Below, piece by piece: positions 1 to 64,000 of a DNA stretch of 64,000 nucleotides. The number at the start of each line of letters is the position of its first letter. The stretch's first letter is position 1. A model generated the notes under the pieces. That model was given only the letters and a program-made list of their open reading frames with translations, was not told the DNA's origin and did no database searches. Location of the stretch: assembly GCA_035544215.1 (NCBI GenBank), contig DATKHY010000004.1, positions 1 through 64,000 of the forward strand, given 5' to 3'. Source of the stretch: Candidatus Binatia bacterium. GTDB lineage: Bacteria > Vulcanimicrobiota > Vulcanimicrobiia > Vulcanimicrobiales > Vulcanimicrobiaceae. The position numbers and the translations under genes are program-made.

Positions 1-118
1 CCTCGCGACGGCCGGAAAGCACAAGCGGCTGATCATCGGCGCAGTCATGCGCAAACTCTTAGTTCTCGCGTACGGCATTCTTCGGTCCGGCATTGCTTTT
101 GACGCGAATTACGCTTGA
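1..118 (+). pseudogene. IS110-family transposase, C-terminal end (cut by window edge)
   Basis: The frame open from base 2 ends at TGA 116-118 and encodes the typical IS110/IS1111 C-terminus: a GKHKRLIIGAVMRKLLVLAYG-like stretch, then an SGIAFDANYA-type tail. IS110 enzymes are DEDD transposases that move small insertion sequences. Only the last 38 residues lie in the window, so it cannot be told whether the element is intact. A 7-bp inverted repeat (134-140 / 155-161) just downstream may belong to the element's right end. Confidence 0.7.
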
Positions 119-133
119 CGCGAAATACGGTAT

Positions 134-161
134 CTATCCCGGCACCTTCGCGCTGGGATAG
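134..161. terminator. Hairpin downstream of the IS110 fragment
   Basis: CTATCCC (134-140) pairs perfectly with GGGATAG (155-161) across a 14-nt loop. It lies 15 bp after the transposase stop. No clear U-run follows, so it may be an element end rather than a terminator. Confidence 0.35.
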
Positions 162-173
162 GAGACAGAGCCC

Positions 174-208
174 TCCAAAACGAGGCCCCCCTCGCCCGGG
201 CGGCGAGG
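174..208 (-). terminator. Terminator-like hairpin of the GAGGCCCC family
   Basis: Read on the minus strand directly after the GloVer gene stop: CCTCGCC (208-202), 5-nt loop, GGCGAGG (196-190), then GGGGGCCTCG and a TTTT run (180-177). The same CCTCGTTTT signature recurs at 3170-3205, 8840-8873 and, without the T-run, 10221-10258. Confidence 0.5.
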
Positions 209-336
209 TGCGTTACAGCTCAAAAACCGTGCCCCTGCCATAAACGCCGCCATAACGCGTCGTCCCTATGAGGCCCATCCCGCTCACGTCACGCAAGCCG
301 GCCTCCGGATGGGCGCCGTCGTATCCGTCGCCGAAG
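201..336 (-). repeat. Left arm of 136-bp inverted repeat
   Basis: This segment holds the stop and last 40 or so codons of the GloVer gene at 213-1427. It is almost identical (about three mismatches seen) to 2995-3131 in opposite orientation. The two arms enclose one GloVer gene remainder and a second complete GloVer gene. Confidence 0.85.
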
Positions 337-1427
337 CTGTGGAGCACTGTTTCATGGCCGCCGGGTGTGATGCTGAAGACCGTGCCGAAGCCGTGTTGAT
401 TGTAGGAGGAGCCGTACGCGCCGCCGTCCGCTGTCGTGCCGTAAAGCGTGCCGTTCATGTCACGCAAACCGGCCTCAGGACGGACGCCATCGTATCCGTT
501 GCCGAAGCTGTGGAGCACTGTTTCATGGCCGTCGGTCGAGACGTCAAAGACGGTGCCCCCGCGGAATGCACCGCCACTTTCCGTCGTTCCGTAGAGCTTG
601 CCATTCACGTTGATCAAGGGGGCCCGAGGGTATTTTCCGTCTTGGGCGTTGCTAAAGCTGTGCAACACTTTTTCCGTGCCGTCGGCCGCCATGCTGAAGA
701 CGGTGCCAAACCTTCCCGCGCCGCCGGCGTATGTCGTGCCGTAGAGCGTGCCGCTGACGTCGATCAACGGCACCATGGGCCAGTAACCGTCTTCGTAATA
801 GCCAAAGCTGTGCAGCACTCGTTCGGTTCCGTCGGTTGTGACGCTGAAGGCGGTGCCACGATCGCGCGCGCCGCCCTCCAGCGTCGTGCCGTAAAGCGTG
901 CCGCTTACGTCGATCAAACTTGCTTCAGGGCGGGTACCATCGGAACCATTGACGCCAAAGTTGTGCAACACTTTTTCGGTTCCGTCGGGTGTAATGCTGA
1001 AGACGACGCCGCATCCTCCCACGCAATTACCGCTGCCGCCGAAATATGTCGTGCCGTAGAACGTGCCTTTCACGTCGATCAAGCCTGCCAAGGGCCTCGC
1101 GCCGTCGCGGCCCCTGAAGCTGTGGAGCACTGTATCCGTGCCGCCGGAGTAGCTGAAAACGGTACCTGAATTGTCCGCGCCGCCAAACGCTGTCGTACCG
1201 TAGATTGGAAGGTCGCCCCGGGAAAGCACACCAGCGGCCGGTTCGGACCCATCGGGGTCCGCGCCGAAGCTGTACAATGACAGGTAAGAGCTCAGCCGGC
1301 CAGCCTTGTGGTTGGAAACGATGCTTGGAGCATATTGCAAGCGCGAGAGTCCCGGCGCTTGCGAGCATGCCGTGAGCATGACGAAGCACGCGAATAGCCC
1401 GCACCGGTTCAAACTCGGAGTCTTCAT
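213..1427 (-). CDS. GloVer-repeat (TIGR03803-type) surface lipoprotein
   Basis: A 404-residue exported protein. The start ATG at 1427 is chosen because AAAGGAG lies just upstream and because it begins a lipoprotein signal peptide with lipobox LTAC (Cys21). The mature part has seven repeats of the form YGTT..GG...GTVFS-TxxGTEKVLHSF, the Gloeobacter/Verrucomicrobia repeat; seven units suggest a seven-bladed beta-propeller (inference). Function is unknown for this family. The promoter lies in dispersed repeat A (1488-1574) and a terminator-like hairpin follows. The frame is open upstream of 1427 but that part is promoter DNA, not protein. Confidence 0.85.
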   Translation of the reverse strand: MKTPSLNRCGLFACFVMLTACSQAPGLSRLQYAPSIVSNHKAGRLSSYLSLYSFGADPDGSEPAAGVLSRGDLPIYGTTAFGGADNSGTVFSYSGGTDTVLHSFRGRDGARPLAGLIDVKGTFYGTTYFGGSGNCVGGCGVVFSITPDGTEKVLHNFGVNGSDGTRPEASLIDVSGTLYGTTLEGGARDRGTAFSVTTDGTERVLHSFGYYEDGYWPMVPLIDVSGTLYGTTYAGGAGRFGTVFSMAADGTEKVLHSFSNAQDGKYPRAPLINVNGKLYGTTESGGAFRGGTVFDVSTDGHETVLHSFGNGYDGVRPEAGLRDMNGTLYGTTADGGAYGSSYNQHGFGTVFSITPGGHETVLHSFGDGYDGAHPEAGLRDVSGMGLIGTTRYGGVYGRGTVFEL

Positions 1428-1487
1428 CTGCTGTGCTCCTTTCGCAGACGCAAAGGTAGCGCGAAGCTCTTCCGCGCTGAGCTTTGG

Positions 1488-1574
1488 ATTATAGCACCCG
1501 CGCCACGATCTCGGAAGCCACTCGACCGATGCCTCCGCGGCCACCTCGCCGATCGGCGCCTCCTCGTCGCTGTA
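1488..1574 (-). promoter_or_regulatory. Dispersed promoter repeat, copy A
   Basis: On the minus strand this carries GGCTTCCGAGATCGTGGC, then GCGGGTGC and a perfect -10 TATAAT (1493-1488), 61 bp upstream of the GloVer ATG. The block, including about 55 bp upstream of the -10, recurs before three other minus-strand genes (copies B, C and D). Copy B also matches across the 5' leader. Confidence 0.6.
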
Positions 1575-1697
1575 CGGCGTTCCGTTGCCAGTGGCGCTCG
1601 GCTCTACGTGGCTAAGATCTTTCAAAGTTGAGCGAGGGCTTATAGCTGCAAATCGCGGTGTGTCGAAGGGGCAGCACTCGAGCATTTCGTCCCGCCG

Positions 1698-2918
1698 CTA
1701 CGGCGTTAACGCGAAGACCGTTCCGCAGCGGCATCTGTGGCCGCCTTCTACCGTCGTGCCGTACAACGCGCCGTTTACGTTGATCAAGCTCGCGAGCGGG
1801 TTCTCCCCGTCGGAGCCGCCAGCGAAGCTGTACAACACCTTCTCCGTGCCGGTCGTCGTAATGCTAAAGACGGTTCCGTATCCGTTCGCACCGCCGGACT
1901 TGGTGATGCCGTAAAGCGTACCTTTTGCATTGATCAAGCCCGCAACGGGAAACGTTCCATCCGATCCTCCACCAAAGCTGTGCAGGACTTTCTCCGTGCC
2001 GGTCGTCGTCACGCTAAAGACGGTTCCGTGACCGTTCGCGCCGCCAACGTAGGTCGTGCCGTACAGCGTGCCCCTTACGTCGACCAAGCTCGCCTGAGGG
2101 GACTCCCCGTCGGAACCGCCAGCGAAGCTGTAAAGCAACTTCTCTGCGCCGGTCGTCGTAATGCTAAAGACGGTTCCGCAACCGAAGCCGCCGCATCCCG
2201 GGCCGCCGCCTTCATCCGTTGTGCCGTATAACGCGCCGTTTACGTTGATCAAGCTCGCGAGCGGGCTCCCCCCGTCGGCGTAGCCAGCGAAGCTATACAG
2301 CACCTTCTCCGTGCCGGTCGTCGTCACGCTAAAGACGGTTCCGTAACCGTTCGCACCCCCCGCAAAGGTCGTGCCATACAGCGTGCCATTTACGTTGATC
2401 AAGCTCGCCCGGGGGGACTGCCCATCGGAGCTGCCGCCGAAGATGTGCAGCACTTTCTCCGTGCCACTCGTCGTAATGCTAAAAACGGTCCCCTGACCGT
2501 TCCCGGAGCCTCCAGAGGTCGTGCCGTAGAGCATGCCATTCATGTTGACCAAGCTCGCGTCCGGGTTCTCGCCGTCGGATCCACCACCGAAGCTGTACAG
2601 TACCTTCTCTGTGCCGGTTGTCGTAATGCTAAAGACTGTTCCGTATCCGTTCGCGCCCCCGCCATAGGTCGTGTTGTACAACGTGCCGTTCAATTTGATT
2701 AAGGCCGCAAACGGGTACGTTCCGTCGCCGGTACGGTGGCGGCGGAAGCGGTACAGCACGCGATATGACAATCCAGGCACCATGCGATGCACGAACCCTG
2801 CACGTTGCTGCATCGCGCCCGGCGCGCCGATCGGCAACTGCGATCCGCCGCAGCCTGCCAGCAATGCCGCGTCGAGGCTGATGCTCAGCGCGTAGCGGCC
2901 GAAACTTAAAATCCTCAC
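1698..2918 (-). CDS. GloVer-repeat surface lipoprotein, second copy
   Basis: A 406-residue exported lipoprotein. GTG at 2918 is preferred: AGGAG precedes it by 7 nt and the protein then opens with a signal peptide and lipobox LAGC (Cys23). It holds seven GTVFS-type units, the same number as the paralogues at 213 and 40230, consistent with a seven-bladed propeller. Function unknown. Its leader (2919-2990) resembles that of the beta-helix lipoprotein at 7588-7660, not the promoter repeat of the neighbouring GloVer gene. Confidence 0.85.
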   Translation of the reverse strand: MRILSFGRYALSISLDAALLAGCGGSQLPIGAPGAMQQRAGFVHRMVPGLSYRVLYRFRRHRTGDGTYPFAALIKLNGTLYNTTYGGGANGYGTVFSITTTGTEKVLYSFGGGSDGENPDASLVNMNGMLYGTTSGGSGNGQGTVFSITTSGTEKVLHIFGGSSDGQSPRASLINVNGTLYGTTFAGGANGYGTVFSVTTTGTEKVLYSFAGYADGGSPLASLINVNGALYGTTDEGGGPGCGGFGCGTVFSITTTGAEKLLYSFAGGSDGESPQASLVDVRGTLYGTTYVGGANGHGTVFSVTTTGTEKVLHSFGGGSDGTFPVAGLINAKGTLYGITKSGGANGYGTVFSITTTGTEKVLYSFAGGSDGENPLASLINVNGALYGTTVEGGHRCRCGTVFALTP

Positions 2919-2994
2919 TGCCTTGCTCCTCGCTCCGTGAACGCCACGCAGCCTGGCAACGTTTCGGCTCAGCCGGGCTGAGCCCGTCGGCAGG

Positions 2995-3119
2995 GCTTCG
3001 GCAACGGATACGACGGCGCCCATCCGGAGGCCGGCTTGCGTGACGTGAGCGGGATGGGCCTCATAGGGACGACGCGTTATGGCGGCGTTTATGCCAGGGG
3101 CACGGTCTTTGAGCTGTAA
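2995..3119 (+). pseudogene. Detached 3' end of a GloVer gene (right arm of inverted repeat)
   Basis: The plus strand reads GFGNGYDGAHPEAG...GTVFEL and stops at TAA 3117-3119. This is the same C-terminus as the gene ending at 213, in opposite orientation and without the rest of the gene. Similarity continues past the stop to 3131. It is a non-functional fragment left by a duplication or by inversion of the intervening DNA. Confidence 0.8.
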
Positions 3120-3131
3120 CGCACCTCGCCG

Positions 3132-3294
3132 CGATCGAAGCCGGCTTAACCGCTAGGCTTTCCGCATTCAAAACGAGGCCCCCGTCCGCCGGGCGTCTGG
3201 CTGCGTTCTCTTTGGATTTGCCATTCAAAATAGAAGTTGGGCGCGCCATGACGTGGCACCCAGCTTCGCTTTTGCTTGACCGGCCCGTTCGATC
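3132..3294. other. Intergenic: terminator-like repeat and duplicated 5' gene fragment
   Basis: Holds a GAGGCCCC-family signature with AAAA at 3170-3173 (a terminator for the minus-strand gene ending at 3295, by position) and a 54-bp block (3199-3252) that recurs inverted at 8102-8157. The block encodes LPF.-IEVGR on the plus strand, matching the start of the small protein at 7742-8137. No intact gene is seen. Confidence 0.5.
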
Positions 3295-4317
3295 TTAGGG
3301 GACTGCGTTTGGTCCGTCGACGGCGTTATTCGGAAACTCGAGGCCGTTGCCGCTGCCGAGCGTCGTAACGAGGGTATTGGACCTATAGTCGTAGACGAAG
3401 ACTTCGTTTAGTGACGCGTCCGTCACGAACGCGAGCGCGTTGCCCTTGTTGAGGGTGACGCCGTACGGATCTATGTAACCCGAGCCGAGAGTGCGTGTGA
3501 TGCTCGAATACGGCGGGTCGATGATGTCAACCGTTTGGATCCGTTGGTCGCAGACGACAAGGTCATTGTTGTTGTCGAGCACCATGCCGCCTCCAGTAAG
3601 AAGCGTGACTCCGAGCGTCGTGAACTGACAGCGGGGCGGGTGGCCTCGCATTGTGAGGCCGAAAAACTCGATGATGTTCGTGAGCCCCGACGACGATACT
3701 GCGTCGACGAACACATCGCCGCTCGCGTCAACCGCTACGCCTGCGGGGCTGCTGACCGGACACGAGTGCAGCACCGCGTTGACTCCCTGGGCGTACTCAT
3801 TTACGGAGCTGCCGTGGTAGTCGATTTCGTAGACATTGCCGGCTCCGTCAACGCTCACGCCTAACGGCAGCGTCATGCCAGCGCTATAGGTGAAGCTCGG
3901 GCTCGTGCCGCCGGGCGCGTACTCCGTGATGTTGCTGGCGTTCGCGACATAGAGGTTCCCTTTTTTGTCGAGGAAGTCGCCGTGGGGAACAGAGATGCCG
4001 TTCGAGATGGAGCCTACGTTCTTGTAGGTCCCGTTCGCTAAGATCTCGACTGTGTTAAAGCCCTCGTCGGTCACATAAAGGTCTTTGAGACCCGGGTACT
4101 TGTGATGGTGCCTCGCCGGAACCGCACCGATGCTCAGAAGCGGCCCGGAGTTCGGCGCGATACCGGTCCGCACAAAATCCGACAACGGGCGCGGGCCGCT
4201 CTGCGTCATGCCCGAGCCGGGTATCGTCGAGCTCGTTTCCTGCGATCCGGCGCACCCTGCAAGCAAAGCCGCGACGCAAACACTTAGCGCACAGCGGCTT
4301 AGATTCAAATGGTTCAT
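3295..4317 (-). CDS. NHL-like beta-propeller lipoprotein
   Basis: 340 residues. The ATG follows AAAGGAGCAAAGCAG, nearly the same leader as the GloVer gene at 1427. Lipobox LAGC (Cys22) makes it a secreted lipoprotein. The body has repeated blocks of the kind GVSVDGAGNVYE, GVAVDASGDVFV, GMVLDNNNDLVV and GVTLNKGNALAF, typical of NHL/SMP-30-like propeller blades. Such proteins bind ligands or other proteins at the surface; no substrate can be read from the sequence. Its promoter lies in dispersed repeat copy B. Confidence 0.8.
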   Translation of the reverse strand: MNHLNLSRCALSVCVAALLAGCAGSQETSSTIPGSGMTQSGPRPLSDFVRTGIAPNSGPLLSIGAVPARHHHKYPGLKDLYVTDEGFNTVEILANGTYKNVGSISNGISVPHGDFLDKKGNLYVANASNITEYAPGGTSPSFTYSAGMTLPLGVSVDGAGNVYEIDYHGSSVNEYAQGVNAVLHSCPVSSPAGVAVDASGDVFVDAVSSSGLTNIIEFFGLTMRGHPPRCQFTTLGVTLLTGGGMVLDNNNDLVVCDQRIQTVDIIDPPYSSITRTLGSGYIDPYGVTLNKGNALAFVTDASLNEVFVYDYRSNTLVTTLGSGNGLEFPNNAVDGPNAVP

Positions 4318-4377
4318 CTGCTTTGCTCCTTTCGCAGATGCGTCAGCGGCTCAGAGTTTCTGACGCCGCCCAGCGTT

Positions 4378-4475
4378 AGCTTAGCACCCAAACCGTGATC
4401 TCGGAAGCCGCCTCGGTCCAGGGCTCCGTGGCCACCGCGCCGATCAGCGGGCCTCGTCGCTGTAGAGCCGGCTTT
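4378..4475 (-). promoter_or_regulatory. Dispersed promoter repeat, copy B
   Basis: Same block as copy A: minus strand GGCTTCCGAGATCAC, then GGGTGC and -10-like TAAGCT (4383-4378). The distance to the ATG (61 bp) is identical to copy A, and the 5' leader also aligns. Confidence 0.55.
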
Positions 4476-4990
4476 GGTCGAAGCGGCGATGCCGCTAAGG
4501 AGAACCTATTTTTAGGACCGCCCCCGCCAAAGAGCACACGGCCGCTGCCATGACAAAGAACCGAAGCAAAGGGTCTCCGTATAGGAAGAACAACAAGGAG
4601 TTTGATAGTCGGTCGCATGGCGCAGGCGCCCAAAGGCGCATTCTCAGCCGCAGCTCTTGGGTTAACCCGCCTCGTGGGTCTTTTGAAATCCGTCATTGGC
4701 CAGGGTTAGGTCGGCCGGTGAAAGCGCCGATTTTTCGGCCCAAGGCCCCTCTCCAGGCGCTCGGCCGCTACGCGAGTGCTAAATCCTAAGTTAAGAGCAG
4801 AATCTACCGACGCCACTGAACCCTTACTTTGCATTTTGCTTGCCCCTATACTTATTTGAGATGGGAACTCAGCGAAGCACCACGGTCCTTTAGTGCGTGA
4901 GCCCTCATTGGCAGTACGTCTTCGAGGGAGGGACATTCTGAGCACCTGTGAACTGAACGAGTCCTGTATTACATCGATGGGAGTGATAGT
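4476..4990. other. 515-bp intergenic stretch without a convincing gene
   Basis: Short open frames on both strands have no recognisable product. Two small hairpins of the CCTA-AAA-TAGG and CCGA-AAAA-TCGG kind are seen around 4512-4523 and 4728-4740. The hydrolase ribosome-binding site (GGGAG) sits at 4979-4983. Confidence 0.4.
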
Positions 4991-5800
4991 ATGCGTTCGA
5001 AAACGAGCATCAAACGCGGTCGATTCCTTGCGACGAGCGCGGCGGCGATCGGTGCCGCCGCGGCGAGCTACTCCTCTGCATCGGCGCAAACGGAAGTGGC
5101 TGCTACGATGAGCGGCGCGGGCAAGCCTAGCATAGTTTTCTGTCATGGTCTTTGGGCCGACGGCTCGTGCTTTACCAAAGTGATGGGGCCGTTGCAAGCG
5201 CAAGGCTACGATTGCATTGCTGCGCAGTACCCCCTCAACACGCCTGAAAACGACGTCACTTTTGCCAAGTGGGCGATGGACGTCGTGAAGGGACCTATCG
5301 TGCTTGTTGGACATTCATATGGCGGCACGGTGATCACGGCCGCCGGAACCGGCCCGCGCGTGAAAGCCCTCGTTTATATCAACGCGCTTGCTCCCGATAC
5401 TGCTGCGGGCGAGACGTCGCAGAGCATACAGCAGAAGTTCCCCACGACCGACGTGCTCAAGCACATCAAAGTCGTCGATGGACGTATCTGGCTGACCAAA
5501 GAAGGTCTACAGTATTTTTGCGGCGATCTCTCGGCGACTGAGCAGCAGCTCGTGTGGGCGACACAGGGCGCGCCGGCTGCCAACATCTTCGCGCACGATG
5601 CGCCGGGCGTTGCGTGGAAGACCAAACCGAGTTGGTACATTGTCGGAAAGAAGGATCACACCGTCAACCCGGATCTAGAACGTTTTCTTGCGAAACGTAT
5701 GAAAGCCAAGACGACCGAACTCGATTCGAGTCACGTGCCGATGCTCTCGCAACCAGACCGCGTGGTCGAAGTAATTCTCAGCGCTGCGCAGTCGGTGTAG
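4991..5800 (+). CDS. Tat-exported alpha/beta hydrolase
   Basis: 269 residues. The N-terminus SIKRGRFLATS plus an Ala-rich hydrophobic stretch ending near Ala32 is a twin-arginine-like (KR) export signal. The catalytic triad of an esterase-type alpha/beta hydrolase is readable: Ser109 in GHSYGG, Asp222 in GKKDHTVNPD, His248 in SSHVPML; the oxyanion loop is VFCHG. Lineage relatives are annotated as salicylate esterase or methyl-esterase-like proteins, but the substrate is not known. GGGAG lies 7 nt before the ATG. Confidence 0.9.
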   Translation: MRSKTSIKRGRFLATSAAAIGAAAASYSSASAQTEVAATMSGAGKPSIVFCHGLWADGSCFTKVMGPLQAQGYDCIAAQYPLNTPENDVTFAKWAMDVVKGPIVLVGHSYGGTVITAAGTGPRVKALVYINALAPDTAAGETSQSIQQKFPTTDVLKHIKVVDGRIWLTKEGLQYFCGDLSATEQQLVWATQGAPAANIFAHDAPGVAWKTKPSWYIVGKKDHTVNPDLERFLAKRMKAKTTELDSSHVPMLSQPDRVVEVILSAAQSV

Positions 5801-5853
5801 AAAGTCGGGAAGCACGAGCGCCACTGGCCGCCATCTAAGTCCTCGCGAAAACC

Positions 5854-5885
5854 AAGAACGACGGCCATTCCTGACCGTCGTTCTT
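5854..5885. terminator. Strong stem-loop after the hydrolase
   Basis: A perfect 11-bp stem, AAGAACGACGG (5854-5864) with CCGTCGTTCTT (5875-5885), and a 10-nt loop. The A/T ends allow it to act in either direction. Confidence 0.7.
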
Positions 5886-5929
5886 CAATTGGTGAGGCCC
5901 CCAGCTAGCACCGTCCGATTGGTGCAGCG

Positions 5930-6235
5930 GCGCTTCTATTTGTAGGCATGCCCACGTTGAGCGACCACGCGGGCCACAGCAGTATACTGCCGTCGGATCG
6001 CGGCGAAGGCGAGTTTCTCGGCGTGGCTTTTCAAGCTTGTTTTGCGCACCTGTGATAGCGCCTGCGCTTGAGTCCTTGCCCGTCTTTGCCGTCGCCGCGA
6101 ACAGCCGCTCGCGGCGTCAGGTCGACGGCGTGGACCAGGTGCCGCATTAGGTGGAACTTGTCGAAGACGATCTTGTCGGCGGCAGCCGGAACGGCCGCCA
6201 ACGTCGACCCGATGTCGGGCTACCACATATCCTTA
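5930..6235 (-). pseudogene. Degraded ISL3-like transposase fragment
   Basis: On the minus strand, 6180-6121 reads ADKIVFDKFHLMRHLVHAVD, which matches the catalytic-core stretch FD(K/R)FH...AVD of ISL3-family DDE transposases. Upstream, an in-frame stop follows a DMW-like stretch; downstream the frame breaks up. No terminal inverted repeats were recognised. It is a dead relic. Confidence 0.6.
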
Positions 6236-6237
6236 AG

Positions 6238-7587
6238 TCAATACGTTTGGCTTTCGTACGCGCCCATATCGCAGCCGGTGGTCTCCGTTCCGCCAGGACG
6301 CCGCTTGCCGCGCTGGTCGGTCTTCAGAAGCTTCCCAAAGAAGTCACGGCAGCCGCCGGTATTGCCGGCGTCAAGCGCTGGACTGCCCATCTGCAGCGCC
6401 ATTGTTTGCGTGGGACCTCCGTTCTTGCCAAGCGCGCCGAGCATGGGATTCGTGTTGTTGAGATCCCCTTGACTTCCAAAATTGCATGTACTGTCACTGC
6501 TCAGGTTGTAGCCGACGGACGTGATCGTGCCGGCACAGTTCCCGCCGTTTGCGAAGTTCGCGACAATGCTGTTTTTGATGACAACCGAGCTGCCCGCGTT
6601 GCTGAGAGCCCCGCCGCCCCCGATGTTCTCCGGGTTATTGCCAAAAGTCGAATTGGCGATCTGGACGGTTCCCCCGTTGCTGTAGATGGCTCCTCCGCTC
6701 GTCGTGGCGGCATTCCCGCTGTAGGTACTGTTCGTAACGTTGAGGGCGCCCGCGTAGTTGTAAATCGCTCCGCCTAGGCCTGTGTTGTTCCCGCTTGACG
6801 AATTGTTGCTGAAGGTGCTATTCGTGATCGTCAGCGTGCTGCCGTTGCAGATGGCGCCACCGGCGGTGACGTTATTATTAGCATAGTTGGTGTCAAACGT
6901 CGAGGTCGTGATCGTCATCGCGCTGCGGGTGTCGATGGCGCCGCAGCTCGCGCTATGTCCGAAGAAATAGGGGCTGTTCCCAAAGAAGCTGGTCTTTCTG
7001 ATGGACGCCCTCCCGGTGTTGAGGATGGCGCCGCCGGTGAGCGCGGTATTCAAGTAGAAAATGCTGTTGCTGACCGTAAGCGTACCAGCATTGTCGACGC
7101 CACCGCCCCCCGAATAGCCGACACCTTTTTCTATAGTGAGATTCGATAGCGTAAGACCGATGCCGGCGCCGACCGTAAAGACATTGCCGCTGTTTGTGCC
7201 ATCGACGATTGTAGTCGCCGGCTTGGCGCCGTTTAACGTCAAGTTAAACGGGATGCTTAAATTTTCTTGGTAGGTGGCCGCGGCGATCTGAATGGCGTCG
7301 CCGGACGCCGCAAGGGAGATCGCATGTCCGATGGTGGCGCAGGCCGTGGATTTCGTCTTGCAGTTATTACCGTCGTCGCCGTGGACTCCGTCGACATACC
7401 ATGTTGCGTGGACCTCTGCCCGCGAACCTGATTGCAAGCCCTTCGCCTCGGCGACAATCTGCCGATTCGCTTGCATCTGCGGCATCGCTCCGGGCGTGCC
7501 AACCAGCGGCTGCGATCCGCCGCAGCCGGCAAGCAATGCTGCGGCGACGCTAATGCTAAACGCATGGGCAAGCTCTGGAATCTTCAT
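6238..7587 (-). CDS. Parallel beta-helix lipoprotein with choice-of-anchor-Q-like end
   Basis: 449 residues. ATG at 7587 follows GGGAGGAAA; the frame extends further but without a start signal. Signal peptide with lipobox LAGC (Cys22). After a WYVDG...GDDGNNC...ATIGHAI opening (as in polymorphic outer-membrane and polysaccharide-binding proteins) come many N-rich coils of the pattern GGAI.N.G.L.I.NSTF..N, ending in SPALDAG and DMGAYE. This is a secreted right-handed beta-helix, probably a surface or carbohydrate-interacting protein; no catalytic residues can be assigned. Confidence 0.85.
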   Translation of the reverse strand: MKIPELAHAFSISVAAALLAGCGGSQPLVGTPGAMPQMQANRQIVAEAKGLQSGSRAEVHATWYVDGVHGDDGNNCKTKSTACATIGHAISLAASGDAIQIAAATYQENLSIPFNLTLNGAKPATTIVDGTNSGNVFTVGAGIGLTLSNLTIEKGVGYSGGGGVDNAGTLTVSNSIFYLNTALTGGAILNTGRASIRKTSFFGNSPYFFGHSASCGAIDTRSAMTITTSTFDTNYANNNVTAGGAICNGSTLTITNSTFSNNSSSGNNTGLGGAIYNYAGALNVTNSTYSGNAATTSGGAIYSNGGTVQIANSTFGNNPENIGGGGALSNAGSSVVIKNSIVANFANGGNCAGTITSVGYNLSSDSTCNFGSQGDLNNTNPMLGALGKNGGPTQTMALQMGSPALDAGNTGGCRDFFGKLLKTDQRGKRRPGGTETTGCDMGAYESQTY

Positions 7588-7741
7588 CGCTTTCCTCCCC
7601 ACGCTGCACGAACTCGGCAGCGTTTGGCTGTGTTCGGCACAGCGAGGCTCAGTCCCAGCGAGCAGCCAAGCCGTCACAACCAGCGCCGCCTCGGGGACTC
7701 AAACAGTTCCCCTGCTTTACTCCTCTCGCGGATGCTCGCGA

Positions 7742-8137
7742 TCAAAACATAATTGTTCCTGACCATCGATCTGTGTATTTGAAGCCCCTAAGGGCATGGT
7801 ACGTCCAGGTTCCGCTCCCGGTCGCTTTGGCAAACTTACCGCTGCCGCCGGTAACGCGATACGAATACGAACCTCTAGGGGGGAGCGAGATACTGATCGT
7901 ATTTAGCGGATGATTTAAACTCTTCAAAGTGACATGCCCGGAAACAAAAAGGCAAGGGTAGCCTATTTTGCCACCGTTGTAACTTATGTGGCCACGCTCC
8001 TCGCTCGCACCAAGAAACGACGCCTTACCGGAGCCGTGGAAACGAAAGGAAAAGTGGCCGACGCACCCGCGGGCAAGAGTGACTGTGCCCGAATACCTGC
8101 CGTTATGGTAGCGCCCAACTTCATTATTGAATGGCAA
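7742..8137 (-). CDS. Small beta-rich protein, possibly 5'-truncated
   Basis: 131 residues from TTG at 8137; a TAG two codons upstream in frame forbids a longer version, and there is no signal peptide although the sequence looks like an exported barrel domain (YRVTGGSGKFAKATGSGTW). The first codons lie in a 54-bp block repeated inverted at 3199-3252, so the 5' end may have been replaced by repeat DNA. Function unknown; it could be a gene remnant. Confidence 0.45.
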   Translation of the reverse strand: MPFNNEVGRYHNGRYSGTVTLARGCVGHFSFRFHGSGKASFLGASEERGHISYNGGKIGYPCLFVSGHVTLKSLNHPLNTISISLPPRGSYSYRVTGGSGKFAKATGSGTWTYHALRGFKYTDRWSGTIMF

Positions 8138-8157
8138 ATCCTAAAGAGAACGCAGCC
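8102..8157 (-). repeat. Inverted copy of the 3199-3252 block
   Basis: Minus-strand CTGCGTTCTCTTTAGGATTT continuing into TGCCATTCAATAATGAAG closely matches 3201-3236 on the plus strand, with small differences. The similarity fades on both sides into a GAGG(C/T)CCCC-type stretch, so this belongs to the same dispersed-repeat family as the terminator-like elements. Confidence 0.6.
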
Positions 8158-8290
8158 CGGCGCTGGGGAGGGGGACCTCTATGCTGGGCGGCTGCGGCCA
8201 TCCAGAAGTCAGCAAAGGACGGATCTCTTAATCCACCTTTCGAGCTCGGGAGGACGGGAGATATCGCCCACAGCATGCCTAGGCGCAATC

Positions 8291-8824
8291 ATGTCACTTG
8301 AGCACATCTTTTATGTCAGCCAGTCGATCGCCGCGGTGGCGGTGATCGCCTCCCTGCTGTATTTGGCGCAGCAGGTGCGTCAAGCCGAGCGTGTTCAGCG
8401 CGCGACGATGCAACAGGGACGAGCAGATCGGACCTCCCAAGCCGCTTTGGCAGTTGCGAGCTCTGAGCTCGTGCGCGTTCTCCAAAAAGGTATGGCGGGA
8501 GACACGGAGCTAACGCGGGAGGAATTCACTCAATGGATGTGGCTGTGTCGCGCGCTATTTCTCAGTGGCGAGGACTCATTTCTTCAGCATGAGGCTGGGA
8601 TGCTTTCTGACGCGGCTTTCGATAGCTATGTTGCGGGTGTCAAATTCTATTTCTCGATGCCCGGAATGCGCGCCGCATGGAAGCTATCGGAGAGTCAATT
8701 TGGCAGTGACTTTCGCTCCTTCGGTAGTGCGATGCTGGCTCAGACCAAGGCAACATCGCAAAACGCCGACGCATATGCTGCATGGCGAAACCTGCTGGCA
8801 GCAGAACTTGGAACCGCCGAATAA
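8291..8824 (+). CDS. Single-TM hypothetical protein
   Basis: 177 residues from ATG 8291. One N-terminal hydrophobic helix (residues about 7-25, ending YLAQQVRQAER) is followed by a soluble helical domain with an EEFTQWMWLCRALFLSGEDSFLQ-like stretch. Short proteins of this build (one TM, then a helical region) are common in proteobacteria and carry no assigned function. The frame is open upstream of 8291, but that part overlaps the opposing small gene and its repeat and is not likely to be coding. Confidence 0.6.
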   Translation: MSLEHIFYVSQSIAAVAVIASLLYLAQQVRQAERVQRATMQQGRADRTSQAALAVASSELVRVLQKGMAGDTELTREEFTQWMWLCRALFLSGEDSFLQHEAGMLSDAAFDSYVAGVKFYFSMPGMRAAWKLSESQFGSDFRSFGSAMLAQTKATSQNADAYAAWRNLLAAELGTAE

Positions 8825-8839
8825 GACGTAACGCCTTTC

Positions 8840-8873
8840 AAAACGAGGCCCCCCGGCGGGGGCTGGCGAGGCC
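8840..8873 (-). terminator. GAGGCCCC-family terminator of the cupin gene
   Basis: Minus strand: GCCCCC (8863-8858), 4-nt loop, GGGGGC (8853-8848), then CTCGTTTTG. It is positioned for the cupin gene (stop at 8875) and would also face the plus-strand gene ending at 8824. Confidence 0.6.
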
Positions 8874-8874
8874 T

Positions 8875-9462
8875 TCAGGACCGATACTGAACGTCACCCA
8901 CTTTCTCGCAACGCTGGTCCTCTTCAGCGGTCACAGGTCGTGAGCGTTCTCCTAAGAGCACTGATTCGCAGCGCATGTAGCGATCAAAGCCAGGGGCGTT
9001 GAAGGCAAAAAGAAGCGACAGCGGCTTCTTTACGCTGGGCTGCACCGATACCCACGTATCTCTGGGAATGAAGACCATTGTCCCTGGACGTGCATCGCCC
9101 TCGAGAGAACCCACATGGACATGCGCGCTTCCAGAAAGGATGTACAATACTTCGTCTTCGTGTAGATGCCGATGGTAAGGAATTCCAGCCCCAGCTGGAA
9201 GGGTCTCCGTTCCGAACCAAAAATCTGGCGAGCCGCCATGTTTGCTGTCAACCTTGATAATGAAGGGTGTCGACTCATCGAATTTTTGTTCAGCAAGCGA
9301 TTCCGAAACAAGGGGTCGCCAAACGCGAATCTCGCCCTGATCTTGCGCAAGGATGAGCGGATGCTCGGTGGTTGGAGCGCTTGCCACTAGCTCGGATGCC
9401 GACGGCTTGCCAAACGCAAACAAACCAAGAAAGATCAAGACGGCGATCATCAGTCTCTTCAT
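8875..9462 (-). CDS. Secreted cupin-domain protein
   Basis: 195 residues. ATG 9462 follows AAGGAG and opens a cleavable signal peptide (MKRLMIAVLIFLGLFAFG...SA). The single cupin barrel has motif 1 PYHRHLHEDEVLYILSG with the metal ligands H-x-H and Glu; motif 2 (PGTMVFIPRDTWVSV) lacks the usual His, so metal binding may be incomplete. Known cupins span dioxygenases, isomerases and binding proteins; no reaction can be assigned. Promoter in dispersed repeat copy C. Confidence 0.8.
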   Translation of the reverse strand: MKRLMIAVLIFLGLFAFGKPSASELVASAPTTEHPLILAQDQGEIRVWRPLVSESLAEQKFDESTPFIIKVDSKHGGSPDFWFGTETLPAGAGIPYHRHLHEDEVLYILSGSAHVHVGSLEGDARPGTMVFIPRDTWVSVQPSVKKPLSLLFAFNAPGFDRYMRCESVLLGERSRPVTAEEDQRCEKVGDVQYRS

Positions 9463-9529
9463 CTTCTTTCTCCTTGAGTGCGTCGTTCGCGCGGCTGTTG
9501 GCCTTCCCCGCACGCCGCTTTGCGCGAGA

Positions 9530-9617
9530 ATCGTAGCGCTCAGCCCGCGATCTCCAAAGCCTCCTCGGCCCACAGCTCCGCGGCCCCCTCGCCGATCGGC
9601 GGATCCTCATCGCTAAG
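9530..9617 (-). promoter_or_regulatory. Dispersed promoter repeat, copy C
   Basis: Minus strand GGCTTTGGAGATCGCGGG, then GAGCGC and -10-like TACGAT (9535-9530), 68 bp from the cupin ATG. The upstream GAGG-rich part matches copies A, B and D. Confidence 0.5.
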
Positions 9618-9665
9618 CAACTGACTTCGATCGAAGCCGCAGGCGCAAATGCGCCGTCTTCGCTG

Positions 9666-10079
9666 CTATTTATCCATGCGGTGATCGCAAACTTCGAAGC
9701 GATTGCCCAAGGGGTCTTCGAAGAAAACTGCGTAGAACGTTGGGTGGTGCTGGTCGAAGTATTGGGGACCTTCAATATTTTGACCACCATGCGCCCGAAC
9801 GACGCTTGCGACTTCGTCAACAAAGGCAGTGCTTGGGGCGGCGAAGGCAATACGCGTTGCTGTCGGGCGCGTGCCGGGATCGGCAAAAATATTGAAGAAA
9901 TCCGCCCGGATGCCGCCGTAGCGCCGAGTATAGCCGTAACGCACGACTCGTGGGGTCGTTGGTTCGGTACCAAAGAGCGCCATGAGGGCATCGTAGAACG
10001 GACGCACGGCATCTGGATCGCTAACCCGCAGATCGATGTGACTGAACAGCGGAAATGGATACGTTTCAAAATAGCGCAA
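9666..10079 (-). CDS. VOC-family (glyoxalase/bleomycin-resistance fold) protein
   Basis: 137 residues. The paired beta-alpha-beta-beta-beta modules of the vicinal-oxygen-chelate fold are clear: HIDLRVSD..AVRPFYDALMALFG at the start and YAVFFEDPLGNRFEVCDH at the end, with His14 and a late Glu in ligand positions. The family includes glyoxalase I, dioxygenases and drug-binding proteins; the role here is unknown. Promoter in repeat copy D. Confidence 0.85.
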   Translation of the reverse strand: MRYFETYPFPLFSHIDLRVSDPDAVRPFYDALMALFGTEPTTPRVVRYGYTRRYGGIRADFFNIFADPGTRPTATRIAFAAPSTAFVDEVASVVRAHGGQNIEGPQYFDQHHPTFYAVFFEDPLGNRFEVCDHRMDK

Positions 10080-10156
10080 GCGCGCTTCGCGTTTGCGTTC
10101 ACCAAACTACGCGCGCGCCTTTCGATGGGCTTGGCTCGGTACCAGCCTACAGTTTA

Positions 10157-10222
10157 ATCTTAGCGCCCGCGCCTCGATCTCGGAAGCCACCTCGGCCGAC
10201 GGCTCTGCGGCCACCTCGCCCA
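10157..10222 (-). promoter_or_regulatory. Dispersed promoter repeat, copy D
   Basis: Minus strand GGCTTCCGAGATCGAGGC, then GCGGGCGC and -10-like TAAGAT (10162-10157), 78 bp from the VOC ATG. It runs straight into a GAGGCCCC-family element (10221-10258). Confidence 0.5.
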
Positions 10223-10489
10223 TAGACGAGGCCCCTCCCCGGCAGGGGGGCGAGGCGCGGTCCGGTCGTTGCGATAACGGCCTCGCGGTCCCTTGGTCCC
10301 TCTTCTCGTCGCGTTAAAATAGCCAACCCCCGCACGGTAGCGCATAACGAAGAAGGCTTGGCCTTAAGGATAGCTGCTCAAACCTTCGAACGAAATATAA
10401 GGCTGCGCTACCGAAAGTCGAGATGAGCCTCATCGGCTGCGCGTTGCAAGGTACACCTCTTCGATCGGCGTTCAGCTAGGAGAATAAGT
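10221..10489. other. Intergenic: GAGGCCCC-family hairpin and HiPIP leader
   Basis: 10227-10258 is a GC-rich inverted repeat (CCCCTCCCC against GGGGGG) of the same family as the terminators at 174 and 8840 but without the T-run. No gene is seen in 10260-10489; TAGGAGAATAAGT just before 10490 is the HiPIP ribosome-binding site. Confidence 0.45.
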
Positions 10490-10777
10490 ATGGACAAAAA
10501 TACAAAGATTTCACGTCGCGACATAATCCGAAAACTGGTGGCCGTCTCGGCCGCAATCGGCGCGTTCGTGAAGCTGAGGGCGCGGGCACAAGGCGCTCCG
10601 ACCCCACCAGCAGCTCCGACCGTTGACCAGAAGACAGCGGACTACGTGTCGCACCCCGTGTTCGGAAACGAATGCTCCTGGTGCATCCACTTCGTTTCGC
10701 CGAGTTCTTGTCAGATCGTGAACGGCACAATCTCGCCCCACGGCCATTGCAAGTTCTTCTCAACGACGGTGCCATAG
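10490..10777 (+). CDS. HiPIP-like Tat-exported iron-sulfur protein
   Basis: 95 residues. ISRRDIIRKLVAVSAA is a textbook twin-arginine signal. The mature part has four Cys: C62-x2-C65, C74, C87 (ECSWC...SCQIVNG...GHCKFF), the arrangement of high-potential iron-sulfur proteins that hold one [4Fe-4S] cluster and carry electrons in the periplasm. It is short and lacks the usual final Trp (GxWC). AGGAG lies 9 nt before the ATG. No obvious redox partner lies nearby. Confidence 0.75.
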   Translation: MDKNTKISRRDIIRKLVAVSAAIGAFVKLRARAQGAPTPPAAPTVDQKTADYVSHPVFGNECSWCIHFVSPSSCQIVNGTISPHGHCKFFSTTVP

Positions 10778-10819
10778 CGCAGTAGCAATCTTAGCTTTGC
10801 TGTTTTATGAGTGCGATGC

Positions 10820-11554
10820 CTAGGATGCGCTGGTCGGATGAGCTGTCTCTTCCCATTTCGTGACGTTCACGCCCATCACGAGGAGCCAGAGCGTTAGGGA
10901 TATTTCACCGATGCCGTCCAGCGCTAGCAGCGCAAAGTTTAGCACATCCGGCAGCGCGGGCCAGAGAAAGATCGCGAAGCTATTGGTCAAAAAAGCCAGC
11001 CCGGCTACCCCAATCAAAACGCCCAACGCGCGCGGAAGGAACGTCGATCGGAAGATGAGGTAGCCGAGTAGCGCTTCGTAGAATCCGAAAAAGACCAGGG
11101 CGATCAGGTAGGCCTGATTGTGGAGCTTCAGTGCGAGTAAGGCCATCGCTTGCAACTCGTCGACGTTGTAGGGCGCTAAGTAGTGAGCGCCTTTCAACAA
11201 CAGCAACGGAGCGAAATGTCCGAGTGCAGACACTCCTCCAATAGCAATCCCAACGAGGCTAAAAAACGCGGCGAGAAGGGAAAGGCTCCTGTTCACCGGT
11301 TTGAGCAGTTCATACAACAGAAGCGTCACGACAAGATATGCAGCGCCTGCGACGATGTCCGCGGCGAAACCCAAGCGATACAATCCCTCCGAGGCCAAGA
11401 TGTTGCGCGCCGTAGCCGCAGCGTCGCCGGAAACGATGACTTTCCCTCGGACGCCGATCTCTGCAAAGCCGCCGGCCAAGGACGTGATCAAGTAGAAGAG
11501 GCCGGCGAGCCTTGCCGTACGGCGCGGCCGCGCCTCCGCGCTTCGGTGCTCCAC
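10820..11554 (-). CDS. DUF4386-family multi-pass membrane protein
   Basis: About 244 residues. The start is uncertain; GTG 11554 (VEHRSAEARPRRTARLAGLFYLIT) matches the usual family N-terminus. The frame runs open to 11743 but the extra part looks unlike the family. Six to seven hydrophobic helices follow, with GVRGKVIVSGDAAATARNI in the first loop, as in DUF4386 proteins. Function unknown; such proteins often accompany stress or sigma-factor genes. Confidence 0.8.
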   Translation of the reverse strand: MEHRSAEARPRRTARLAGLFYLITSLAGGFAEIGVRGKVIVSGDAAATARNILASEGLYRLGFAADIVAGAAYLVVTLLLYELLKPVNRSLSLLAAFFSLVGIAIGGVSALGHFAPLLLLKGAHYLAPYNVDELQAMALLALKLHNQAYLIALVFFGFYEALLGYLIFRSTFLPRALGVLIGVAGLAFLTNSFAIFLWPALPDVLNFALLALDGIGEISLTLWLLVMGVNVTKWEETAHPTSAS

Positions 11555-11785
11555 GCTTGCTGTACCGATCCCGGAAAGTCGTTGTTTCGGCTGGGTGATG
11601 TCGAAAAGTGCCTGATCGGCTCGGTTCAAGCCCTCGGCCGCAGCCCGGAAGGTGGGCCTCGGCGTGCCGAGCCTCCGACCCGCTGTCGTCCAGCGCTGAG
11701 CCACGGCCGGCCTCGCAGCCTGGCGCCGGCGCAGGGCTGCCAAAGTCGTGGTAACTTAACTGGAGTGGGCAGACAGGTAAGTATC

Positions 11786-11932
11786 GTGCTTTACGTGGTG
11801 GCGATGGCGGCCATCATAGTTGGCGTGGATTTCATGTTCTTCAGAAACCGATTCTGGGAACGGCTGATAATGAATATTGGGATCGTCTTGGTGTTCGCGG
11901 TGTTCTACTTGAGATTCCTGAGGCGTCCTTGA
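11786..11932 (+). CDS. Small two-helix membrane protein
   Basis: 48 residues from GTG 11786 (GGAGTGGGC 17 nt upstream is distant; a start codon a few bases earlier is possible). Two hydrophobic helices, LYVVAMAAIIVGVDFMFF and MNIGIVLVFAVFYLRFL, flank RNRFWERL, ending in two Arg. It looks like a genuine small membrane protein; function unknown. Confidence 0.5.
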   Translation: MLYVVAMAAIIVGVDFMFFRNRFWERLIMNIGIVLVFAVFYLRFLRRP

Positions 11933-12014
11933 ACGAGGGGCGCCTCGCCGTCGCGATCCCGGAAGCCGCCTTCGCGCCGGTCACACCTCGCTACGTTTGG
12001 GCGTTGCCTTTTCC

Positions 12015-12761
12015 ATGAAAACAGCGTCGTACGGCCGGATCGTTTTCGGCGCGTCGGCGGTGCTGTTTGGCGTCATCGCGCTGATGTGGCACGACCCCGA
12101 CACGTGGCAGAGCCTGAGCAGCTTCTGGAAACTGCCCGCCGGCAACATCGTCGGGGGCGTTCTCATGATCGCTCTAATCGCCGGCAGTATCTTACTGGTG
12201 TTCCCGCGGGGCGCGCGCCCCGCGTCGATCGTCCTCGTCGTCGTGTACGCGCTCTTCTCACTGGCCTGTGTTCCCGGCATCGTCGCCGCGCCGCGCGTCT
12301 TCGGGCAGTATGACGGGTTCTTCGAGCAGTTCTCCTTGTTGAGCGGTGCGGTCGCCGTATACGCTGCGACTGCGGGCAGTGGGGTGCAGGAAACGCTGAG
12401 CCGGGCGGCGCGGCTCGGGTTCGGCTTAAGCGTGATCTCGTTCACGCTGGCTCAGATCGTCTACCTTCGCGTGACCGCCGATCTGGTTCCGACGTGGATA
12501 CCGCCGAATCAGATGTTCTGGGCGATCCTCACCACGATCGCGTTCGCACTCGCGGCGATCGCCATCCTCATCAACGTTCGGGCCCGCCTGGCGCTCCGTC
12601 TGCTGACCCTGATGCTGGCGCTCTTCGGCCTATTGGTCTGGGTCCCACGCTTAATCGCTCATCCCGAGGCGCATGGGAACTGGTCCGAGTTCGCGCTGAA
12701 CTTCCTGATTACGGGCGCCGCCTGGATCGTGGCTGAATCTACGGCGACCGCCAGCGTTTGA
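12015..12761 (+). CDS. Multi-pass membrane protein (DoxX-like)
   Basis: 248 residues from ATG 12015. About seven TM helices; the opening GRIVFGASAVLFGVIALMW with WHDPDTW resembles DoxX-related membrane proteins. No catalytic motif. Its last 23 bp overlap the 3' end of ubiX, which runs the other way. Confidence 0.65.
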   Translation: MKTASYGRIVFGASAVLFGVIALMWHDPDTWQSLSSFWKLPAGNIVGGVLMIALIAGSILLVFPRGARPASIVLVVVYALFSLACVPGIVAAPRVFGQYDGFFEQFSLLSGAVAVYAATAGSGVQETLSRAARLGFGLSVISFTLAQIVYLRVTADLVPTWIPPNQMFWAILTTIAFALAAIAILINVRARLALRLLTLMLALFGLLVWVPRLIAHPEAHGNWSEFALNFLITGAAWIVAESTATASV

Positions 12762-13302
12762 AGAGCTCGTTGGCGATGCCGAACTGGTCGAGCGCCTTGC
12801 CGACCGTGTGCGCGATGATGTCGTCGACGCTCTGCGGGTTGGCGTACATCGCCGGCACCGGCGGCAGGATCACCGCGCCGATCTCCGCCAGCCGCGCGAG
12901 CGTGCGCAGGTGGCCGAGGTGCAGCGGCGTCTCGCGAATCACGAGCACCAGCCGGCGCTTCTCCTTTAGGCAGACGTCGGCAGCGCGGACCAGCAGGTTC
13001 GAGTTCATCGAGTAGGCGATCGCGCTCGCGCTCTTCATCGAGCACGGAATCACCAGCATGCCGTCGGTGAGAAACGAGCCGCTCGAGATTGCCGCCGCGA
13101 GATCGTCGTCGCGATGCGCGACGTCGGCGAGGCCCTCGAAGTCTTCGGCGGTCATCTCGGTCTCGAGCTCGATCGTCCGGCGAGCGGCCGAGGTGAGCAC
13201 CAAGTGCGTCTCGATGCCGCCGATCGCGCGCAGAGCCTGGAGCACCATGTAACCGTAAAGGCTACCGCTGGCACCGCTAATGCCGATAATGATGCGCCGC
13301 AT
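12739..13302 (-). CDS. ubiX: Flavin prenyltransferase UbiX
   Basis: 187 residues. It joins dimethylallyl phosphate to FMN, giving the prenyl-FMN cofactor used by UbiD-type decarboxylases. Visible family marks: the FMN-binding GISGASGSLYG near the N-terminus, PCSMKSASAIAYSMN (loop with the conserved Ser/Lys) and RETPLHLGHLRTL. Length is normal. No ubiD lies in the window, so the client enzyme is elsewhere. It diverges from the nuclease/helicase operon with only 58 bp between starts. Confidence 0.93.
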   Translation of the reverse strand: MRRIIIGISGASGSLYGYMVLQALRAIGGIETHLVLTSAARRTIELETEMTAEDFEGLADVAHRDDDLAAAISSGSFLTDGMLVIPCSMKSASAIAYSMNSNLLVRAADVCLKEKRRLVLVIRETPLHLGHLRTLARLAEIGAVILPPVPAMYANPQSVDDIIAHTVGKALDQFGIANELFKRWRSP

Positions 13303-13360
13303 CGGAAGGCCGTTATACGTTGGCTGCAGGGGCGCCTGGTGGAACCTGTAACTTCAGATC

Positions 13361-14668
13361 GTGGCGCCGCCTGAGTCCACGCTGCTCCGTTCCTTCGTCG
13401 CCGATGCCGTCGATTGGCACCGCGACGGCGAAGAGGAATCCCTGCTCCGTCTCATTCGTTCGCCGCGCTCCGGCGTGGGTCACGACGTTGCAGCCGCATA
13501 TGCGACGCTCGCTCGGCGAACCGGCGCGCTGCTCGACGCGATCGACGCAGGGAGGCTGGCGCTGCCGCCGGCGGAGCGCGACGACGTGCTGCGGTTCGCC
13601 CAGCGCGCGCGCCGCGTTCGCGCGATCCCGCACGACGTCGACCTGGAGCGCCTGCGCGCGCTGATCGCGGAAGCGTTCGAGGTGTCGCCGGTCGCGGCGA
13701 CGCCGCGCGTGGACGCCTGCGTTAGCGACGACGGCGAGATCGAGCTCGCGCAGGCGCCCCCGCTCGAGACTGCTGCCGGCGTGCAGCCGTGGCAGCGCCA
13801 CTTCAGCGCCTCGGCGCTCAACGCGTACGCCGAGTGCCCGCGCAAGTGGTTCTACCGCTACGCCTGCGCGGCCGTCGAGGACCCCGGTTCGGCGGCGTCC
13901 GCGTACGGCAGCGCGCTGCATCTCGCGCTCGAGGACTTTCACGCCGATTTCCCGCGACCGGCGGCGCGCGACGACGCCGCGATGCGCCGCCGCATACGCG
14001 AATGCGTCACATGGGCTTTTGAGCGCAACCGGGACGGCTTCGAGACGGCGGTGGAGTTCGAGCTCCAAGTGCGCCGCGCGCATAGGACGGCGCAGCGCTA
14101 CGTCGATTGGCTTCTCGTGCAAGAGCGGGAGGCGCCGTTCGAGGTGCTCGGTCGCGAGGTCGCCGCCAACCTCGATCTGGAGGGACGAGCCTTCGTCGGC
14201 TTCATCGACCGGCTCGACCGCGATGACCGCTCCGGCGGCATCGGCGTCGTGGATTACAAGACGGGAAGCATCGCCCTGAGCGCGGCGGAGTATTGCGACA
14301 AGGTCCGCCGCTTTCGCGACTTTCAGCTGCCGTTCTATTACTGGGCGCGCGCCGCCGCCGGCGATCGCGTCACGAAGCTCGTCCTCATACCGCTGCGCGA
14401 CGCGCTGCTCGACGTGCGGCCGATCGTCCTCGACGTCGCCGATCGGACGCCGGCCTCTTCGCGCAACAGCGGATCGGCTCGCGGCTCAATCGGCGTCGAC
14501 GAGCTCGAGCGCTCGCGTGCGAAGATGATCGAGTTGAGCGACCGGCTCTCTTCGGGCGAGATTCGCGAGTTCGAGGTCGCAACGGATCCCGCGGCGTGCA
14601 CTTTCTGCAACTACGCGACCGCGTGCGCGCGGCGCCCGCCGCCGGAGGGCAGGCGCTTCGGAAGTTGA
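13361..14668 (+). CDS. RecB-like PD-(D/E)XK nuclease with Fe-S cluster
   Basis: 435 residues from GTG 13361. The C-terminal two thirds is an AddB/Cas4-type nuclease: SASALNAYAECPRKWFYRY (Cys159), catalytic Asp283 (GFIDRLD), Asp298-Tyr-Lys300 (VVDYKTG), Gln322, then Cys413, Cys416 and Cys422 (CTFCNYATAC), giving a four-Cys [4Fe-4S] set. Unlike AddB it has no helicase-like half; residues 1-140 resemble only a linker/helical region. The next gene is a helicase starting inside its stop codon, so the two likely form a DNA end-processing complex. Confidence 0.85.
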   Translation: MAPPESTLLRSFVADAVDWHRDGEEESLLRLIRSPRSGVGHDVAAAYATLARRTGALLDAIDAGRLALPPAERDDVLRFAQRARRVRAIPHDVDLERLRALIAEAFEVSPVAATPRVDACVSDDGEIELAQAPPLETAAGVQPWQRHFSASALNAYAECPRKWFYRYACAAVEDPGSAASAYGSALHLALEDFHADFPRPAARDDAAMRRRIRECVTWAFERNRDGFETAVEFELQVRRAHRTAQRYVDWLLVQEREAPFEVLGREVAANLDLEGRAFVGFIDRLDRDDRSGGIGVVDYKTGSIALSAAEYCDKVRRFRDFQLPFYYWARAAAGDRVTKLVLIPLRDALLDVRPIVLDVADRTPASSRNSGSARGSIGVDELERSRAKMIELSDRLSSGEIREFEVATDPAACTFCNYATACARRPPPEGRRFGS

Positions 14669-16692
14669 TCGAAACGAGCATCGACGCGTGCGTCGCCATC
14701 GTCGGCGCGCCCGGGAGCGGTAAGACCACCGCGCTGCTCGAACGCGTGGAGCGCGCGCGAGCCGAGTTTCCGGGCGCGGACCCGCTGCACGTCGACGCCA
14801 CGCACGGCCTCGACGCATACGCCGTGTCGCTGCTCGCCGCCGAAGGCGTGCACGTGACGCTCGTCGACGACGTCGACGCGGAGCTGCAGTTCGCGGCCGC
14901 GTGCGCCCCGCTCTTCGCGCTGGAATGGCCGGAGTTCGCGCACGACCAGCTGGATCCCGAAGTGCCCGGACTGCGCTCGCCCGAGCGCTTTCTCGCATCG
15001 GCATTTCGTCTGATACGGCGGTTGCGAGACGCGGGAGTGACGCCGGGCGAATTTCTCGCGGCGGCGCAGACCGGCGCGACGAACTTCTACGCGAAGCCGC
15101 CGAACTTCGCCGATCCGTCGCTGCTCTCGGCGACGAAGAGCGCGTACCACGACTCGCTGGACGTCGACCATCGCGAACTCGATCGCCAACGCAGGCGCGA
15201 GCTCGACCTCGCCAAGATCCTGGCGCGACTCTACGAGGCGTACGTGGAACTCGTAGAGACCACCGGCAGGATGACGGGGCGCGACGCAGCCATAGCGGCC
15301 GCGCGCCGCCTGCGCTCAGACGCCGCGCTAGGCGCGCGCCTCCGCGATCGCCACCGCGTCGCGTTCGTCGACGAGGCACAGGACTTGACCAACGCGCAGC
15401 TCGGCCTGCTCGCCGCAATCTTCGGCGAGGAGCTGTCGGGGGTAACGCTCTGCGGCGATCCTGCGGCGGCGATCTCGCCCGTGCGTATGACGCAACCTGA
15501 GCGGACCTTCGCACGAGCGACTTCGCGCGTCGAGCTCCAGCCGCGCAACAGCTTGCCGAGATTGGAATGCGCCCGGCCCGCGACGCCCCTCGAGGAGGCC
15601 GGGCTGATCGCCGACCGCGTCGCCGCGTGGCTCGCCGAAGGCGTCGCACCGAGCCGGATCGCGGTGCTCTTCCGGTCGGTACGCAACGTGCAGCTCTACG
15701 AGGCCGTGTTGCTCGACCGCGGAGTGCCCGCCGTCGTCACCGGCGATGCGAACATCTTCGAGGACCGGCGCGTTCTCGACGCGCTCGCGCTGCTCTGGAA
15801 CGTCCACGATCCCTTCCGTCACGACTGGCTGCTGCGAACGCTGTCGAATCCGGCCGTCGGCCTCTCCGACGCATCGCTCGCGATCTTGTGCGGCGAGCCC
15901 GCCGACCCGCAGCGGCAGCTGTTCGCGTTCGAGGACGAGCCGGCGCCCACGCTGCGCCCGGGACGATGGGACGCCAAACGCGATCTGCGGCTTGGCTGGA
16001 ACGTGATCCGCGGCGAGCGCGATGACGCGTTGAAAGCGGACGCCGCCAAGCGCGTCCAACGCTTTCGGCAGATGCGCGAGGGTTGGTTGCAACGCGGCGA
16101 CGGCGAGGCATTCGAGACGTTCGCGCGCGCTGTGTGGCGCCAGGGCCTCGCGCGGGAGGGAGAGCCCGGCTCCGCGCGCGCCGTCGCGCAGCAGGCGGTT
16201 CTTCGGCGTCTGCTCGCGCGACTGAACGCGTTCGTCGAGCGAAGTCGCGGCGCGTCGCTCGAGGACGTGCTCCGGTACGCGGAGCAGCGAATGGAGAGCG
16301 ACCTGGAGGCGTGCGCGCCACCCGTCGGTGGAGAGGAGTTCGTGCAGCTGTGCAGCGTCGAGGCCGCGCACGGACTGCACTTCGAGCGCATCGTCGTCGC
16401 CAACGTTCGCCCCGGCGCGTTTCCCCTGTGGTACTCGCCCGAAGCATTTCTCTTCAGTCCCAGGCTGGGCGTAATCCCGAAGGAGAACTCGGGTGGCGCG
16501 CGAGCAGCGCGAACGGCCAAGTTCAGCTACTACACGTTTGCCGCCAAGACGGCCCGCAGCTACTATGACGCTGAGCGCCGCGCCTTCGACTACGCGCTGC
16601 GGCGCGCCGGAGACAGCGCCCTAGTCACGGCTTCCGGCACCCCGACGCGCGGCCGCAGCGCGCCGGAGCTTCTCGAAGAACTTCGGCAGTGA
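14665..16692 (+). CDS. UvrD/AddA-like superfamily 1 helicase
   Basis: 675 residues. TTG 14665 overlaps the nuclease stop (TTGA); the frame is open further upstream but that is antisense noise over the nuclease. Walker A GAPGSGKT (residues 14-21) and Walker B VAFVDEAQD are clear, and late VEAAHGLHFERIVVANV matches motif V. Motif III reads LCGDPAAAIS, lacking the usual Gln (GDxxQ), so ATP hydrolysis coupling may be altered. No nuclease domain of its own: nuclease activity would come from the upstream partner. Confidence 0.85.
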   Translation: MIETSIDACVAIVGAPGSGKTTALLERVERARAEFPGADPLHVDATHGLDAYAVSLLAAEGVHVTLVDDVDAELQFAAACAPLFALEWPEFAHDQLDPEVPGLRSPERFLASAFRLIRRLRDAGVTPGEFLAAAQTGATNFYAKPPNFADPSLLSATKSAYHDSLDVDHRELDRQRRRELDLAKILARLYEAYVELVETTGRMTGRDAAIAAARRLRSDAALGARLRDRHRVAFVDEAQDLTNAQLGLLAAIFGEELSGVTLCGDPAAAISPVRMTQPERTFARATSRVELQPRNSLPRLECARPATPLEEAGLIADRVAAWLAEGVAPSRIAVLFRSVRNVQLYEAVLLDRGVPAVVTGDANIFEDRRVLDALALLWNVHDPFRHDWLLRTLSNPAVGLSDASLAILCGEPADPQRQLFAFEDEPAPTLRPGRWDAKRDLRLGWNVIRGERDDALKADAAKRVQRFRQMREGWLQRGDGEAFETFARAVWRQGLAREGEPGSARAVAQQAVLRRLLARLNAFVERSRGASLEDVLRYAEQRMESDLEACAPPVGGEEFVQLCSVEAAHGLHFERIVVANVRPGAFPLWYSPEAFLFSPRLGVIPKENSGGARAARTAKFSYYTFAAKTARSYYDAERRAFDYALRRAGDSALVTASGTPTRGRSAPELLEELRQ

Positions 16693-17648
16693 AGCTGCGC
16701 ACGATTCCCGAGAAGGCGTACGCGCGCGACGTGCTGCCGCTCACCGCGCCGCTATGGGCGGGGCGCCGGAGCTTCGAACAATACGTCGCGCAGACGCACG
16801 AGCTCGCGACGAGCGCGTACGGCCGGCGCCACTATCGAACGGTCGGCCTCTACGACGGACGCCGGCTAGTCGCGTCGTTCAAGCGCTACGAGCGTGCGAT
16901 GCGCGACGGGTCGCGCGTCTTGCGCGCCATCGGCTTCGGCGCGGTGTTTACGCCAGGTGAGCTCCGCGGGCGCGGGTATGCGAGCTTCATGCTCGCGTCC
17001 GCCCTCGACGCCGGGCGCAACGACGGCTACGACGTCGCGTACCTCTTCTCCGATATCCGTCCGGAATTCTATGCGGCGGTAGGCTTCTGCTCGCTGTGGT
17101 CGCGCAACCTGACGCTGCGGGCGGACGCTTTGCCCTCCGCGCGCCTGCAGGTCACTTCGCTCGAGCGCGCCGACATCGCCGCCGTACGGCGCTGCTTCGA
17201 GCGCGCCGAGCAGCGACGCGGCAGCGCTTTCCTACGCGACGAAGCGCTGTGGCGCTGGATCGCGACGCGCATTGCCCACGGCTCCGAACACCGGCTCGGC
17301 CACGCGACGAATCTCGCGGTGCGGCGCGGGCGCAGCGTCTGCGCGTACGTGTTCGGCGCGCGCGTGCCGGAGCGCGACGCCTACGTGTTCGACGAGTTCG
17401 GCTTCTCCGACGACACGGGGGCTGCGATCCTCCCCGCGTTGCTCCGCGCGGCGGCCGGCGACCTGCGGCGCGTCGTCGGATGGCTTCCGCCCGACGGTGC
17501 GCGCCAAGCGTTGCCGAAAGGCACGACGCGCAAGCGCAACGGGGCGACGCTGATGATGGCTCCGCTGAGCGGAAGCGGCGAGCGCCTGATCGAGACGCTT
17601 TCGTGTAGCGCAAACGCAGACTTCCCCTGGGCGACCGATCACGTCTGA
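16689..17648 (+). CDS. GNAT N-acetyltransferase (Eis-like layout)
   Basis: 319 residues from GTG 16689, which overlaps the helicase stop (GTGA). The acetyl-CoA-binding segment is VFTPGELRGRGYASFML (R-G-x-G-Y), followed by FYAAVGF; a second GNAT-like half follows, as in Eis-type two-domain acetyltransferases. Substrate unknown. Translational coupling to a helicase/nuclease pair is unusual, but the functional link is not evident. Confidence 0.8.
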   Translation: MKLRTIPEKAYARDVLPLTAPLWAGRRSFEQYVAQTHELATSAYGRRHYRTVGLYDGRRLVASFKRYERAMRDGSRVLRAIGFGAVFTPGELRGRGYASFMLASALDAGRNDGYDVAYLFSDIRPEFYAAVGFCSLWSRNLTLRADALPSARLQVTSLERADIAAVRRCFERAEQRRGSAFLRDEALWRWIATRIAHGSEHRLGHATNLAVRRGRSVCAYVFGARVPERDAYVFDEFGFSDDTGAAILPALLRAAAGDLRRVVGWLPPDGARQALPKGTTRKRNGATLMMAPLSGSGERLIETLSCSANADFPWATDHV

Positions 17649-17690
17649 ACTGAAGTTCAGAATAGTTAAAATTAATTCAGAATAATTAAT
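17645..17690. promoter_or_regulatory. AT-rich dyad and TTCAGA repeats before the propeller lipoprotein
   Basis: CTGAAC-TGAA-GTTCAG (17645-17660) is a perfect 6-bp dyad covering the upstream stop codon, followed by two more TTCAGA copies in an A/T-rich stretch that stands out from the GC-rich background. Likely the promoter/operator of the gene at 17730. Confidence 0.45.
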
Positions 17691-17729
17691 TTCAGACATT
17701 CTTCACGTCCGGTCGCTAACGTGCGTCGA

Positions 17730-18866
17730 ATGAAAGCGACACATGTATTCATGACCGCAATCACTACGACATTGATCGCGAGCGGCTGCAGCCGGAGCGG
17801 AGGCGGCGTGCCGAACGCGCTGCCCGCAGCGATCCCGCAAACGTCGCTCGCGCAGGACGACGGCGCGATTGATCTCGCGGCAGGCGTTTCGATACTGAAG
17901 CAGCTTCACAAACAGGTCGTCATCGGCTCGACGGTCGATCCGGCGAACGGCGCGCAGAACCCTTACGGTTTGACGGTCGCGGCGGTCACCGCCGGCAAGT
18001 TCAAGGCGGGCGACCTCGTCGTCTGCGACTTCAACGCAAAGTCCAACGTGCAGGGAACGGGGCGGTCGATCGTCGCCCTTCATCCGGACCCGGGCTCCAA
18101 GCCCTTGCACGTCTCTTCGGATAAGACGCTCCTCGGCTGCGACGCGCTCGCGCTAGGCAGCGACGACACGATCTGGGCGGCCTCGATGGTCGCGAACGAC
18201 AACCCGGTACTCGACGTCACCGGCAAGCTTATTACCAACATCTCCGGCAAGCCGTTCGCGCAGCCGTGGGGCCAGATCTTCGCCGCGCCCAAGAAGGGCG
18301 CGCCGGCGTTCTACGAGACCAACGCGCACACCGGGACCGTCGTGCGCATCAATCTGGGTTCGAAGTTCACGTACGACGTAATCGCCACGGGATTTCCCGT
18401 CAATCGCGGAAAGCCGGGAACGGCGCTCGCGCCGTCCGGCCTCGCATACGACCCCAAGGTCGACACGCTCTACTTCGCGGACGGAATGAACAACACGGTC
18501 GTGGCGTTCAAGAACGTCACGAAGATTCCGAAGGGCGGCATCAAGGCCGGCAGCAACGGCATGAAGTTCAGCGGACCATCGGCCAAGGACGCGCGGATCG
18601 TCTTCGCGGGTGCTCCGCTCAACGGCCCGATCAGCACGGCGCTGCTGCCGAACGGCAACCTCGTGGCGGGCAACACGCTCGATCCCACCGGCAAGAACCT
18701 CTTGATCGAGCTGTCCGCCGCGGGTAAGGTCCTCGACGTGCGCAACGTCGACAAGGGCGCCGCAGGAGCCATATTCGGGCTCGTCGCCACGGGCGCGAAC
18801 GCCGCGGACGCGAAGGTCTACTTCAACGACGACAACGACAACAACGTTCAGGTGCTCGAGCGGTAA
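17730..18866 (+). CDS. Beta-propeller (SMP-30/NHL-like) lipoprotein
   Basis: 378 residues from ATG 17730 (a GTG three codons earlier is possible). Signal peptide with lipobox IASGC. The mature part has propeller-like blades: NPYGLTVAAVTAGKFKAGDLVVCDFN, GLAYDPKVDTLYFADGMNNTVV and GPISTALLPNGNLVAGNT. It resembles NHL-repeat proteins of the same lineage that coat the cell surface. Function unknown. Its last 19 bp overlap the end of the TIR gene. Confidence 0.8.
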   Translation: MKATHVFMTAITTTLIASGCSRSGGGVPNALPAAIPQTSLAQDDGAIDLAAGVSILKQLHKQVVIGSTVDPANGAQNPYGLTVAAVTAGKFKAGDLVVCDFNAKSNVQGTGRSIVALHPDPGSKPLHVSSDKTLLGCDALALGSDDTIWAASMVANDNPVLDVTGKLITNISGKPFAQPWGQIFAAPKKGAPAFYETNAHTGTVVRINLGSKFTYDVIATGFPVNRGKPGTALAPSGLAYDPKVDTLYFADGMNNTVVAFKNVTKIPKGGIKAGSNGMKFSGPSAKDARIVFAGAPLNGPISTALLPNGNLVAGNTLDPTGKNLLIELSAAGKVLDVRNVDKGAAGAIFGLVATGANAADAKVYFNDDNDNNVQVLER

Positions 18867-21487
18867 GCCACGCGCGCGCGCAGGTTCGCGATGCTCTTGC
18901 GGGCGGCAATGAGGTTTGGATGGTCTGGGCCGAGCGTTCTCTCGCGAATTGAAAGGGTCCGCGCGTAGAGCGACTCGGCCTCCTTAAATCGCTGCTGAGC
19001 CTCGTACAACGCCGCCAGGTCGCTCACCGCCGCCGCGACCTCCGCGTGGTCGAGCCCGTAGACTTTTTCGCGGATCCGCACGTCGCGTGTTCGCAGTGCC
19101 TCCGCCTCTTCGAATCGCGCTTGCGCCTCGTTCACCTGCGCGAGGCTGTTGAGCGCCACCGCGACGTCCTGGTGGTCTAGGCCCAGGGCTTTTTCGCGGA
19201 GGCGCAGTGCACGCTCGAGCAGTGTGCGCGCCTCTTCGTAGCGCCCAAGGCGCAAGTGCAGGAGCGCGAGGTTGTTAAGCACGTGACCGACGTCGGGATG
19301 ATTCGTGCCCACCGCCTTCTCCATGATCGCGAGCGCGCGCTCGATCAGCAGCACGACCTCCTCGTACCGCTCTTGCCGGTAGTAAATTTTTCCGAGGTTG
19401 TTGAGGCTGAGCGCGACATCGGGATGATCCGGCCCCAGCGCCTTCTCGCGAATCGCTAGGGCGCGCAGCTGCAGCCTTTCGGACTCTGCGTACCGGCCAC
19501 GCCAGTCGTAAAAATAAGCGAGATCGCTCACGGTCGCGGCGACCTCGGGATGGTCGGTGCCGAGCAGCCTCTCTTGAATCGCCAGCGCACGCAGATAGAG
19601 CGGCTCCTCTTCCTCGTAGCGGCCGAGCCGGTGACACACCGTCGCGATGTCGCTGAGGGTTGTCGCGACGGCACGATGCTCCGGTCCGAGCACGGCCTCG
19701 CGTATCGCCAGGGCGCTCGTGATTAGCGGCTCCGCCTCTGCATGGCGGCCCTCATGAGTGTAGACGATCGCGAGCTCGTGCAACGCTGCCGCCACGTCGG
19801 CATTCTGAGGGCCGAGCAGCCTCTCGAGCGTCGTGAGGGCGGGCAGCAGCAGCGCCTCGGCCCCGCCGTATTCGCCGCGCTGCCGCAAGTAGATGCCACA
19901 GCGTAACGACAGCCGCGCCGCCGGAAGAAATGCATCATCGCCAAGCGCGCTCAGCGCTGCGCGCGCGTGCGGCAGCAGTCGTTCGCAGTGCGGCCACGTC
20001 TCCAGCGTCGGTTCCGGTAAGGCCAACTCGGCGGCCGCCGCCGCGTAACGCGTCCATGCGCCCCCCTCGCTGGAAGCGACGTCGCGCGCGGCGAGCTGCA
20101 CGAGCCGGTGAATGCTATGCGACTGCGACGCCGGCGCGTACGCGAGCAGCGAGAGGCGGTCCAGCACACCCAGCGCCTCGTTGCGGCGCAGTTCGTCGGT
20201 GACGAGCGGTTGCAGCGCATGCGGATAGCGGTCCGCGGGCTGCTCGAAGAGCTCGCTCGGAATCGCGTCGGGGGCGAACGCCGCGGCGAAGCACAACAGG
20301 TCCGCGGCGCCGGCCACCTCGTGCTCCGCCTGGGCGATCGCAGTGCTGAACGTCGCGAAGACCGACTGCGGATATTCGGAGTGCTGCGGCGCGTTCTTGA
20401 GATAATCGTTGACGCGCTGCAGGTAGCGCTGTGCCGACACCATGCGTCTGCCGCGCAGTGCCGCGGCGGCGTGCGCCAGCGCGAGAGGGAGCCCGCCGAG
20501 GGTTTCGGCGATGGCTCGCGCGTCGTCGCCGGTAAGGTCGGCGCGCGCGCTCTCGCTGCGCACGAATTCGGCCGCGACGTCGAGCGGCCACACGTTCAGC
20601 GCGATCGGGGTCACGTCGGCACTCCACGACGTGTTGCGCGACGTCACGAGCACGCACGCGCCGGCGCGCGGCCGCCACGCGCGCAGGATACGCTCGTCTT
20701 CGAGGTTGTCGAAGATCAAGAGTGCGGGCTTGGAGAGGCTGCCGAGCACGGTGCGCACTACCTGATGCGCCGCCGCGCGGCGATCCGCGTGCCGGTCGAG
20801 CCCGCGGACGAAGATCGCGCCCAGGCGCAGCAGGCCCTCGACCAGCGCGTCCTCCGTCTGCGCGTTGAGCCACCAGATGACCGAGTACGCGTCGCGATTG
20901 CGCCACGCGTACTCGCGCGCGAGCGAAGACTTGCCGAGTCCTCCCAGGCCGCAGAGCGCGGCGATGCCGCGGTCCCTCGTGAGTGCGCGCTCGAGAGCGG
21001 TCAGCTCCGCCTCGCGTCCGCTGAAGCTCGAAACGGGGCGGATCGCCTCGCCGTCGACGATCGTGCGCGGAGCGCGCCAATAGGGCCCCGCCGGCGCGGA
21101 TTCGCGCCGCTCCTCGCGCACAGAGTCGAGCACGATGTCTCGCAGTAAGGGACGGTTATCGCGCACGGGGACAATATCCCAATACGCGAGGCCGCTGAGC
21201 AGCCCGGGCGGCTCACACTCGGCAACGCGCAACAAAATCAGCCGTGACTTGATGTTGAGCGGATCGCGGGCGATCGCGTTCTGCCATTCCGCCTGGCAGC
21301 GATCGCTGCGCAGATAATCGGGCGAAAGCAGCGCCACGACGCGCGCGCCCTCGGCGAGCGCCGAGTGCACGTCTGTCACGAGCACCGCGTAGCCCGCCTC
21401 GCCCAGTATCTCGCCGACGACGGCGGCAACGTCGGCGTCGGCGCCCGTCCGGCTGAGGAAGAGCGCCTGCGCCGAATTTTCGCTCAT
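18848..21487 (-). CDS. TIR / NB-ARC (STAND) / TPR protein
   Basis: 879 residues. ATG 21487 overlaps the stop of the SLOG gene (TGATG). Residues 5-105 are a TIR domain (LFLSRTGADADVA at the start, LSPDYLRSDRCQAEW with the putative NADase Glu67, RVAECEPPGLL). Residues 150-340 are an NB-ARC ATPase: Walker A GLGGLGKS (180-187), Walker B LLIFDN (256-261), VTSRN, and GGLPLALAHA. From about 540 on, eight 42-residue TPRs of kinesin-light-chain type (GRYxEAExLxxRALxIREKxLGPDHPxVA) would be the sensor. Related STAND proteins trigger NAD depletion after phage sensing; that role is inferred here. Confidence 0.88.
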   Translation of the reverse strand: MSENSAQALFLSRTGADADVAAVVGEILGEAGYAVLVTDVHSALAEGARVVALLSPDYLRSDRCQAEWQNAIARDPLNIKSRLILLRVAECEPPGLLSGLAYWDIVPVRDNRPLLRDIVLDSVREERRESAPAGPYWRAPRTIVDGEAIRPVSSFSGREAELTALERALTRDRGIAALCGLGGLGKSSLAREYAWRNRDAYSVIWWLNAQTEDALVEGLLRLGAIFVRGLDRHADRRAAAHQVVRTVLGSLSKPALLIFDNLEDERILRAWRPRAGACVLVTSRNTSWSADVTPIALNVWPLDVAAEFVRSESARADLTGDDARAIAETLGGLPLALAHAAAALRGRRMVSAQRYLQRVNDYLKNAPQHSEYPQSVFATFSTAIAQAEHEVAGAADLLCFAAAFAPDAIPSELFEQPADRYPHALQPLVTDELRRNEALGVLDRLSLLAYAPASQSHSIHRLVQLAARDVASSEGGAWTRYAAAAAELALPEPTLETWPHCERLLPHARAALSALGDDAFLPAARLSLRCGIYLRQRGEYGGAEALLLPALTTLERLLGPQNADVAAALHELAIVYTHEGRHAEAEPLITSALAIREAVLGPEHRAVATTLSDIATVCHRLGRYEEEEPLYLRALAIQERLLGTDHPEVAATVSDLAYFYDWRGRYAESERLQLRALAIREKALGPDHPDVALSLNNLGKIYYRQERYEEVVLLIERALAIMEKAVGTNHPDVGHVLNNLALLHLRLGRYEEARTLLERALRLREKALGLDHQDVAVALNSLAQVNEAQARFEEAEALRTRDVRIREKVYGLDHAEVAAAVSDLAALYEAQQRFKEAESLYARTLSIRERTLGPDHPNLIAARKSIANLRARVAYRSST

Positions 21488-23109
21488 CAAACGCGTGGGA
21501 CGTTGACCGGGCGCGAGCGGTGCAGGTTCAGCCACGCGACGTCCTCGCGGATCGCTTCGTCTCCCAGCGAGATGAGGATCGCCCGCGCCTGCGCCGCGTC
21601 GGCGGGCTCGAGCGCCGGTTTCTCGAGCAGCGGCGCGATGCGGTTAGCCGCGTAGCCGAACAGCGCGGCCATGAGCTCGTAGTGCCGCGCGTGCTCGCTC
21701 CACCCTCGCTTGTCCGCGAAGTTGTGGACCAGTGCGGCCGTGACCGCGAGCAGCGTGGCTCCCAGCAGCACGGGGTTCGCGATCGTACCGAAATATCTCC
21801 ACGAAGACGCGAGCGTGAACGCGATCGAGAGCGCGACGCAGACCGTCACGACCCTCGACGCGCCGCGCTCGCGCAGACGCTCGCGCCGGCCGGCAACCTG
21901 TGTGAAGTACCGCTGCTGATCCAGGATCCAGCCTTCCTGGACCGTCTTCAGATCCTGCGCGGACGCGCGGTGCGCGGACGGCGCTTCCGGATCGAACGGC
22001 TCGGTGACCGCCTTGAGCGCAACGGCCACCCAGTCGATCTTCGTGCGCTCCGTTTCGGCAAACCGCGCCGCGACGGAGCGCTCGATGCCGGCGAGGCGCC
22101 AGTACTCCCACGTGCGCAGCGTCTGCTCGAGCGCGCGATAGTCTTGATAGCGCAGCTGCCAGTCGCCGCGACGCGATATGAGGTACGGCACGAACGCCGC
22201 GGCGGTGAAGAGCACGTACGCGGCGAGAAGCGCGAACGGGTGACTCGGAAAGATCGTGTAGGCGTTGAACGCGACGACCGCCATGAAGACCAGTGCCGAG
22301 ATCGCGAACAGCGAGCGCGTCGTGCGGAGCTGATAGCCGTTCGCCAGGCCCTCGACCCGCCGCCGCAGCGTGAGCCCGCGGACGCGACTCGCAAACGGCC
22401 CGCGCGTGGCGTCGCAATTGAACGTGTCGAGATCGTACTTTGCGCGCTCGAAGGCGGAGGCCGGATCGATAAGCGCCGAGCGTGGATAGAGCACGCGCAC
22501 ATCGTAGGGGCCGGCGTTGGCGCCTCCGGGCGCGCGGGGAGTGACGATGTGAAGGACCGGCCCGCAGACCGATGGATCGTATGCGCGCTCCTCGGGGACG
22601 TACGGCGTCGGAATGCCGTCGAGCCGGAACCTGACGATCTCGGCCGTGCCGCCGACCTTGGTCGAATCCTCGCCGTCCCACAGCGCAATCAGCTCGAAGG
22701 AGCGTCGCGCGATGTACGCGCCGCAGTTGGCGTAGAGCGTGCGCCGGTCCGCGAGGATCTCGGGATCCGCCGCCGGCACGACGAACGATGCGATGGCTCG
22801 CCTGTGCAGCGCGCGGAACTCTGCAAGCGATTCCGGCGTTACGAAGTCCTTTTCGTACTCCTCGGGCTCCATCGGGAGCGGAACGACGAGGTCGAATCCC
22901 GCGTCGAGCGCCTCGCGCGCGACCAGCCGATCCGCGCCTTCCGCGAGCGCGGACAGCAACGTGATCGGCGTCGACGGATAGCGCGAGCGAAAGCCGTCGA
23001 GCAGGCCGCGCACGGCGTGGCGCAGCTCGTCCGGCGGATCGGGCAGCCGGCGATGGCCGACGACGCCTAGCAGCAGCGGGACGGGTCCGAACTCGACGTC
23101 GCGCTCCAT
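21487..23109 (-). CDS. SLOG-domain protein with four TM helices (SLATT-like)
   Basis: 540 residues; the start is ATG 23109 directly after the dinB stop. Residues 11-130 are SLOG-like (GVVGHRRL, SALAEGADRLVA, LPMEPEEYEKDF), a Rossmann fold that binds nucleotide-derived signals. Two hydrophobic hairpins (about 267-286/291-311 and 420-437/446-463) and a C-terminal DEAIREDVAWLNLHRSRP match SLATT/2TM effector proteins paired with SLOG sensors in immune operons. Translational coupling with the TIR-STAND gene suggests they act together: one a nucleotide-sensing membrane effector, the other a TIR-NADase. Function inferred. Confidence 0.8.
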   Translation of the reverse strand: MERDVEFGPVPLLLGVVGHRRLPDPPDELRHAVRGLLDGFRSRYPSTPITLLSALAEGADRLVAREALDAGFDLVVPLPMEPEEYEKDFVTPESLAEFRALHRRAIASFVVPAADPEILADRRTLYANCGAYIARRSFELIALWDGEDSTKVGGTAEIVRFRLDGIPTPYVPEERAYDPSVCGPVLHIVTPRAPGGANAGPYDVRVLYPRSALIDPASAFERAKYDLDTFNCDATRGPFASRVRGLTLRRRVEGLANGYQLRTTRSLFAISALVFMAVVAFNAYTIFPSHPFALLAAYVLFTAAAFVPYLISRRGDWQLRYQDYRALEQTLRTWEYWRLAGIERSVAARFAETERTKIDWVAVALKAVTEPFDPEAPSAHRASAQDLKTVQEGWILDQQRYFTQVAGRRERLRERGASRVVTVCVALSIAFTLASSWRYFGTIANPVLLGATLLAVTAALVHNFADKRGWSEHARHYELMAALFGYAANRIAPLLEKPALEPADAAQARAILISLGDEAIREDVAWLNLHRSRPVNVPRV

Positions 23110-24168
23110 CTAAAACAGACTCGTCTGCAAGGCGTCGCCTTCCGTGAGCGACGCGACGCGCGTTCCCAGCAAGCGCACCGGAGTCCCTTGGAGACCGGCG
23201 CGGCGGAGGCAGTGCACGGCCGTGCGGAAGATGCGGCGCGCCTCGCGCGTGGGCTCGGTCAGATGCGCCTGGCGGCCCACAGTCGTAAAATCCGCGCGCC
23301 GGATCTTCACGCCGACGGTCGCGCACACCGTGTGCGCGCGCTCGAGCGCCTCTGCGAGCTCAAGCGCCTGCGCGCGCAGCACCTCGACGAGCTGACGCTC
23401 GTCGCGCACGTCGTACTCGAACGTCTCCTCCGTCGAGATTGACTTCGTCTCGCGCTCCGACTCCACGCCACGCCGGTCGATGCCGTGCGCGAGATCGCGC
23501 ACCTCTTGCCACCAGGATCCGAACAGCTCGCGCATGCGCGCGTCGTCGAGAGCGGCGAGCTCGCCGATTGTCGTGATGCCGAAGACGCTCAACCGAGCTT
23601 GGGTTTTCGGCCCAATCCCCCAGAGTCTGCCGACGGGAAGCGGCGCGAGAAATGCGGCCTCGTCGCCAGGCGCGACGGCGAGCAGCCCGTCGGGCTTGCA
23701 CGAGTCCGACGCGATCTTCGCGATCATCTTCCCGGTCGCCACGCCCGCGCTGACGGTTAGCCGCGTCCGGGCGAAGACCTCGCCGCGGATTTGCGCCGCG
23801 CTCGCGCGCGCCTCGTCGAGCGTCGTGGCGTCGATCGCCACGAAGGCCTCATCCATGGAGAGGCCCTCGACGGCGCGGCCCTCGCCCTCGAAGATCGCGA
23901 AGATCTCGCGCGATACCGCGCGGTATTTCTGCATTTCGGGCGGGACGACGATTAGGTCTGGACACGCCTGGAGCGCCTTGTACAGCGGGATCGCGGAACG
24001 CACTCCGTAGGGACGCGCCTCGTAGGACGCCGTCAAGACGACGGCACGCCGGCTGCGGCCGGCGACCGCGACGGGCTTGCCGCGCAGCTCCGGATTGTCG
24101 CGCACGGCCACGCTCGCGTAGAACGCGTCGACGTCAAAGTGTGCGACGAACCTATTGTTGCCGTTCAC
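23110..24168 (-). CDS. dinB: DNA polymerase IV (Y-family)
   Basis: About 352 residues from GTG 24168, which lies inside the end of the CGNR gene; the open frame runs longer but the polymerase begins here. HFDVDAFYASV (metal Asp) and GLSMDEAF (Asp-Glu) form the active site, followed by KIASDSCKPDG and the helix-hairpin GIGPKTQARL. It copies damaged templates with low fidelity. A beta-clamp-binding-like QTSLF closes the protein. It is second in a tight four-gene operon (CGNR, dinB, SLOG, TIR); the link to the two immune-like genes may be shared regulation. Confidence 0.93.
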   Translation of the reverse strand: MNGNNRFVAHFDVDAFYASVAVRDNPELRGKPVAVAGRSRRAVVLTASYEARPYGVRSAIPLYKALQACPDLIVVPPEMQKYRAVSREIFAIFEGEGRAVEGLSMDEAFVAIDATTLDEARASAAQIRGEVFARTRLTVSAGVATGKMIAKIASDSCKPDGLLAVAPGDEAAFLAPLPVGRLWGIGPKTQARLSVFGITTIGELAALDDARMRELFGSWWQEVRDLAHGIDRRGVESERETKSISTEETFEYDVRDERQLVEVLRAQALELAEALERAHTVCATVGVKIRRADFTTVGRQAHLTEPTREARRIFRTAVHCLRRAGLQGTPVRLLGTRVASLTEGDALQTSLF

Positions 24169-24736
24169 GCTGGCGGCGGCGCTGCGCCTTGGCTTGATTG
24201 CCGCACGTTGCCATGCTGCACCACGCGCGTGACGCGTTCTTCGTTCGGTCGTAATAAGCGAAGCGGCAGGACGCCTTGCGACAGGCGCGCAGGCGATTCC
24301 AGGTTCCAAGTAGCTGCGACTCGTAGACGGTCGCCAACAGCGAGGCGATCGGCCCCTTGTCTTCGGGCGATAACTCGAGGCCGCGGTCCGGGCTCACGGC
24401 GAGGCTGAGGCGCGTGCTCGCCAGGAAGGGTCGCAGGCGCTCCCACGCGTTCGGCGCATCGCCCTCGCCGTTGTTGGCGAAAAGCAGATCGCGCAGAAGC
24501 TCGCGGAAGTCGCGCAGGAGCTGCAGGTGACCCTCGTCCTTGGGCGGAGCTAGCCCGTGGCTTAAGCACCAGGCGCGTGCCTCCTCGAGCGTGCCCAACT
24601 CGTCCGGGCCATTCGGAAGCTCGACCGTGTTAACGAAGCGCCGCACCAGCTCGAGCCCGCCGGGAGCCAGATCGGCAACCGCGCTCATCGGCTCCACCGA
24701 AGCGCCGGCCCCTTCACCGCCAAAATCGGTTGACAA
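24152..24736 (-). CDS. CGNR zinc-finger (ABATE-domain) regulator
   Basis: Up to 194 residues. The annotated start is TTG 24736 (GAGG 10 nt upstream); ATG 24688 is the alternative. The N-terminal ABATE region has ELVRRFVNTVELPNGPDEL; the C-terminus has the CGNR finger C-RKAS-C...W-C-SMATCGN followed by a basic tail (KAQRRRQRERQQ). This family acts as DNA-binding regulators. Its coding start overlaps a consensus promoter for a divergent small gene, so it may regulate both itself and that gene, as well as the dinB/SLOG/TIR genes downstream of it. Confidence 0.85.
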   Translation of the reverse strand: MSTDFGGEGAGASVEPMSAVADLAPGGLELVRRFVNTVELPNGPDELGTLEEARAWCLSHGLAPPKDEGHLQLLRDFRELLRDLLFANNGEGDAPNAWERLRPFLASTRLSLAVSPDRGLELSPEDKGPIASLLATVYESQLLGTWNRLRACRKASCRFAYYDRTKNASRAWCSMATCGNQAKAQRRRQRERQQ

Positions 24737-24758
24737 GTTACTGTCACCTCTATATAAT
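24730..24758 (+). promoter_or_regulatory. Consensus sigma-70 promoter for a 45-codon gene
   Basis: TTGACA (24730-24735), 17-bp spacer, TATAAT (24753-24758): a perfect match to both hexamers. On the opposite strand TTGACG...CATTAT (about 24777-24755) could drive the CGNR operon, so two promoters face each other across the same DNA. Confidence 0.8.
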
Positions 24759-24793
24759 GATTGAAGGTTACCCGTTCGTCAAGAGGTTTAACA

Positions 24794-24931
24794 ATGTTCC
24801 GCGACCCGATTCGTACCGCCCCGTTCGTCTCCGACATCAGCGACGTCGATCTTCGCCTGAAGATCCAGCGCGCCGATTCCGCTCTCTTCGTAGAGTCTAA
24901 CTTCCGTCTCCCGCACCTGCGGGTCATGTAA
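24794..24931 (+). CDS. 45-residue small protein, unknown function
   Basis: An ATG at 24794, preceded by AAGAGGTTTAACA (a good ribosome-binding site), opens a 45-codon frame to TAA 24929-24931. The protein begins MFRDPIRTAPFVSD and ends FRLPHLRVM. Codon third positions are mostly G/C, as in the surrounding genes. A consensus promoter ends 35 bp upstream. It is soluble and slightly basic, with no signal peptide or TM. The last 8 bp overlap the 3' end of nfo, convergently. Its position between CGNR and nfo suggests a link to the DNA-damage/defence operon. Confidence 0.65.
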   Translation: MFRDPIRTAPFVSDISDVDLRLKIQRADSALFVESNFRLPHLRVM

Positions 24932-25766
24932 CCCCTTTCTGGATGGCCAGGATGGTTTGCATGTTGCGCAGGTCGTCTTCGTCAGTTCCGGGCGTCTCCA
25001 AGATCGCCGTCTTGTCCCGCAGCTCGCGGTGAGCTAGGAGCGCCCGGAAGCCCTCGAAGCCGATGTTGCCTTCTCCGATATGCCAGTGCCGGTCGCGGCT
25101 TGCCCCGAGCGGCACTTGCGTGTCGTTGAAATGAAACATGACGATCCGGTCGACGCCGATCCGGCGCTCCGCCTCCTCGACGAAGCGGTCTACGCCGTCC
25201 GTTGAGTTGATCTCGTACCCCGAGGCCCACGCGTGCGCCGTGTCGATGCAGAATCCAAGTTGCGGGTGCGGCAGACTGCGCGACAGGGCGCCGAGCTCCT
25301 CGAGCGTTCCCCCCATCAGCCGACCCGCGCCGGCCGAGTTTTCGAGCACGAGGAACACGCCCGGCTCGATTCCGCTTAGCGCCGCCTCGAGCGTGCGGCA
25401 CGTCGCGTCGAACGCCTCGCCGCGATCGCGAGTGCCATATGAGCCGAGATGCGTGTTAACGAAGCGCATTCGGCCGGCGGCCGCGACGGCGAGGTCGTGC
25501 TCCAAGAGCCGCAGCGAGCCCTGCGCGATCTTCGGGTCGGCGCTCGCGAGGTTGATCAGATACGGCGTGTGGATCGCGCAGGTGTCGATGCCTGCCTCGC
25601 GCCGCAGTTGCGCGAACGCGTCCAACGCGGCGCGGTCGATCGCAGCCGGACGATAGCCGCGCGGATTGGTCGAGAACACTTGCATCGCGTTGCCGCCCAC
25701 CGCCTTCGCGTGCTCGACCGCCTTGACGTGGCCGCGCGCGACGTGCACGTGCAGGCCGATCTTCAT
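24924..25766 (-). CDS. nfo: Endonuclease IV (AP endonuclease)
   Basis: 280 residues. It cleaves DNA 5' to abasic sites in base-excision repair, using a trinuclear zinc site in a TIM barrel. Visible ligand-bearing segments: CAIHTPYLINL, RFVNTHLGSYGTRDRGEA, LENSAGAG, GFCIDTAHAWASGY and RIVMFHFNDTQVPLGASRDRHWHIGEGNIGF, ILETPG. Length is normal. Its ATG directly follows the scpB stop, so it is the last gene of a NUDIX-scpA-scpB-nfo operon. Confidence 0.92.
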   Translation of the reverse strand: MKIGLHVHVARGHVKAVEHAKAVGGNAMQVFSTNPRGYRPAAIDRAALDAFAQLRREAGIDTCAIHTPYLINLASADPKIAQGSLRLLEHDLAVAAAGRMRFVNTHLGSYGTRDRGEAFDATCRTLEAALSGIEPGVFLVLENSAGAGRLMGGTLEELGALSRSLPHPQLGFCIDTAHAWASGYEINSTDGVDRFVEEAERRIGVDRIVMFHFNDTQVPLGASRDRHWHIGEGNIGFEGFRALLAHRELRDKTAILETPGTDEDDLRNMQTILAIQKGVT

Positions 25767-26330
25767 TTACGAAACTTTGACGCTTTCGAGACTGAACTCG
25801 AGCGGCTGTCCGGGCTCCAACTCCAACGCCGGCAGATCGTCGAGCGAGCGCAGGCCGAACGATTCCAGGAAGAACGGCGTCGTCGCGTAGAGCATCGGTC
25901 GCCCGACGACGTCTTTGCGGCCGCCTTCTGCGATTAGCCCGCGGTCGAGCAGCGTGTTCACGACGCTGTCGGAGTTGACGCCGCGGATCGCCTCGATCTC
26001 GCTGCGCGTGACCGGCTGGAGATGGGCCACGATGGCGAGCGCCTCCAGCGCGGGTGTCGAGAGGCTGGTCTTCGGCGGCAGCAGGTACGCTTCGACGGCG
26101 TCACGCGCGAGCGGTGACGTGGCGAAGCGATAGCCGCCCGCGATCTCGCGCAAGACGATGCCGCGATCCGCGTAGTCCGCCTCGATGCGCTGCAACACGG
26201 CCGCGATCTCGTGCTCCTCGGCGCGCAGCAGCTTGGCGAGGTCCCGTATCGAGAGAGCCTCGCTCGCGACGAAGAGCAGCGCCTCGACCGGACGTTGCAG
26301 CCGGCGTACGGCCTCGTCGAGCTCGGTCAC
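25767..26330 (-). CDS. scpB: SMC-ScpAB condensin subunit ScpB
   Basis: 187 residues from GTG 26330, overlapping the scpA stop (GTGA). ScpB forms a dimer that, with ScpA, bridges the SMC ATPase heads and drives chromosome compaction and segregation. Family marks: RPVEALLFVASEALSIRDLAKLL (first winged helix) and TPALEALAIVAHLQPVTRSEIEAIRGVNSDSVVNTLLDRGLI (second), VVGRPMLYATT. Length is typical. Confidence 0.93.
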   Translation of the reverse strand: MTELDEAVRRLQRPVEALLFVASEALSIRDLAKLLRAEEHEIAAVLQRIEADYADRGIVLREIAGGYRFATSPLARDAVEAYLLPPKTSLSTPALEALAIVAHLQPVTRSEIEAIRGVNSDSVVNTLLDRGLIAEGGRKDVVGRPMLYATTPFFLESFGLRSLDDLPALELEPGQPLEFSLESVKVS

Positions 26331-27067
26331 GCGGGCTTTCCCCACAGCCGAATGTCGTCGAACGCCTCGGGCTGGTCGAAGCGGAGGCGGCGGCGGCGAA
26401 CGAGCTCCAGGATCGCGAGGAACGTGACGATCACGACATCGCGCGTCATGCCCAGCTCGTTGCACAGCTGCGAGAAGTACACCTCGCCGGCTTCCTTGAC
26501 GCGACGCATGATGTAGTCCATGGATGCCAGCAGCGAGATGCGCTCGCGCGCGATCGAACGCTTCTCCGGTCGCGCCTGGCTCAGCATCGCGATGAAGGCG
26601 CGCTTGAGCTTCTCGGGGTTGATGTCGTAGCGCTGCACGACTTCGCCCGCCGGATCGCCGGACTCACGATAGAAGAACGACCCCGCCGCTGCCTGACGCT
26701 CGCGCAGCTCCTCTCCGAACTCGCGATACTTCGAGTACGCGATCAGCCGCCGGCGCAGCCGCTCTTCAACCTCTTCCGGCGTCTCGCCGGGCTCCTCCGC
26801 AAACTCCTGCGGGATCGGCGGCAAGAGCGACTTCGACTTCAAGAAGACCAGGGTCGCGGCGATCACGAGATACTCCGCGGCGATCTCTACGTCGAGTGCC
26901 CGCATCGTGCGCACGTACGCGAGATATTGCTCGGCCACGCTGGCGAGGGGCACCGTCGCGATATCGAGCTGCTGCTCCTTGATGAGGCTCAGCAGCAGAT
27001 CCAGCGGACCGTCGAACGCGTCGAGCCGCACGCAAAAAGCGGCGTCGTTGACCGTTTCGCTCGACAA
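26327..27067 (-). CDS. scpA: SMC-ScpAB condensin subunit ScpA (kleisin)
   Basis: 246 residues from TTG 27067, two bases after the NUDIX stop. ScpA is the kleisin that links the two SMC heads. The N-terminal FDGPLDLLLSLIKEQQLDIATVPLA and middle YLVIAATLVFLKSKSLLP are diagnostic; the C-terminal winged helix (VTFLAILELVRRRRLRFDQ) contacts the SMC head. Normal length. Confidence 0.93.
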   Translation of the reverse strand: MSSETVNDAAFCVRLDAFDGPLDLLLSLIKEQQLDIATVPLASVAEQYLAYVRTMRALDVEIAAEYLVIAATLVFLKSKSLLPPIPQEFAEEPGETPEEVEERLRRRLIAYSKYREFGEELRERQAAAGSFFYRESGDPAGEVVQRYDINPEKLKRAFIAMLSQARPEKRSIARERISLLASMDYIMRRVKEAGEVYFSQLCNELGMTRDVVIVTFLAILELVRRRRLRFDQPEAFDDIRLWGKPA

Positions 27068-27068
27068 C

Positions 27069-27545
27069 TTAAGACGACAGCGAGGTTTGCATTGCGACCG
27101 CCGGCTCGCCCAGCGCCGCGGGGTTCTCCGCCAAGAATTCCAAAGCGAGATCGATCAGGCGCTTTTCGTTGACGTACTTGAGGCCCTTGCGAGCCTGCGC
27201 CACGTCGAACCAGCGCGCGTCGTCAACCTCGTGATCGTGGTTGGCCGGATCGCCTGAGAGATAGCGCATCAGGAAGAACGTAACCGACTTGCGGTGCTTG
27301 GCCTTCCCTACGTAGAACCAATACGCGATCTCGCTCAGCCGCGCGATGATCTCTCCCCAGCACCCCGTCTCCTCGTGGACCTCGCGAAGCGCCGCTTGCT
27401 CGGTCGATTCGCGATGTTCGACGTGACCCTTGGGGAGCGTCCAGATGCGCGGCGGTGCGCCGCGCCCGATCAGTAGCGCATCGTAGGTCGAATCACGGCG
27501 GCGCAGCAGCAATCCGCCCGCCGACACCTCGTACTTGATTCGCAT
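27069..27545 (-). CDS. NUDIX hydrolase
   Basis: 158 residues from ATG 27545 (GGAG 4 nt before); an upstream in-frame ATG lies before the -10 (27606-27601) and is not used. The NUDIX box reads GHVEHRESTEQAALREVHEETG, with the expected Glu residues. Short, with WFDVAQARKGL after the box, it resembles Ap4A-type pyrophosphatases that remove NDP-linked compounds; substrate unproven. First gene of the scpAB-nfo operon. Confidence 0.88.
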   Translation of the reverse strand: MRIKYEVSAGGLLLRRRDSTYDALLIGRGAPPRIWTLPKGHVEHRESTEQAALREVHEETGCWGEIIARLSEIAYWFYVGKAKHRKSVTFFLMRYLSGDPANHDHEVDDARWFDVAQARKGLKYVNEKRLIDLALEFLAENPAALGEPAVAMQTSLSS

Positions 27546-27600
27546 GGCGCTCCGTGTCTGGATGGGGAAGGGGGCCACTTGCGAGCCCCCTGTTATCTCC

Positions 27601-27606
27601 ATTATA
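27601..27606 (-). promoter_or_regulatory. -10 element of the NUDIX-scpAB-nfo operon
   Basis: Minus strand ACGTTATAATGG contains a perfect TATAAT about 55 bp upstream of the NUDIX ATG. A -35 is not clear. It supports the internal start at 27545. Confidence 0.5.
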
Positions 27607-27647
27607 ACGTCCCGCCCCAAGAAGCGGCTGCGGTCTAACGCGCCGTT

Positions 27648-28979
27648 TTATGCCAATTTTGCCTGCCCCTTGGCAGCCTGCAGGACTTCAAAGGCAGCGG
27701 TTGCCGCCATCCCGCGCAGCTCGGGAACCGCGGTCGCTTCGAAGCGCGAGCCGCGCACCGGGGGGCCGACGATCCACAACCCCTCGACCGGTGAACCCGA
27801 GGCGCCGAGCGCGGCCAGTTCCCAGGTCGTCCGGAGGCCGAGGCCGCGCGGCTCGGCTTCGACGATGCCGTCGGCCAGCATCCCGGCGATCAGCGGATCG
27901 CGCGCCATGGCGCGGACGCCCCCCACACCCGAGCAGTTGACGATCCAATCCGGCCGCAACGCGACCGTCGTGCCGTCATTGAGTGCGATGCGCGCGTCGC
28001 CGTCGCGCATCGAGGTTAGCCGGCCGGCGTAGGTGATCGCCCTGCCGGAGCGCGAGTAGGCGTGGCGCACCGCGTCCACCGGTTGCGGGGCGCGGTGGCG
28101 CCGGCGCTCCCAGTGCGTTCGCAGATGGCGCTCGAAACGGCTTCGCTCGACGGGCGCCAACCGCCGCCACAGCGATTCGGATTCCGGCCGCACGGCATCG
28201 ATCACACTGCGCCAGTCGAATCCGCGCGCCTGCGCATCGGCGACGTGCCTGCGCAGAGTGCGCAGCAGCGCCCGCGCGTCGCGCGCGTCGAGTGCGGGAA
28301 TGACATCGTAGGGCGCGTCGTCCGCGTGGACGGCGGGGTAGCGCCCGTGGCGTGAGACGATGTGCGCGGTGCCGCGATGGCCGCTCGCACCGAGCGCGAC
28401 GAGCACGTCGAGCGCGGTCAGGCCCGAACCGATGAGGAGCACGTGACCGCCGACCTTGCGATAATCGTTGCGCCACGGATCGCCGATGTAGCCCGGATGC
28501 TGCGTAACGCCCGGCGGGAGGAAGTGGTCCGCCGGCAGTGCGTTTCCGGTAGCCAGCACGACGGCGCGCGCCTCGATTCGCGTGCCGAGTGCGGACTCGA
28601 CGACAAAGCCGCCCTTGGCGGCGCGCACCGCGCGCACGCGTCCGTTGACGAGTCTGAAATGTGGACGCTCGAGCGCGCGGGCAGCGACCTCGGCGACGTA
28701 GTCGCCGTAGCGCCTGCGGGAAACGAAGGACGCTGGGTCCGCACCCGGCCCGAGCCAGCGCACGAAGTGGTCGGGATCGTCGGGGAAGAGGCTCATCGCC
28801 GCAGCGCGAGTGTTCAACAAATGTTCGGTGTGCCGAGTGCCGTACGCGGCGCCGCGCCCGAGCTCGCCGGGCTCGAAGATCCGCACGGAAAAACCGTCGG
28901 CCGCGTGGCGCGCGAGCTGCGCCGCGACGGCGCAGCCGCTAAAGCCTCCGCCGATAATTGCAACGTCGAGGTCGATCAC
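27648..28979 (-). CDS. FAD/NAD(P)-binding oxidoreductase
   Basis: 443 residues. N-terminal dinucleotide fold DVAIIGGGFSGCAVAAQLA and a second GHVLLIGSGLTALDVLVALGASGH place it in the HydR/FAD-NAD(P)-binding family (NAD_binding_9). LNTRAAAMSLFPDDPDHFVRWL is typical of that family. Its ATG overlaps the stop of cysteine dioxygenase (ATGA). In actinobacteria such proteins are also next to cysteine dioxygenase, so a role in sulfur amino-acid oxidation is likely but unproven. Confidence 0.85.
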   Translation of the reverse strand: MIDLDVAIIGGGFSGCAVAAQLARHAADGFSVRIFEPGELGRGAAYGTRHTEHLLNTRAAAMSLFPDDPDHFVRWLGPGADPASFVSRRRYGDYVAEVAARALERPHFRLVNGRVRAVRAAKGGFVVESALGTRIEARAVVLATGNALPADHFLPPGVTQHPGYIGDPWRNDYRKVGGHVLLIGSGLTALDVLVALGASGHRGTAHIVSRHGRYPAVHADDAPYDVIPALDARDARALLRTLRRHVADAQARGFDWRSVIDAVRPESESLWRRLAPVERSRFERHLRTHWERRRHRAPQPVDAVRHAYSRSGRAITYAGRLTSMRDGDARIALNDGTTVALRPDWIVNCSGVGGVRAMARDPLIAGMLADGIVEAEPRGLGLRTTWELAALGASGSPVEGLWIVGPPVRGSRFEATAVPELRGMAATAAFEVLQAAKGQAKLA

Positions 28980-29527
28980 CGCCGCCGCGCCGCCGCATAG
29001 GGCGAGATGACGTCGTCGTACGTGCCGAACGCGGTTTCGCAGCGGCGCGCGAGCTCGTCGTAGATCAGATACTCTCGCAGCGGCGCGGAGTAGACATGCA
29101 GCGAGACCGCGGGAGCGTCGAGAGCGGCGACGCGATGCAGATCGAAGCGCCCGGCGCGCGTGTCCAGCCCGCCGGCGCCGAGGATGCGCGACGACTGCGC
29201 TTGCACGCAGGCATAGCCCCGCACGTCCCCTGGATCGAGCCGCGCATAATCGTCAACCTGGAGGCGCCCCGACAAGACCAGCGTCCAGCAGTCCTGATCG
29301 CCATGATCGTGGATCTCGGAGGCTACGCCCGGAGCCCAGTTCAGCAGGAGAACCTCGAAGCCGTCGTCGCGATACGCGCAGGTACGCGTGTAGGCGCCCC
29401 GTCGCGAGATCAGCCGCAGGCCGCCGCTCCATCGGGCGCCTGACTCTTGGAGGAGCCGCTCGATGTCGAGCCGGCTTCTCCCGGAAGGGGGCACGCCCCG
29501 CAAATCGTCGACGAGCTGACGAAGCAC
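28976..29527 (-). CDS. Cysteine dioxygenase type I
   Basis: 183 residues from GTG 29527; GGAGG lies 7 nt upstream. It oxidises L-cysteine with O2 to cysteine sulfinate. Iron ligands His73 and His75 (EIHDHGDQDCW) and His131 (DLHRV) are present; Cys80 occupies the position of the Cys that cross-links to Tyr in mammalian enzymes; SLHVYS follows. Lies just downstream of gcvPB with 71 bp between. It forms an operon with the FAD enzyme. Confidence 0.92.
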   Translation of the reverse strand: MLRQLVDDLRGVPPSGRSRLDIERLLQESGARWSGGLRLISRRGAYTRTCAYRDDGFEVLLLNWAPGVASEIHDHGDQDCWTLVLSGRLQVDDYARLDPGDVRGYACVQAQSSRILGAGGLDTRAGRFDLHRVAALDAPAVSLHVYSAPLREYLIYDELARRCETAFGTYDDVISPYAAARRR

Positions 29528-29598
29528 GTGAACACCTCCAGAAAAAGGTAAAGGTTGACTCAGGTCATCTTTTTCTCGGGGCTGAACCAGGCTCCTTT

Positions 29599-31071
29599 TT
29601 ACCCAGGTGGTCTCCAGCGCAAGTTGGGTTGGCGCGCGGCGCGCGTCTCGTCGACCCGGCCGACCACCGTGTTGACGGGCGCCGCGAACAGCTCCTCGGG
29701 GTCGCGCTTTGCGGTCTCGACGATCTCGCGCAGCGTCTCGACGAACGCGTCGAGCGTCTCTTTCGATTCGGTCTCAGTCGGCTCGATCATCAAGCATTCC
29801 GGAACGATCAGCGGAAAGTAGATGGTCGGTGCCATGTAACCGTGATCGAGGAGTGCCTTGGCGAGATCGAGCGCGCGGACGCCGTGCTCGCGCTTGAGCG
29901 TTTGCGAGGACGCGACGAATTCGTGCCGGCACGGTTCGGCATACGGCGTCTCGAGAAATTCGGCGATCTTCACGCGCAGGTAGTTCGCGTTGAGAACGGC
30001 GAGCTGCGACACGCGCTTGAGCCCTTCCGCGCCGTTGGCATACAGGTACGCGAGCGCCCGCACCGCATGAGCGAAGTTCGACCAGAACGAGCGCATCGGG
30101 CCGATCGACTTCGGACGGTCGAAATCGAGCCGAAACGTCGAGCCGTCGCTCGTGACGACGGGCGTCGGGAGATACTCCGTGAGATGCCCGGCGACTCCGA
30201 GCGGCCCGTGACCGGCGCCGCCGCCTCCGTGCGGAATGGTGAACGTCTTGTGCGTGTTGAGATGCATGAGATCGAAACCCATGTCTCCAGGCCGAGTGTA
30301 CCCCATGATCGCGTTGGCGTTCGCGCCGTCGTAATACATCAGCCCGCCGGCCGCGTGGACGGCCGCCGCGATCTCGGCGATCGATTCTTCGAAGAGGCCG
30401 AGCGTGTTCGGATTGGTCATCATGCAGACGGCCGTGTCGGGTCCGAGCACCTTGCGGATCTCCTCCACGGCGACGCGCCCGCGCGGATCGCTCGGCAGCG
30501 AGATCACCTTGAACCCGCACATCGCGGCCGACGCCGGATTCGTGCCGTGCGCTGTATCCGGCACGATCACCTTGTCGCGTTGGATCTGGCCGCGTTCCTT
30601 GAAGTATTTCTTGGCGATCAAAAGTGCGCCGAGCTCCGCGTGCGCGCCGGCTGCGGGGTTGAGCGAAAACGCCGCCATCCCAAACAGCGAACTCAGCGAG
30701 CGCTCTAGCTCGTACATCACAGCGAGCGCGCCCTGCGCGAGCTCGTCGGGCGCGTACGGGTGCAGTTGCGCGAACTCCGGGCGCGCCGCGATCGCGTCGT
30801 TGACGCGCGGATTGTACTTCATCGTGCAGGAGCCGAGCGGATAGAATCCGAGATCGATGCCGAACGTGCGCTGCGAGAGCTGCGTGTAGTGGCGCACTAC
30901 GTCGAGCTCGCTGTTGTCGGGCAGCGGCAGCTCGTCGCGCAGCACGGACTTGGGCAGGAAGGCATCGAGCGGCTTACCATCCTCGAAATATCTGTTGGCG
31001 CGCCCGGGCTGGCCCAGGTCGAAGATCAGCGGGATGCCCGCCGCGCGCGCGTCAGACGACGACGTGGGCAT
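29599..31071 (-). CDS. gcvPB: Glycine dehydrogenase (decarboxylating) subunit 2
   Basis: 490 residues from ATG 31071, where AAGGAGG gives a strong ribosome-binding site within the gcvPA end. P-protein C-terminal half: with gcvPA it decarboxylates glycine by PLP and passes the aminomethyl group to GcvH. The PLP lysine is in LNTHKTFTIPHGGGGAG; PAAGAHAELGALL and FYPLGSCTMKYNPR are family marks. Last of the gcvT-H-PA-PB operon. Confidence 0.95.
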   Translation of the reverse strand: MPTSSSDARAAGIPLIFDLGQPGRANRYFEDGKPLDAFLPKSVLRDELPLPDNSELDVVRHYTQLSQRTFGIDLGFYPLGSCTMKYNPRVNDAIAARPEFAQLHPYAPDELAQGALAVMYELERSLSSLFGMAAFSLNPAAGAHAELGALLIAKKYFKERGQIQRDKVIVPDTAHGTNPASAAMCGFKVISLPSDPRGRVAVEEIRKVLGPDTAVCMMTNPNTLGLFEESIAEIAAAVHAAGGLMYYDGANANAIMGYTRPGDMGFDLMHLNTHKTFTIPHGGGGAGHGPLGVAGHLTEYLPTPVVTSDGSTFRLDFDRPKSIGPMRSFWSNFAHAVRALAYLYANGAEGLKRVSQLAVLNANYLRVKIAEFLETPYAEPCRHEFVASSQTLKREHGVRALDLAKALLDHGYMAPTIYFPLIVPECLMIEPTETESKETLDAFVETLREIVETAKRDPEELFAAPVNTVVGRVDETRAARQPNLRWRPPG

Positions 31072-32410
31072 GCAGCACCTCCTTGAGCGCGCCCGCAAGC
31101 GCGTCGATGTCGCCGCTCGTCGTGAGCTCGGTCGCCGTCATGAGGATGCACGTCGCGAGCTCCGGATAGAAGCGTCCGAGATCGATGCCGCCGAGAATGC
31201 CGCGGTCTTGTAGCTCGGCCAACACGCCGGCCGCCGGGCGTCCCACGTCGGCAACGAACTCGTTGAAGAACGGCGCATCGTAGGTCAGGCGAACGCCGGG
31301 AACGTTCGCGACGGCGCTGGCGAGTTCGCGTGAGCGCGCGAGGTTGAGCGAGGCGGCGTCTCGCAGTCCGGTTTCGCCCATGAGGGCGAGGTAGATTGTC
31401 GCGATCAGCGCACAGTGCGCCTGATTCGTGCAGATGTTCGACGTCGCGCGCTCGCGGCGAATGTGCTGTTCGCGCGCCTGAAGCGTCAATACGTACGCGG
31501 TGCGCCCTTCGCTATCGACCGTCTTCCCGACCAGGCGTCCGGGAATGCGTCGCATGTGTTCCTTCGTCGACGCGATGAAGCCGGCGTACGGTCCGCCGTA
31601 GGCCATCGGCACGCCGAAGCTCTGCGCCTCGCCGGCGACGATCTGGGCGCCCCACTCCCGGGGCGGCGCGAGCGCCGCGAGCGAGAGCGCTTCGGCGACG
31701 ACGGCGATCGGCACGGCGCCGCTACGCGCGACGGCCGCCGCGGCATCGGGCGACAACGCGTCGACGCAGCCGAAGAAGTTCGGCGACTGCACGGCGACGG
31801 CGGCGTATGGCGTGAGTTCTGTCTTCGCCAGCCAGTCGAGGTCGGTCGTACCCGAGGCCGTAAGCGGAATCTCCTCGATCGCGACGTCGAGGCCGTCACA
31901 ATAGGTCTTGAGGACCGCGCGGTAGTTGGGATGGATCGCTCGCGAGACAAGCACCTTGCGGCGCTGCGTCGCGCCGAGCGCCATGATCGCCGCCTCCGCC
32001 AGCGCAGTGGCGCCGTCGTACACCGACGCGTTGGCGATTTCCATTCCGGTGAGCAGGCAGATGTACGTCTGCCACTCGTAGATCGCTTGCAGATACCCCT
32101 GCGAGACCTCGGCCTGGTACGGCGTGTAGGCGGTCAGGAACTCGCCGCGCATCGCGAGCGCAGCGATCGCCGGCGGCGCGTAGTGCCGATAGGCGCCGCC
32201 TCCTAAGAACGAGCGATATTCGAGCGCCCTGTTGCGCTGCGCGAGAAGCTCGAAGCGGCGCGCGATCAGGTATTCCGGCAGCGCTGGAACGACCTCGAGC
32301 TTCTCCTTTAGCGCGATCGCTTCGGGCACGCGCAGGAGGTCGTCGAGCGATGCCACGCCGATCGCCTCCAGCATGCTCTTGACGTCGCTTTCGGTGTGCG
32401 GTGCGTACAC
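31052..32410 (-). CDS. gcvPA: Glycine dehydrogenase (decarboxylating) subunit 1
   Basis: 452 residues from GTG 32410, three bases after the gcvH stop. N-terminal half of the split P-protein: YAPHTESDVKSMLEAIG, then FLGGGAYRHYAPP, FLTAYTPYQAEVSQGYLQAIYEWQ, and YDGATALAEAAIMA. Overlaps the gcvPB start by 20 bp. Confidence 0.95.
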   Translation of the reverse strand: MYAPHTESDVKSMLEAIGVASLDDLLRVPEAIALKEKLEVVPALPEYLIARRFELLAQRNRALEYRSFLGGGAYRHYAPPAIAALAMRGEFLTAYTPYQAEVSQGYLQAIYEWQTYICLLTGMEIANASVYDGATALAEAAIMALGATQRRKVLVSRAIHPNYRAVLKTYCDGLDVAIEEIPLTASGTTDLDWLAKTELTPYAAVAVQSPNFFGCVDALSPDAAAAVARSGAVPIAVVAEALSLAALAPPREWGAQIVAGEAQSFGVPMAYGGPYAGFIASTKEHMRRIPGRLVGKTVDSEGRTAYVLTLQAREQHIRRERATSNICTNQAHCALIATIYLALMGETGLRDAASLNLARSRELASAVANVPGVRLTYDAPFFNEFVADVGRPAAGVLAELQDRGILGGIDLGRFYPELATCILMTATELTTSGDIDALAGALKEVLHAHVVV

Positions 32411-32413
32411 GGG

Positions 32414-32794
32414 TTACTCCGCGGCGATCTTGTCGTATTCCGCCGGCGACAGCAGCGTCTTGGTCTCGTTCGGGTCGGCGACGCGAATCTTGAGCAGCCA
32501 TCCGCCCCCGTACGGCTCGCGATTGACGGCGGCAGGGTCGTTCTCGAGCGTTTCGTTGATCGCTACGACTTCGCCGGAGAGCGGCGTGAACAGATCCGAC
32601 ACGGCCTTGACCGACTCAATCACGCCGACCGGAGAGAACTGCCTGATCGTTGTGCCCACCTTCGGCAACTCGACGTAGACGATGTCGCCCAGCGCGTTCT
32701 GCGCATAGTCGGTGACGCCGATCGTCGCCGAGTCGCCGTCGAGTTCGACCCATTCGTGCTCCTTGCTGTACAGCAGATCTTCCGGCTGCGCCAC
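32414..32794 (-). CDS. gcvH: Glycine cleavage system H protein
   Basis: 126 residues from GTG 32794 (GGGAG 6 nt before); the frame is open upstream inside gcvT in another reading. H carries the lipoyl group that shuttles the aminomethyl unit between P, T and L. Lipoylated Lys63 in ESVKAVSDLFTPLSG; YSKEHEWVELDG and GGGWLLKIRV are standard. Needs octanoyl/lipoyl transferase encoded elsewhere. Confidence 0.95.
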   Translation of the reverse strand: MAQPEDLLYSKEHEWVELDGDSATIGVTDYAQNALGDIVYVELPKVGTTIRQFSPVGVIESVKAVSDLFTPLSGEVVAINETLENDPAAVNREPYGGGWLLKIRVADPNETKTLLSPAEYDKIAAE

Positions 32795-32811
32795 TACGTA
32801 CTCCCTTTTCG

Positions 32812-33893
<1,082 letters not shown>

Positions 33894-33897
<4 letters not shown>

Positions 33898-34346
33898 CCT
33901 TCTACAGGCTCAGGACGACGCTTGGGTTTCTCTTCCGGATAGGTGTTGAGGAAGTTGAGCGTCGCGTGCGCTACGATCTTGTCGCCGCTGCGCACGTAGA
34001 CCTCGCCGTAGCAGATGCGCCGGCCGGCGCGCAGTACGCGCGCCTCCGCGACGAGGTCGTGGGGCGGCCCGGCTGGGGCCAGGAAGTTGCATTGCAGCGC
34101 GACGGTCGTGGTGTCTTGCTCGCGACCATAGATCGAGGCGAGCGCCACGTAGAACACCGTATCGCAGAGGCTCACGATGGCGCCGCCGTGGACGGCCCCG
34201 GTCCCATTCGTGACCTCGGTGCGATAGGGCATGCGCATCACCGCCCGGCCCCGCTCGACCTCCTCGAGCTTCAGGTCGAGCAAGGCAACGAAGTTGCTCT
34301 TCTCCTTCTCCCAGGCGTGCGGGGCGCGCGAAAAGTCGATGGCCAT
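33894..34346 (-). CDS. PaaI-type hotdog thioesterase
   Basis: 150 residues from ATG 34346; the open frame upstream is speE in another phase. Hotdog fold: RMPYRTEVTNGTGAVHGGAIVSLCDTVFYVA holds the HGG helix typical of PaaI thioesterases, which hydrolyse acyl-CoA thioesters. Its C-terminus KPKRRPEPVEG is encoded by a REP-like element (CCTTCTACAGGCTCAGG) rather than by the thioesterase fold. Located between speE and gcvT on the same strand. Confidence 0.88.
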
Positions 34347-34369
34347 AGTAAGCGGAGCTTTCCGGGCGC

Positions 34370-35257
34370 TTAAAACGTATCCCCGCCTGCGGCAAGCATC
34401 CGTCGCAGATAGAGCGGGAGTGCGAACAGCCGCCGGTGCGTCACGGAGTCGTAAAAGAAGTTGTCGCCGCGCAGGCGCGCGCAGTAGGCGTCGATCTCGC
34501 GCGCGCTCAACTCGGAGAGATCGACGCGATCGCTGCATGCGAGGAAGGCCCACTGCGTGTCGAACGCCGGCACGTGCGTCATGAAGGAAGCGACGTGCGC
34601 GTAGTGGCGGCGGAGCGTGCGAGCCATCTTGCAATGCAGGCCGGCGTTGTGCACCGCGGCGGTGCTCGCCTGGAGCACGTAGACGCCGCCTTCGAGCAGG
34701 CGTGACTTAATCAGCGCAAACACGTCGTCGTTGAAGAGCGGGTTGCTGGGCGAGTCCTCCAGCGGCTCGGTGAGATCGGAAACGATCGTACCGTAGCGGC
34801 CGTCGTTCGAGCGCATGAAGTGCAGCGCGTCGCCGACGATCACGCGCGCGCGCGCATCGTCGAACGCGCCGGCAGACCATTCGTTGAGGTACTTCTTTGA
34901 GAGTTCAATCACCGTCGTGTCGATGTCGACCATCGTGCATTGCGTTACATCGGGGCACCGCAGCACCTCGCGGAGTGTCGCGCCCTCTCCGCCGCCGAGG
35001 ATCAGCACCTCACCGCGATCGGCGGCCCCGGCGAGCGCCGGGTGAACCAGCGTCTCGTGATAGATCCGTTCGTCCGCCTGCGAGCTCTGCGTGTCCCCGT
35101 CGATCACGAGCATCTTGCCGAACACCGGCGAGCGCACGACGGCGATCTGTTGGAATTCGGAACGTCCCGAGAACAGCACCTCGTCGAGCGCGTGATGGTG
35201 CTGCTCGGTCGGCGCAAACTCCTCGACGTACCATTGCCAACGCTGCGTCTTCGGCAT
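34370..35257 (-). CDS. speE: Polyamine aminopropyltransferase (spermidine synthase)
   Basis: 295 residues. It transfers an aminopropyl group from decarboxylated SAM to putrescine (or longer amines). Family marks: SRSEFQQIAVVRSPVFGKMLVIDGDTQSSQADERIYHETLVHPAL, LGGGEGATLREVL (SAM pocket), DIDTTVIELSKKYL, and DLTEPLEDSP (catalytic Asp). Lies downstream of speD and a lipoprotein. The substrate specificity cannot be judged from the sequence alone. Confidence 0.92.
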   Translation of the reverse strand: MPKTQRWQWYVEEFAPTEQHHHALDEVLFSGRSEFQQIAVVRSPVFGKMLVIDGDTQSSQADERIYHETLVHPALAGAADRGEVLILGGGEGATLREVLRCPDVTQCTMVDIDTTVIELSKKYLNEWSAGAFDDARARVIVGDALHFMRSNDGRYGTIVSDLTEPLEDSPSNPLFNDDVFALIKSRLLEGGVYVLQASTAAVHNAGLHCKMARTLRRHYAHVASFMTHVPAFDTQWAFLACSDRVDLSELSAREIDAYCARLRGDNFFYDSVTHRRLFALPLYLRRMLAAGGDTF

Positions 35258-35297
35258 GTGCGGCCTAGATTGGCGCCGCGAACGAAGAACCCCGCCG

Positions 35298-35337
35298 TCC
35301 TTCGACTGCGCCGCTGCGCGGCGCGCTCAGGATGACA
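35298..35337. repeat. REP-like palindromic element
   Basis: CCTTCGACTGCGCCGCTGCGCGGCGC followed by GCTCAGGATGACA: a palindromic core between conserved flanks. A second copy is at 48441-48472 in the other orientation, and a shortened one overlaps the end of the thioesterase gene (33896-33915). Confidence 0.6.
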
Positions 35338-35349
35338 GCGCGCGAGGAA

Positions 35350-36045
35350 CTATTGGAAGCAGTTGACCGCGAAGTATAACGGCGTCTTCGGCGGAAGCTG
35401 AAAGCCGCGCGGTACGGTGTACTGCGCCAGCTTGACGGTTTTGCCTTGGATCTTTCCTGTGACCGGCAGCGGCTTCCACAGCGGCTTTCCTTTGACGAAC
35501 GTCAGGACCGCAGCGCTGCACTCCTTACCCGGCAAACCCTTCGAGTCGGTGATGATGTATTCGAGGACCGGCTTTTTCGAGATCTTCGGGACGACTTTGG
35601 TGCTGCTCTGGTTGATTGCCGCGGCGTAAGCGATCGTCGTTCCGGCGGCCTTGTACTTAGGAAACGCGCTGCCTTTCCAGTTTTCGATGTCACCCTTGTC
35701 CGTCGCGTCGACGATGTACACAGCGACGGGACTCTTCAAAGTGTTGGCGCCGATGCTGCCGGTGACCGTCAGGTTCATGTACTGCTCCAGCGAGAAGTTC
35801 GCACCCGTCGGCTTGAGCGTGATCTTCGTGCAGGCGCCCTTCATGATCCACTGCCCTTGCGGCGGTACCTTCGCGCACGTCGTGAGATCGGGCGACAGAA
35901 GATTATTTTGCGATAGCGTATCGAGCCCGTTTGACGGGGCGAGCGGAGCTTGCGACGTCGGAACGATGCCGCGCCCCGCGCAGGCTGCCAGCGCGAGCGC
36001 ACTCGCCGCACAAATCACGCCGGAGCGAAACAGAGAGAAACGCAT
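35350..36045 (-). CDS. Hypothetical lipoprotein
   Basis: 231 residues from ATG 36045 (a GTG seven codons earlier is possible). Lipobox LALAAC (Cys22). The mature part carries alternating beta-like blocks and four Cys, e.g. TTCAKVPPQGQWIMKGACTK and KGLPGKECSAAV, ending YFAVNCFQ. No family recognised. It lies between speD and speE on the same strand, but there is no sign it takes part in polyamine synthesis. Confidence 0.65.
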   Translation of the reverse strand: MRFSLFRSGVICAASALALAACAGRGIVPTSQAPLAPSNGLDTLSQNNLLSPDLTTCAKVPPQGQWIMKGACTKITLKPTGANFSLEQYMNLTVTGSIGANTLKSPVAVYIVDATDKGDIENWKGSAFPKYKAAGTTIAYAAAINQSSTKVVPKISKKPVLEYIITDSKGLPGKECSAAVLTFVKGKPLWKPLPVTGKIQGKTVKLAQYTVPRGFQLPPKTPLYFAVNCFQ

Positions 36046-36171
36046 GGAATTCGTTTTTGACCTCACTCGAGAAAGCGGAGACTGTTGAAAAGCAGAATTG
36101 GACTCGCCGGCGCAACGAGCCTGCCGAAATAAGGTGACAATTGCTGATGATGCCGGTTAAATAACCGACCG

Positions 36172-36582
36172 CTACGCGCTCAGTACTCGCACGTCGTGAT
36201 TGCGACTTAGGACGTGCGTGAACTCTCCGTCGCTCTTCTCGATTCCGCGCCTGAGTTCGGTTGCAAGGACGCTCGTCGCGCGCAGGGCCTGCGCCGCGTG
36301 CTCGCAAGCGAGCCAGGGGTCGGTATGGTCGCCGCACGTGTAAAAATCCATCGCGGCGTAGCCCTTCTCGGGCCAGGTGTGGATCGAAAGATGCGACTCG
36401 GCCAAAATCACGGTGCCCGAGACGCCCTGGGGCTCAAAACGGTGGAACGCGCTCTCCATAATGGTAGCGCGGGCGGCCTTGGCCGCGCCGATCATCATGG
36501 CCGCGATGCCATTGATGTCGGAAAGAAACGCAGGGTGACAGCCCGAGAGCTCGCACACAATGTGCCTGCCGAGTGCCTTCAA
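36172..36582 (-). CDS. speD: S-adenosylmethionine decarboxylase proenzyme (class 1B)
   Basis: 136 residues from TTG 36582; AAGGAG lies 12 nt upstream. The enzyme decarboxylates SAM to supply aminopropyl groups to SpeE. The proenzyme self-cleaves before Ser in AESHLSIHTWPE, turning it into the pyruvoyl cofactor; ALGRHIVCELSGC at the start and YAAMDFYTCGDHTDPWLA are normal for the small bacterial form. The 320 bp upstream are highly structured (see leader). Confidence 0.93.
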   Translation of the reverse strand: MKALGRHIVCELSGCHPAFLSDINGIAAMMIGAAKAARATIMESAFHRFEPQGVSGTVILAESHLSIHTWPEKGYAAMDFYTCGDHTDPWLACEHAAQALRATSVLATELRRGIEKSDGEFTHVLSRNHDVRVLSA

Positions 36583-36902
36583 TTTTCCAGGTCTCCTTGA
36601 CCCTTGAGGAATCCCACCTCCGGACTTCGTCGGCTGGCGGCTGCTTGCAGCCTCCTCCCCCGACCTATCGGCGAGCTCTTGCCGGCGCTTTTGAGCGGTG
36701 CGCGAGCGACTCGCCGCGATGGCGCGTAAGGGCGCGCCCTCCCCCGAACCGGTGGGTCCGCCCAGGACCCGAAGCCCTTCGAAAGCCTGTGGATATTGAA
36801 GGACCGGGGGCAATCATACCCCGTCGACCCCCCGCTGTAAAGAGGCGGCGCAGGAGCACCTCCTTTGAGAGAAATTGAAGCTGGTACTTTACTATCTTGA
36901 CT
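36583..36902 (-). other. Structured 320-bp region between speD and sufB
   Basis: Non-coding. Minus-strand hairpins seen: GGGTCC/GGACCC (36754-36770) enclosed by AAGGGC/GCCCTT (36728-36733 / 36774-36779), and GGCTGC/GCAGCC (36639-36652). TCGGGGGAGG occurs twice (36658-36669 and 36737-36748 region). These could be a structured 5' leader of speD on the minus strand or part of the sufB promoter on the plus strand. No tRNA, RNase P, tmRNA or SRP RNA pattern fits. Confidence 0.4.
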
Positions 36903-38360
36903 ATGTCCTCGGTGGGGGGTACGCTCATCAGTGCCATGGCCGCCAATCTCCAAGCCCCCGTCGCCCCGTCGGACCTCATCGAGGACTACCGCCACGGGTT
37001 CCATGACCCGGAAAATTACGTCTTCAAGTCCGACAAGGGCCTTACTCCGGAGATCGTGGCGCGGATCAGCGCCATGAAGGACGAGCCGGACTGGATGCGC
37101 GAGTTTCGGCTCAAAGCGTACGAACTGTTCATCGCTAAGCCGATGCCGACGTGGGGCGACACCAAGCTGCTGAGCGAGATCGACTTCGCCGACATCCACT
37201 ACTTCGTGAAGTCGACGGATCAAACGGAGCGCTCATGGGACGACGTGCCCGAGGACATCAAGCGCACGTTCGATCGGCTCGGAATCCCCGAGGCCGAGCG
37301 CAAGTTTCTCTCCGGCGTTTCGGCGCAGTATGAATCCGAGGTCGTCTATCACAGCACGAGCAAGGCGCTCGACGAGCAGGGCGTGCTGTTCTGCGACATG
37401 GATACTGCGGTCAAGCAGTACCCGGACATCGTGCGCAAATATTTCGCGACGATCATCCCGCCCGGAGACAACAAGTTTGCAGCGCTGAACTCGGCCGTGT
37501 GGTCGGGCGGTTCGTTCATCTACGTGCCGCCGGGCGTCGAGGTGAAGATGCCGCTCCAGGCCTACTTCCGCATCAACGCGGAGAACATGGGCCAGTTCGA
37601 GCGCACGCTGATCATCGCGGATAAGGGCGCGAAGGTGCACTACATCGAGGGCTGCACGGCACCGAAGTTCTCGACCTCGTCGCTGCACTCGGCCGTGGTC
37701 GAGCTGGTGGCGCTCGACGGTGCGTCGATCCGGTACACGACGATCCAGAACTGGTACCGCAACATCTTCAATCTGGTGACAAAGCGCGCGATCGCGCACG
37801 CCGGCGCCACGGTCGAGTGGGTGGACGGCAACATCGGGTCGCGCCTGACGATGAAGTATCCCTCGATCTACTTGATGGGTGAGGGCGCGCGGGGCGAGAT
37901 CCTCTCGATGGCGTTCGCCGGCGAGGGCCAGCATCAAGACGCGGGCGCCAAGGTGATCCACGTCGCGCCGCGCACTACGTCGGTCGTTACCAACAAGAGC
38001 GTCAGCGCACACGGCGGAAAGACGACTTATCGCGGGCTCGTCGAGGTACACGCGGGCGCAGTCGGCGCGAAGACGCGGGTGCGCTGCGACGCGTTGATCA
38101 TGGACGAGGAGTCGTCGAGCGACACGAAGCCGACGATGAAAATCCACGAGCAGCGCTCGACGGTGGAGCACGAGGCGAGCGTCAGCAAGATCGGCGAGGA
38201 GCAGTTGTTTTACGCGATGTCGCGCGGCCTGTCCGAGGCCGACGCCACCGCGATGATCGTCAACGGGTTCTTCGACTTCTTCGTCAAGGAGCTCCCGATG
38301 GAATACGCGGTCGAGCTCAACCGCTTGGTCAAGATGGAGATGGAGGGCGCGGTCGGCTAA
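36903..38360 (+). CDS. sufB: Fe-S cluster scaffold subunit SufB
   Basis: 485 residues from ATG 36903 (no strong ribosome-binding site; a later ATG at residue 14 is possible). SufB with SufC/D assembles [Fe-S] clusters. Marks: [81 protein letters not shown] (scaffold Cys), WVDGNIGS and [17 protein letters not shown]. No sufC, sufD or sufS lies within the next genes, so the rest of the system is elsewhere. Confidence 0.95.
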
Positions 38361-38391
38361 GGCGCCGAGTTCTTTTTTGATAATTCTTGAT

Positions 38392-38430
38392 GCGGATGCC
38401 GAGAGGAATTGCTCGGTGTCCGCTTTTACT
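38392..38430 (+). terminator. Rho-independent terminator of sufB
   Basis: GCGGATGCCGAG (38392-38403) pairs over 12 positions (two G-U pairs) with CTCGGTGTCCGC (38412-38423), followed by TTTTACT. Confidence 0.8.
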
Positions 38431-38441
38431 GTTAGCGCAAA

Positions 38442-39758
38442 ATGGTGCGCTATACAACGTTCCTCGCGGCGCTCGGCGTCTTCGCGGCATGCGCAGCGCC
38501 GTGCCTCGCACTCGAGATCTCGGTTCCGAACGTTGCGGTAATCGACCGTCCCGTCGAAACGGCGATTCGCGCGACCCCGGGCTCGACCGTACACGTAGCG
38601 CTACAGGCGCAGCGCTACGGCATGACGTTCGCGGCCGATGCGACGTATCGCGTCCCACACACCGGCGTGCTAAACCTTTCGGAAGCGGCTCCATTGTCGG
38701 GCACGTATCAAGGCGTCAACGCCATGGGGCTGTTCTGGTCCGCGATGCCGAACGGCCCACCCACCCAAGGGTTCACTTTCGAACGCGACACCGACGTGCG
38801 GCCGATACCGTACCGCGTCACGGCATCATCGGGCATGCAAACCGCCACCGCGCAGGGCACGCGGCTCTTCGTTGCGGACGACGTCGAACGCCGCGTCGTC
38901 GATGGCCCGGGGTTGATCGCAACGCTGTACCGCAACAAACGCGCCGGCTGCCATCCGGGAGTCGTCGTGTTGGGTGGAAGCGAGGGTGGCGTACCGGAAG
39001 AGCAGGCGGCGGTGCTCGCGTCGCACGATCTGACGACGCTCGCCTTGGCATACTACGGTGCGCCCGGCCTCACGCGCTCGCTGACCAACGTTCCCATCGA
39101 AATTGTACAACGAGCAATGGCACTTCTGAGCAGGGATCCGTCGGTCTGCCCCGGCGGCGTCGCGCTCTTTGGCGGTTCGAAAGGCGCTGAACTTGCGCTT
39201 CTGGCCGCGAGCACGTTCGGCGGCGTCCGTGGCGTCGTTGCGCTCAAGCCGTCGTCCGTCGTGTTTTCCGGCCTGTTCGGCGATTCGACGACGCCGCAAT
39301 CGTCGTGGTCATACGGCGGCAAACCGGTCCCATTCGCCAACGGCGCCGTGCCCAATTCGGTCACGGTAGCGGTCGCAAAACAGCAAGCGGTGCACGATCG
39401 CGTATCGTACGTCGCCGACTATATGGCGCAAATTCAGAACAACACGGACGCCGCGGCGATCATTTCCGTCGAGCGCATCGCAGCGCCGCTGCTCCTCGCG
39501 GCGGGCGGTGCCGACGGGCTGTGGCCGTCGCAGTACATGGCGGAGCAAATCGAGCGGCGTCGCGCCATGATGACGAAACGCTATGCAGATCGGCTGCTCC
39601 TTTTTCCCGACGCTGGCCACCTCATCGGGATTCCGTATCTCTTCGCCAAGGCGGAACTCGCACACAACGAGCTCGACGTGGGCGGAACTGCTGCCGCCGA
39701 CGAAGCGGCAAGCGAGGCGCTGTGGCCGGTCGTGGTTGCGTTTCTCCAGCGCGACTGA
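38442..39758 (+). CDS. Secreted BAAT/acyl-CoA-thioesterase-type hydrolase
   Basis: 438 residues. A signal peptide (YTTFLAALGVFAACAAPCLA) is followed by a beta domain (residues about 25-130) and then an alpha/beta hydrolase like bile-acid-CoA:amino-acid N-acyltransferase (BAAT): GVVVLGGSEGGVPEE, nucleophile Ser in FGGSKGAELAL (Ser, not the Cys of the animal acyltransferases), Asp in GGADGLWPS and His in DAGHLIGIPY. A thioesterase or peptidase-like activity on an exported substrate is plausible. Starts only 15 bp after the sufB terminator. Confidence 0.8.
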   Translation: MVRYTTFLAALGVFAACAAPCLALEISVPNVAVIDRPVETAIRATPGSTVHVALQAQRYGMTFAADATYRVPHTGVLNLSEAAPLSGTYQGVNAMGLFWSAMPNGPPTQGFTFERDTDVRPIPYRVTASSGMQTATAQGTRLFVADDVERRVVDGPGLIATLYRNKRAGCHPGVVVLGGSEGGVPEEQAAVLASHDLTTLALAYYGAPGLTRSLTNVPIEIVQRAMALLSRDPSVCPGGVALFGGSKGAELALLAASTFGGVRGVVALKPSSVVFSGLFGDSTTPQSSWSYGGKPVPFANGAVPNSVTVAVAKQQAVHDRVSYVADYMAQIQNNTDAAAIISVERIAAPLLLAAGGADGLWPSQYMAEQIERRRAMMTKRYADRLLLFPDAGHLIGIPYLFAKAELAHNELDVGGTAAADEAASEALWPVVVAFLQRD

Positions 39759-39835
39759 CGACGTTACGCGGACGCCCTGTCCGTAGCGTGCCGCTCGCGT
39801 TGGGGGACTGCCCCAGCAATGCCGAATAGGGTCGT

Positions 39836-40183
39836 GTGGCCAGCAAAGCACAGGTTGAAAAGGCGATCTTCGAACGCGAGGGATTTCGCGTAGAGCTCGA
39901 CCTGTTCGAGAAGCGGCAGTCGTTGCCGCCCTACGATTTTTCGGAGATGGCGCCGCAGCGCTGGAAGGTGTCGGACTGGAAGAACGCGCGCCTCGACGCG
40001 TATCGACTGCTGGCGAAAGGCGTGACGATCTACCTGGGAGACGGGACGCCCATTGCGCGCGATCTACAGCTCGGCAACCTGCGCGACAGCTACTACACCG
40101 CCGCTCACGGATCGTCGAAGCCGCCCGGCGACAGCGACGAGACGTCCAAGGTCACGCCTCTGCGGCCACGTCGAAAACGCTAG
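39836..40183 (+). CDS. Conserved hypothetical small protein
   Basis: 115 residues from GTG 39836. Contains AIFEREGFRVELDLFEKRQSLPPYDF and DWKNARLDAYRLLAKGVTIYLGDG, a compact alpha/beta pattern, and a highly basic end (RPRRKR). No family recognised; not secreted. The strict codon bias supports that it is real. Confidence 0.55.
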   Translation: MASKAQVEKAIFEREGFRVELDLFEKRQSLPPYDFSEMAPQRWKVSDWKNARLDAYRLLAKGVTIYLGDGTPIARDLQLGNLRDSYYTAAHGSSKPPGDSDETSKVTPLRPRRKR

Positions 40184-40229
40184 CGCCCGTTGGCCGGGTG
40201 CGGCGACGGCGACGGTAGAACCCCCGCGG

Positions 40230-41432
40230 ATGCGGAGAGCCGTTCTATTTCTCGGATGCGTGACGCTCGTGAGCTGCTCGCCGGGTCTGACCTCTTCGCC
40301 TCTGCCCGGCGGCGCGGCGTACGAAACGTCAGCGGTTTTTCTCGCGAGCAATGGCTATAAGGTCGTCTTTCGCTTCGGTGGAAAGGCCAGCGGTGTTTCG
40401 CCCGGCGCGGGTCTGATCGATATCAAAGGTACGCTGTACGGCACGACGTCCGCGGGCGGAGCGAACAAACACGGGACGGTCTTCAGCCTCACGACGGCCG
40501 GTAAGGAAAAGGTTCTGCACAGCTTCAAAGGCAGTTCCGACGGGGCCGCGCCGGGCTACGGGAGCTTGATCGAGGTCGGCGGCACGCTCTACGGAACGAC
40601 GCAAAACGGCGGTGACGCCAAAGACAACGGCACGGTGTTCAAGATCACTACGGCCGGCGTGGAGAGGACGCTGTACCGTTTCAAGGGCGGGAAGGACGGC
40701 GCCAACCCGATCGCGGCGCTGGCCGCAGTGAACGGCAAGCTCTACGGCACGACGCAAAGCGGCGGCTCGAGCGGAAACGGAACCGTATTCTCGGTCACGA
40801 CCTCGGGCGCGGAGAAGGTCCTCTACAGCTTTAAAGGCGGATCGGACGGCGCGAATCCGACGGCCGGCTTGACCGACGTAAGCGGCACGCTCTACGGCAC
40901 GACAAAGAACGGCGGGGGTGGATGCTCGACCGGTTGTGGGACCGTGTTTAGCGTGTCGACCAACGGTACCGAAGATGTGCTTCACGCATTCCAGGGCTCG
41001 CCCGACGATGGCGCGACGCCGACGGGCGGCCTGACCGACGTGAAGGGCGCTCTGTACGGCACCACGCAAAACGCCGGCAAAGTGCACAGCAACGTGCCGT
41101 ACGGCACCGCGTTCAAGATAACGACCTCGGGGAAAGAGACGCTGCTCCACACCTTCATCTACCGAGACGGTGAGAATCCGTCGTATGGGAACCTGACCGA
41201 TGTAAGGGGCATGCTGTACGGCACGACGCCAAACGGTGGACCGAATGGCTTTGGCGTCGTCTTCCGCATCTCGACCTCCGGCGCCGAGAAGATCCTATAC
41301 AGCTTCAAGGGCGGAAAGGATGGGGCGAACCCGTACGCGGGGCCGGTGGCCGTCAGCGGAAAGCTCTACGGCATTACACAGGCCGGCGGGGGACCGGCCT
41401 CCGCGGGAACGGCGTTTTCGATTCTGCCCTGA
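40230..41432 (+). CDS. GloVer-repeat surface lipoprotein, third copy
   Basis: 400 residues from ATG 40230 (the frame is open upstream inside the previous gene). Lipobox LVSC (Cys16). Seven GTVF-type units (GTVFSLTTAGKEKVLHSFKG and so on) as in the two copies at 213 and 1698, with LYGTT..GG in each. A seven-bladed propeller is inferred. Function unknown. Confidence 0.85.
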   Translation: MRRAVLFLGCVTLVSCSPGLTSSPLPGGAAYETSAVFLASNGYKVVFRFGGKASGVSPGAGLIDIKGTLYGTTSAGGANKHGTVFSLTTAGKEKVLHSFKGSSDGAAPGYGSLIEVGGTLYGTTQNGGDAKDNGTVFKITTAGVERTLYRFKGGKDGANPIAALAAVNGKLYGTTQSGGSSGNGTVFSVTTSGAEKVLYSFKGGSDGANPTAGLTDVSGTLYGTTKNGGGGCSTGCGTVFSVSTNGTEDVLHAFQGSPDDGATPTGGLTDVKGALYGTTQNAGKVHSNVPYGTAFKITTSGKETLLHTFIYRDGENPSYGNLTDVRGMLYGTTPNGGPNGFGVVFRISTSGAEKILYSFKGGKDGANPYAGPVAVSGKLYGITQAGGGPASAGTAFSILP

Positions 41433-41434
41433 CG

Positions 41435-41725
41435 TTAGGCCGCGGTCAGAAGGTCCGCGTTTTCGTCGACCAATGCGGTCAGTTCACGCAGCGGCACGGA
41501 GTTGCGCACGTTCGGCGATCGTTTGGAGTAGTCGAGGAATCGCTCGAGGCTCCCCATCGCCTCGCGCCAGCGCGAACTGGCCGGGTCTCCGGCCGCGTGG
41601 TGGAACGCGTCTGCGATATCTCGCGTCGCGCGTGCCGCCGCGTAGGCGGCGATCCGAGTCGCCGGTTTCATGTCGAACAGCAGCGCGGCGATGTCGTCGC
41701 AAATATGGTCACAAATTGCTTCCAT
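41435..41725 (-). CDS. Small helical hypothetical protein downstream of an MFS exporter
   Basis: 96 residues from ATG 41725; AAGGAG lies 8 nt upstream. All-helical, containing ICDDIAALLFDMKPATRIAAYAAARATRDIADAFHHAAGD, so possibly a helical bundle. It lies 34 bp after the MFS gene and is likely in the same transcript. No family recognised. Confidence 0.6.
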   Translation of the reverse strand: MEAICDHICDDIAALLFDMKPATRIAAYAAARATRDIADAFHHAAGDPASSRWREAMGSLERFLDYSKRSPNVRNSVPLRELTALVDENADLLTAA

Positions 41726-41759
41726 TTGAAAACTCCTTGGTTGAGTGGACACTGGGAAG

Positions 41760-43334
41760 TTATGATCTGCGTGCCAAGAGCAGCACGCCCGGGGTGACGA
41801 GAAGCGCCGCGACGCCGGTGATGAGAAACATGTCTGCGTAAGATAACGCGGCGGCCTGTGCTTCGACTGTGGCGGCGAGTTGCGTCAGGCCGCCGTGCTG
41901 CACGAAGTCCGCCACCGGCAGCCGCGAGAGCGCCGTCTGCGCCGCGAGAATCGTTTGATGGAACTGCAGCCGCCGATCCAAGAAGGCGACGACCGACGCC
42001 GATGAGATCGAACCGCCCAGCTGAAAGAACAGCACGATGAACGACGCTGCTTTCGCCGCGGCCTCTGGCGCTACGGCGCGCATCGTCGCGACCAGCAGCG
42101 GCGTGTAGACGAACGCTGAGCCCGCTCCGATGAAGAGCAGCGGAGCGATGAAGGTGCCGAAGTTACTGTCCGTCGTGAGACGGGTCGCCAGCCACAGCGA
42201 ACCCAAACCGCACACCGCCAAACCGCCGCCGATCGCGAAGCGCAGATCGAAGCGCGGGAGACCCGCGAGGCGTGCGACGGGGATCGTGAGCAGCAGCACC
42301 GGCAGCGCGCGCGCGCCGATCAGCAGCCCAGCGCTCGTACTCGTGAAGCCGAGGTTATCGATCGTGAACTGCGGCAGCAGCAGCAAACTCGGGAAGATGA
42401 TCGCCGCGTAGGCCGCCGCAATCGTCAGCGCCGCGGCCACCGCCGGCTTGCCGATGACGCGCAGATCCACGATCGGCTGCGCCACACGCAGCTCCCACCA
42501 GACGAACGCCGCCGTTGCGGCCGCGGCCAGCCAGCTGCACGCGACGATGGATTGGTCCGCGAACCAGTCGTCGTGCTGCCCCTGATCGAGCACGTACTGC
42601 AGGCAGCTGACGGCGACGACGAGCAGCGCGATGCCCGTCACGTCGACCGAAGCTCGCTGCCGCTTGCCGTCGTCACGCATGTAGCGCCACAATAGGACGA
42701 AGGCCAGCGCTCCCGGCACCACGTTCACGTCGAAGACCCAGGGCCACGAAAAGTTATCGACGAGAATTCCTCCCAGCGTCGGTCCGACCGACGGCCCGAC
42801 GATCGTGCCCAGCGCGAAGATCGACTGGCTCATCCCGAGCTGCTCGGGTGGAAATGTGTCGCGCAGAACCACCTGCGCCGTCGCGAGCAGGCCGCCGCCG
42901 AACGCGCCCTGCACCACACGGAAGAGGATCAGCGCCGTCAGCGACGTCGCCATCCCGCACAGCACCGACGCGATCGTGAACCCCACGATCGACGCCAGGA
43001 AATAGTTCTTGCGCCCGAAGCGCAGCTGCAGCCAGGGCGTCATCGGAATCACGATGACGTTGGCGATGACGTATCCGGTCAACACCCACGTGCCCTCGTC
43101 GACAGTCGCACCGAGGTTGCCCTGAACCGTCGGTAGCGCGACGTTGACGATCGTAAGGTCGACCGTCTGCAGCAGCGCCGCGAGCATGACGCCGATGACG
43201 ACCAGATAGCGCGGAACCCCGTACTCGACGAGCGGCGAGGCCGCCTGGCGAGGCGAACCATTGGTCGAAACCGGCGCGACGGGCCGCGCGGGAAGAGTGC
43301 CCCGGGTGGTCGGGGCTCGTTCAGCAACTCGCAT
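41760..43334 (-). CDS. DHA2-family MFS drug exporter (EmrB/QacA-like)
   Basis: 524 residues with 14 hydrophobic helices, as in DHA2 proton antiporters that export drugs and toxic organics. LLQTVDLTIVNVALPTVQGNLGATVDEGTWVLTGYVIANVI (motif D region), LRFGRKNYF (motif A) and GAFGGGLLATAQVVLRDTFPPEQLGMSQSIFALGTIVGPSVGPTLGGIL (motif C) are clear. Transcribed away from a MmyB-like regulator that probably controls it. Confidence 0.9.
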   Translation of the reverse strand: MRVAERAPTTRGTLPARPVAPVSTNGSPRQAASPLVEYGVPRYLVVIGVMLAALLQTVDLTIVNVALPTVQGNLGATVDEGTWVLTGYVIANVIVIPMTPWLQLRFGRKNYFLASIVGFTIASVLCGMATSLTALILFRVVQGAFGGGLLATAQVVLRDTFPPEQLGMSQSIFALGTIVGPSVGPTLGGILVDNFSWPWVFDVNVVPGALAFVLLWRYMRDDGKRQRASVDVTGIALLVVAVSCLQYVLDQGQHDDWFADQSIVACSWLAAAATAAFVWWELRVAQPIVDLRVIGKPAVAAALTIAAAYAAIIFPSLLLLPQFTIDNLGFTSTSAGLLIGARALPVLLLTIPVARLAGLPRFDLRFAIGGGLAVCGLGSLWLATRLTTDSNFGTFIAPLLFIGAGSAFVYTPLLVATMRAVAPEAAAKAASFIVLFFQLGGSISSASVVAFLDRRLQFHQTILAAQTALSRLPVADFVQHGGLTQLAATVEAQAAALSYADMFLITGVAALLVTPGVLLLARRS

Positions 43335-43448
43335 AAGGGTAGTCGTGGTCTTGGGGAGCGACTTGCTTTTAGATTAATCGGTGTGCGATACTATTACTAG
43401 AACCGAGTTTATCCTAGCACTGATGCGGACACCTTGAGAGGCTCGCTA
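43335..43448. promoter_or_regulatory. Divergent control region of MFS and MmyB-like regulator
   Basis: An A/T-richer stretch with CTATTACTAG (43393-43402 region), an imperfect dyad, between the two start codons. TTGAGAGGCTCGCTA before the regulator ATG includes its ribosome-binding site (AGAGG). Confidence 0.35.
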
Positions 43449-44288
43449 ATGATTTCATCCCTTCCCCGGCGCTCGGAGCTGAGCGATTTCCTGCGCACCC
43501 GTCGGGCGAAGATCGTCCCCTCGGACGTCGGCTTGGTCGACGGCGCCCGCCGGCGCACGCCCGGCTTGCGGCGCGAAGAGGTCGCGCTGCTGGCCAACAT
43601 CGGGGCCACGTGGTACACGCGGCTCGAACAGGGGCAGCCGATCAACGTCTCCGCCGAAGTGCTCGACGGCATCGCGCGTGCGCTGCGGCTAACCTCCGAG
43701 GAGCGGCGCCACCTTCACTTGCTGGCCGGAATGGCGCCTACCGTCGTCGTGCCCGACGAGGAGCGCGTGAGCGAGCTCGTGCGCCGCGTGCTCGACGGGC
43801 TCGATCCGTTGCCCGCCTACGTGCGCGGCCGCCGCTGGGACATTCTCGCGTGGAACGCCAGTGCCGACGCGCTCGCGGATTTCTCGAACGCGCCTGGCCC
43901 GGCGCGCAACATCGTGTGGCGCCTTTTTCGCGACCCGAACTCGCGCTGCCGGTACGGCGATCCCGAGTGCACGATGCGGCGCGCCGTCGCGCAGTTCCGC
44001 GCCGTCGCCGCGAAGTACCCCAATGATCCGGGCTTCGTTGAGCTCATCGACGACCTGCGCACGAACTCCGCGGAGTTTCGTCAATTGTGGGCCGAACACG
44101 ACGTGCTCGGCTCGACCGACGGCCTCAAGCGCTTCAACCACCCGGAGCTCGGCGAGTTCATCCTGGATCACACGACCCTGGAGCTTCCGGGTGACGGTGA
44201 CATCAAGATGGTCGTGCTAACCGCAGCACCCGGATCCGAGACGGAGAGTAAACTGCGGTTGCTGGCGCCACGCGCGGTGACGACATAG
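43449..44288 (+). CDS. MmyB-like HTH transcriptional regulator
   Basis: 279 residues from ATG 43449. HTH_XRE at residues about 10-70 (LRREEVALLANIGATWYTRLEQGQPINVSAEVLDGIARAL) followed by the MmyB ligand-binding domain (VRGRRWDILAWNASADALADF, NIVWRLFRDP). MmyB-type domains bind fatty acid- or lipid-like ligands in the studied members. Divergent from the MFS exporter gene; likely its regulator. Confidence 0.9.
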   Translation: MISSLPRRSELSDFLRTRRAKIVPSDVGLVDGARRRTPGLRREEVALLANIGATWYTRLEQGQPINVSAEVLDGIARALRLTSEERRHLHLLAGMAPTVVVPDEERVSELVRRVLDGLDPLPAYVRGRRWDILAWNASADALADFSNAPGPARNIVWRLFRDPNSRCRYGDPECTMRRAVAQFRAVAAKYPNDPGFVELIDDLRTNSAEFRQLWAEHDVLGSTDGLKRFNHPELGEFILDHTTLELPGDGDIKMVVLTAAPGSETESKLRLLAPRAVTT

Positions 44289-44290
44289 CG

Positions 44291-45292
44291 CTACTGGATC
44301 AGGTGGACGTCGCCGAACTCATGGCAGAAATAGCCGCGATTCGCGGCTTCGGCGTACGCGTCTTGCAGTAAATCCTCGTCGATAAAAGCCCGCAGCATCG
44401 AGACGTGCGTGCCGGTTGCGTCGTGGAAGCCCGAGAGCAGAGCGTCCACGGTCCTTAGCCGATACGCTTGGTCGATGAAGAGATCGGTCCAGCCCTGCGA
44501 CGCGATCACGGCGCCCTCGGTAACGGCGCTTTCGAGCGCGCGAACGACGGTCGTACCGATGGCAATCACGCGTCGGCCCTCGCGGCGAGCGGTGTTGACC
44601 TTCTCGGCTGCCGCGGGCGGGACGAAAAACCGTTCCGTCCCGGGACGCTCCGGCGACTCGAAGCTCGCCACTCCGCAGTGGAGGGTGACGGTCGCGATCT
44701 TTATTCCGCGATTCTGCAGCCGCGCGACGACCCGTTCCGTAAAGGGCCGCGCCGCCGACGGCATTTCCGACGATCCGGCTTGGCGCGCGAACAACGTCTG
44801 GTAGTCCGCAAGCGGAAACGAGCGACTCAAATATGCGTATGCGATCGGTGCGCCGAACCTGGCGAGATACGCGGGCATCGGCACCGGCAGTTCGAACGCG
44901 GCGTACCACAAGCGCGGGCGGCGCGGATCGGCCGGCGCGAGAAGCTTCGTCGTCGCTCCGCCGGGCAGCATCAGCGTCTCGGCAGAAGTTACCGGACCGC
45001 GCGGTTCCACGGTCCACAGCCGCTCGTCGATCTGCGTGCTGACGTGCAACGGCAGCGTGCTGCCGCTACGCCGGCGCGCGAGCAGCGCGGCCGGCAACGT
45101 CGCCGAGTCGTTGACGACCAGAAGGTCGCCCGGTCGCAGCAGTGACGGCAAGTCGTAGAAATGCGCGTGCGTTTGCGACCGCGCCCGACGATCGGTAACG
45201 AGCATGCGCACGGCATCGCGCGCGACGCCGCGATGCTCCGGCGGCTCGGTCGCATCGACCAGGCCGCGTGAATGTGCCGCAGCCGCCGTCAC
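44291..45292 (-). CDS. queA: QueA-like S-adenosylmethionine:tRNA ribosyltransferase-isomerase
   Basis: 333 residues from GTG 45292, overlapping the SDR stop (GTGA). QueA makes epoxyqueuosine in tRNA from SAM. Marks: FYDLPSLLRPGDLLVVNDSATLPAALLARR (D-L-L-V-x-N-x-(S/T)), HCGVASFESPE (not the usual HVGAGTFxPV), GTTVVRALES. It is shorter and more divergent than housekeeping QueA, so this may be a paralogue with another substrate. No tgt or queG gene nearby; instead it is coupled to an SDR under a SoxR-type regulator. Confidence 0.75.
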   Translation of the reverse strand: MTAAAAHSRGLVDATEPPEHRGVARDAVRMLVTDRRARSQTHAHFYDLPSLLRPGDLLVVNDSATLPAALLARRRSGSTLPLHVSTQIDERLWTVEPRGPVTSAETLMLPGGATTKLLAPADPRRPRLWYAAFELPVPMPAYLARFGAPIAYAYLSRSFPLADYQTLFARQAGSSEMPSAARPFTERVVARLQNRGIKIATVTLHCGVASFESPERPGTERFFVPPAAAEKVNTARREGRRVIAIGTTVVRALESAVTEGAVIASQGWTDLFIDQAYRLRTVDALLSGFHDATGTHVSMLRAFIDEDLLQDAYAEAANRGYFCHEFGDVHLIQ

Positions 45293-46008
45293 GCGACGAT
45301 CAAATCGGTGGCGCGCACGCGCTCGAAGCCCGCCTTCATTTCCGCGATCGCGCGCAGCAGTGCGCGAGCTGAATCCGCGGGGTCACGAAGCTCCGCCGGA
45401 TCGGCATCCGGCACTGCATCACGGTGCATCGCCGTGTCCATGTCGCCGGGATCGAAGACGAGGACGCGCGTCGCGCTTCCCTCGAGCTCCGCTGCGAGCA
45501 CGCGCGAGACGTGCTCGAGCGCTGCCTTCGTGGCGCCGTACCCACCCCAAGTGGGATAGCCCTCGACGCCCGCATCCGACGTAACGTTGACGATCGTCGC
45601 CAAATCCGAGCGCGCCATGAGTTTTAGCGCGTGTTGTATGAGGTGGATCGGCGCGAAGACGTTCACCTCGAAGAGTGCGTCGAACGTCGACCGGTCGAGC
45701 TCGGCGACCGCCGGCAAGGGCGTCTTGCCCAGAGTGGACGCGTTGTTGACGAGCAGATCCAGGCGCCCCATGTGCTGCGCGGCCGCGATCAACGCGTGAG
45801 CGTGCCGCGGATCAGCGACGTCGCCCGCAATGGCGACTACGTCGCCGGTTCCGGCAAGCTCCGCGCGCGTGCGCTCGAGCTCGGCGGCGTCGCGGCCATC
45901 GATGATGACCACGAGGCCTTTGCGGAGCAGCTCGCGAGCGACCGCCTTTCCCAATCCGCGCGATCCGCCGGTGACGATCGCGACGTGTTCCGGTTGAAAC
46001 CAATCCAT
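45289..46008 (-). CDS. Short-chain dehydrogenase/reductase
   Basis: 239 residues. Classical SDR: TGGSRGLGKAVARELL (TGxxxGxG cofactor motif), NNAS at about 90, catalytic Ser, Tyr and Lys in TSDAG...YGATKAALEH. The Arg/Asp after the first strand (DGRDAAEL) suits NAD(H) or NADP(H). Faces soxR-like gene through a shared promoter and is coupled to queA-like. Confidence 0.9.
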   Translation of the reverse strand: MDWFQPEHVAIVTGGSRGLGKAVARELLRKGLVVIIDGRDAAELERTRAELAGTGDVVAIAGDVADPRHAHALIAAAQHMGRLDLLVNNASTLGKTPLPAVAELDRSTFDALFEVNVFAPIHLIQHALKLMARSDLATIVNVTSDAGVEGYPTWGGYGATKAALEHVSRVLAAELEGSATRVLVFDPGDMDTAMHRDAVPDADPAELRDPADSARALLRAIAEMKAGFERVRATDLIVA

Positions 46009-46021
46009 ATTGAGGACGAGT

Positions 46022-46052
46022 CTACAACCTTAAGTATAGTTGAGGTCAAGAG
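46022..46052. promoter_or_regulatory. SoxR/MerR-type promoter between soxR and the SDR operon
   Basis: ACCTTAAGTATAGTTGAGGT (46027-46046) is a 20-bp dyad (8 of 10 paired) resembling the SoxR box CCTCAAGTTAACTTGAGG. On the minus strand it fills a 19-bp spacer between -35 TTGACC (46049-46044) and -10-like TAGACT (46024-46019). Overlong spacers with the dyad inside are typical of MerR-family activated promoters. On the plus strand GAGG inside the dyad is also the ribosome-binding site of soxR. Confidence 0.75.
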
Positions 46053-46490
46053 ATGGAGTATCTAACCGTCGGCGAAGTCGCGAAGCGCAGTGGACTGCCA
46101 GTGTCGACGATTCACTTTTGGGAGGCGAAGGGCCTGATCCGCAGCGCGCGCAGCGAGGGGAATCAGCGGCGCTTCGCACGCGCCGAGCTACGGCGGATTG
46201 CCGTGATCAAGATCGGTCAGCGCGCGGGCATTCCGCTAACCGAGATCCGCGCCGTGCTCGACACGCTGCCGGCGGACCGCGCAATCAACGCGAGGAACTG
46301 GGCGGCGCTGTCCAATCGCTGGAAGCGCAGCCTCGACGAGCGCATCGCGCGCCTGACTGCACTGCGCGATCAGCTCGGACAATGCATCGGCTGCGGGTGC
46401 TTGTCGCTCGACAAATGCTGGCTGCGAAACCCAGACGACAAACTGGCAGGGGAGGGCCCAGGTCCGAGGCTCCTCGGCTTCGATAAGTGA
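46053..46490 (+). CDS. soxR: Redox-sensitive transcriptional activator SoxR
   Basis: 145 residues. MerR-family HTH (LTVGEVAKRSGLPVSTIHFWEAKGLIRSARSEGNQRRFARAEL), dimerisation helix and the [2Fe-2S] Cys set C111-x2-C114-x-C116-x5-C122 (CIGCGCLSLDKC), the hallmark of SoxR. In gamma-proteobacteria it senses redox-cycling compounds and turns on soxS; in other bacteria it directly activates exporters and oxidoreductases. Here the likely targets are the SDR and queA-like genes across the shared promoter. ATG follows GAGG. Confidence 0.93.
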   Translation: MEYLTVGEVAKRSGLPVSTIHFWEAKGLIRSARSEGNQRRFARAELRRIAVIKIGQRAGIPLTEIRAVLDTLPADRAINARNWAALSNRWKRSLDERIARLTALRDQLGQCIGCGCLSLDKCWLRNPDDKLAGEGPGPRLLGFDK

Positions 46491-46516
46491 TTCTCGCTAG
46501 ACGAAGTAGCCTCGGT

Positions 46517-48055
46517 TCAGGCCATCGTTGGCATCTCACCGCGACCCGCGACCTCCGCCACGAGCGCGGCTCGATTATTGACGCCGTAGGCGCGAAAGAC
46601 CGCCTTGAGGTGATTTCGCACGGTGTGTGGGCTCAACCCCAACTGTTGGGCAATCTCGGCCGTCGTCATCTTTCGGCAAAGCATCTCGAGTACCGTCCGT
46701 TGCATTCGCGGTAGCTTTACGGGCGCCACCGTAGCCGCCATCTGAGCCGCGATCTCTTGTGCGAGCCAGGATCGCGGATACGGGTCGAGCTTGTCCTCGG
46801 CGAGGTGGTGCCAGCGCTCCTTGCCCGTCGCTTCGGATAATCGTATCGCCGTGCGGCCTGCGCGCCAGTCGTAGCCGATTCGATCGAAGATGACCCAGGC
46901 TTTGCGCAGCGCTTCCTCCGCGCCGGATTCGCCCGTCTTGAGCCTGACGTAGCCCTCCGCATAAGCCGCGAGCGCCTCGCAGCGCTGATCGAACGCGAAG
47001 AGCGACACCGGTGAGCGCATCTTATCGAGGCCCTTGTAGCGGGCGAGGAAGTAGTGCGCCTTCTCGGGGTTGTGTTCGACGATCGCTTCGGCCATGAGCA
47101 GCAGCCCTACGCGCTCGTCGCCCGGCGCCTCACTCCAATCGATGCGATCGAACAGCACCTCCGCCTTCTCGACCTCGTTGCAGGCCCAATTCGTTTCCCC
47201 GACGATGCGCGCAAAATACGCGCGGTCGAGCAGGACGATCGCTTCGAATGCCGGGCTCGGCCTCGTTCGCTCCGCGGCGCGCAGGTAGCGAAAGCAGCCC
47301 AAGACGTCGCCGCGCAGGGCGCACGACCAGCCGACGCCCTTGAGCGCTTGGAAGCGCTGGATCGCGAGGTCCGGCGGCCACTCGACGTCGGCGTCCACCT
47401 CCGTCTTCGCGATATCGGCGGCCTCCGGTAGAGCCAGCTCTCGCCCGAGCAGTGCCAGGTTCTGAACCGCGTGGAACCACTGTTCGAGATGATCCTCGCG
47501 CCGCTCGCCGATGAGCTTGACCGCGCGGATCGTACCCTCGGCAGATTCGCGATAGCGCTCTTCTTGACAGAGGATGAACGATTCCAGCAGCTCGTGCTTA
47601 ATCCGAGCAGCCAGGGACTTGTCGCACGCCATGTCGCCGGCATAGCGGCGCGCTTCGCCCAGTTTACCCTCGAGCATGTAGCGGCGCGCGAACTGGTACG
47701 CGAGGGCGGCTCGATCGGCCGGCAAGCGCGCCAGCTTCTGCGCCATCTCGAAGTGATGGTCGGCGCGCTCGAAGTCACGCATCCGAGCATACCCGATCGC
47801 GAGCAGTAGCGCCCACTCCGCGCGCTCGCGGGACGCGTTGGCCTTGGGCGGACGGCGGATAAGGAACGCGACTGCCCTGTTCTCGTCCCGCTTGAGCAGA
47901 ATTCGCGCCGCCAGCAACTGCGCCTCATAAGAGGGCGAAGCGCCGGACTCCACCGCTTGGTCGTACACGTCGCCCGCCGCCAAGTACTGACATCGCTCGA
48001 ACAGCCCGCGCATCTCGTCAACCCAGCGCGGCGCGATCAGCTGCTTCTTCGCCAT
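46517..48055 (-). CDS. TPR-containing LuxR-type transcriptional regulator
   Basis: 512 residues from ATG 48055 (a TTG two codons earlier is possible). TPR-like helical pairs fill about 1-440 (e.g. AEWALLLAIGYARMRDFERADHHFEMAQ, YAEGYVRLKTGESGAEEALRKAW). The last 65 residues are a GerE/LuxR HTH: VLEMLCRKMTTAEIAQQLGLSPHTVRNHLKAVFRAYGVNNRAAL. Neither an ATPase nor a receiver domain is visible, so the TPR part may sense a peptide or protein. Upstream lie a Gly-rich peptide gene and an 18-bp palindrome. Confidence 0.8.
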   Translation of the reverse strand: MAKKQLIAPRWVDEMRGLFERCQYLAAGDVYDQAVESGASPSYEAQLLAARILLKRDENRAVAFLIRRPPKANASRERAEWALLLAIGYARMRDFERADHHFEMAQKLARLPADRAALAYQFARRYMLEGKLGEARRYAGDMACDKSLAARIKHELLESFILCQEERYRESAEGTIRAVKLIGERREDHLEQWFHAVQNLALLGRELALPEAADIAKTEVDADVEWPPDLAIQRFQALKGVGWSCALRGDVLGCFRYLRAAERTRPSPAFEAIVLLDRAYFARIVGETNWACNEVEKAEVLFDRIDWSEAPGDERVGLLLMAEAIVEHNPEKAHYFLARYKGLDKMRSPVSLFAFDQRCEALAAYAEGYVRLKTGESGAEEALRKAWVIFDRIGYDWRAGRTAIRLSEATGKERWHHLAEDKLDPYPRSWLAQEIAAQMAATVAPVKLPRMQRTVLEMLCRKMTTAEIAQQLGLSPHTVRNHLKAVFRAYGVNNRAALVAEVAGRGEMPTMA

Positions 48056-48108
48056 GGCCAAATAGATTAGCGCGGCGGCGGCCCCGGCCCCGCCGCCGCG
48101 GCATCGGA

Positions 48109-48294
48109 TTAGTGTCCGCCGGTGCCCGGCAGGCCGCCGTTACCCGGGCCGGGCATGCTCCCGCCGCCGTCAGTCGGACCAAGCATCGGAGCGCCGATCC
48201 CGGCCCCACCGCCGAAGTGGGTGAAGCCGCCGCCGAAACCGCCGAACAGACCCAAAGCCAAAGCCAGGGCGTGGAAGAACATAAACATCCGCAT
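48109..48294 (-). CDS. Gly-rich small secreted peptide
   Basis: 61 residues from ATG 48294, with AAAGGATAG just upstream. A short N-terminal hydrophobic segment (MFMFFHALALALGLFGG) is followed by a Gly/Pro-rich tail (GPTDGGGSMPGPGNGGLPGTGG) ending in His. It precedes the TPR-LuxR gene on the same strand by 53 bp. It could be an exported peptide or signal; that is inference. High GC makes such Gly-rich frames easy to get by chance. Confidence 0.5.
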   Translation of the reverse strand: MRMFMFFHALALALGLFGGFGGGFTHFGGGAGIGAPMLGPTDGGGSMPGPGNGGLPGTGGH

Positions 48295-48662
48295 CTATCC
48301 TTTCAGAGCGCGGTCGTCCGCGCAATAGCAACGTGGGACTAGCCCAATTGGGCTAGACACGTATTATCGCGCCTGCACTAATCCAGCGATATAATCAAGT
48401 GACCGCTTGCTTATCTCTCACCATCATTGTAAGCCGCGAGCCTGTCCTGAGCCAGCGCAGCGAGTCGAAGGGAAAGATGGCGTAGCGATACCGTCTCTAG
48501 CGAGACGGAGCGTGCGCGTAAGTGATTGCTTGCGTCATGCTTCGATCTGCGCACAAGACACAGGGAGTTGACATAGGTAGTTTTTACGTTGAGTGAATTG
48601 CAAGAGATAACGAAAGTTATCGCACTGCAATCATCTTTGTTGCAAATTTATTTTGTGCCGTC
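48295..48662. other. Intergenic 368 bp with palindromes and a REP-like element
   Basis: Contains the 18-bp palindrome 48339-48356, a REP-like copy (48441-48472), a perfect 7-bp hairpin CCGTCTC-TAGC-GAGACGG (48491-48508), and dyad GATAAC-GAAA-GTTATC (48606-48621) inside TTGCA/TGCAA arms. No gene is seen. The A/T-rich end leads into the promoter of the phosphoesterase. Confidence 0.5.
48339..48356. promoter_or_regulatory. Perfect 18-bp palindrome (probable operator)
   Basis: CTAGCCCAATTGGGCTAG is completely self-complementary. It sits 45 bp upstream of the Gly-rich peptide gene (48294) and about 280 bp before the regulator gene, where a LuxR-type or other dimeric regulator could bind. Confidence 0.6.
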
Positions 48663-48692
48663 TTGACCGCGCGATTTGAAAGCCCATAGACT
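48663..48692 (+). promoter_or_regulatory. Likely sigma-70 promoter of the first phosphoesterase
   Basis: TTGACC (48663-48668), 18-bp spacer, TAGACT (48687-48692), 36 bp before ATG 48729; AGGAGG ribosome-binding site at 48716-48721. Confidence 0.5.
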
Positions 48693-48728
48693 TGGTTCAA
48701 TCGTGTAGCTACTTAGGAGGACGGCAGG

Positions 48729-50099
48729 ATGAATCGCACCCGCTTCTCGGCGCTTGCTGTGATCGTAGCACTAGTTGGATGCTCCCAAAACACGACGTCG
48801 CCCACGCCACCCCCCGTGCCGTTAGCGGCTCGACCGGGCGGCTTGATGCACTCGCTTTCGGGCAGCGGCAGCACCCCGATCACACACGTCGTCATCGTAT
48901 TTCAAGAGAATCGCACCACAAATAACCTCTTCAACGGTCTTCCCGGCGCCGGTACCGTACGTACGGGGTCAAATACTTACGGCCAAACGGTGAAGCTCCA
49001 GCCTCGGCTTCTTACGGCCCCATACGACATCAGCCACGCGCACAGCGCGTTCACGACGGAATGGAATAACGGCCAGATGAACGGCTGGAATCTGGTCAAG
49101 TCCAGCTGCAAGAAGGGGCATACGTGTCCGCCCCCGGACGTTCGGGCGTACGGCTACGTCCCTGAAAAAGAAGTCGAGCCGTATTTCGTCATGGCTCGGC
49201 AATACGCGTTCGGCGCCAATATGTTCCAAACGAATCAGGGGCCGAGCTTTCCCGCCCACCAGTACATCTTGAGCGGCACGTCGACCATTTCAGACGGGTC
49301 CAACTTGCGCGCCGCCGAGAATCCGCAGACGCCCCAGAAAAAGAGCACCGGCGGCTGCGATTCGCCCACGGGATCGCTCGTGAAACTCATCGACCAGAAC
49401 GGGAACGAGAATCAGACGGCATATCCGTGCTTCGATCGTAACTCGCTCATCCAGCTCGTCGAGGCGCAGAATCTGACGTGGCACTATTATCAGGCGGGCC
49501 CGGGCCCGGGCCTATGGCACGGACCCGATGCGATCCTGCCCGTCTTTCAGAGCTCGCAGTTTGCCGCCGACGTCGTCAGCCCGCCCTCGCAGGTACTGAC
49601 CGACATCAAGAACGGGAATCTCGCGAACGTCGTGTGGGTAACGCCGACCGGAGCGGCCTCCGATCACGCCGGCAGCACAGACGGATCCGGGCCGTCGTGG
49701 GTGGCCTCCATCGTCAACACGATTGGGAAGAGCCAGTATTGGAACAACACCGCGATCTTCGTCACGTGGGACGATTGGGGCGGATGGTTCGATCCGGTCC
49801 CGCCGCCACAGTACAATTCCTATGAGCTCGGCTTCCGCGTGCCTCTGCTCGTCATCTCGGCGTATGCGAAGCAGAACTACATATCGAACGTGCAGCACGA
49901 GTTCGGCAGCATCCTGAAGTTCACCGAGAAGACGTTCGCACTCGGTTCGCTCGGCACGACCGACGCCCGCGCCGACGACCTGTCCGACTGCTTCAACTTC
50001 TCCAAGGGACCGCGAAAATTCAAGCCGATCCCAGCCCCGCACGATGCGCAATATTTCTTGCGCCAACCGGTCGGCGGCACGCCGGACGACGACTTCTAA
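48729..50099 (+). CDS. Secreted phosphoesterase lipoprotein (PF04185-type), copy 1
   Basis: 456 residues. Lipobox LVGC (Cys18). Phosphoesterase/phospholipase C-like alkaline-phosphatase fold: HVVIVFQENRTTNNLFNGLPGAGT (metal/nucleophile loop, usual QENRSFD), WHYYQAG, DHAGSTDGSGPSWV, and ILKFTEKTF. The late metal segment reads VTWDDWGGWFDPVPPP, like the VTyDehGGf of relatives. Members hydrolyse phosphate monoesters or phospholipids. A near-copy follows 39 bp later. Confidence 0.88.
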   Translation: MNRTRFSALAVIVALVGCSQNTTSPTPPPVPLAARPGGLMHSLSGSGSTPITHVVIVFQENRTTNNLFNGLPGAGTVRTGSNTYGQTVKLQPRLLTAPYDISHAHSAFTTEWNNGQMNGWNLVKSSCKKGHTCPPPDVRAYGYVPEKEVEPYFVMARQYAFGANMFQTNQGPSFPAHQYILSGTSTISDGSNLRAAENPQTPQKKSTGGCDSPTGSLVKLIDQNGNENQTAYPCFDRNSLIQLVEAQNLTWHYYQAGPGPGLWHGPDAILPVFQSSQFAADVVSPPSQVLTDIKNGNLANVVWVTPTGAASDHAGSTDGSGPSWVASIVNTIGKSQYWNNTAIFVTWDDWGGWFDPVPPPQYNSYELGFRVPLLVISAYAKQNYISNVQHEFGSILKFTEKTFALGSLGTTDARADDLSDCFNFSKGPRKFKPIPAPHDAQYFLRQPVGGTPDDDF

Positions 50100-50138
50100 A
50101 GGGGGCTAACGCCTTAGTGTAGCCAAGAGGACGTGCGG

Positions 50139-51497
50139 ATGAACCGCACGCGCCTCTTGGCTCTTGTCGTCGTTGCTGCGCTCGCAAACTGCTCGTCGGC
50201 TTCTACGCCGTCGTCCTCTCTGCCGTCCGCTCGCTCAGCCGGAAAAATTCGAACGCTTTCGGGCGGCACGTCGCCCATCCAGCACGTCGTCATCATCGTT
50301 CAGGAAAACCGGACGACGAACAACCTCTTCAACGGCCTTCCCGGCGCCGGGACCGTACGCGAGGGGAAAAACTCGCTCGGCCTGACGGTGCAACTCCAGC
50401 CTCGGCGTCTGACGGCGCCCTACTACATTGGGCACTCGCACAGCAATTTTGTGACCGAATATGCCAACGGCCGGCTCGACGGGTTCGATCTCGTGGCATC
50501 GCGATGCGAGACGGGCCGGAAATGTCCCCCTCCCGGAATCCGCGCGTACGGCTACGTCCCCCAACGGGAGGTCGAGCCGTATTTCAAGATGGCACAGCGC
50601 TACACGTTCGGGGCCAACATGTTTCAGACGAGTCAGGGCCCGAGCTTTCCTGCGCATCAATATCTCTTGAGCGGAACTTCGACGATCTTCGACGGATCGT
50701 CGCTGCGCGCCGCGGAGAGTCCGAAGACAGCCCGGCTCAAAAACACTGGCGGTTGCGATTCACCGCGCGACTCGACGGTGATGCTCATCGATCCGTACGG
50801 TAACGAGAATCAGAAGACGTATCCGTGCTTCGATCGCAATTCGCTCATCGCCCTCATCGACGCCAAGTCGCTGACGTGGCACTACTATCAGGCCGGCAAG
50901 GGGCCGGGACTCTGGCACGCGCCGGACGCGATCTTGCCGATCTTCAACCGGGCGGATTTCGCGGCGAACGTCGTCGGGCCGCCGGCTCGAGTGCTATGGG
51001 ACATCAAGAAGGGCCGGTTGGCGAACGTCGTTTGGGTCACGCCGACCGCCGCGGACTCCGATCACGCCGGCAGCACCGACGGTACAGGACCATCTTGGGT
51101 CGCTTCGATCGTGAATACGATCGGAAAGAGCCAGTATTGGACCAGCACCGCGATCTTCGTCGTCTGGGACGACTGGGGCGGCTGGTACGATCCCGCGCCG
51201 CCCCCGCAGTACAACTCTTACGAGCTTGGCTTCCGCGTGCCGCTGCTGGTGATCTCCCCGTACGCGAAGCAGAACTACGTCTCGACCGTCCAGCACGAGT
51301 TCGGCAGCATCTTGAAGTTCACCGAAGAGACGTTCAACCTCGGATCGCTCGGCACGACCGACGTACGCGCCGACGACCTCTCGGACTGCTTCAACTTCTC
51401 GAAGGGACCCAGCAAGTTCGTTCCGATTCCCGCCCTGCACGATGCGCAATACTTCTTGAGCCGGCCCAGCTCCGACGAACCGCCGGACGACGACTAG
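50139..51497 (+). CDS. Secreted phosphoesterase lipoprotein (PF04185-type), copy 2
   Basis: 452 residues from ATG 50139, which parallels the MNRTR start of copy 1; AGAGG lies 8 nt upstream. Lipobox LANC (Cys18). Same motifs: HVVIIVQENRTTNNLFNGLPGAG, WVTPTAADSDHAGSTDGTGPSWV, VVWDDWGGWYDPAPPP. High identity through the core shows recent tandem duplication; the two could have slightly different substrates. Confidence 0.88.
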   Translation: MNRTRLLALVVVAALANCSSASTPSSSLPSARSAGKIRTLSGGTSPIQHVVIIVQENRTTNNLFNGLPGAGTVREGKNSLGLTVQLQPRRLTAPYYIGHSHSNFVTEYANGRLDGFDLVASRCETGRKCPPPGIRAYGYVPQREVEPYFKMAQRYTFGANMFQTSQGPSFPAHQYLLSGTSTIFDGSSLRAAESPKTARLKNTGGCDSPRDSTVMLIDPYGNENQKTYPCFDRNSLIALIDAKSLTWHYYQAGKGPGLWHAPDAILPIFNRADFAANVVGPPARVLWDIKKGRLANVVWVTPTAADSDHAGSTDGTGPSWVASIVNTIGKSQYWTSTAIFVVWDDWGGWYDPAPPPQYNSYELGFRVPLLVISPYAKQNYVSTVQHEFGSILKFTEETFNLGSLGTTDVRADDLSDCFNFSKGPSKFVPIPALHDAQYFLSRPSSDEPPDDD

Positions 51498-51498
51498 G

Positions 51499-52005
51499 CT
51501 AGTACTTCGGGAGCGGTGTCCAGCCTTTGGCGGTCTCGATCTCCCACCCTCGGGCGTCGCCGGTGCGGCTGCGGTACGTACCGTCGCCACCGGCACAGCC
51601 GCCGCCCGCGCCGAGCGCCTGAGCGCAGAACGACGCGACGACGTACTTTCCGTCATATCGTACGTGCTGGTCCAGGCACCCGGTCATCCACTTCGGATAA
51701 CTCGACATGCCCCAGTCCGACGCGAGGACGACGTCCCACCCGACGATGTCTTCGTGCGCGGTCTTCGCTTTATACAGGATGCAATCGTTCAGGCCGAAGA
51801 TCATCGGATCGTGATTCGGAACGGTGACTCGGAGCACGTGGCCGAATCGCGCCGCGTCTTGCTGCGAAAGCGCGTAGGGCACGTGCGGCGCACACGCCGG
51901 TGCGCCCAGCAGAAACGCGAAGGCTAGCGCAGCACTACGAAGCGGCCGCCGTCGGTAAAGAGGATCACGAGCAGCATCGAGATCAGCGTCGATTCGTAGT
52001 ACCAT
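51499..52005 (-). CDS. Exported hypothetical protein
   Basis: 168 residues if ATG 52005 is used, overlapping the DoxX gene by 82 bp; no better start codon lies in front of the signal-like stretch (RSAALAFAFLLGAPACA). The mature part has six Cys and FGLNDCILYKAKTAHEDIVGWDVVLASDWGMSSYPKWMTGC. No family recognised. Confidence 0.5.
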   Translation of the reverse strand: MVLRIDADLDAARDPLYRRRPLRSAALAFAFLLGAPACAPHVPYALSQQDAARFGHVLRVTVPNHDPMIFGLNDCILYKAKTAHEDIVGWDVVLASDWGMSSYPKWMTGCLDQHVRYDGKYVVASFCAQALGAGGGCAGGDGTYRSRTGDARGWEIETAKGWTPLPKY

Positions 52006-52307
52006 CCGGGCCCATCCTTTCCCCAGAAGCCGGTTTTCCAGGCGAAGACCTTCTTTTGGATCGCGCCCACCATGATCAGCATCAACCCGATAGCGGCGAG
52101 CTGCTGCAGCACGCCGAGAATGATCGCCAGCCCACCGGCGAGCTCAGCCACCGCGAGGAACATCGTAAAATTTTTCGGCAGCCCGATGCTCTGGCTGCGC
52201 GCGTCCGGATCCTTGAGATCGTCGTAACCGCTGTCGGCGAAGATCGCGCCGACCATCAACCGCATCAGCAGCAGCCCGTAATCCGTGAGGTGGCTCAGGT
52301 CAAACAC
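51924..52307 (-). CDS. DoxX-family membrane protein
   Basis: 127 residues from GTG 52307, overlapping the HxlR stop by 8 bp. Four TM helices: YGLLLMRLMVGAIFADSGYDDLKD, FLAVAELAGGLAIILGVLQQLAAIGLMLIMVGAI. DoxX proteins work with oxidoreductases in thiol and oxidative-stress homeostasis in some bacteria. Coupled to an HxlR regulator, which likely controls it. Confidence 0.88.
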   Translation of the reverse strand: MFDLSHLTDYGLLLMRLMVGAIFADSGYDDLKDPDARSQSIGLPKNFTMFLAVAELAGGLAIILGVLQQLAAIGLMLIMVGAIQKKVFAWKTGFWGKDGPGWYYESTLISMLLVILFTDGGRFVVLR

Positions 52308-52692
52308 GCGTGTCGAACTCTGACTGAGCGCGCTTGACCTCCTCCATGTGATCGTGCGCCCACTGCGTCAGCGAACCGAGCGGGCCGCAGAGCGTGCGCC
52401 CGAGCGGCGTGAGCTCGTACTCCACGCGCGGGGGAATCTCGGCATAGATCGTGCGCTTCACCAGTCCGTCGCGTTCCAGGTCGCGCAGCGTTTGCGTGAG
52501 CATCTTCTGCGAGATGCCGCCGATCATGCGCCGCAACTCGTTGAAGCGGCGATGCTCGGCTTGGGCTAGGATGCCGATGACCAGCGTCGTCCACTTGTCG
52601 GCGATCCGGTCGAGGATCAGCCGCGACGGGCACTGCGCCTGGTTGTAGACGTCGGCGGCCGTGGGCAGGGGCGGAAGTTTGATGGTTTCCAT
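52300..52692 (-). CDS. HxlR-family transcriptional regulator
   Basis: 130 residues. Winged HTH: CPSRLILDRIADKWTTLVIGILAQAEHRRFNELRRMIGGISQKMLTQTLRDLERDGLVKR, then the wing VEYELTPLG. Cys21 is in the place of the redox-sensing Cys of YodB/HypR-type members. Likely regulates the co-transcribed doxX and divergent yceI through dyads at 52736-52758 and 52763-52786. Confidence 0.9.
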   Translation of the reverse strand: METIKLPPLPTAADVYNQAQCPSRLILDRIADKWTTLVIGILAQAEHRRFNELRRMIGGISQKMLTQTLRDLERDGLVKRTIYAEIPPRVEYELTPLGRTLCGPLGSLTQWAHDHMEEVKRAQSEFDTRV

Positions 52693-52735
52693 TGGGTTCC
52701 TAGGCTACTTTAGAGTGCGTACTTGATTCCAGCTG

Positions 52736-52786
52736 GCTAGTATGCAAAAGTTACTAGCATAACGATAGCACACTTTGAAGCTATCG
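52736..52786. promoter_or_regulatory. Two dyads between hxlR-like and yceI-like genes
   Basis: GCTAGTA-N9-TACTAGC (52736-52742 / 52752-52758) and CGATAGC-N10-GCTATCG (52763-52769 / 52780-52786), both with perfect 7-bp arms. Likely operators for the HxlR regulator. Confidence 0.65.
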
Positions 52787-52814
52787 GCAACCATAAGGAG
52801 CTAGAGACCCAACT

Positions 52815-53363
52815 ATGACCACCACCCAGCTGCAAGAGAAGGCCGTTTACGCCCTAGACCCGGCGCACACGACCATCGAATTCGTCGTCCGCCACCTGAT
52901 GATCACCAAGGTGCGCGGCCGCTTCACCGCCTTCGACGGGTCGGTCGAGCTGCAGCCCGACAGCGACGTGCCCGCCACGGTGGGCGCGACCATCCAGGCC
53001 GGCTCGGTAGACACCCGCGAAGATCAGCGCGACGCTCACCTGCGCTCGCCCGACTTCTTCGACGCCGAGAAGTTCCCGACGCTCGCGTTCGAGAGCACCC
53101 GTATCTACGGCACGCCAGACGAGTTGACGATCGACGGCAAACTGACGATCCGCGGTATCACGCGCGACGTGACGCTTCGCGGCAGTTTCGAGGGCCGGGC
53201 GAACGATCCGTGGGGCGGCGTGCGCGTCGGTTACAGCGCCCACACGACGATCAACCGCAAGGACTTCGGCCTCGCCTGGAACGCCGCGCTCGAGACGGGC
53301 GGCGTCGTCGTCGGCGACGAGGTGCGCATCGAACTCAACGTCGAGGCGATTCGCAAGCAATAA
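52815..53363 (+). CDS. YceI-family lipid-binding protein
   Basis: 182 residues. Single lipocalin-like YceI domain: YALDPAHTTIEFVVRHLMITKVRGRFTAFDG, SVDTREDQRDAHLRSPDFFDAEKFPTLAFEST, GKLTIRGITRDVTLRG, INRKDFGLAWN. Members bind isoprenoid quinones or other lipids. It lacks a signal peptide, so it is cytosolic, unlike E. coli YceI. Divergent from HxlR; ends convergently with the HAD gene (29-bp overlap). Confidence 0.92.
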   Translation: MTTTQLQEKAVYALDPAHTTIEFVVRHLMITKVRGRFTAFDGSVELQPDSDVPATVGATIQAGSVDTREDQRDAHLRSPDFFDAEKFPTLAFESTRIYGTPDELTIDGKLTIRGITRDVTLRGSFEGRANDPWGGVRVGYSAHTTINRKDFGLAWNAALETGGVVVGDEVRIELNVEAIRKQ

Positions 53364-54087
53364 TCGCCTCGATCACGTGCTTCGTCTCCTCGGGATCGCG
53401 CACTTGGATCGTGTCGGTACCGGCCTCCTTCGCCGGATAGTCGTTCCCGCCCGGAAAGATCGCGTCGCCGATGAACAGCATCTCGGCGATCGGGATGCCC
53501 AACTCGTCGCGCAGCTTGCGGATGCCGTAGGCCTTGTCGACGCCCGGGCGGGTAACGTCGATCGACGTCGTGCCGCCGAGCCGAACCGAAAACTCTGGCA
53601 GCGTCTTGGCGAGGATCGCCTGAATCTGCTTGCGTTTCGAAAAATCGGGATCCCACTTTTCCTTCGCCTCGAGCGGCGCTTGCTGGCCAAGCGCGGAGTA
53701 CGTGATCTGCGTTCCGCGATCCTCGATGCGTTCGCCCCACGTCTCCGTAGGCTGAAAGCCCGTCGCGGCGACCGCGCTCTCGAGCGCGTCTTCGATCTCC
53801 TTCTTTTGTTCGTTGGTGAGATCTTCGGAGTAGAGCTTGCGCCACTGGCCGTCGTACACAAAGAACTTCGTCCCCGAGGTGGGTAGGATCGAGAGGTTGG
53901 CAAAGTCGCTGCCGTCCGGGAGCCGCTCGAGCACCTGCTTTTGGAACTGCGGATAGTCGCCGCCCGAAATGATCGCGACCTTGATCTCATCGATGAGGCG
54001 GCCGAGGAGGGCCGCCATCTCATCGTCCAGCGCTGCCTTGCTCAACGCGAGCGTGCCGTCCAGGTCGAAGACGATGAGGCGCTTCAA
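53335..54087 (-). CDS. HAD-superfamily hydrolase (HAD-IIB, phosphomannomutase/sugar-phosphatase-like)
   Basis: 250 residues from TTG 54087, overlapping the end of the thioredoxin-like gene (TTGA). Motif I IVFDLDGT (Asp8, Asp10), AIISGG (motif II), KxxxL in DKAYGIRKL, and MLFIGDAIFPGGNDYPA (motif IV). The cap and order match HAD-IIB phosphatases/phosphomannomutases. Phosphatase on a sugar or nucleotide phosphate; substrate unknown. Translationally coupled to the candidate selenoprotein. Confidence 0.88.
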   Translation of the reverse strand: MKRLIVFDLDGTLALSKAALDDEMAALLGRLIDEIKVAIISGGDYPQFQKQVLERLPDGSDFANLSILPTSGTKFFVYDGQWRKLYSEDLTNEQKKEIEDALESAVAATGFQPTETWGERIEDRGTQITYSALGQQAPLEAKEKWDPDFSKRKQIQAILAKTLPEFSVRLGGTTSIDVTRPGVDKAYGIRKLRDELGIPIAEMLFIGDAIFPGGNDYPAKEAGTDTIQVRDPEETKHVIEAIIACESPRR

Positions 54088-54665
54088 GGCAGCTCTTTGA
54101 AGGATTGTTTCACGCGGTACTCGCTGAGCGGATAGCGCGAGCGAAGGTTGTCCCACTGCTTCAAGAGCTCGTCGCTATCGGGGTCGCGGCGGTAGCGCGT
54201 CACGCCCAGATAGTAGAGTGCTTCGGGCGCAGCATAGGTCGTGGAGAAGCGCGTCAGCACGTCGGCGTAGCACGCCTCGGCCTGGTCGAAGCGCTTTAAT
54301 CGCAGGTACGCCATGCCGAATCCGCACAGCGTCTTCGCGAGGAACTCGTCCGGCGGCAGAAAGCCGTCCCAGCGGTACAACTCGGCGCCGTCGTGGTACA
54401 GGATGCGAATGTCCGGCGTCCAGATGTGATGTATGGCGTGCAGGAATTTGTTGTTCTCGGACTTGGAGTTGTCGAACTGAACCGGCACGCTATGGGCGAC
54501 GATCGCGTCGACGACCGGAGGTTGAGGATACGTCACGGTATCCAGCGCTTGGCATCCCCCTCAACCAGGGTTGAACACATCGAGAAAGACGAACTTGCGC
54601 TCCGACGTCGCGCGCTCGAGCGCCGCCTCGTAGTCGGACATCCAGGGAATGTGTGCCACGGTCAT
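54084..54665 (-). CDS. Thioredoxin-like/TPR protein, probable selenoprotein (in-frame UGA)
   Basis: 193 residues if UGA 54563-54561 is read as Sec35; ATG 54665, or GTG 54659 (GGAGG 7 nt before). The thioredoxin-like half reads KFVFLDVFNPG-U-GG-C-QALDTVTYP, so UGA replaces the first Cys of the CxxC redox site; relatives have FFNPxCxxCQ. The frame, codon bias and similarity continue unbroken beyond UGA (VPVQFDNSKSENN), then TPR-like FGMAYLRLKRFDQAEACYADVL follows. A hairpin starts 17 nt after UGA (see SECIS-like entry). A nonsense mutation cannot be excluded; the Sec genes would have to be found elsewhere. Confidence 0.7.
54520..54566 (-). promoter_or_regulatory. SECIS-like stem-loop following the UGA
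   Basis: Minus strand: GGATAC (54543-54538), 6-nt loop CGUGAC, GUAUCC (54531-54526), a perfect 6-bp stem whose loop begins 24 nt after UGA and has G in its second position. An outer stem GGUUGA (54566-54561, including the UGA) pairs with UCAACC (54525-54520). Bacterial SECIS elements have such a stem-loop with a loop 16-37 nt downstream of UGA and a G among the first two loop bases. Confidence 0.6.
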
Positions 54666-54723
54666 GCCTCCGTTCGAGCGAGCCCCGTAGGTTCGCCGAG
54701 CCCGATGACAAACTCCCGCCAGC

Positions 54724-55833
54724 ATGAAGCGGGATGACTTTTTGCGCCAGGCGGCTGCCGTTTCGATCTTAGCCGGAACCCCGCGGCTCGCCCTCGCGAA
54801 ATTCGAGGACGATTCGTTCGCGCCGGCCGTGCGCGCGTGGCGCACGTTTCGGCTCACGACCCTGGTGACGCTGCCCGGCTCTCCGCAACCGGTTCGGGCG
54901 TGGATCCCGGTTCCGGGGTTCGCCGAATCCGACTGGATGCGGCCCGGCGCGACGACCTGGGAGACGAATGCGAGCTCCGCGAGCATCGTGAGCCAGGGCA
55001 AGTGGGGCGTCAAAATGCTCGTGGTGGATTGGTTGAAATCCGAACCTTCCGCGACGATCAAGGTGACGAGCGTCGTCTCGACGCGCGATCGCGTGGTCGA
55101 CTTCGCGAAGCCCGGGCGGCCGCAGGCGCTGAGCCGGGATGAGTACGCGCTGTACACGTCTGCGACGAAGCTGCAGCCGACCGACGGCATCGTGGCGGAC
55201 ACCGCCAAGAAGATCGTGGGCTCCGCTACGGGCGGCGCCGCCCGGGCGAAGCTCATCTACGAGTGGGTCGTCGAGAGCGCGTCGCGCAATCCGAAGACGC
55301 GTGGATGCGGCCTCGGCGACGTCAGCTTCATGCTGGAGACGGGCGATCTGAGCGGAAAGTGCGCGGACATCAACGGCCTGTACGTCGCGCTCGCGCGCGC
55401 CGCCGGCATCCCGGCGCGCGACCTCTACGGAATCCGCGTCGCGCCGTCACGCTTCGGCTATCACAGCCTGGGCACGAGCTCGAGCACGATCAGCAAGGCG
55501 CAGCACTGCCGCGCCGAGGTGTATCTGGACGAGTACGGCTGGGTGCCGGCCGATCCGGCCGACGTGCGCAAGGTCATGCTCGAGGAGCCGCCCGGGCATC
55601 TCGCACTGAGCGATCCGAAGGTGAAGGCCGCGCGTGACACGCTCTTCGGCGCGTGGGAGGGCAACTACGTGGCGTACAACGACGGGCACGACGTGACGCT
55701 GCCCGGGTCGAGCGGCGACGACCTCGGCTTCCTGATGTATCCGCAGGCCGAGATCCGCGCGGAGCGCCGCGACAGCCTCGACCCCGTGACGTTCGTCTAC
55801 ACGATCGAGTCCGAGGAGATAACGCGTGGCTAG
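54724..55833 (+). CDS. Exported transglutaminase-like protein
   Basis: 369 residues. Signal peptide MKRDDFLRQAAAVSILAGTPRLALA (Tat-like RDDFLR). Transglut_core: catalytic Cys213 (SGKCADINGLYVALARAAGIPARDLYGIRVA), His261 (AQHCRAEVY), Asp277 (ADPADVRK). Such periplasmic proteins are cysteine proteases or cross-linkers. Coupled to a Rieske ferredoxin (GTG inside its last codons). Divergent from the candidate selenoprotein (58 bp). Confidence 0.88.
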   Translation: MKRDDFLRQAAAVSILAGTPRLALAKFEDDSFAPAVRAWRTFRLTTLVTLPGSPQPVRAWIPVPGFAESDWMRPGATTWETNASSASIVSQGKWGVKMLVVDWLKSEPSATIKVTSVVSTRDRVVDFAKPGRPQALSRDEYALYTSATKLQPTDGIVADTAKKIVGSATGGAARAKLIYEWVVESASRNPKTRGCGLGDVSFMLETGDLSGKCADINGLYVALARAAGIPARDLYGIRVAPSRFGYHSLGTSSSTISKAQHCRAEVYLDEYGWVPADPADVRKVMLEEPPGHLALSDPKVKAARDTLFGAWEGNYVAYNDGHDVTLPGSSGDDLGFLMYPQAEIRAERRDSLDPVTFVYTIESEEITRG

Positions 55834-56131
55834 ACACCGCGTCGCGAAAGTATCGGAGATCGCGCCGGGCACGACGCGGCGCGTCGTCGTCGATTCCGTC
55901 GAGATTCTGCTGTGCAACCCCGACGGGAAGATCTACGCGATCGAAGACGTCTGCACGCACGATGGCGGCCCGCTGGATCAGGGAACGCTCGAGGGCGAGC
56001 ATGTGGTCTGCCCGCGACACGGCGCAACGTTCGACGTGCGCACGGGCGACGCGCTGACGCTCCCCGCCGTCGTTCCGCTGATGACGTTCGAGGTCAACGT
56101 GGAAGGCGACGACGTTTACGTCGACGCCTAG
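55826..56131 (+). CDS. Rieske-type ferredoxin
   Basis: 101 residues from GTG 55826, overlapping the transglutaminase stop. Rieske [2Fe-2S] site: C-T-H-DGG (CTHDGG) and C-P-RH-GATF (CPRHGATF). Short soluble form like the NirD/biphenyl-dioxygenase ferredoxins that feed electrons to oxygenases. No oxygenase lies nearby; its neighbours are a transglutaminase and a penicillin acylase. Confidence 0.92.
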   Translation: MARHRVAKVSEIAPGTTRRVVVDSVEILLCNPDGKIYAIEDVCTHDGGPLDQGTLEGEHVVCPRHGATFDVRTGDALTLPAVVPLMTFEVNVEGDDVYVDA

Positions 56132-56135
56132 GGCT

Positions 56136-58280
56136 TTGAAGACGCTCGGCCGGCTCGCGATCGCGGCGCTCGTCGTGATCGCGGTACTGGCGCTCGGGTT
56201 CGCCCTCAATGTGGTTCTCGGCATGCGCTCGCACGCGCGCGACACCGGCACGATCTCCGGCCTGCGCCTGCGTGCGCAGGTGCAGATTCTGCGGGATGAC
56301 CGCGGCGTGCCGCACGTGATCGCAAGCAACGAGCACGACCTGTTCTTCGCACAGGGATACGTCGAAGGGTCCGACCGGCTCTTCCAGATGGACACGCTCC
56401 GCCGCTACATCCTCGGCGAGCTCGCGGAAGTGTACGGATCGCGCGCGCTGCCTGCCGACCAGACGGAGCGCGCAATCCCCGTGCGCGCGATCGTGCAGAC
56501 GCAGTGGCAGTGGCTTCCCGCGCGCTCGCGCGAGATCCTCGGTGCGTTCAGCGACGGCGTCAACGCCGCGATGGAACGCGAGCCTCTGCCGGTAGAGTTC
56601 CGTATCCTAAACTATCGGCCGGCGCCGTGGACGCCGCGCGATTCGCTGGCCGTCGCGATGGTGACGGTGCTCGATCTTATAGACGACTGGGATGCGATCG
56701 CGCGCCGCGACCGCGCGTACCGCCGCGGCGGGCTCGCGCTGCTCGACGCGCGCTATCCGTTCACCGATCCGTGCTACGACGCGCCGGTGCTCGCCGGGCT
56801 CGTGCGCATCGCGCCCGGGCCGCTCTGCCGGCGCGGCGTGGCGGCGCTGGAGCGACAGCTCGGCGACGCGCGCCCGCCGATCGGCAGCAACGAGTGGGCC
56901 GTGGGCGGGAACCGCGCCCTGCATCGACGTGCGTTGCTCGCCAACGATCCGCACCTCGCGCTGCAGATGCCGGGCGTCTGGTACCTGCTCGACCTGCACG
57001 CGCCGGGCTTCCACGTTGCCGGAGCGACGCTCCCGGGCTGCCCGGGGATCGTGCTCGGCCACAACGAGCGCATCGCATGGGGCGCGACCGACGGCACCGT
57101 CACGTCGCTCTCCGCGTTCTTGCCACCGGCTAGGCTCGATCCGGCCGGCTGGCACACCGAGCGCTTCTCGGTGCGTTTCGGGCGTGAGGTGACGAAGCGC
57201 TACTATCGCACCGCGCGCGAGTTCGGTACGCCGACTGCAGACGGGCGCTTCGTGCTCGTGCACTGGAACGCGTACGACGACCCCGTGACGCCGGCGCAGA
57301 CGTTCATCGATCTCAATCGCGCGGAGTCGATCGAAGCCGCGACCGCGACCCTCGCGAAGTTTCCGGGACCAACGCAAAACTTCGTCCTGGCCGACACGAG
57401 CGGGCGGGCCGCGTATCAGCTCGCGGGCCAGATCCCCGACGATCCGGTGCGTGCGCGCTGGCTGCATCCGCCGAGCGACCTGTCGCGCAACTATCCTGCG
57501 ATTCCGTTCGCGCGGCTGCCGAGGGTAACCGCGTCGCGCGATGCCGTCGTGTGGACGGCAAACAACAAGATGTATCCCGGCGCCTTTCCGCTGCCGCTGA
57601 GCCCGCAGTTCGCGCCGCCGTATCGCGCGTATCGCATCGCGCAGCTGCTGCGCGCGCGCCGCGCGTACGACGTTGGGTACTTCACCGCGATGCAGATGGA
57701 CGCGCTCTCGCTGCCCGAACGCGAGCTCGCGCGCGACGTCGCACCGCTGCTGCGCGCCAGGGACGCCGCGCTGGCCGCCGATCTCGCGCGCTGGAACGGC
57801 GTGATGGACGGCGACTCGACGACGGCCACCGTCGCCGAGGGCCTGCGCTCGGAGCTGACGCATCGCACGACCGGGCGCGTTCCGACGCTGCTCGCGACGC
57901 CGATCTCACCGCAGGCGCTGCGCGCGGCCGCGCTCCCGTCTCCCGCGCCGTGGCGCGAAGCCGGAGCGGTGCCGGTGATGCATGCGCTGTCTTCCCTGGG
58001 CATCAGCTTCCTCGACGGCACGACGCTGCCCGGATATGGCGACGCGCTCACGCTGCACGTGCAATATCCCGGCTACGGGCAGAGCTTCCGCGCGGTGTGG
58101 GATGTGGGGAACTGGGACGCCGGCGGCATCACGCTGCCGCAGGGCGAGTCGGGTGAGATCGGCTCGGGCCACTACACGGACCAGGCGCAGGCGTGGATCG
58201 CCGGCCGCCTCTGGCCGCTGCCCTTCAGCGACGCCGCCGTCCAGGACACCGCCGTTGCGCGCGAGACGCTGGCGCCTTGA
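56136..58280 (+). CDS. Penicillin acylase (Ntn-hydrolase) precursor
   Basis: 714 residues from TTG 56136. After an N-terminal TM/signal segment comes the propeptide; the Ntn nucleophile is Ser251 in PPIGSNEWAVGG, where the chain is expected to cut itself between the alpha and beta subunits. LLANDPHLALQMPGVWYLLDLHAPGFHVAG and LGHNERIAWGATDG are standard. Substrates in this family are penicillins, acyl-homoserine lactones and other amides; which one applies is unknown. Stop overlaps the GNAT start (TTGA). Confidence 0.92.
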   Translation: MKTLGRLAIAALVVIAVLALGFALNVVLGMRSHARDTGTISGLRLRAQVQILRDDRGVPHVIASNEHDLFFAQGYVEGSDRLFQMDTLRRYILGELAEVYGSRALPADQTERAIPVRAIVQTQWQWLPARSREILGAFSDGVNAAMEREPLPVEFRILNYRPAPWTPRDSLAVAMVTVLDLIDDWDAIARRDRAYRRGGLALLDARYPFTDPCYDAPVLAGLVRIAPGPLCRRGVAALERQLGDARPPIGSNEWAVGGNRALHRRALLANDPHLALQMPGVWYLLDLHAPGFHVAGATLPGCPGIVLGHNERIAWGATDGTVTSLSAFLPPARLDPAGWHTERFSVRFGREVTKRYYRTAREFGTPTADGRFVLVHWNAYDDPVTPAQTFIDLNRAESIEAATATLAKFPGPTQNFVLADTSGRAAYQLAGQIPDDPVRARWLHPPSDLSRNYPAIPFARLPRVTASRDAVVWTANNKMYPGAFPLPLSPQFAPPYRAYRIAQLLRARRAYDVGYFTAMQMDALSLPERELARDVAPLLRARDAALAADLARWNGVMDGDSTTATVAEGLRSELTHRTTGRVPTLLATPISPQALRAAALPSPAPWREAGAVPVMHALSSLGISFLDGTTLPGYGDALTLHVQYPGYGQSFRAVWDVGNWDAGGITLPQGESGEIGSGHYTDQAQAWIAGRLWPLPFSDAAVQDTAVARETLAP

Positions 58281-58747
58281 TTCGCCGGGTCGAGGACGAG
58301 CGCGACTTTCAGGCCTTCCACGAGCTGTTAGTCGAGTACGAGGCGGACTTGACGCCGGTGCTCCGGCACGGCTCGGTTCCCAGCGTCGACGAATTGGAAC
58401 GAGTGTATCGCGGGCGCAGCGCCGCGTTCTTGGCGGATCGGGCGGGTCAGATTGTCGGCTGCGTGGCCGTGACGGAGCTGGACGCGCGGACGGGCGTGAT
58501 CATGCGGCTCTTCGTTCGGCCGGAGAGCCGCGGCGCGGGCGTGGCGCGCGCACTCGTGCTGCGCGCGCTAGAGTTTCTAGAAACCGCGGCGTATAGCCGC
58601 GTCGTCCTCGACACCGATAAGGAGCAGCTGCCCGCGGCGTACCGCCTCTATCAGTCGGTCGGATTTTCCGAGTGCAGTCCTTACACGACGGTAAGCTATC
58701 CCTGCCCGACCTTCATGGAGCGCCGCGTTGGAAGCCACAAGAAATAG
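58277..58747 (+). CDS. GNAT N-acetyltransferase
   Basis: 156 residues from TTG 58277, overlapping the acylase stop. Single GNAT domain: IMRLFVRPESRGAGVARALVLRALEFL (R-G-x-G-x-A acetyl-CoA loop), VVLDTDKEQLPAAYRLYQSVGF. Substrate unknown. Its stop TAG shares two bases with the 3' end of the tRNA-Thr gene on the other strand. Confidence 0.88.
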   Translation: MIRRVEDERDFQAFHELLVEYEADLTPVLRHGSVPSVDELERVYRGRSAAFLADRAGQIVGCVAVTELDARTGVIMRLFVRPESRGAGVARALVLRALEFLETAAYSRVVLDTDKEQLPAAYRLYQSVGFSECSPYTTVSYPCPTFMERRVGSHKK

Positions 58748-58817
58748 CCGACGATCGGATTTGAACCGATAACCTATCGCTTACGAAGCGATTGCTCTAC
58801 CGTTGAGCTACGTCGGC
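58746..58817 (-). tRNA. tRNA-Thr (anticodon CGU)
   Basis: Minus strand from 58817: acceptor GCCGACG/CGTCGGC, D-arm GCTC...GAGC, anticodon arm ATCGC-TTCGTAA-GCGAT (anticodon CGT), T-arm ATCGG-TTCAAAT-CCGAT, all stems perfect. 72 nt. CCA is not encoded. The anticodon reads ACG (Thr). Confidence 0.95.
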
Positions 58818-58941
58818 CGGGCCGCCCGTCTTTCCACGGCGCCGGGCGCGCCCCTCCCCCGAAAGCGGGTGGCGGCCGACGGTATTTTTGAGCGGTCTTT
58901 GATAGCGTCGCCCGCGTCGCGGCGCCATGATCTTCTTTACT

Positions 58942-59589
58942 ATGAAACGCGCTTCGCTGTTCACCCTGCTCATCGCGTTGGCGGCGCCGGCGTTCGCACT
59001 GGCCGATGAGAACGCGACGTACCACGGTCCGCTCAGCGCCTCGGAGAAGGCCTTCGTCGCAACGATGGCGGCCGATCTGATGGCGCGCTATCCGACCGCG
59101 GCCGACGCCGAAAAGGCCGGCTACGTCCGCTACACGAGCGAAGACGACACCGGCGCGATCAGCTACGCCAACCTGCAATGGCAATCGTCCGACGCTCGTC
59201 ATCCGAGTCAGCTCTGGTACGATAAGAACGGCTTGTTGATGGGCGCGGATTACTCCGTGCTCGTAAGCTCGAGCGCCGCACGACCGCAGCTCTGGGGCGT
59301 CAACCCCGGAAGATGGGTCGAGTTCGACGGCCACGTTCATTGGGTGACGCGCGATCCCGCGACGAGCAAGGTCACTTACGACGGCTGGGCCTGGGACAAG
59401 GCGTTCGCCGCGGCGGGCGGGAACCCGCAGCATCCAACCGCCGCGACGCTCGTGGCGATGAACAAGGTCTCAAACGCCGATCAGGTCACCACGATCTTTC
59501 ACTTTCCGGCGATATGGGATCTCATCGTCTGGGTGAAGCCGAATCCGAACGGCGCGTTCGCGTGGAAGAACCCGACGGTTACGCCGTAG
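58942..59589 (+). CDS. Secreted hypothetical protein
   Basis: 215 residues from ATG 58942 (ATG 58927 is the alternative). Signal peptide MKRASLFTLLIALAAPAFALA. The mature part has NLQWQSSDARHPSQLWYDKNGLLMGADYSVLVSS and VNPGRWVEFDGHVHWV. No family recognised. Codon use is typical of neighbours. Confidence 0.65.
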   Translation: MKRASLFTLLIALAAPAFALADENATYHGPLSASEKAFVATMAADLMARYPTAADAEKAGYVRYTSEDDTGAISYANLQWQSSDARHPSQLWYDKNGLLMGADYSVLVSSSAARPQLWGVNPGRWVEFDGHVHWVTRDPATSKVTYDGWAWDKAFAAAGGNPQHPTAATLVAMNKVSNADQVTTIFHFPAIWDLIVWVKPNPNGAFAWKNPTVTP

Positions 59590-59590
59590 C

Positions 59591-59887
59591 TTACTTCGCG
59601 TCGGCGTCGTGAAAGGTGCCGCGCTTCGCGCTCTCGTCTAGCTCGAGGTCGTCGAGCAGGTAGTAGACGATCTTGCGGTCGGGAAATCCGATCTTCACCA
59701 GCGATCGCCCGTCGATCTCGACGACCTCGTGCACGTGCCCCACGCGCCCGGCGTATGCGTAGTTGACGTCCGTGTAGTTCGGATCGCCCGGCTGAGGATG
59801 CGGAATGGCCTTGACGCCGCGCAGCGGCGTACGGTGCCTATGCATGGGCGCGAGGTTCGACGCGCCGGCCTGCGAAGCATCGCCCAT
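59591..59887 (-). CDS. Conserved hypothetical protein
   Basis: 98 residues from ATG 59887 (or ATG 59845, 84 residues). Contains GVKAIPHPQPGDPNYTDVNYAYAGRVGHVHEVVEIDGRSLVKIGFPDRKIVYYLLDDLELDES: a compact beta-rich domain like SH3-type folds. No family recognised. Its 5' ATG overlaps the ATG of the gamma-carbonic-anhydrase-like gene, so at least one of the two start calls may be later. Confidence 0.55.
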   Translation of the reverse strand: MGDASQAGASNLAPMHRHRTPLRGVKAIPHPQPGDPNYTDVNYAYAGRVGHVHEVVEIDGRSLVKIGFPDRKIVYYLLDDLELDESAKRGTFHDADAK

Positions 59888-60410
59888 GATCATCGAATAT
59901 CGAGGCAAGCGGCCGCGCGTCGCGGCGTCGGCGTTCGTCGCGCCCACCGCCGTGTTGATCGGCGACGTCGAGATCGGGCCGGAATCGAGCGTCTGGTTCG
60001 GCGCCGTGCTGCGCGGCGACAACGGCCCGATCCGCGTCGGCGCGCGCACGTCGGTGCAGGACAATGCGGTCGTGCACGTGAGCGAGCGCGGCCAGACGAT
60101 CATCGGCGACGACGTGACCGTCGGGCACTGCGCAGTGATGGAGGATTGCACGATCGGGCGTCACGCGCTGATCGGGAGCAACGCCACGCTGCTCAACGGC
60201 TGCACCGTTGGCGAGCGTTCGCTGATCGCCGCCGGCAGCGTCGTCGGGGAGAACACGCCGATACCAGCCGGCGTCGTCGCGGCCGGCGCGCCGGCCAAGG
60301 TGAAGAAAACGCTCGAAGGCGAGGCCGCAAGCTGGATCGAGAGGGCGTCCGAGGCGTACGTGACGCTATCGCGTTCCTATCTGGAAAATCAGCAGCGCGT
60401 TGAGACCTAG
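59886..60410 (+). CDS. Gamma-carbonic-anhydrase-like (YrdA) hexapeptide-repeat protein
   Basis: 174 residues from ATG 59886. Left-handed beta-helix hexapeptide repeats (VGARTSVQDNAVVHVS, IGDDVTVGHCAVMEDCTIG). Zinc ligands His64 and His81 are present, but the third His, normally in the GHxAxLHGC stretch, is Glu86 (GHCAVMEDC), so carbonic-anhydrase activity is doubtful. A trimer is expected. Its 3' end overlaps mntH by 45 bp. Confidence 0.85.
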   Translation: MIIEYRGKRPRVAASAFVAPTAVLIGDVEIGPESSVWFGAVLRGDNGPIRVGARTSVQDNAVVHVSERGQTIIGDDVTVGHCAVMEDCTIGRHALIGSNATLLNGCTVGERSLIAAGSVVGENTPIPAGVVAAGAPAKVKKTLEGEAASWIERASEAYVTLSRSYLENQQRVET

Positions 60411-61655
60411 GATCGCTACCGTCGCGACGGTGGCGAGCCCGGTCACCCAGCGACGGTTGGCCATCGCGCCCATCGTGTCGCGACGCGATGTGAGGATGAG
60501 AAGCGCGATCATCGGCACCGGCAGCACGAAGCTCAGCACGACCTGACTGATGATCAGCGTCTGCGTGACGTTGAGGCCCAGCGCGACCACGACGACGGCG
60601 GGCGCCATCGTTACGAGGCGACGCAGCCACAGCGGCACGGCGAAGCCGACGAAGCTCTGCATGATGACCTGCCCGGCCATCGTGCCGACGACGGAGCTCG
60701 AGATTCCCGACGCCATCAGCGAGACGAGGAACACGAGCGCAGCGAGGCTGCCGAGCAGCGGCGTCAACGTGCGATAGGCGGTCGTGATGTCGGCCACGTT
60801 CGCGTGTCCCCTCGAGTGAAAGACGGCCGCCGCCATGTACATCATCGCGAGGTTGACGAGGCCGGCGATCGTCAGCGCGATGACGACGTCGAAGTAGGCG
60901 AATCGAACGATTTTTCCGACGTGCCCGGGCTGCTCCGGGACGATCCGATCCTGCGTGAGCGCCGAGTGCAGATAGATCGCGTGCGGCATCACCGTCGCGC
61001 CGACGATGCCCACCGCGAGCAAGATGCTCGACGACCCGCCGAGCCACGGCACCACCGAGTGATAAAGGACCTCGCTCCAGTTCGGCTTGGCTAGCAGCGT
61101 CTCGAGGACGTAGCATATTGCGATGATGCCGACGAGCGAACCGATCACGACCTCCATCGTGCGGAACCCGTACCGGTGCAGGGCTAGGATCGCATAGGTC
61201 ACGATGCCGGTGACGATCGCCCCGATCAGCATCGGCACGTGAAACAGCAGGTAGAGCGCGATGATGACGCCGAGGAACTCGGCGAGGTCGGTCGCCATCG
61301 CGCCGATCTCGCTGACGATCCACATCCCGAGCGAGACGGAGCGCGGCGTGTGCTCGCGAGAGAGCTCGGCGAGGTTCTTGCCGGTCGCGATGCCGAGTTT
61401 CGCCGACAGGCCCTGAAATAGCATCGCCATCAGGTTCGCGAGTACGACCACCCAGAGCAGCCGATAGCCGAAGCCGGCGCCGCCCTGAATGTTCGTGGCG
61501 AAGTTGCCCGGGTCCATGTACGCGACCGACGCGACGAACGCCGGCCCGGTGAACGGCAGCAGCGCGCGCCAGCCGCGGCGGGTGCCGGCGAGCACCTCGC
61601 GCGCGGCGGCGACGGTGCCCGAGCTGCTCGTGCCGAGGCCGTAGCTACGTTCCAA
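60366..61655 (-). CDS. mntH: NRAMP divalent-metal/proton symporter (MntH)
   Basis: 429 residues from TTG 61655, overlapping the mntR stop by 11 bp; the open frame further upstream is inside mntR. NRAMP marks: FVASVAYMDPGNFATNIQGGAGFGY (DPGN motif, metal site) and GATVMPHAIYLHS (MPH motif); about 11 TM helices. Imports Mn2+ (or Fe2+) with protons. Immediately downstream of, and coupled to, the DtxR-type regulator. Confidence 0.93.
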   Translation of the reverse strand: MERSYGLGTSSSGTVAAAREVLAGTRRGWRALLPFTGPAFVASVAYMDPGNFATNIQGGAGFGYRLLWVVVLANLMAMLFQGLSAKLGIATGKNLAELSREHTPRSVSLGMWIVSEIGAMATDLAEFLGVIIALYLLFHVPMLIGAIVTGIVTYAILALHRYGFRTMEVVIGSLVGIIAICYVLETLLAKPNWSEVLYHSVVPWLGGSSSILLAVGIVGATVMPHAIYLHSALTQDRIVPEQPGHVGKIVRFAYFDVVIALTIAGLVNLAMMYMAAAVFHSRGHANVADITTAYRTLTPLLGSLAALVFLVSLMASGISSSVVGTMAGQVIMQSFVGFAVPLWLRRLVTMAPAVVVVALGLNVTQTLIISQVVLSFVLPVPMIALLILTSRRDTMGAMANRRWVTGLATVATVAILGLNALLIFQIGTR

Positions 61656-62340
61656 TGCGCACCAGTGCAGCGTGACTGCGGCGCAGCGAGACGCTGCGCA
61701 CTCCGCGGCGCACGCGCACACCACTGCGATCGTTTTGCTCGACGCGCAGCATCGAGCCGGGAAGTATGCCGGCCGCCGCGATCGCCGCGACCGCCTCGTC
61801 GTCGCGATCATCGAGGCTGACGACGCGCGCTCGCGCTCCCGCCGCAAGCGTGTCGAGCGTGGCGAGCGGCTTCGTGCGCGGCAAGGTGTCGCCGTAAGGA
61901 ATCGGATGACCGTGCGGATCGCGCTGTGGTCGGCCGAGCATCGTCGCGATGCGCAGCGCGAGGTCATCCGAGACGACGTGCTCGATGCGCTCCGCCTCGG
62001 CGTGCACACGCTCGAGCGGCACGCGCAGCGAGCGGTGCAGGAACGTCTCGAGGAGACGATGGCGCCGCACCATCGCTACGGCCAACTTGTTGCCGCGCCG
62101 CGTCAGGCGCAGCGGGGAGGAGGGCGTCGAATCCGCCTCGAGCAAGCCGTCCTGCTCCAGCTGTCGCTTGGCCTTGCTGACCGAGACGCGGCTCACTCGC
62201 AGATAGCGCGCCAGCGCTGCGGCGCGCACCGGCTCGCCGGCGCCCAGCTGAAAGATCGCCTTCACGTAGTCTTCTCGGGCGCGCGAGTGCGAGCGGTCCG
62301 TGCCGACCATCAGGAGATCCGGTTTGCCTTTGTTAGCCAT
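61645..62340 (-). CDS. mntR: DtxR/MntR-family metal-dependent regulator
   Basis: 231 residues. HTH (ARYLRVSRVSVSKAKRQLEQDGLL) and metal-binding/dimerisation part (VRRHRLLETFLHRSLRVPLERVHAEAERIEHVVSDDLALRIATMLGRPQRDPHGHPIP) are typical of MntR; an SH3-like FeoA-type domain follows (LDTLAAGARARVVSLDDRDDEAVAAIAAAGILPGSMLRV). It likely represses mntH when Mn2+ is sufficient. Two palindromes overlap its own start. Confidence 0.92.
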   Translation of the reverse strand: MANKGKPDLLMVGTDRSHSRAREDYVKAIFQLGAGEPVRAAALARYLRVSRVSVSKAKRQLEQDGLLEADSTPSSPLRLTRRGNKLAVAMVRRHRLLETFLHRSLRVPLERVHAEAERIEHVVSDDLALRIATMLGRPQRDPHGHPIPYGDTLPRTKPLATLDTLAAGARARVVSLDDRDDEAVAAIAAAGILPGSMLRVEQNDRSGVRVRRGVRSVSLRRSHAALVRIGT

Positions 62341-62361
62341 GGGTAACGCTAACCATGGTTA
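62333..62361. promoter_or_regulatory. Tandem palindromes (MntR operator candidate)
   Basis: TTAGCCATGGGTAA (62333-62346, imperfect) and TAACCATGGTTA (62350-62361, perfect 12-bp). Centres lie 16 bp apart. The first overlaps the mntR ATG (62340-62338), as expected for autoregulation. Confidence 0.65.
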
Positions 62362-62408
62362 ACAGGGTTTGGGGCGGCGCGCCGTCGCCCCTTCCGCTCG
62401 ACTTTTTG

Positions 62409-64000
62409 CTAGCCGGCCTTGAGCAGGGTTACGCTTCGCTTGGGGTCGATCAGCTTGAGCTTGCCGCCCGGCACCGGCCGGGCGCCCTCGACGATGAGCG
62501 CGCGCACCTGTATCGGCGTGAGCGACGGATCGATCGCGAACAGCTTGGCCGCGAGGTTGGTCACGTTGGGAGACGCCATCGACGTGCCCGAGAACTTGAC
62601 CGTGTAGCCCTGCGGGATCTTGCTCGGCACGTGGTAGCCGTCGGCGTAAACGGCGACGGTCTGCCCATAGCTCGTGAAGCCCGTCGGATCGCCGGCCTGG
62701 TTGACGGCGCCCACGGTGATGAGGTTCGGATAGACGAGCGACGCGGGAACGTCCTGGGCGAATGCCGCGTCGTTGTCGCCGTTGCCCGCTGCGGCGACGA
62801 ACAGCGTGCCCGGCGTGCGTGCGATCATGTTGGCGACCGCGGTGCGCCAAATCACGTAAAGGGCTTTGGCCTTCGCCTCCCGCTGTTTGGCGTCGCCGGC
62901 CGGATCCGTTTTCGCCAGCCACTGCTCGAACTCGCTCACCTGGTCGCCCCAGCTCATGTTCACGACGCGAACGTCGTTATCGCGGAAGAACGCGCCGATG
63001 AGCGCGAAGTTGGCGGCCATCCGGTTCGCCCACTCGACGGTCGGCGCGAACGCGAGGTTCGGCAGATTGTCGTCGAAGCGCGCGACGACGATGCGCGCCC
63101 CGGGATTCCCGCGCGAGGCGATGCCAGCAACGTGCGAGCCGTGCGAATACTCCCCGACGAAGTCCATCTCGTGCTCGAAGGCCTCGTCCTGCGCGACGTT
63201 GAGCGAGCGCAGGTATGCCTGCGCCGCCGAGGCTTCGGGCGAGACGATGCCGCTCTGCATGTCGCTCGTGCCGGTCATTAGGTTCACGAGCTTCGGATAG
63301 TCGGCGGCGACATTCGCGGGCAACGGATAGGTATCCGACGTCGACGGCGTGCCGTCGTCGGCGAACGCGAGGCCGTGCTGTTGCGCGGAATCTCCGCCGT
63401 ACATCAGCCCCGGATAATCGTGCGGATCGACGCCGGAATCGAGGATGCCGATGCGCACCGGCATTTTGACCTGCGAGGCGCGCAGCGTCACGTCGCGCGC
63501 GGCCCAGATGTCGGGCTTCATCACGTTATGCCTGGCGATGTATGCGTCGAGGATCTTCGCGTCGACCGGCAGGAACGGCAGCAGCGCCAGCTGCGCCCGC
63601 GTCTGCACCAGATCGCGAGCCGAAGGCCCGTCGAGCGTGCCAGTCTTGGCGGCGATCGGATCGAGGTCGTGGCCAACCCGGCCGACGATTTGATCGCGCG
63701 TTGCGACGGGCTCGAAGCCGGCAGTCGCCTTTACCGAGTCCTGGACGACGCTCCACGGCAGCGGCGCGACGGCCGCGCGATCGGCTGCGGCAAAAACCGC
63801 GTTCAGCGAGGTCCCGCTAGTCTTCTGAGCGGTGAGCGCGTTTACGTAGACGAGTTGTAGCCTTCCGGCAAGCAACGCGCGATCGGGCTTGCTCTGCACC
63901 GCGCGCAGCTGCGCGACTGTTCCGCGTGCGCCCGCGGCGTCGCCCGCGAGGACCTGCCCGGCCAGCCGCGTCGACAGATACTCGCTCAACGTGGCCTTAT
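62409..64000 (-). CDS. S8-family serine peptidase (subtilisin-like), 5' end outside the window
   Basis: At least 530 residues; the frame is open to the window edge, so the N-terminus (signal/prodomain) is missing. Catalytic triad: Asp in VRIGILDSGVD, His in EYSHGSHVAGIASRGNPGA and Ser in SGTSMASPNVTNLA. Between Asp and His lies a long insertion (QQHGLAFADD...EHEMDFVG), as in secreted bacterial subtilases. The ends are ordinary; likely a secreted or cell-wall protease. Confidence 0.9.
   Translation of the reverse strand, partial: KATLSEYLSTRLAGQVLAGDAAGARGTVAQLRAVQSKPDRALLAGRLQLVYVNALTAQKTSGTSLNAVFAAADRAAVAPLPWSVVQDSVKATAGFEPVATRDQIVGRVGHDLDPIAAKTGTLDGPSARDLVQTRAQLALLPFLPVDAKILDAYIARHNVMKPDIWAARDVTLRASQVKMPVRIGILDSGVDPHDYPGLMYGGDSAQQHGLAFADDGTPSTSDTYPLPANVAADYPKLVNLMTGTSDMQSGIVSPEASAAQAYLRSLNVAQDEAFEHEMDFVGEYSHGSHVAGIASRGNPGARIVVARFDDNLPNLAFAPTVEWANRMAANFALIGAFFRDNDVRVVNMSWGDQVSEFEQWLAKTDPAGDAKQREAKAKALYVIWRTAVANMIARTPGTLFVAAAGNGDNDAAFAQDVPASLVYPNLITVGAVNQAGDPTGFTSYGQTVAVYADGYHVPSKIPQGYTVKFSGTSMASPNVTNLAAKLFAIDPSLTPIQVRALIVEGARPVPGGKLKLIDPKRSVTLLKAG

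Follow-up and report, generated by a model that had tools for sequence, protein, structure and literature searches.

A probable selenoprotein gene joining a thioredoxin-like domain to a TPR tail in Eremiobacterota, with UGA at the active-site codon of all 37 loci covering the site

The C-terminal domain of DsbD (DsbD-gamma) and DsbH, which are among the nearest solved folds and sequence profiles to the protein described here, are Cys-based, lack a TPR tail and are periplasmic or membrane-linked. In CnoX/YbbN a thioredoxin domain precedes a TPR region, the same order as in our protein, but the protein is longer, contains no selenocysteine (Sec) and superposes poorly. The selenoprotein catalogue of 2026 lists many UxxC thioredoxin-like families, and neither ‘TPR’ nor ‘tetratricopeptide’ occurs in its text (PMC13188914). 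One entry, ‘thiol:disulfide interchange protein’ (PF13098; WP_011366075.1), combines Thioredoxin_2 with UxxC as our protein does; it might overlap with the family described here, from which it is set apart by its description only, which mentions no TPR (PMC13188914). VPGUxxT type 2 (NF041383; OS_HP5) is likewise thioredoxin-like with an active-site PGU and matches locally over residues 5-93, but its model is longer and, by its name, it has T at the second active-site position, where the present family has C. The Trx7/PDZ domain (seleno)protein (NF041199) shares a Thioredoxin_7-type domain with Sec, but differs in its CxxU motif and PDZ domain, and scores at most 12.2 bits against a cut-off of 300 in the members scanned. 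Such families still turn up regularly: the deep-Sep study described nine new bacterial selenoprotein families and states that its predictor may miss selenoproteins without Cys homologues. A literature search found no selenoprotein work on Eremiobacterota.

The gene lies in the window, the stretch of 64,000 nucleotides that was analysed, which belongs to an Eremiobacterota genome (G000; 3.23 Mb, 97% complete); a protein search also turned up a near relative that is a Candidatus Eremiobacterota MAG. Retranslation of the minus strand from 54665 to 54084, with UGA read as U, agrees with the original prediction of a frame unbroken save for one UGA at 54563-54561, which is followed by 158 open codons, and coding runs on as far as a second UGA (54086-54084), which ends the gene. 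Around the active site the sequence is FNPG-U-GG-C-QALD. The predicted span had begun at 54665; GGAGG lies 7 nt ahead of GTG 54659-54657 and the ATG of close relatives aligns with this GTG in the family alignment, which makes GTG the likelier start; the ATG at 54665 would also be possible. We regard the gene as an intact selenoprotein gene rather than a broken one, with a probability of about 95%, based on the continuity of the frame, the universal UGA, purifying selection on both sides, a conserved hairpin, the decoding machinery and the predicted fold, all computed here. From these, we infer Sec insertion at residue 35. The features are collected in Table 1.

Table 1. Features of the locus in window coordinates.
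Feature	Position	Strand	Basis or remark
Probable selenoprotein gene, Thioredoxin_7-like domain + TPR tail	54084..54659	-	Translation, Pfam, alignment, AlphaFold
In-frame UGA, predicted Sec, residue 35 numbered from ATG 54665, first position of UxxC	54561..54563	-	37/37 homologues + Sec machinery
UGC codon, putative resolving Cys38 of U-G-G-C; invariant in family	54552..54554	-	Alignment
Candidate bSECIS-like hairpin GGAUAC-CGUGAC-GUAUCC	54526..54543	-	RNAalifold, alignment; apical loop 23 nt past UGA
Invariant Pro84, WTP motif; putative thioredoxin cis-proline position	54414..54416	-	Alignment
TPR tail, about residues 110-193	54087..54338	-	Pfam + model helices H105-122, H126-139, H145-160, H166-177
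HAD-IIB family hydrolase; its start overlaps the stop of the probable selenoprotein gene (TTGA)	53335..54087	-	Neighbour, not part of the system

Homologues were searched for in 149 Eremiobacterota genomes, in which 37 loci, including that of the window, cover the UGA site; in a 38th (G125) the gene runs off the end of a contig. The codon of residue 35 is UGA in all 37, and Cys, Ser, UAA or UAG was found there in none of them, so that the UGA is not a matter of chance. Extra stops in some homologues are natural terminators. No Cys homologues of the thioredoxin-TPR family were found among the 149 genomes, the next-best matches being far weaker thioredoxin-only or DsbD/DUF255-like proteins that bear Cys. 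The homologues are spread over the genus of the window and its family; within the class they also occur in one further family, and two distantly related families have members in G001 and G002 with 33-34% identity in the alignment; two loci that are the same over the gene (L013 and L014) probably represent one MAG in two collections. In the scans aimed at relatives outside Eremiobacterota, genome contigs yielded one locus, again from the same phylum, and plasmids and viral contigs yielded none.

In 11 homologue pairs, pN/pS lies between 0.15 and 0.50 ahead of the UGA and between 0.09 and 0.26 past it, and the sequence is thus under purifying selection as protein on either side of it. These values bear directly on the reading of the UGA as a true stop, by which the locus would be a pseudogene or would encode a short peptide and a separately started ORF. 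A 150-codon ORF beginning at GTG 54536, downstream of the UGA, speaks for such an arrangement. However, beside the selection on both sides, a true stop would hardly be kept as UGA at 37 of 37 loci and never as UAA or UAG, nor would a single stop at a catalytic codon persist across a phylum in a pseudogene, and the invariant residues from either side of the codon build one thioredoxin fold. We therefore consider termination at this codon extremely improbable. The similarity on both sides of the UGA, on which the case for Sec insertion had been built, carries on in the homologues without downstream decay, and together with the machinery and the conserved hairpin it favours the pattern of Sec insertion over that of a random stop; the proposed comparison of the homologues at this codon returned UGA throughout and Cys in none.

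Constraint beyond that on the protein is seen directly after the UGA. Over the first 12 codons, pS does not exceed 0.10 in 7 of the 11 pairs, that is, in all but L024/L025, L029/L031, L041/L090 and L087/L091, whereas farther downstream it is mostly 0.4-0.7. At L41-Y46 the codons hardly depart from CTG GAT ACC GTG ACG TAT, while the same residues vary elsewhere in the gene, and the excess of codon homozygosity is significant (Mann-Whitney p=5e-4). RNAalifold, run on 30 sequences, returns exactly one helix in this region, GGAUAC/GUAUCC around CGUGAC, with pairing held in 180/180 cells counted; the stem has 6 bp and the loop 6 nt, with G in second place followed by U. One stem pair is changed from A-U to G-C in L039, L085 and L086, a double change that consists of a silent TAT->TAC alongside Asp->Gly and that may be a single event, because L039 is the basal branch of its clade in the tree. 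Loop size, position of the G, stem length and the 23-nt spacing agree with the published bSECIS model, which sets a free-energy limit of -7.5 kcal/mol (PMC13188914). The isolated hairpin of the window, with -6.0 kcal/mol, lies above this limit, and those of L039, L085 and L086 reach -8.0 to -11.6. With the hairpin imposed, a 57-nt region of the window has -14.8 kcal/mol, as opposed to -17.1 for the unconstrained fold, which prefers another pairing, and the 76-nt fold around the UGA is no more stable than shuffled sequences (z -0.51), so stability by itself is uninformative. The frozen synonymous positions and the conserved hairpin together suggest a candidate bacterial SECIS-like element, to which the original prediction made no reference.

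Use of Sec requires selA, selB, selC and selD in the genome, as had been pointed out in the original prediction, and all four are detected above cut-off in G000: selC as a tRNA-Sec of 70.5 bits (cut-off 47), which ARAGORN also calls as tRNA-SeC with anticodon UCA, selB with 289.8 bits (cut-off 242), selA with 527.4 (cut-off 268) and selD with 384.4 (cut-off 125). One contig holds selC, selB and selA within about 35 kb. The genome also has a second selenoprotein gene, for a formate dehydrogenase-like molybdopterin enzyme (contig C7:1288877-1290745; L115, L119), whose UGA stands in NRT-U-HAPS, a classic UHxP site, with a stem-loop after it that contains a GGUCU segment like that of E. coli; a textbook selenoprotein is therefore present as a control. 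UGA is the leakiest stop codon, and this general property would favour read-through without Sec, either by a near-cognate tRNA or by reassignment of UGA to Trp or Cys. Against this, the window gene and several homologues also end naturally in UGA; further arguments are the full Sec machinery, the frozen hairpin just past the codon and the position of the UGA at the catalytic Cys of the fold. We give this explanation next to no weight.

Across the phylum, selA is above cut-off in 36/38 family-bearing genomes and in 85/111 of the others (Fisher p=0.008, a guide only, as related genomes are counted as independent). Taken by itself, tRNA-Sec does not co-occur significantly with the family in the 149 genomes (p=0.11), since Sec machinery is present in most members of the phylum anyway. 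The eight genomes of genus g17 are without selA, and the family is wholly absent from them. One exception, G146, carries the family gene without selA above cut-off, and is 63% complete with tRNA-Sec present. The other, G101 (96% complete, 370 contigs), has an intact UGA-containing family gene (L088), but a search of it gave no selA and no clear tRNA-Sec; an assembly gap in the form of a missing contig is likely, the alternative being a recent loss of Sec decoding. A further selA match, at G045:C21:69523-70815, contains one internal TGA and may be a broken copy, an assembly error or something else.

At the N-terminus, Pfam identifies Thioredoxin_7 with 34.7 bits, above its cut-off, and Thioredoxin_2 (PF13098) with 29 bits against a cut-off of 27. 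The C-terminus of the window protein gives TPR matches below threshold, and TPR_16 matches 14/23 family members at E<0.001. An AlphaFold2 model, computed from the 23-sequence alignment with Cys in place of Sec (pLDDT 91.6, pTM 0.88), has a thioredoxin fold followed by four tail helices, in line with the thioredoxin-like domain and TPR-like tail first proposed from the DNA; the tail superposes on the TPR domain of YbgF with an rmsd of 1.6-1.7 A. Residue 35 directly precedes helix 36-40, as in thioredoxins. The features by which a thioredoxin-fold oxidoreductase is recognised, namely a PF13899/PF13098 profile, the motif before a helix and Pro at the predicted cis-Pro site, are all found. Among the PDB matches of lowest E-value are a thioredoxin from Thermus and a disulfide isomerase from Bacteroides, together with DsbH and DsbD-gamma.

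The protein most likely acts as a selenol/thiol-disulfide oxidoreductase, with the TPR tail as a docking site for partners, a role assigned by analogy to enzymes of the thioredoxin fold. It would be cytosolic, judging by eye from the lack of an obvious signal peptide. In the proposed mechanism, SelB with Sec-tRNA(Sec) would bind the hairpin 18-35 nt past the UGA, so that selenocysteine would take the leading place in the active site of the thioredoxin fold, PG-U-GG-C. The selenolate of U35 would then attack an oxidised substrate such as a disulfide or a sulfenic acid, Cys38 would resolve the selenenylsulfide, and the TPR tail would most likely hold a protein partner or substrate. A more specific proposal is a seleno-chaperedoxin which, like CnoX/YbbN of E. 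coli, would bind unfolding clients and shield or reduce their oxidised cysteines. The shared domain order and the presence of the YbbN-type structures 3qou and 3qdn among the fold matches point in this direction; however, YbbN superposes at an rmsd of 11.5-20.8 A (TMq 0.34-0.39), the thioredoxin domain is nearer to DsbD-gamma/DsbH, and the window protein has 193 residues as opposed to about 282. Membership in CnoX/YbbN was accordingly rejected for want of a whole-length structural match, which leaves only the idea of a functional likeness, and this we consider rather unlikely. The general role as a selenol/thiol-disulfide oxidoreductase is preferred.

With respect to novelty, no NCBIfam model (June 2026) is above cut-off for the window protein, the nearest selenoprotein models being VPGUxxT type 2 and TsoB. 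The protein might nevertheless belong to a catalogued selenoprotein family, either one of these two or the ‘thiol:disulfide interchange protein’ with PF13098 and UxxC, which would explain its match to PF13098 above the cut-off and the weak matches to VPGUxxT (NF041383, 30 bits) and TsoB (NF045694, 24.7 bits). The cut-offs of the latter two are 275 and 805 bits and their models are longer, with 287 and 572 positions, so membership in VPGUxxT and in TsoB was rejected; overall, an already catalogued family is improbable. The initial claim that a thioredoxin-TPR fusion matches no known selenoprotein type is consistent with the scores below the NCBIfam cut-offs and with the lack of a Trx-TPR entry in the 2026 catalogue. 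A different thioredoxin-like UGA gene was observed in another family of the phylum, with the motifs ENPG-U-EGCQFF (L093; G051:C624, ~503-700, minus strand) and ENPG-U-AGCQAF (L110; G027:C101); it is related to VPGUxxT type 2, and L093 scores 64.8 bits, below the cut-off of 275.

The surroundings of the gene were also compared. A coupling of the following HAD gene through TTGA had been described; the overlap exists in the window, L013 and L020, and the HAD gene is absent at the remaining loci examined. At a locus of the same genus (L094), the family gene adjoins a YceI-like neighbour without HAD, and clustering of ORFs revealed no conserved neighbourhood besides the family gene itself. Because only the window and two relatives carry it among the examined loci, the HAD neighbour is uninformative, and its coupling was discarded as a functional clue; a general functional link to the HAD phosphatase, whose coupling had been stressed at the outset, is not supported, HAD being common only to close relatives. 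Elsewhere in the window (48729-51497), the ORF list contains two neighbouring paralogues of 456 and 454 aa, which by eye are putative secreted phospholipase C/phosphoesterase-like proteins.

While the decoding mechanism is textbook knowledge, what appears to be new is the Trx-TPR selenoprotein family, which is distinguished from the PF13098 catalogue entry by description only. A bolder reading, which we hold to be less likely than not, is an uncatalogued Sec-only family, never with Cys throughout Eremiobacterota, that is possibly a selenium-based chaperedoxin in which the selenol would reduce or protect TPR-bound clients. Standard annotation likely truncates or misses the gene in each Eremiobacterota genome bearing it. 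The selenoproteome gains a Trx-TPR architecture, and the lack of any Cys form at 37 loci makes the family unusual. What Sec contributes to a TPR-linked thioredoxin could be tested directly with it.
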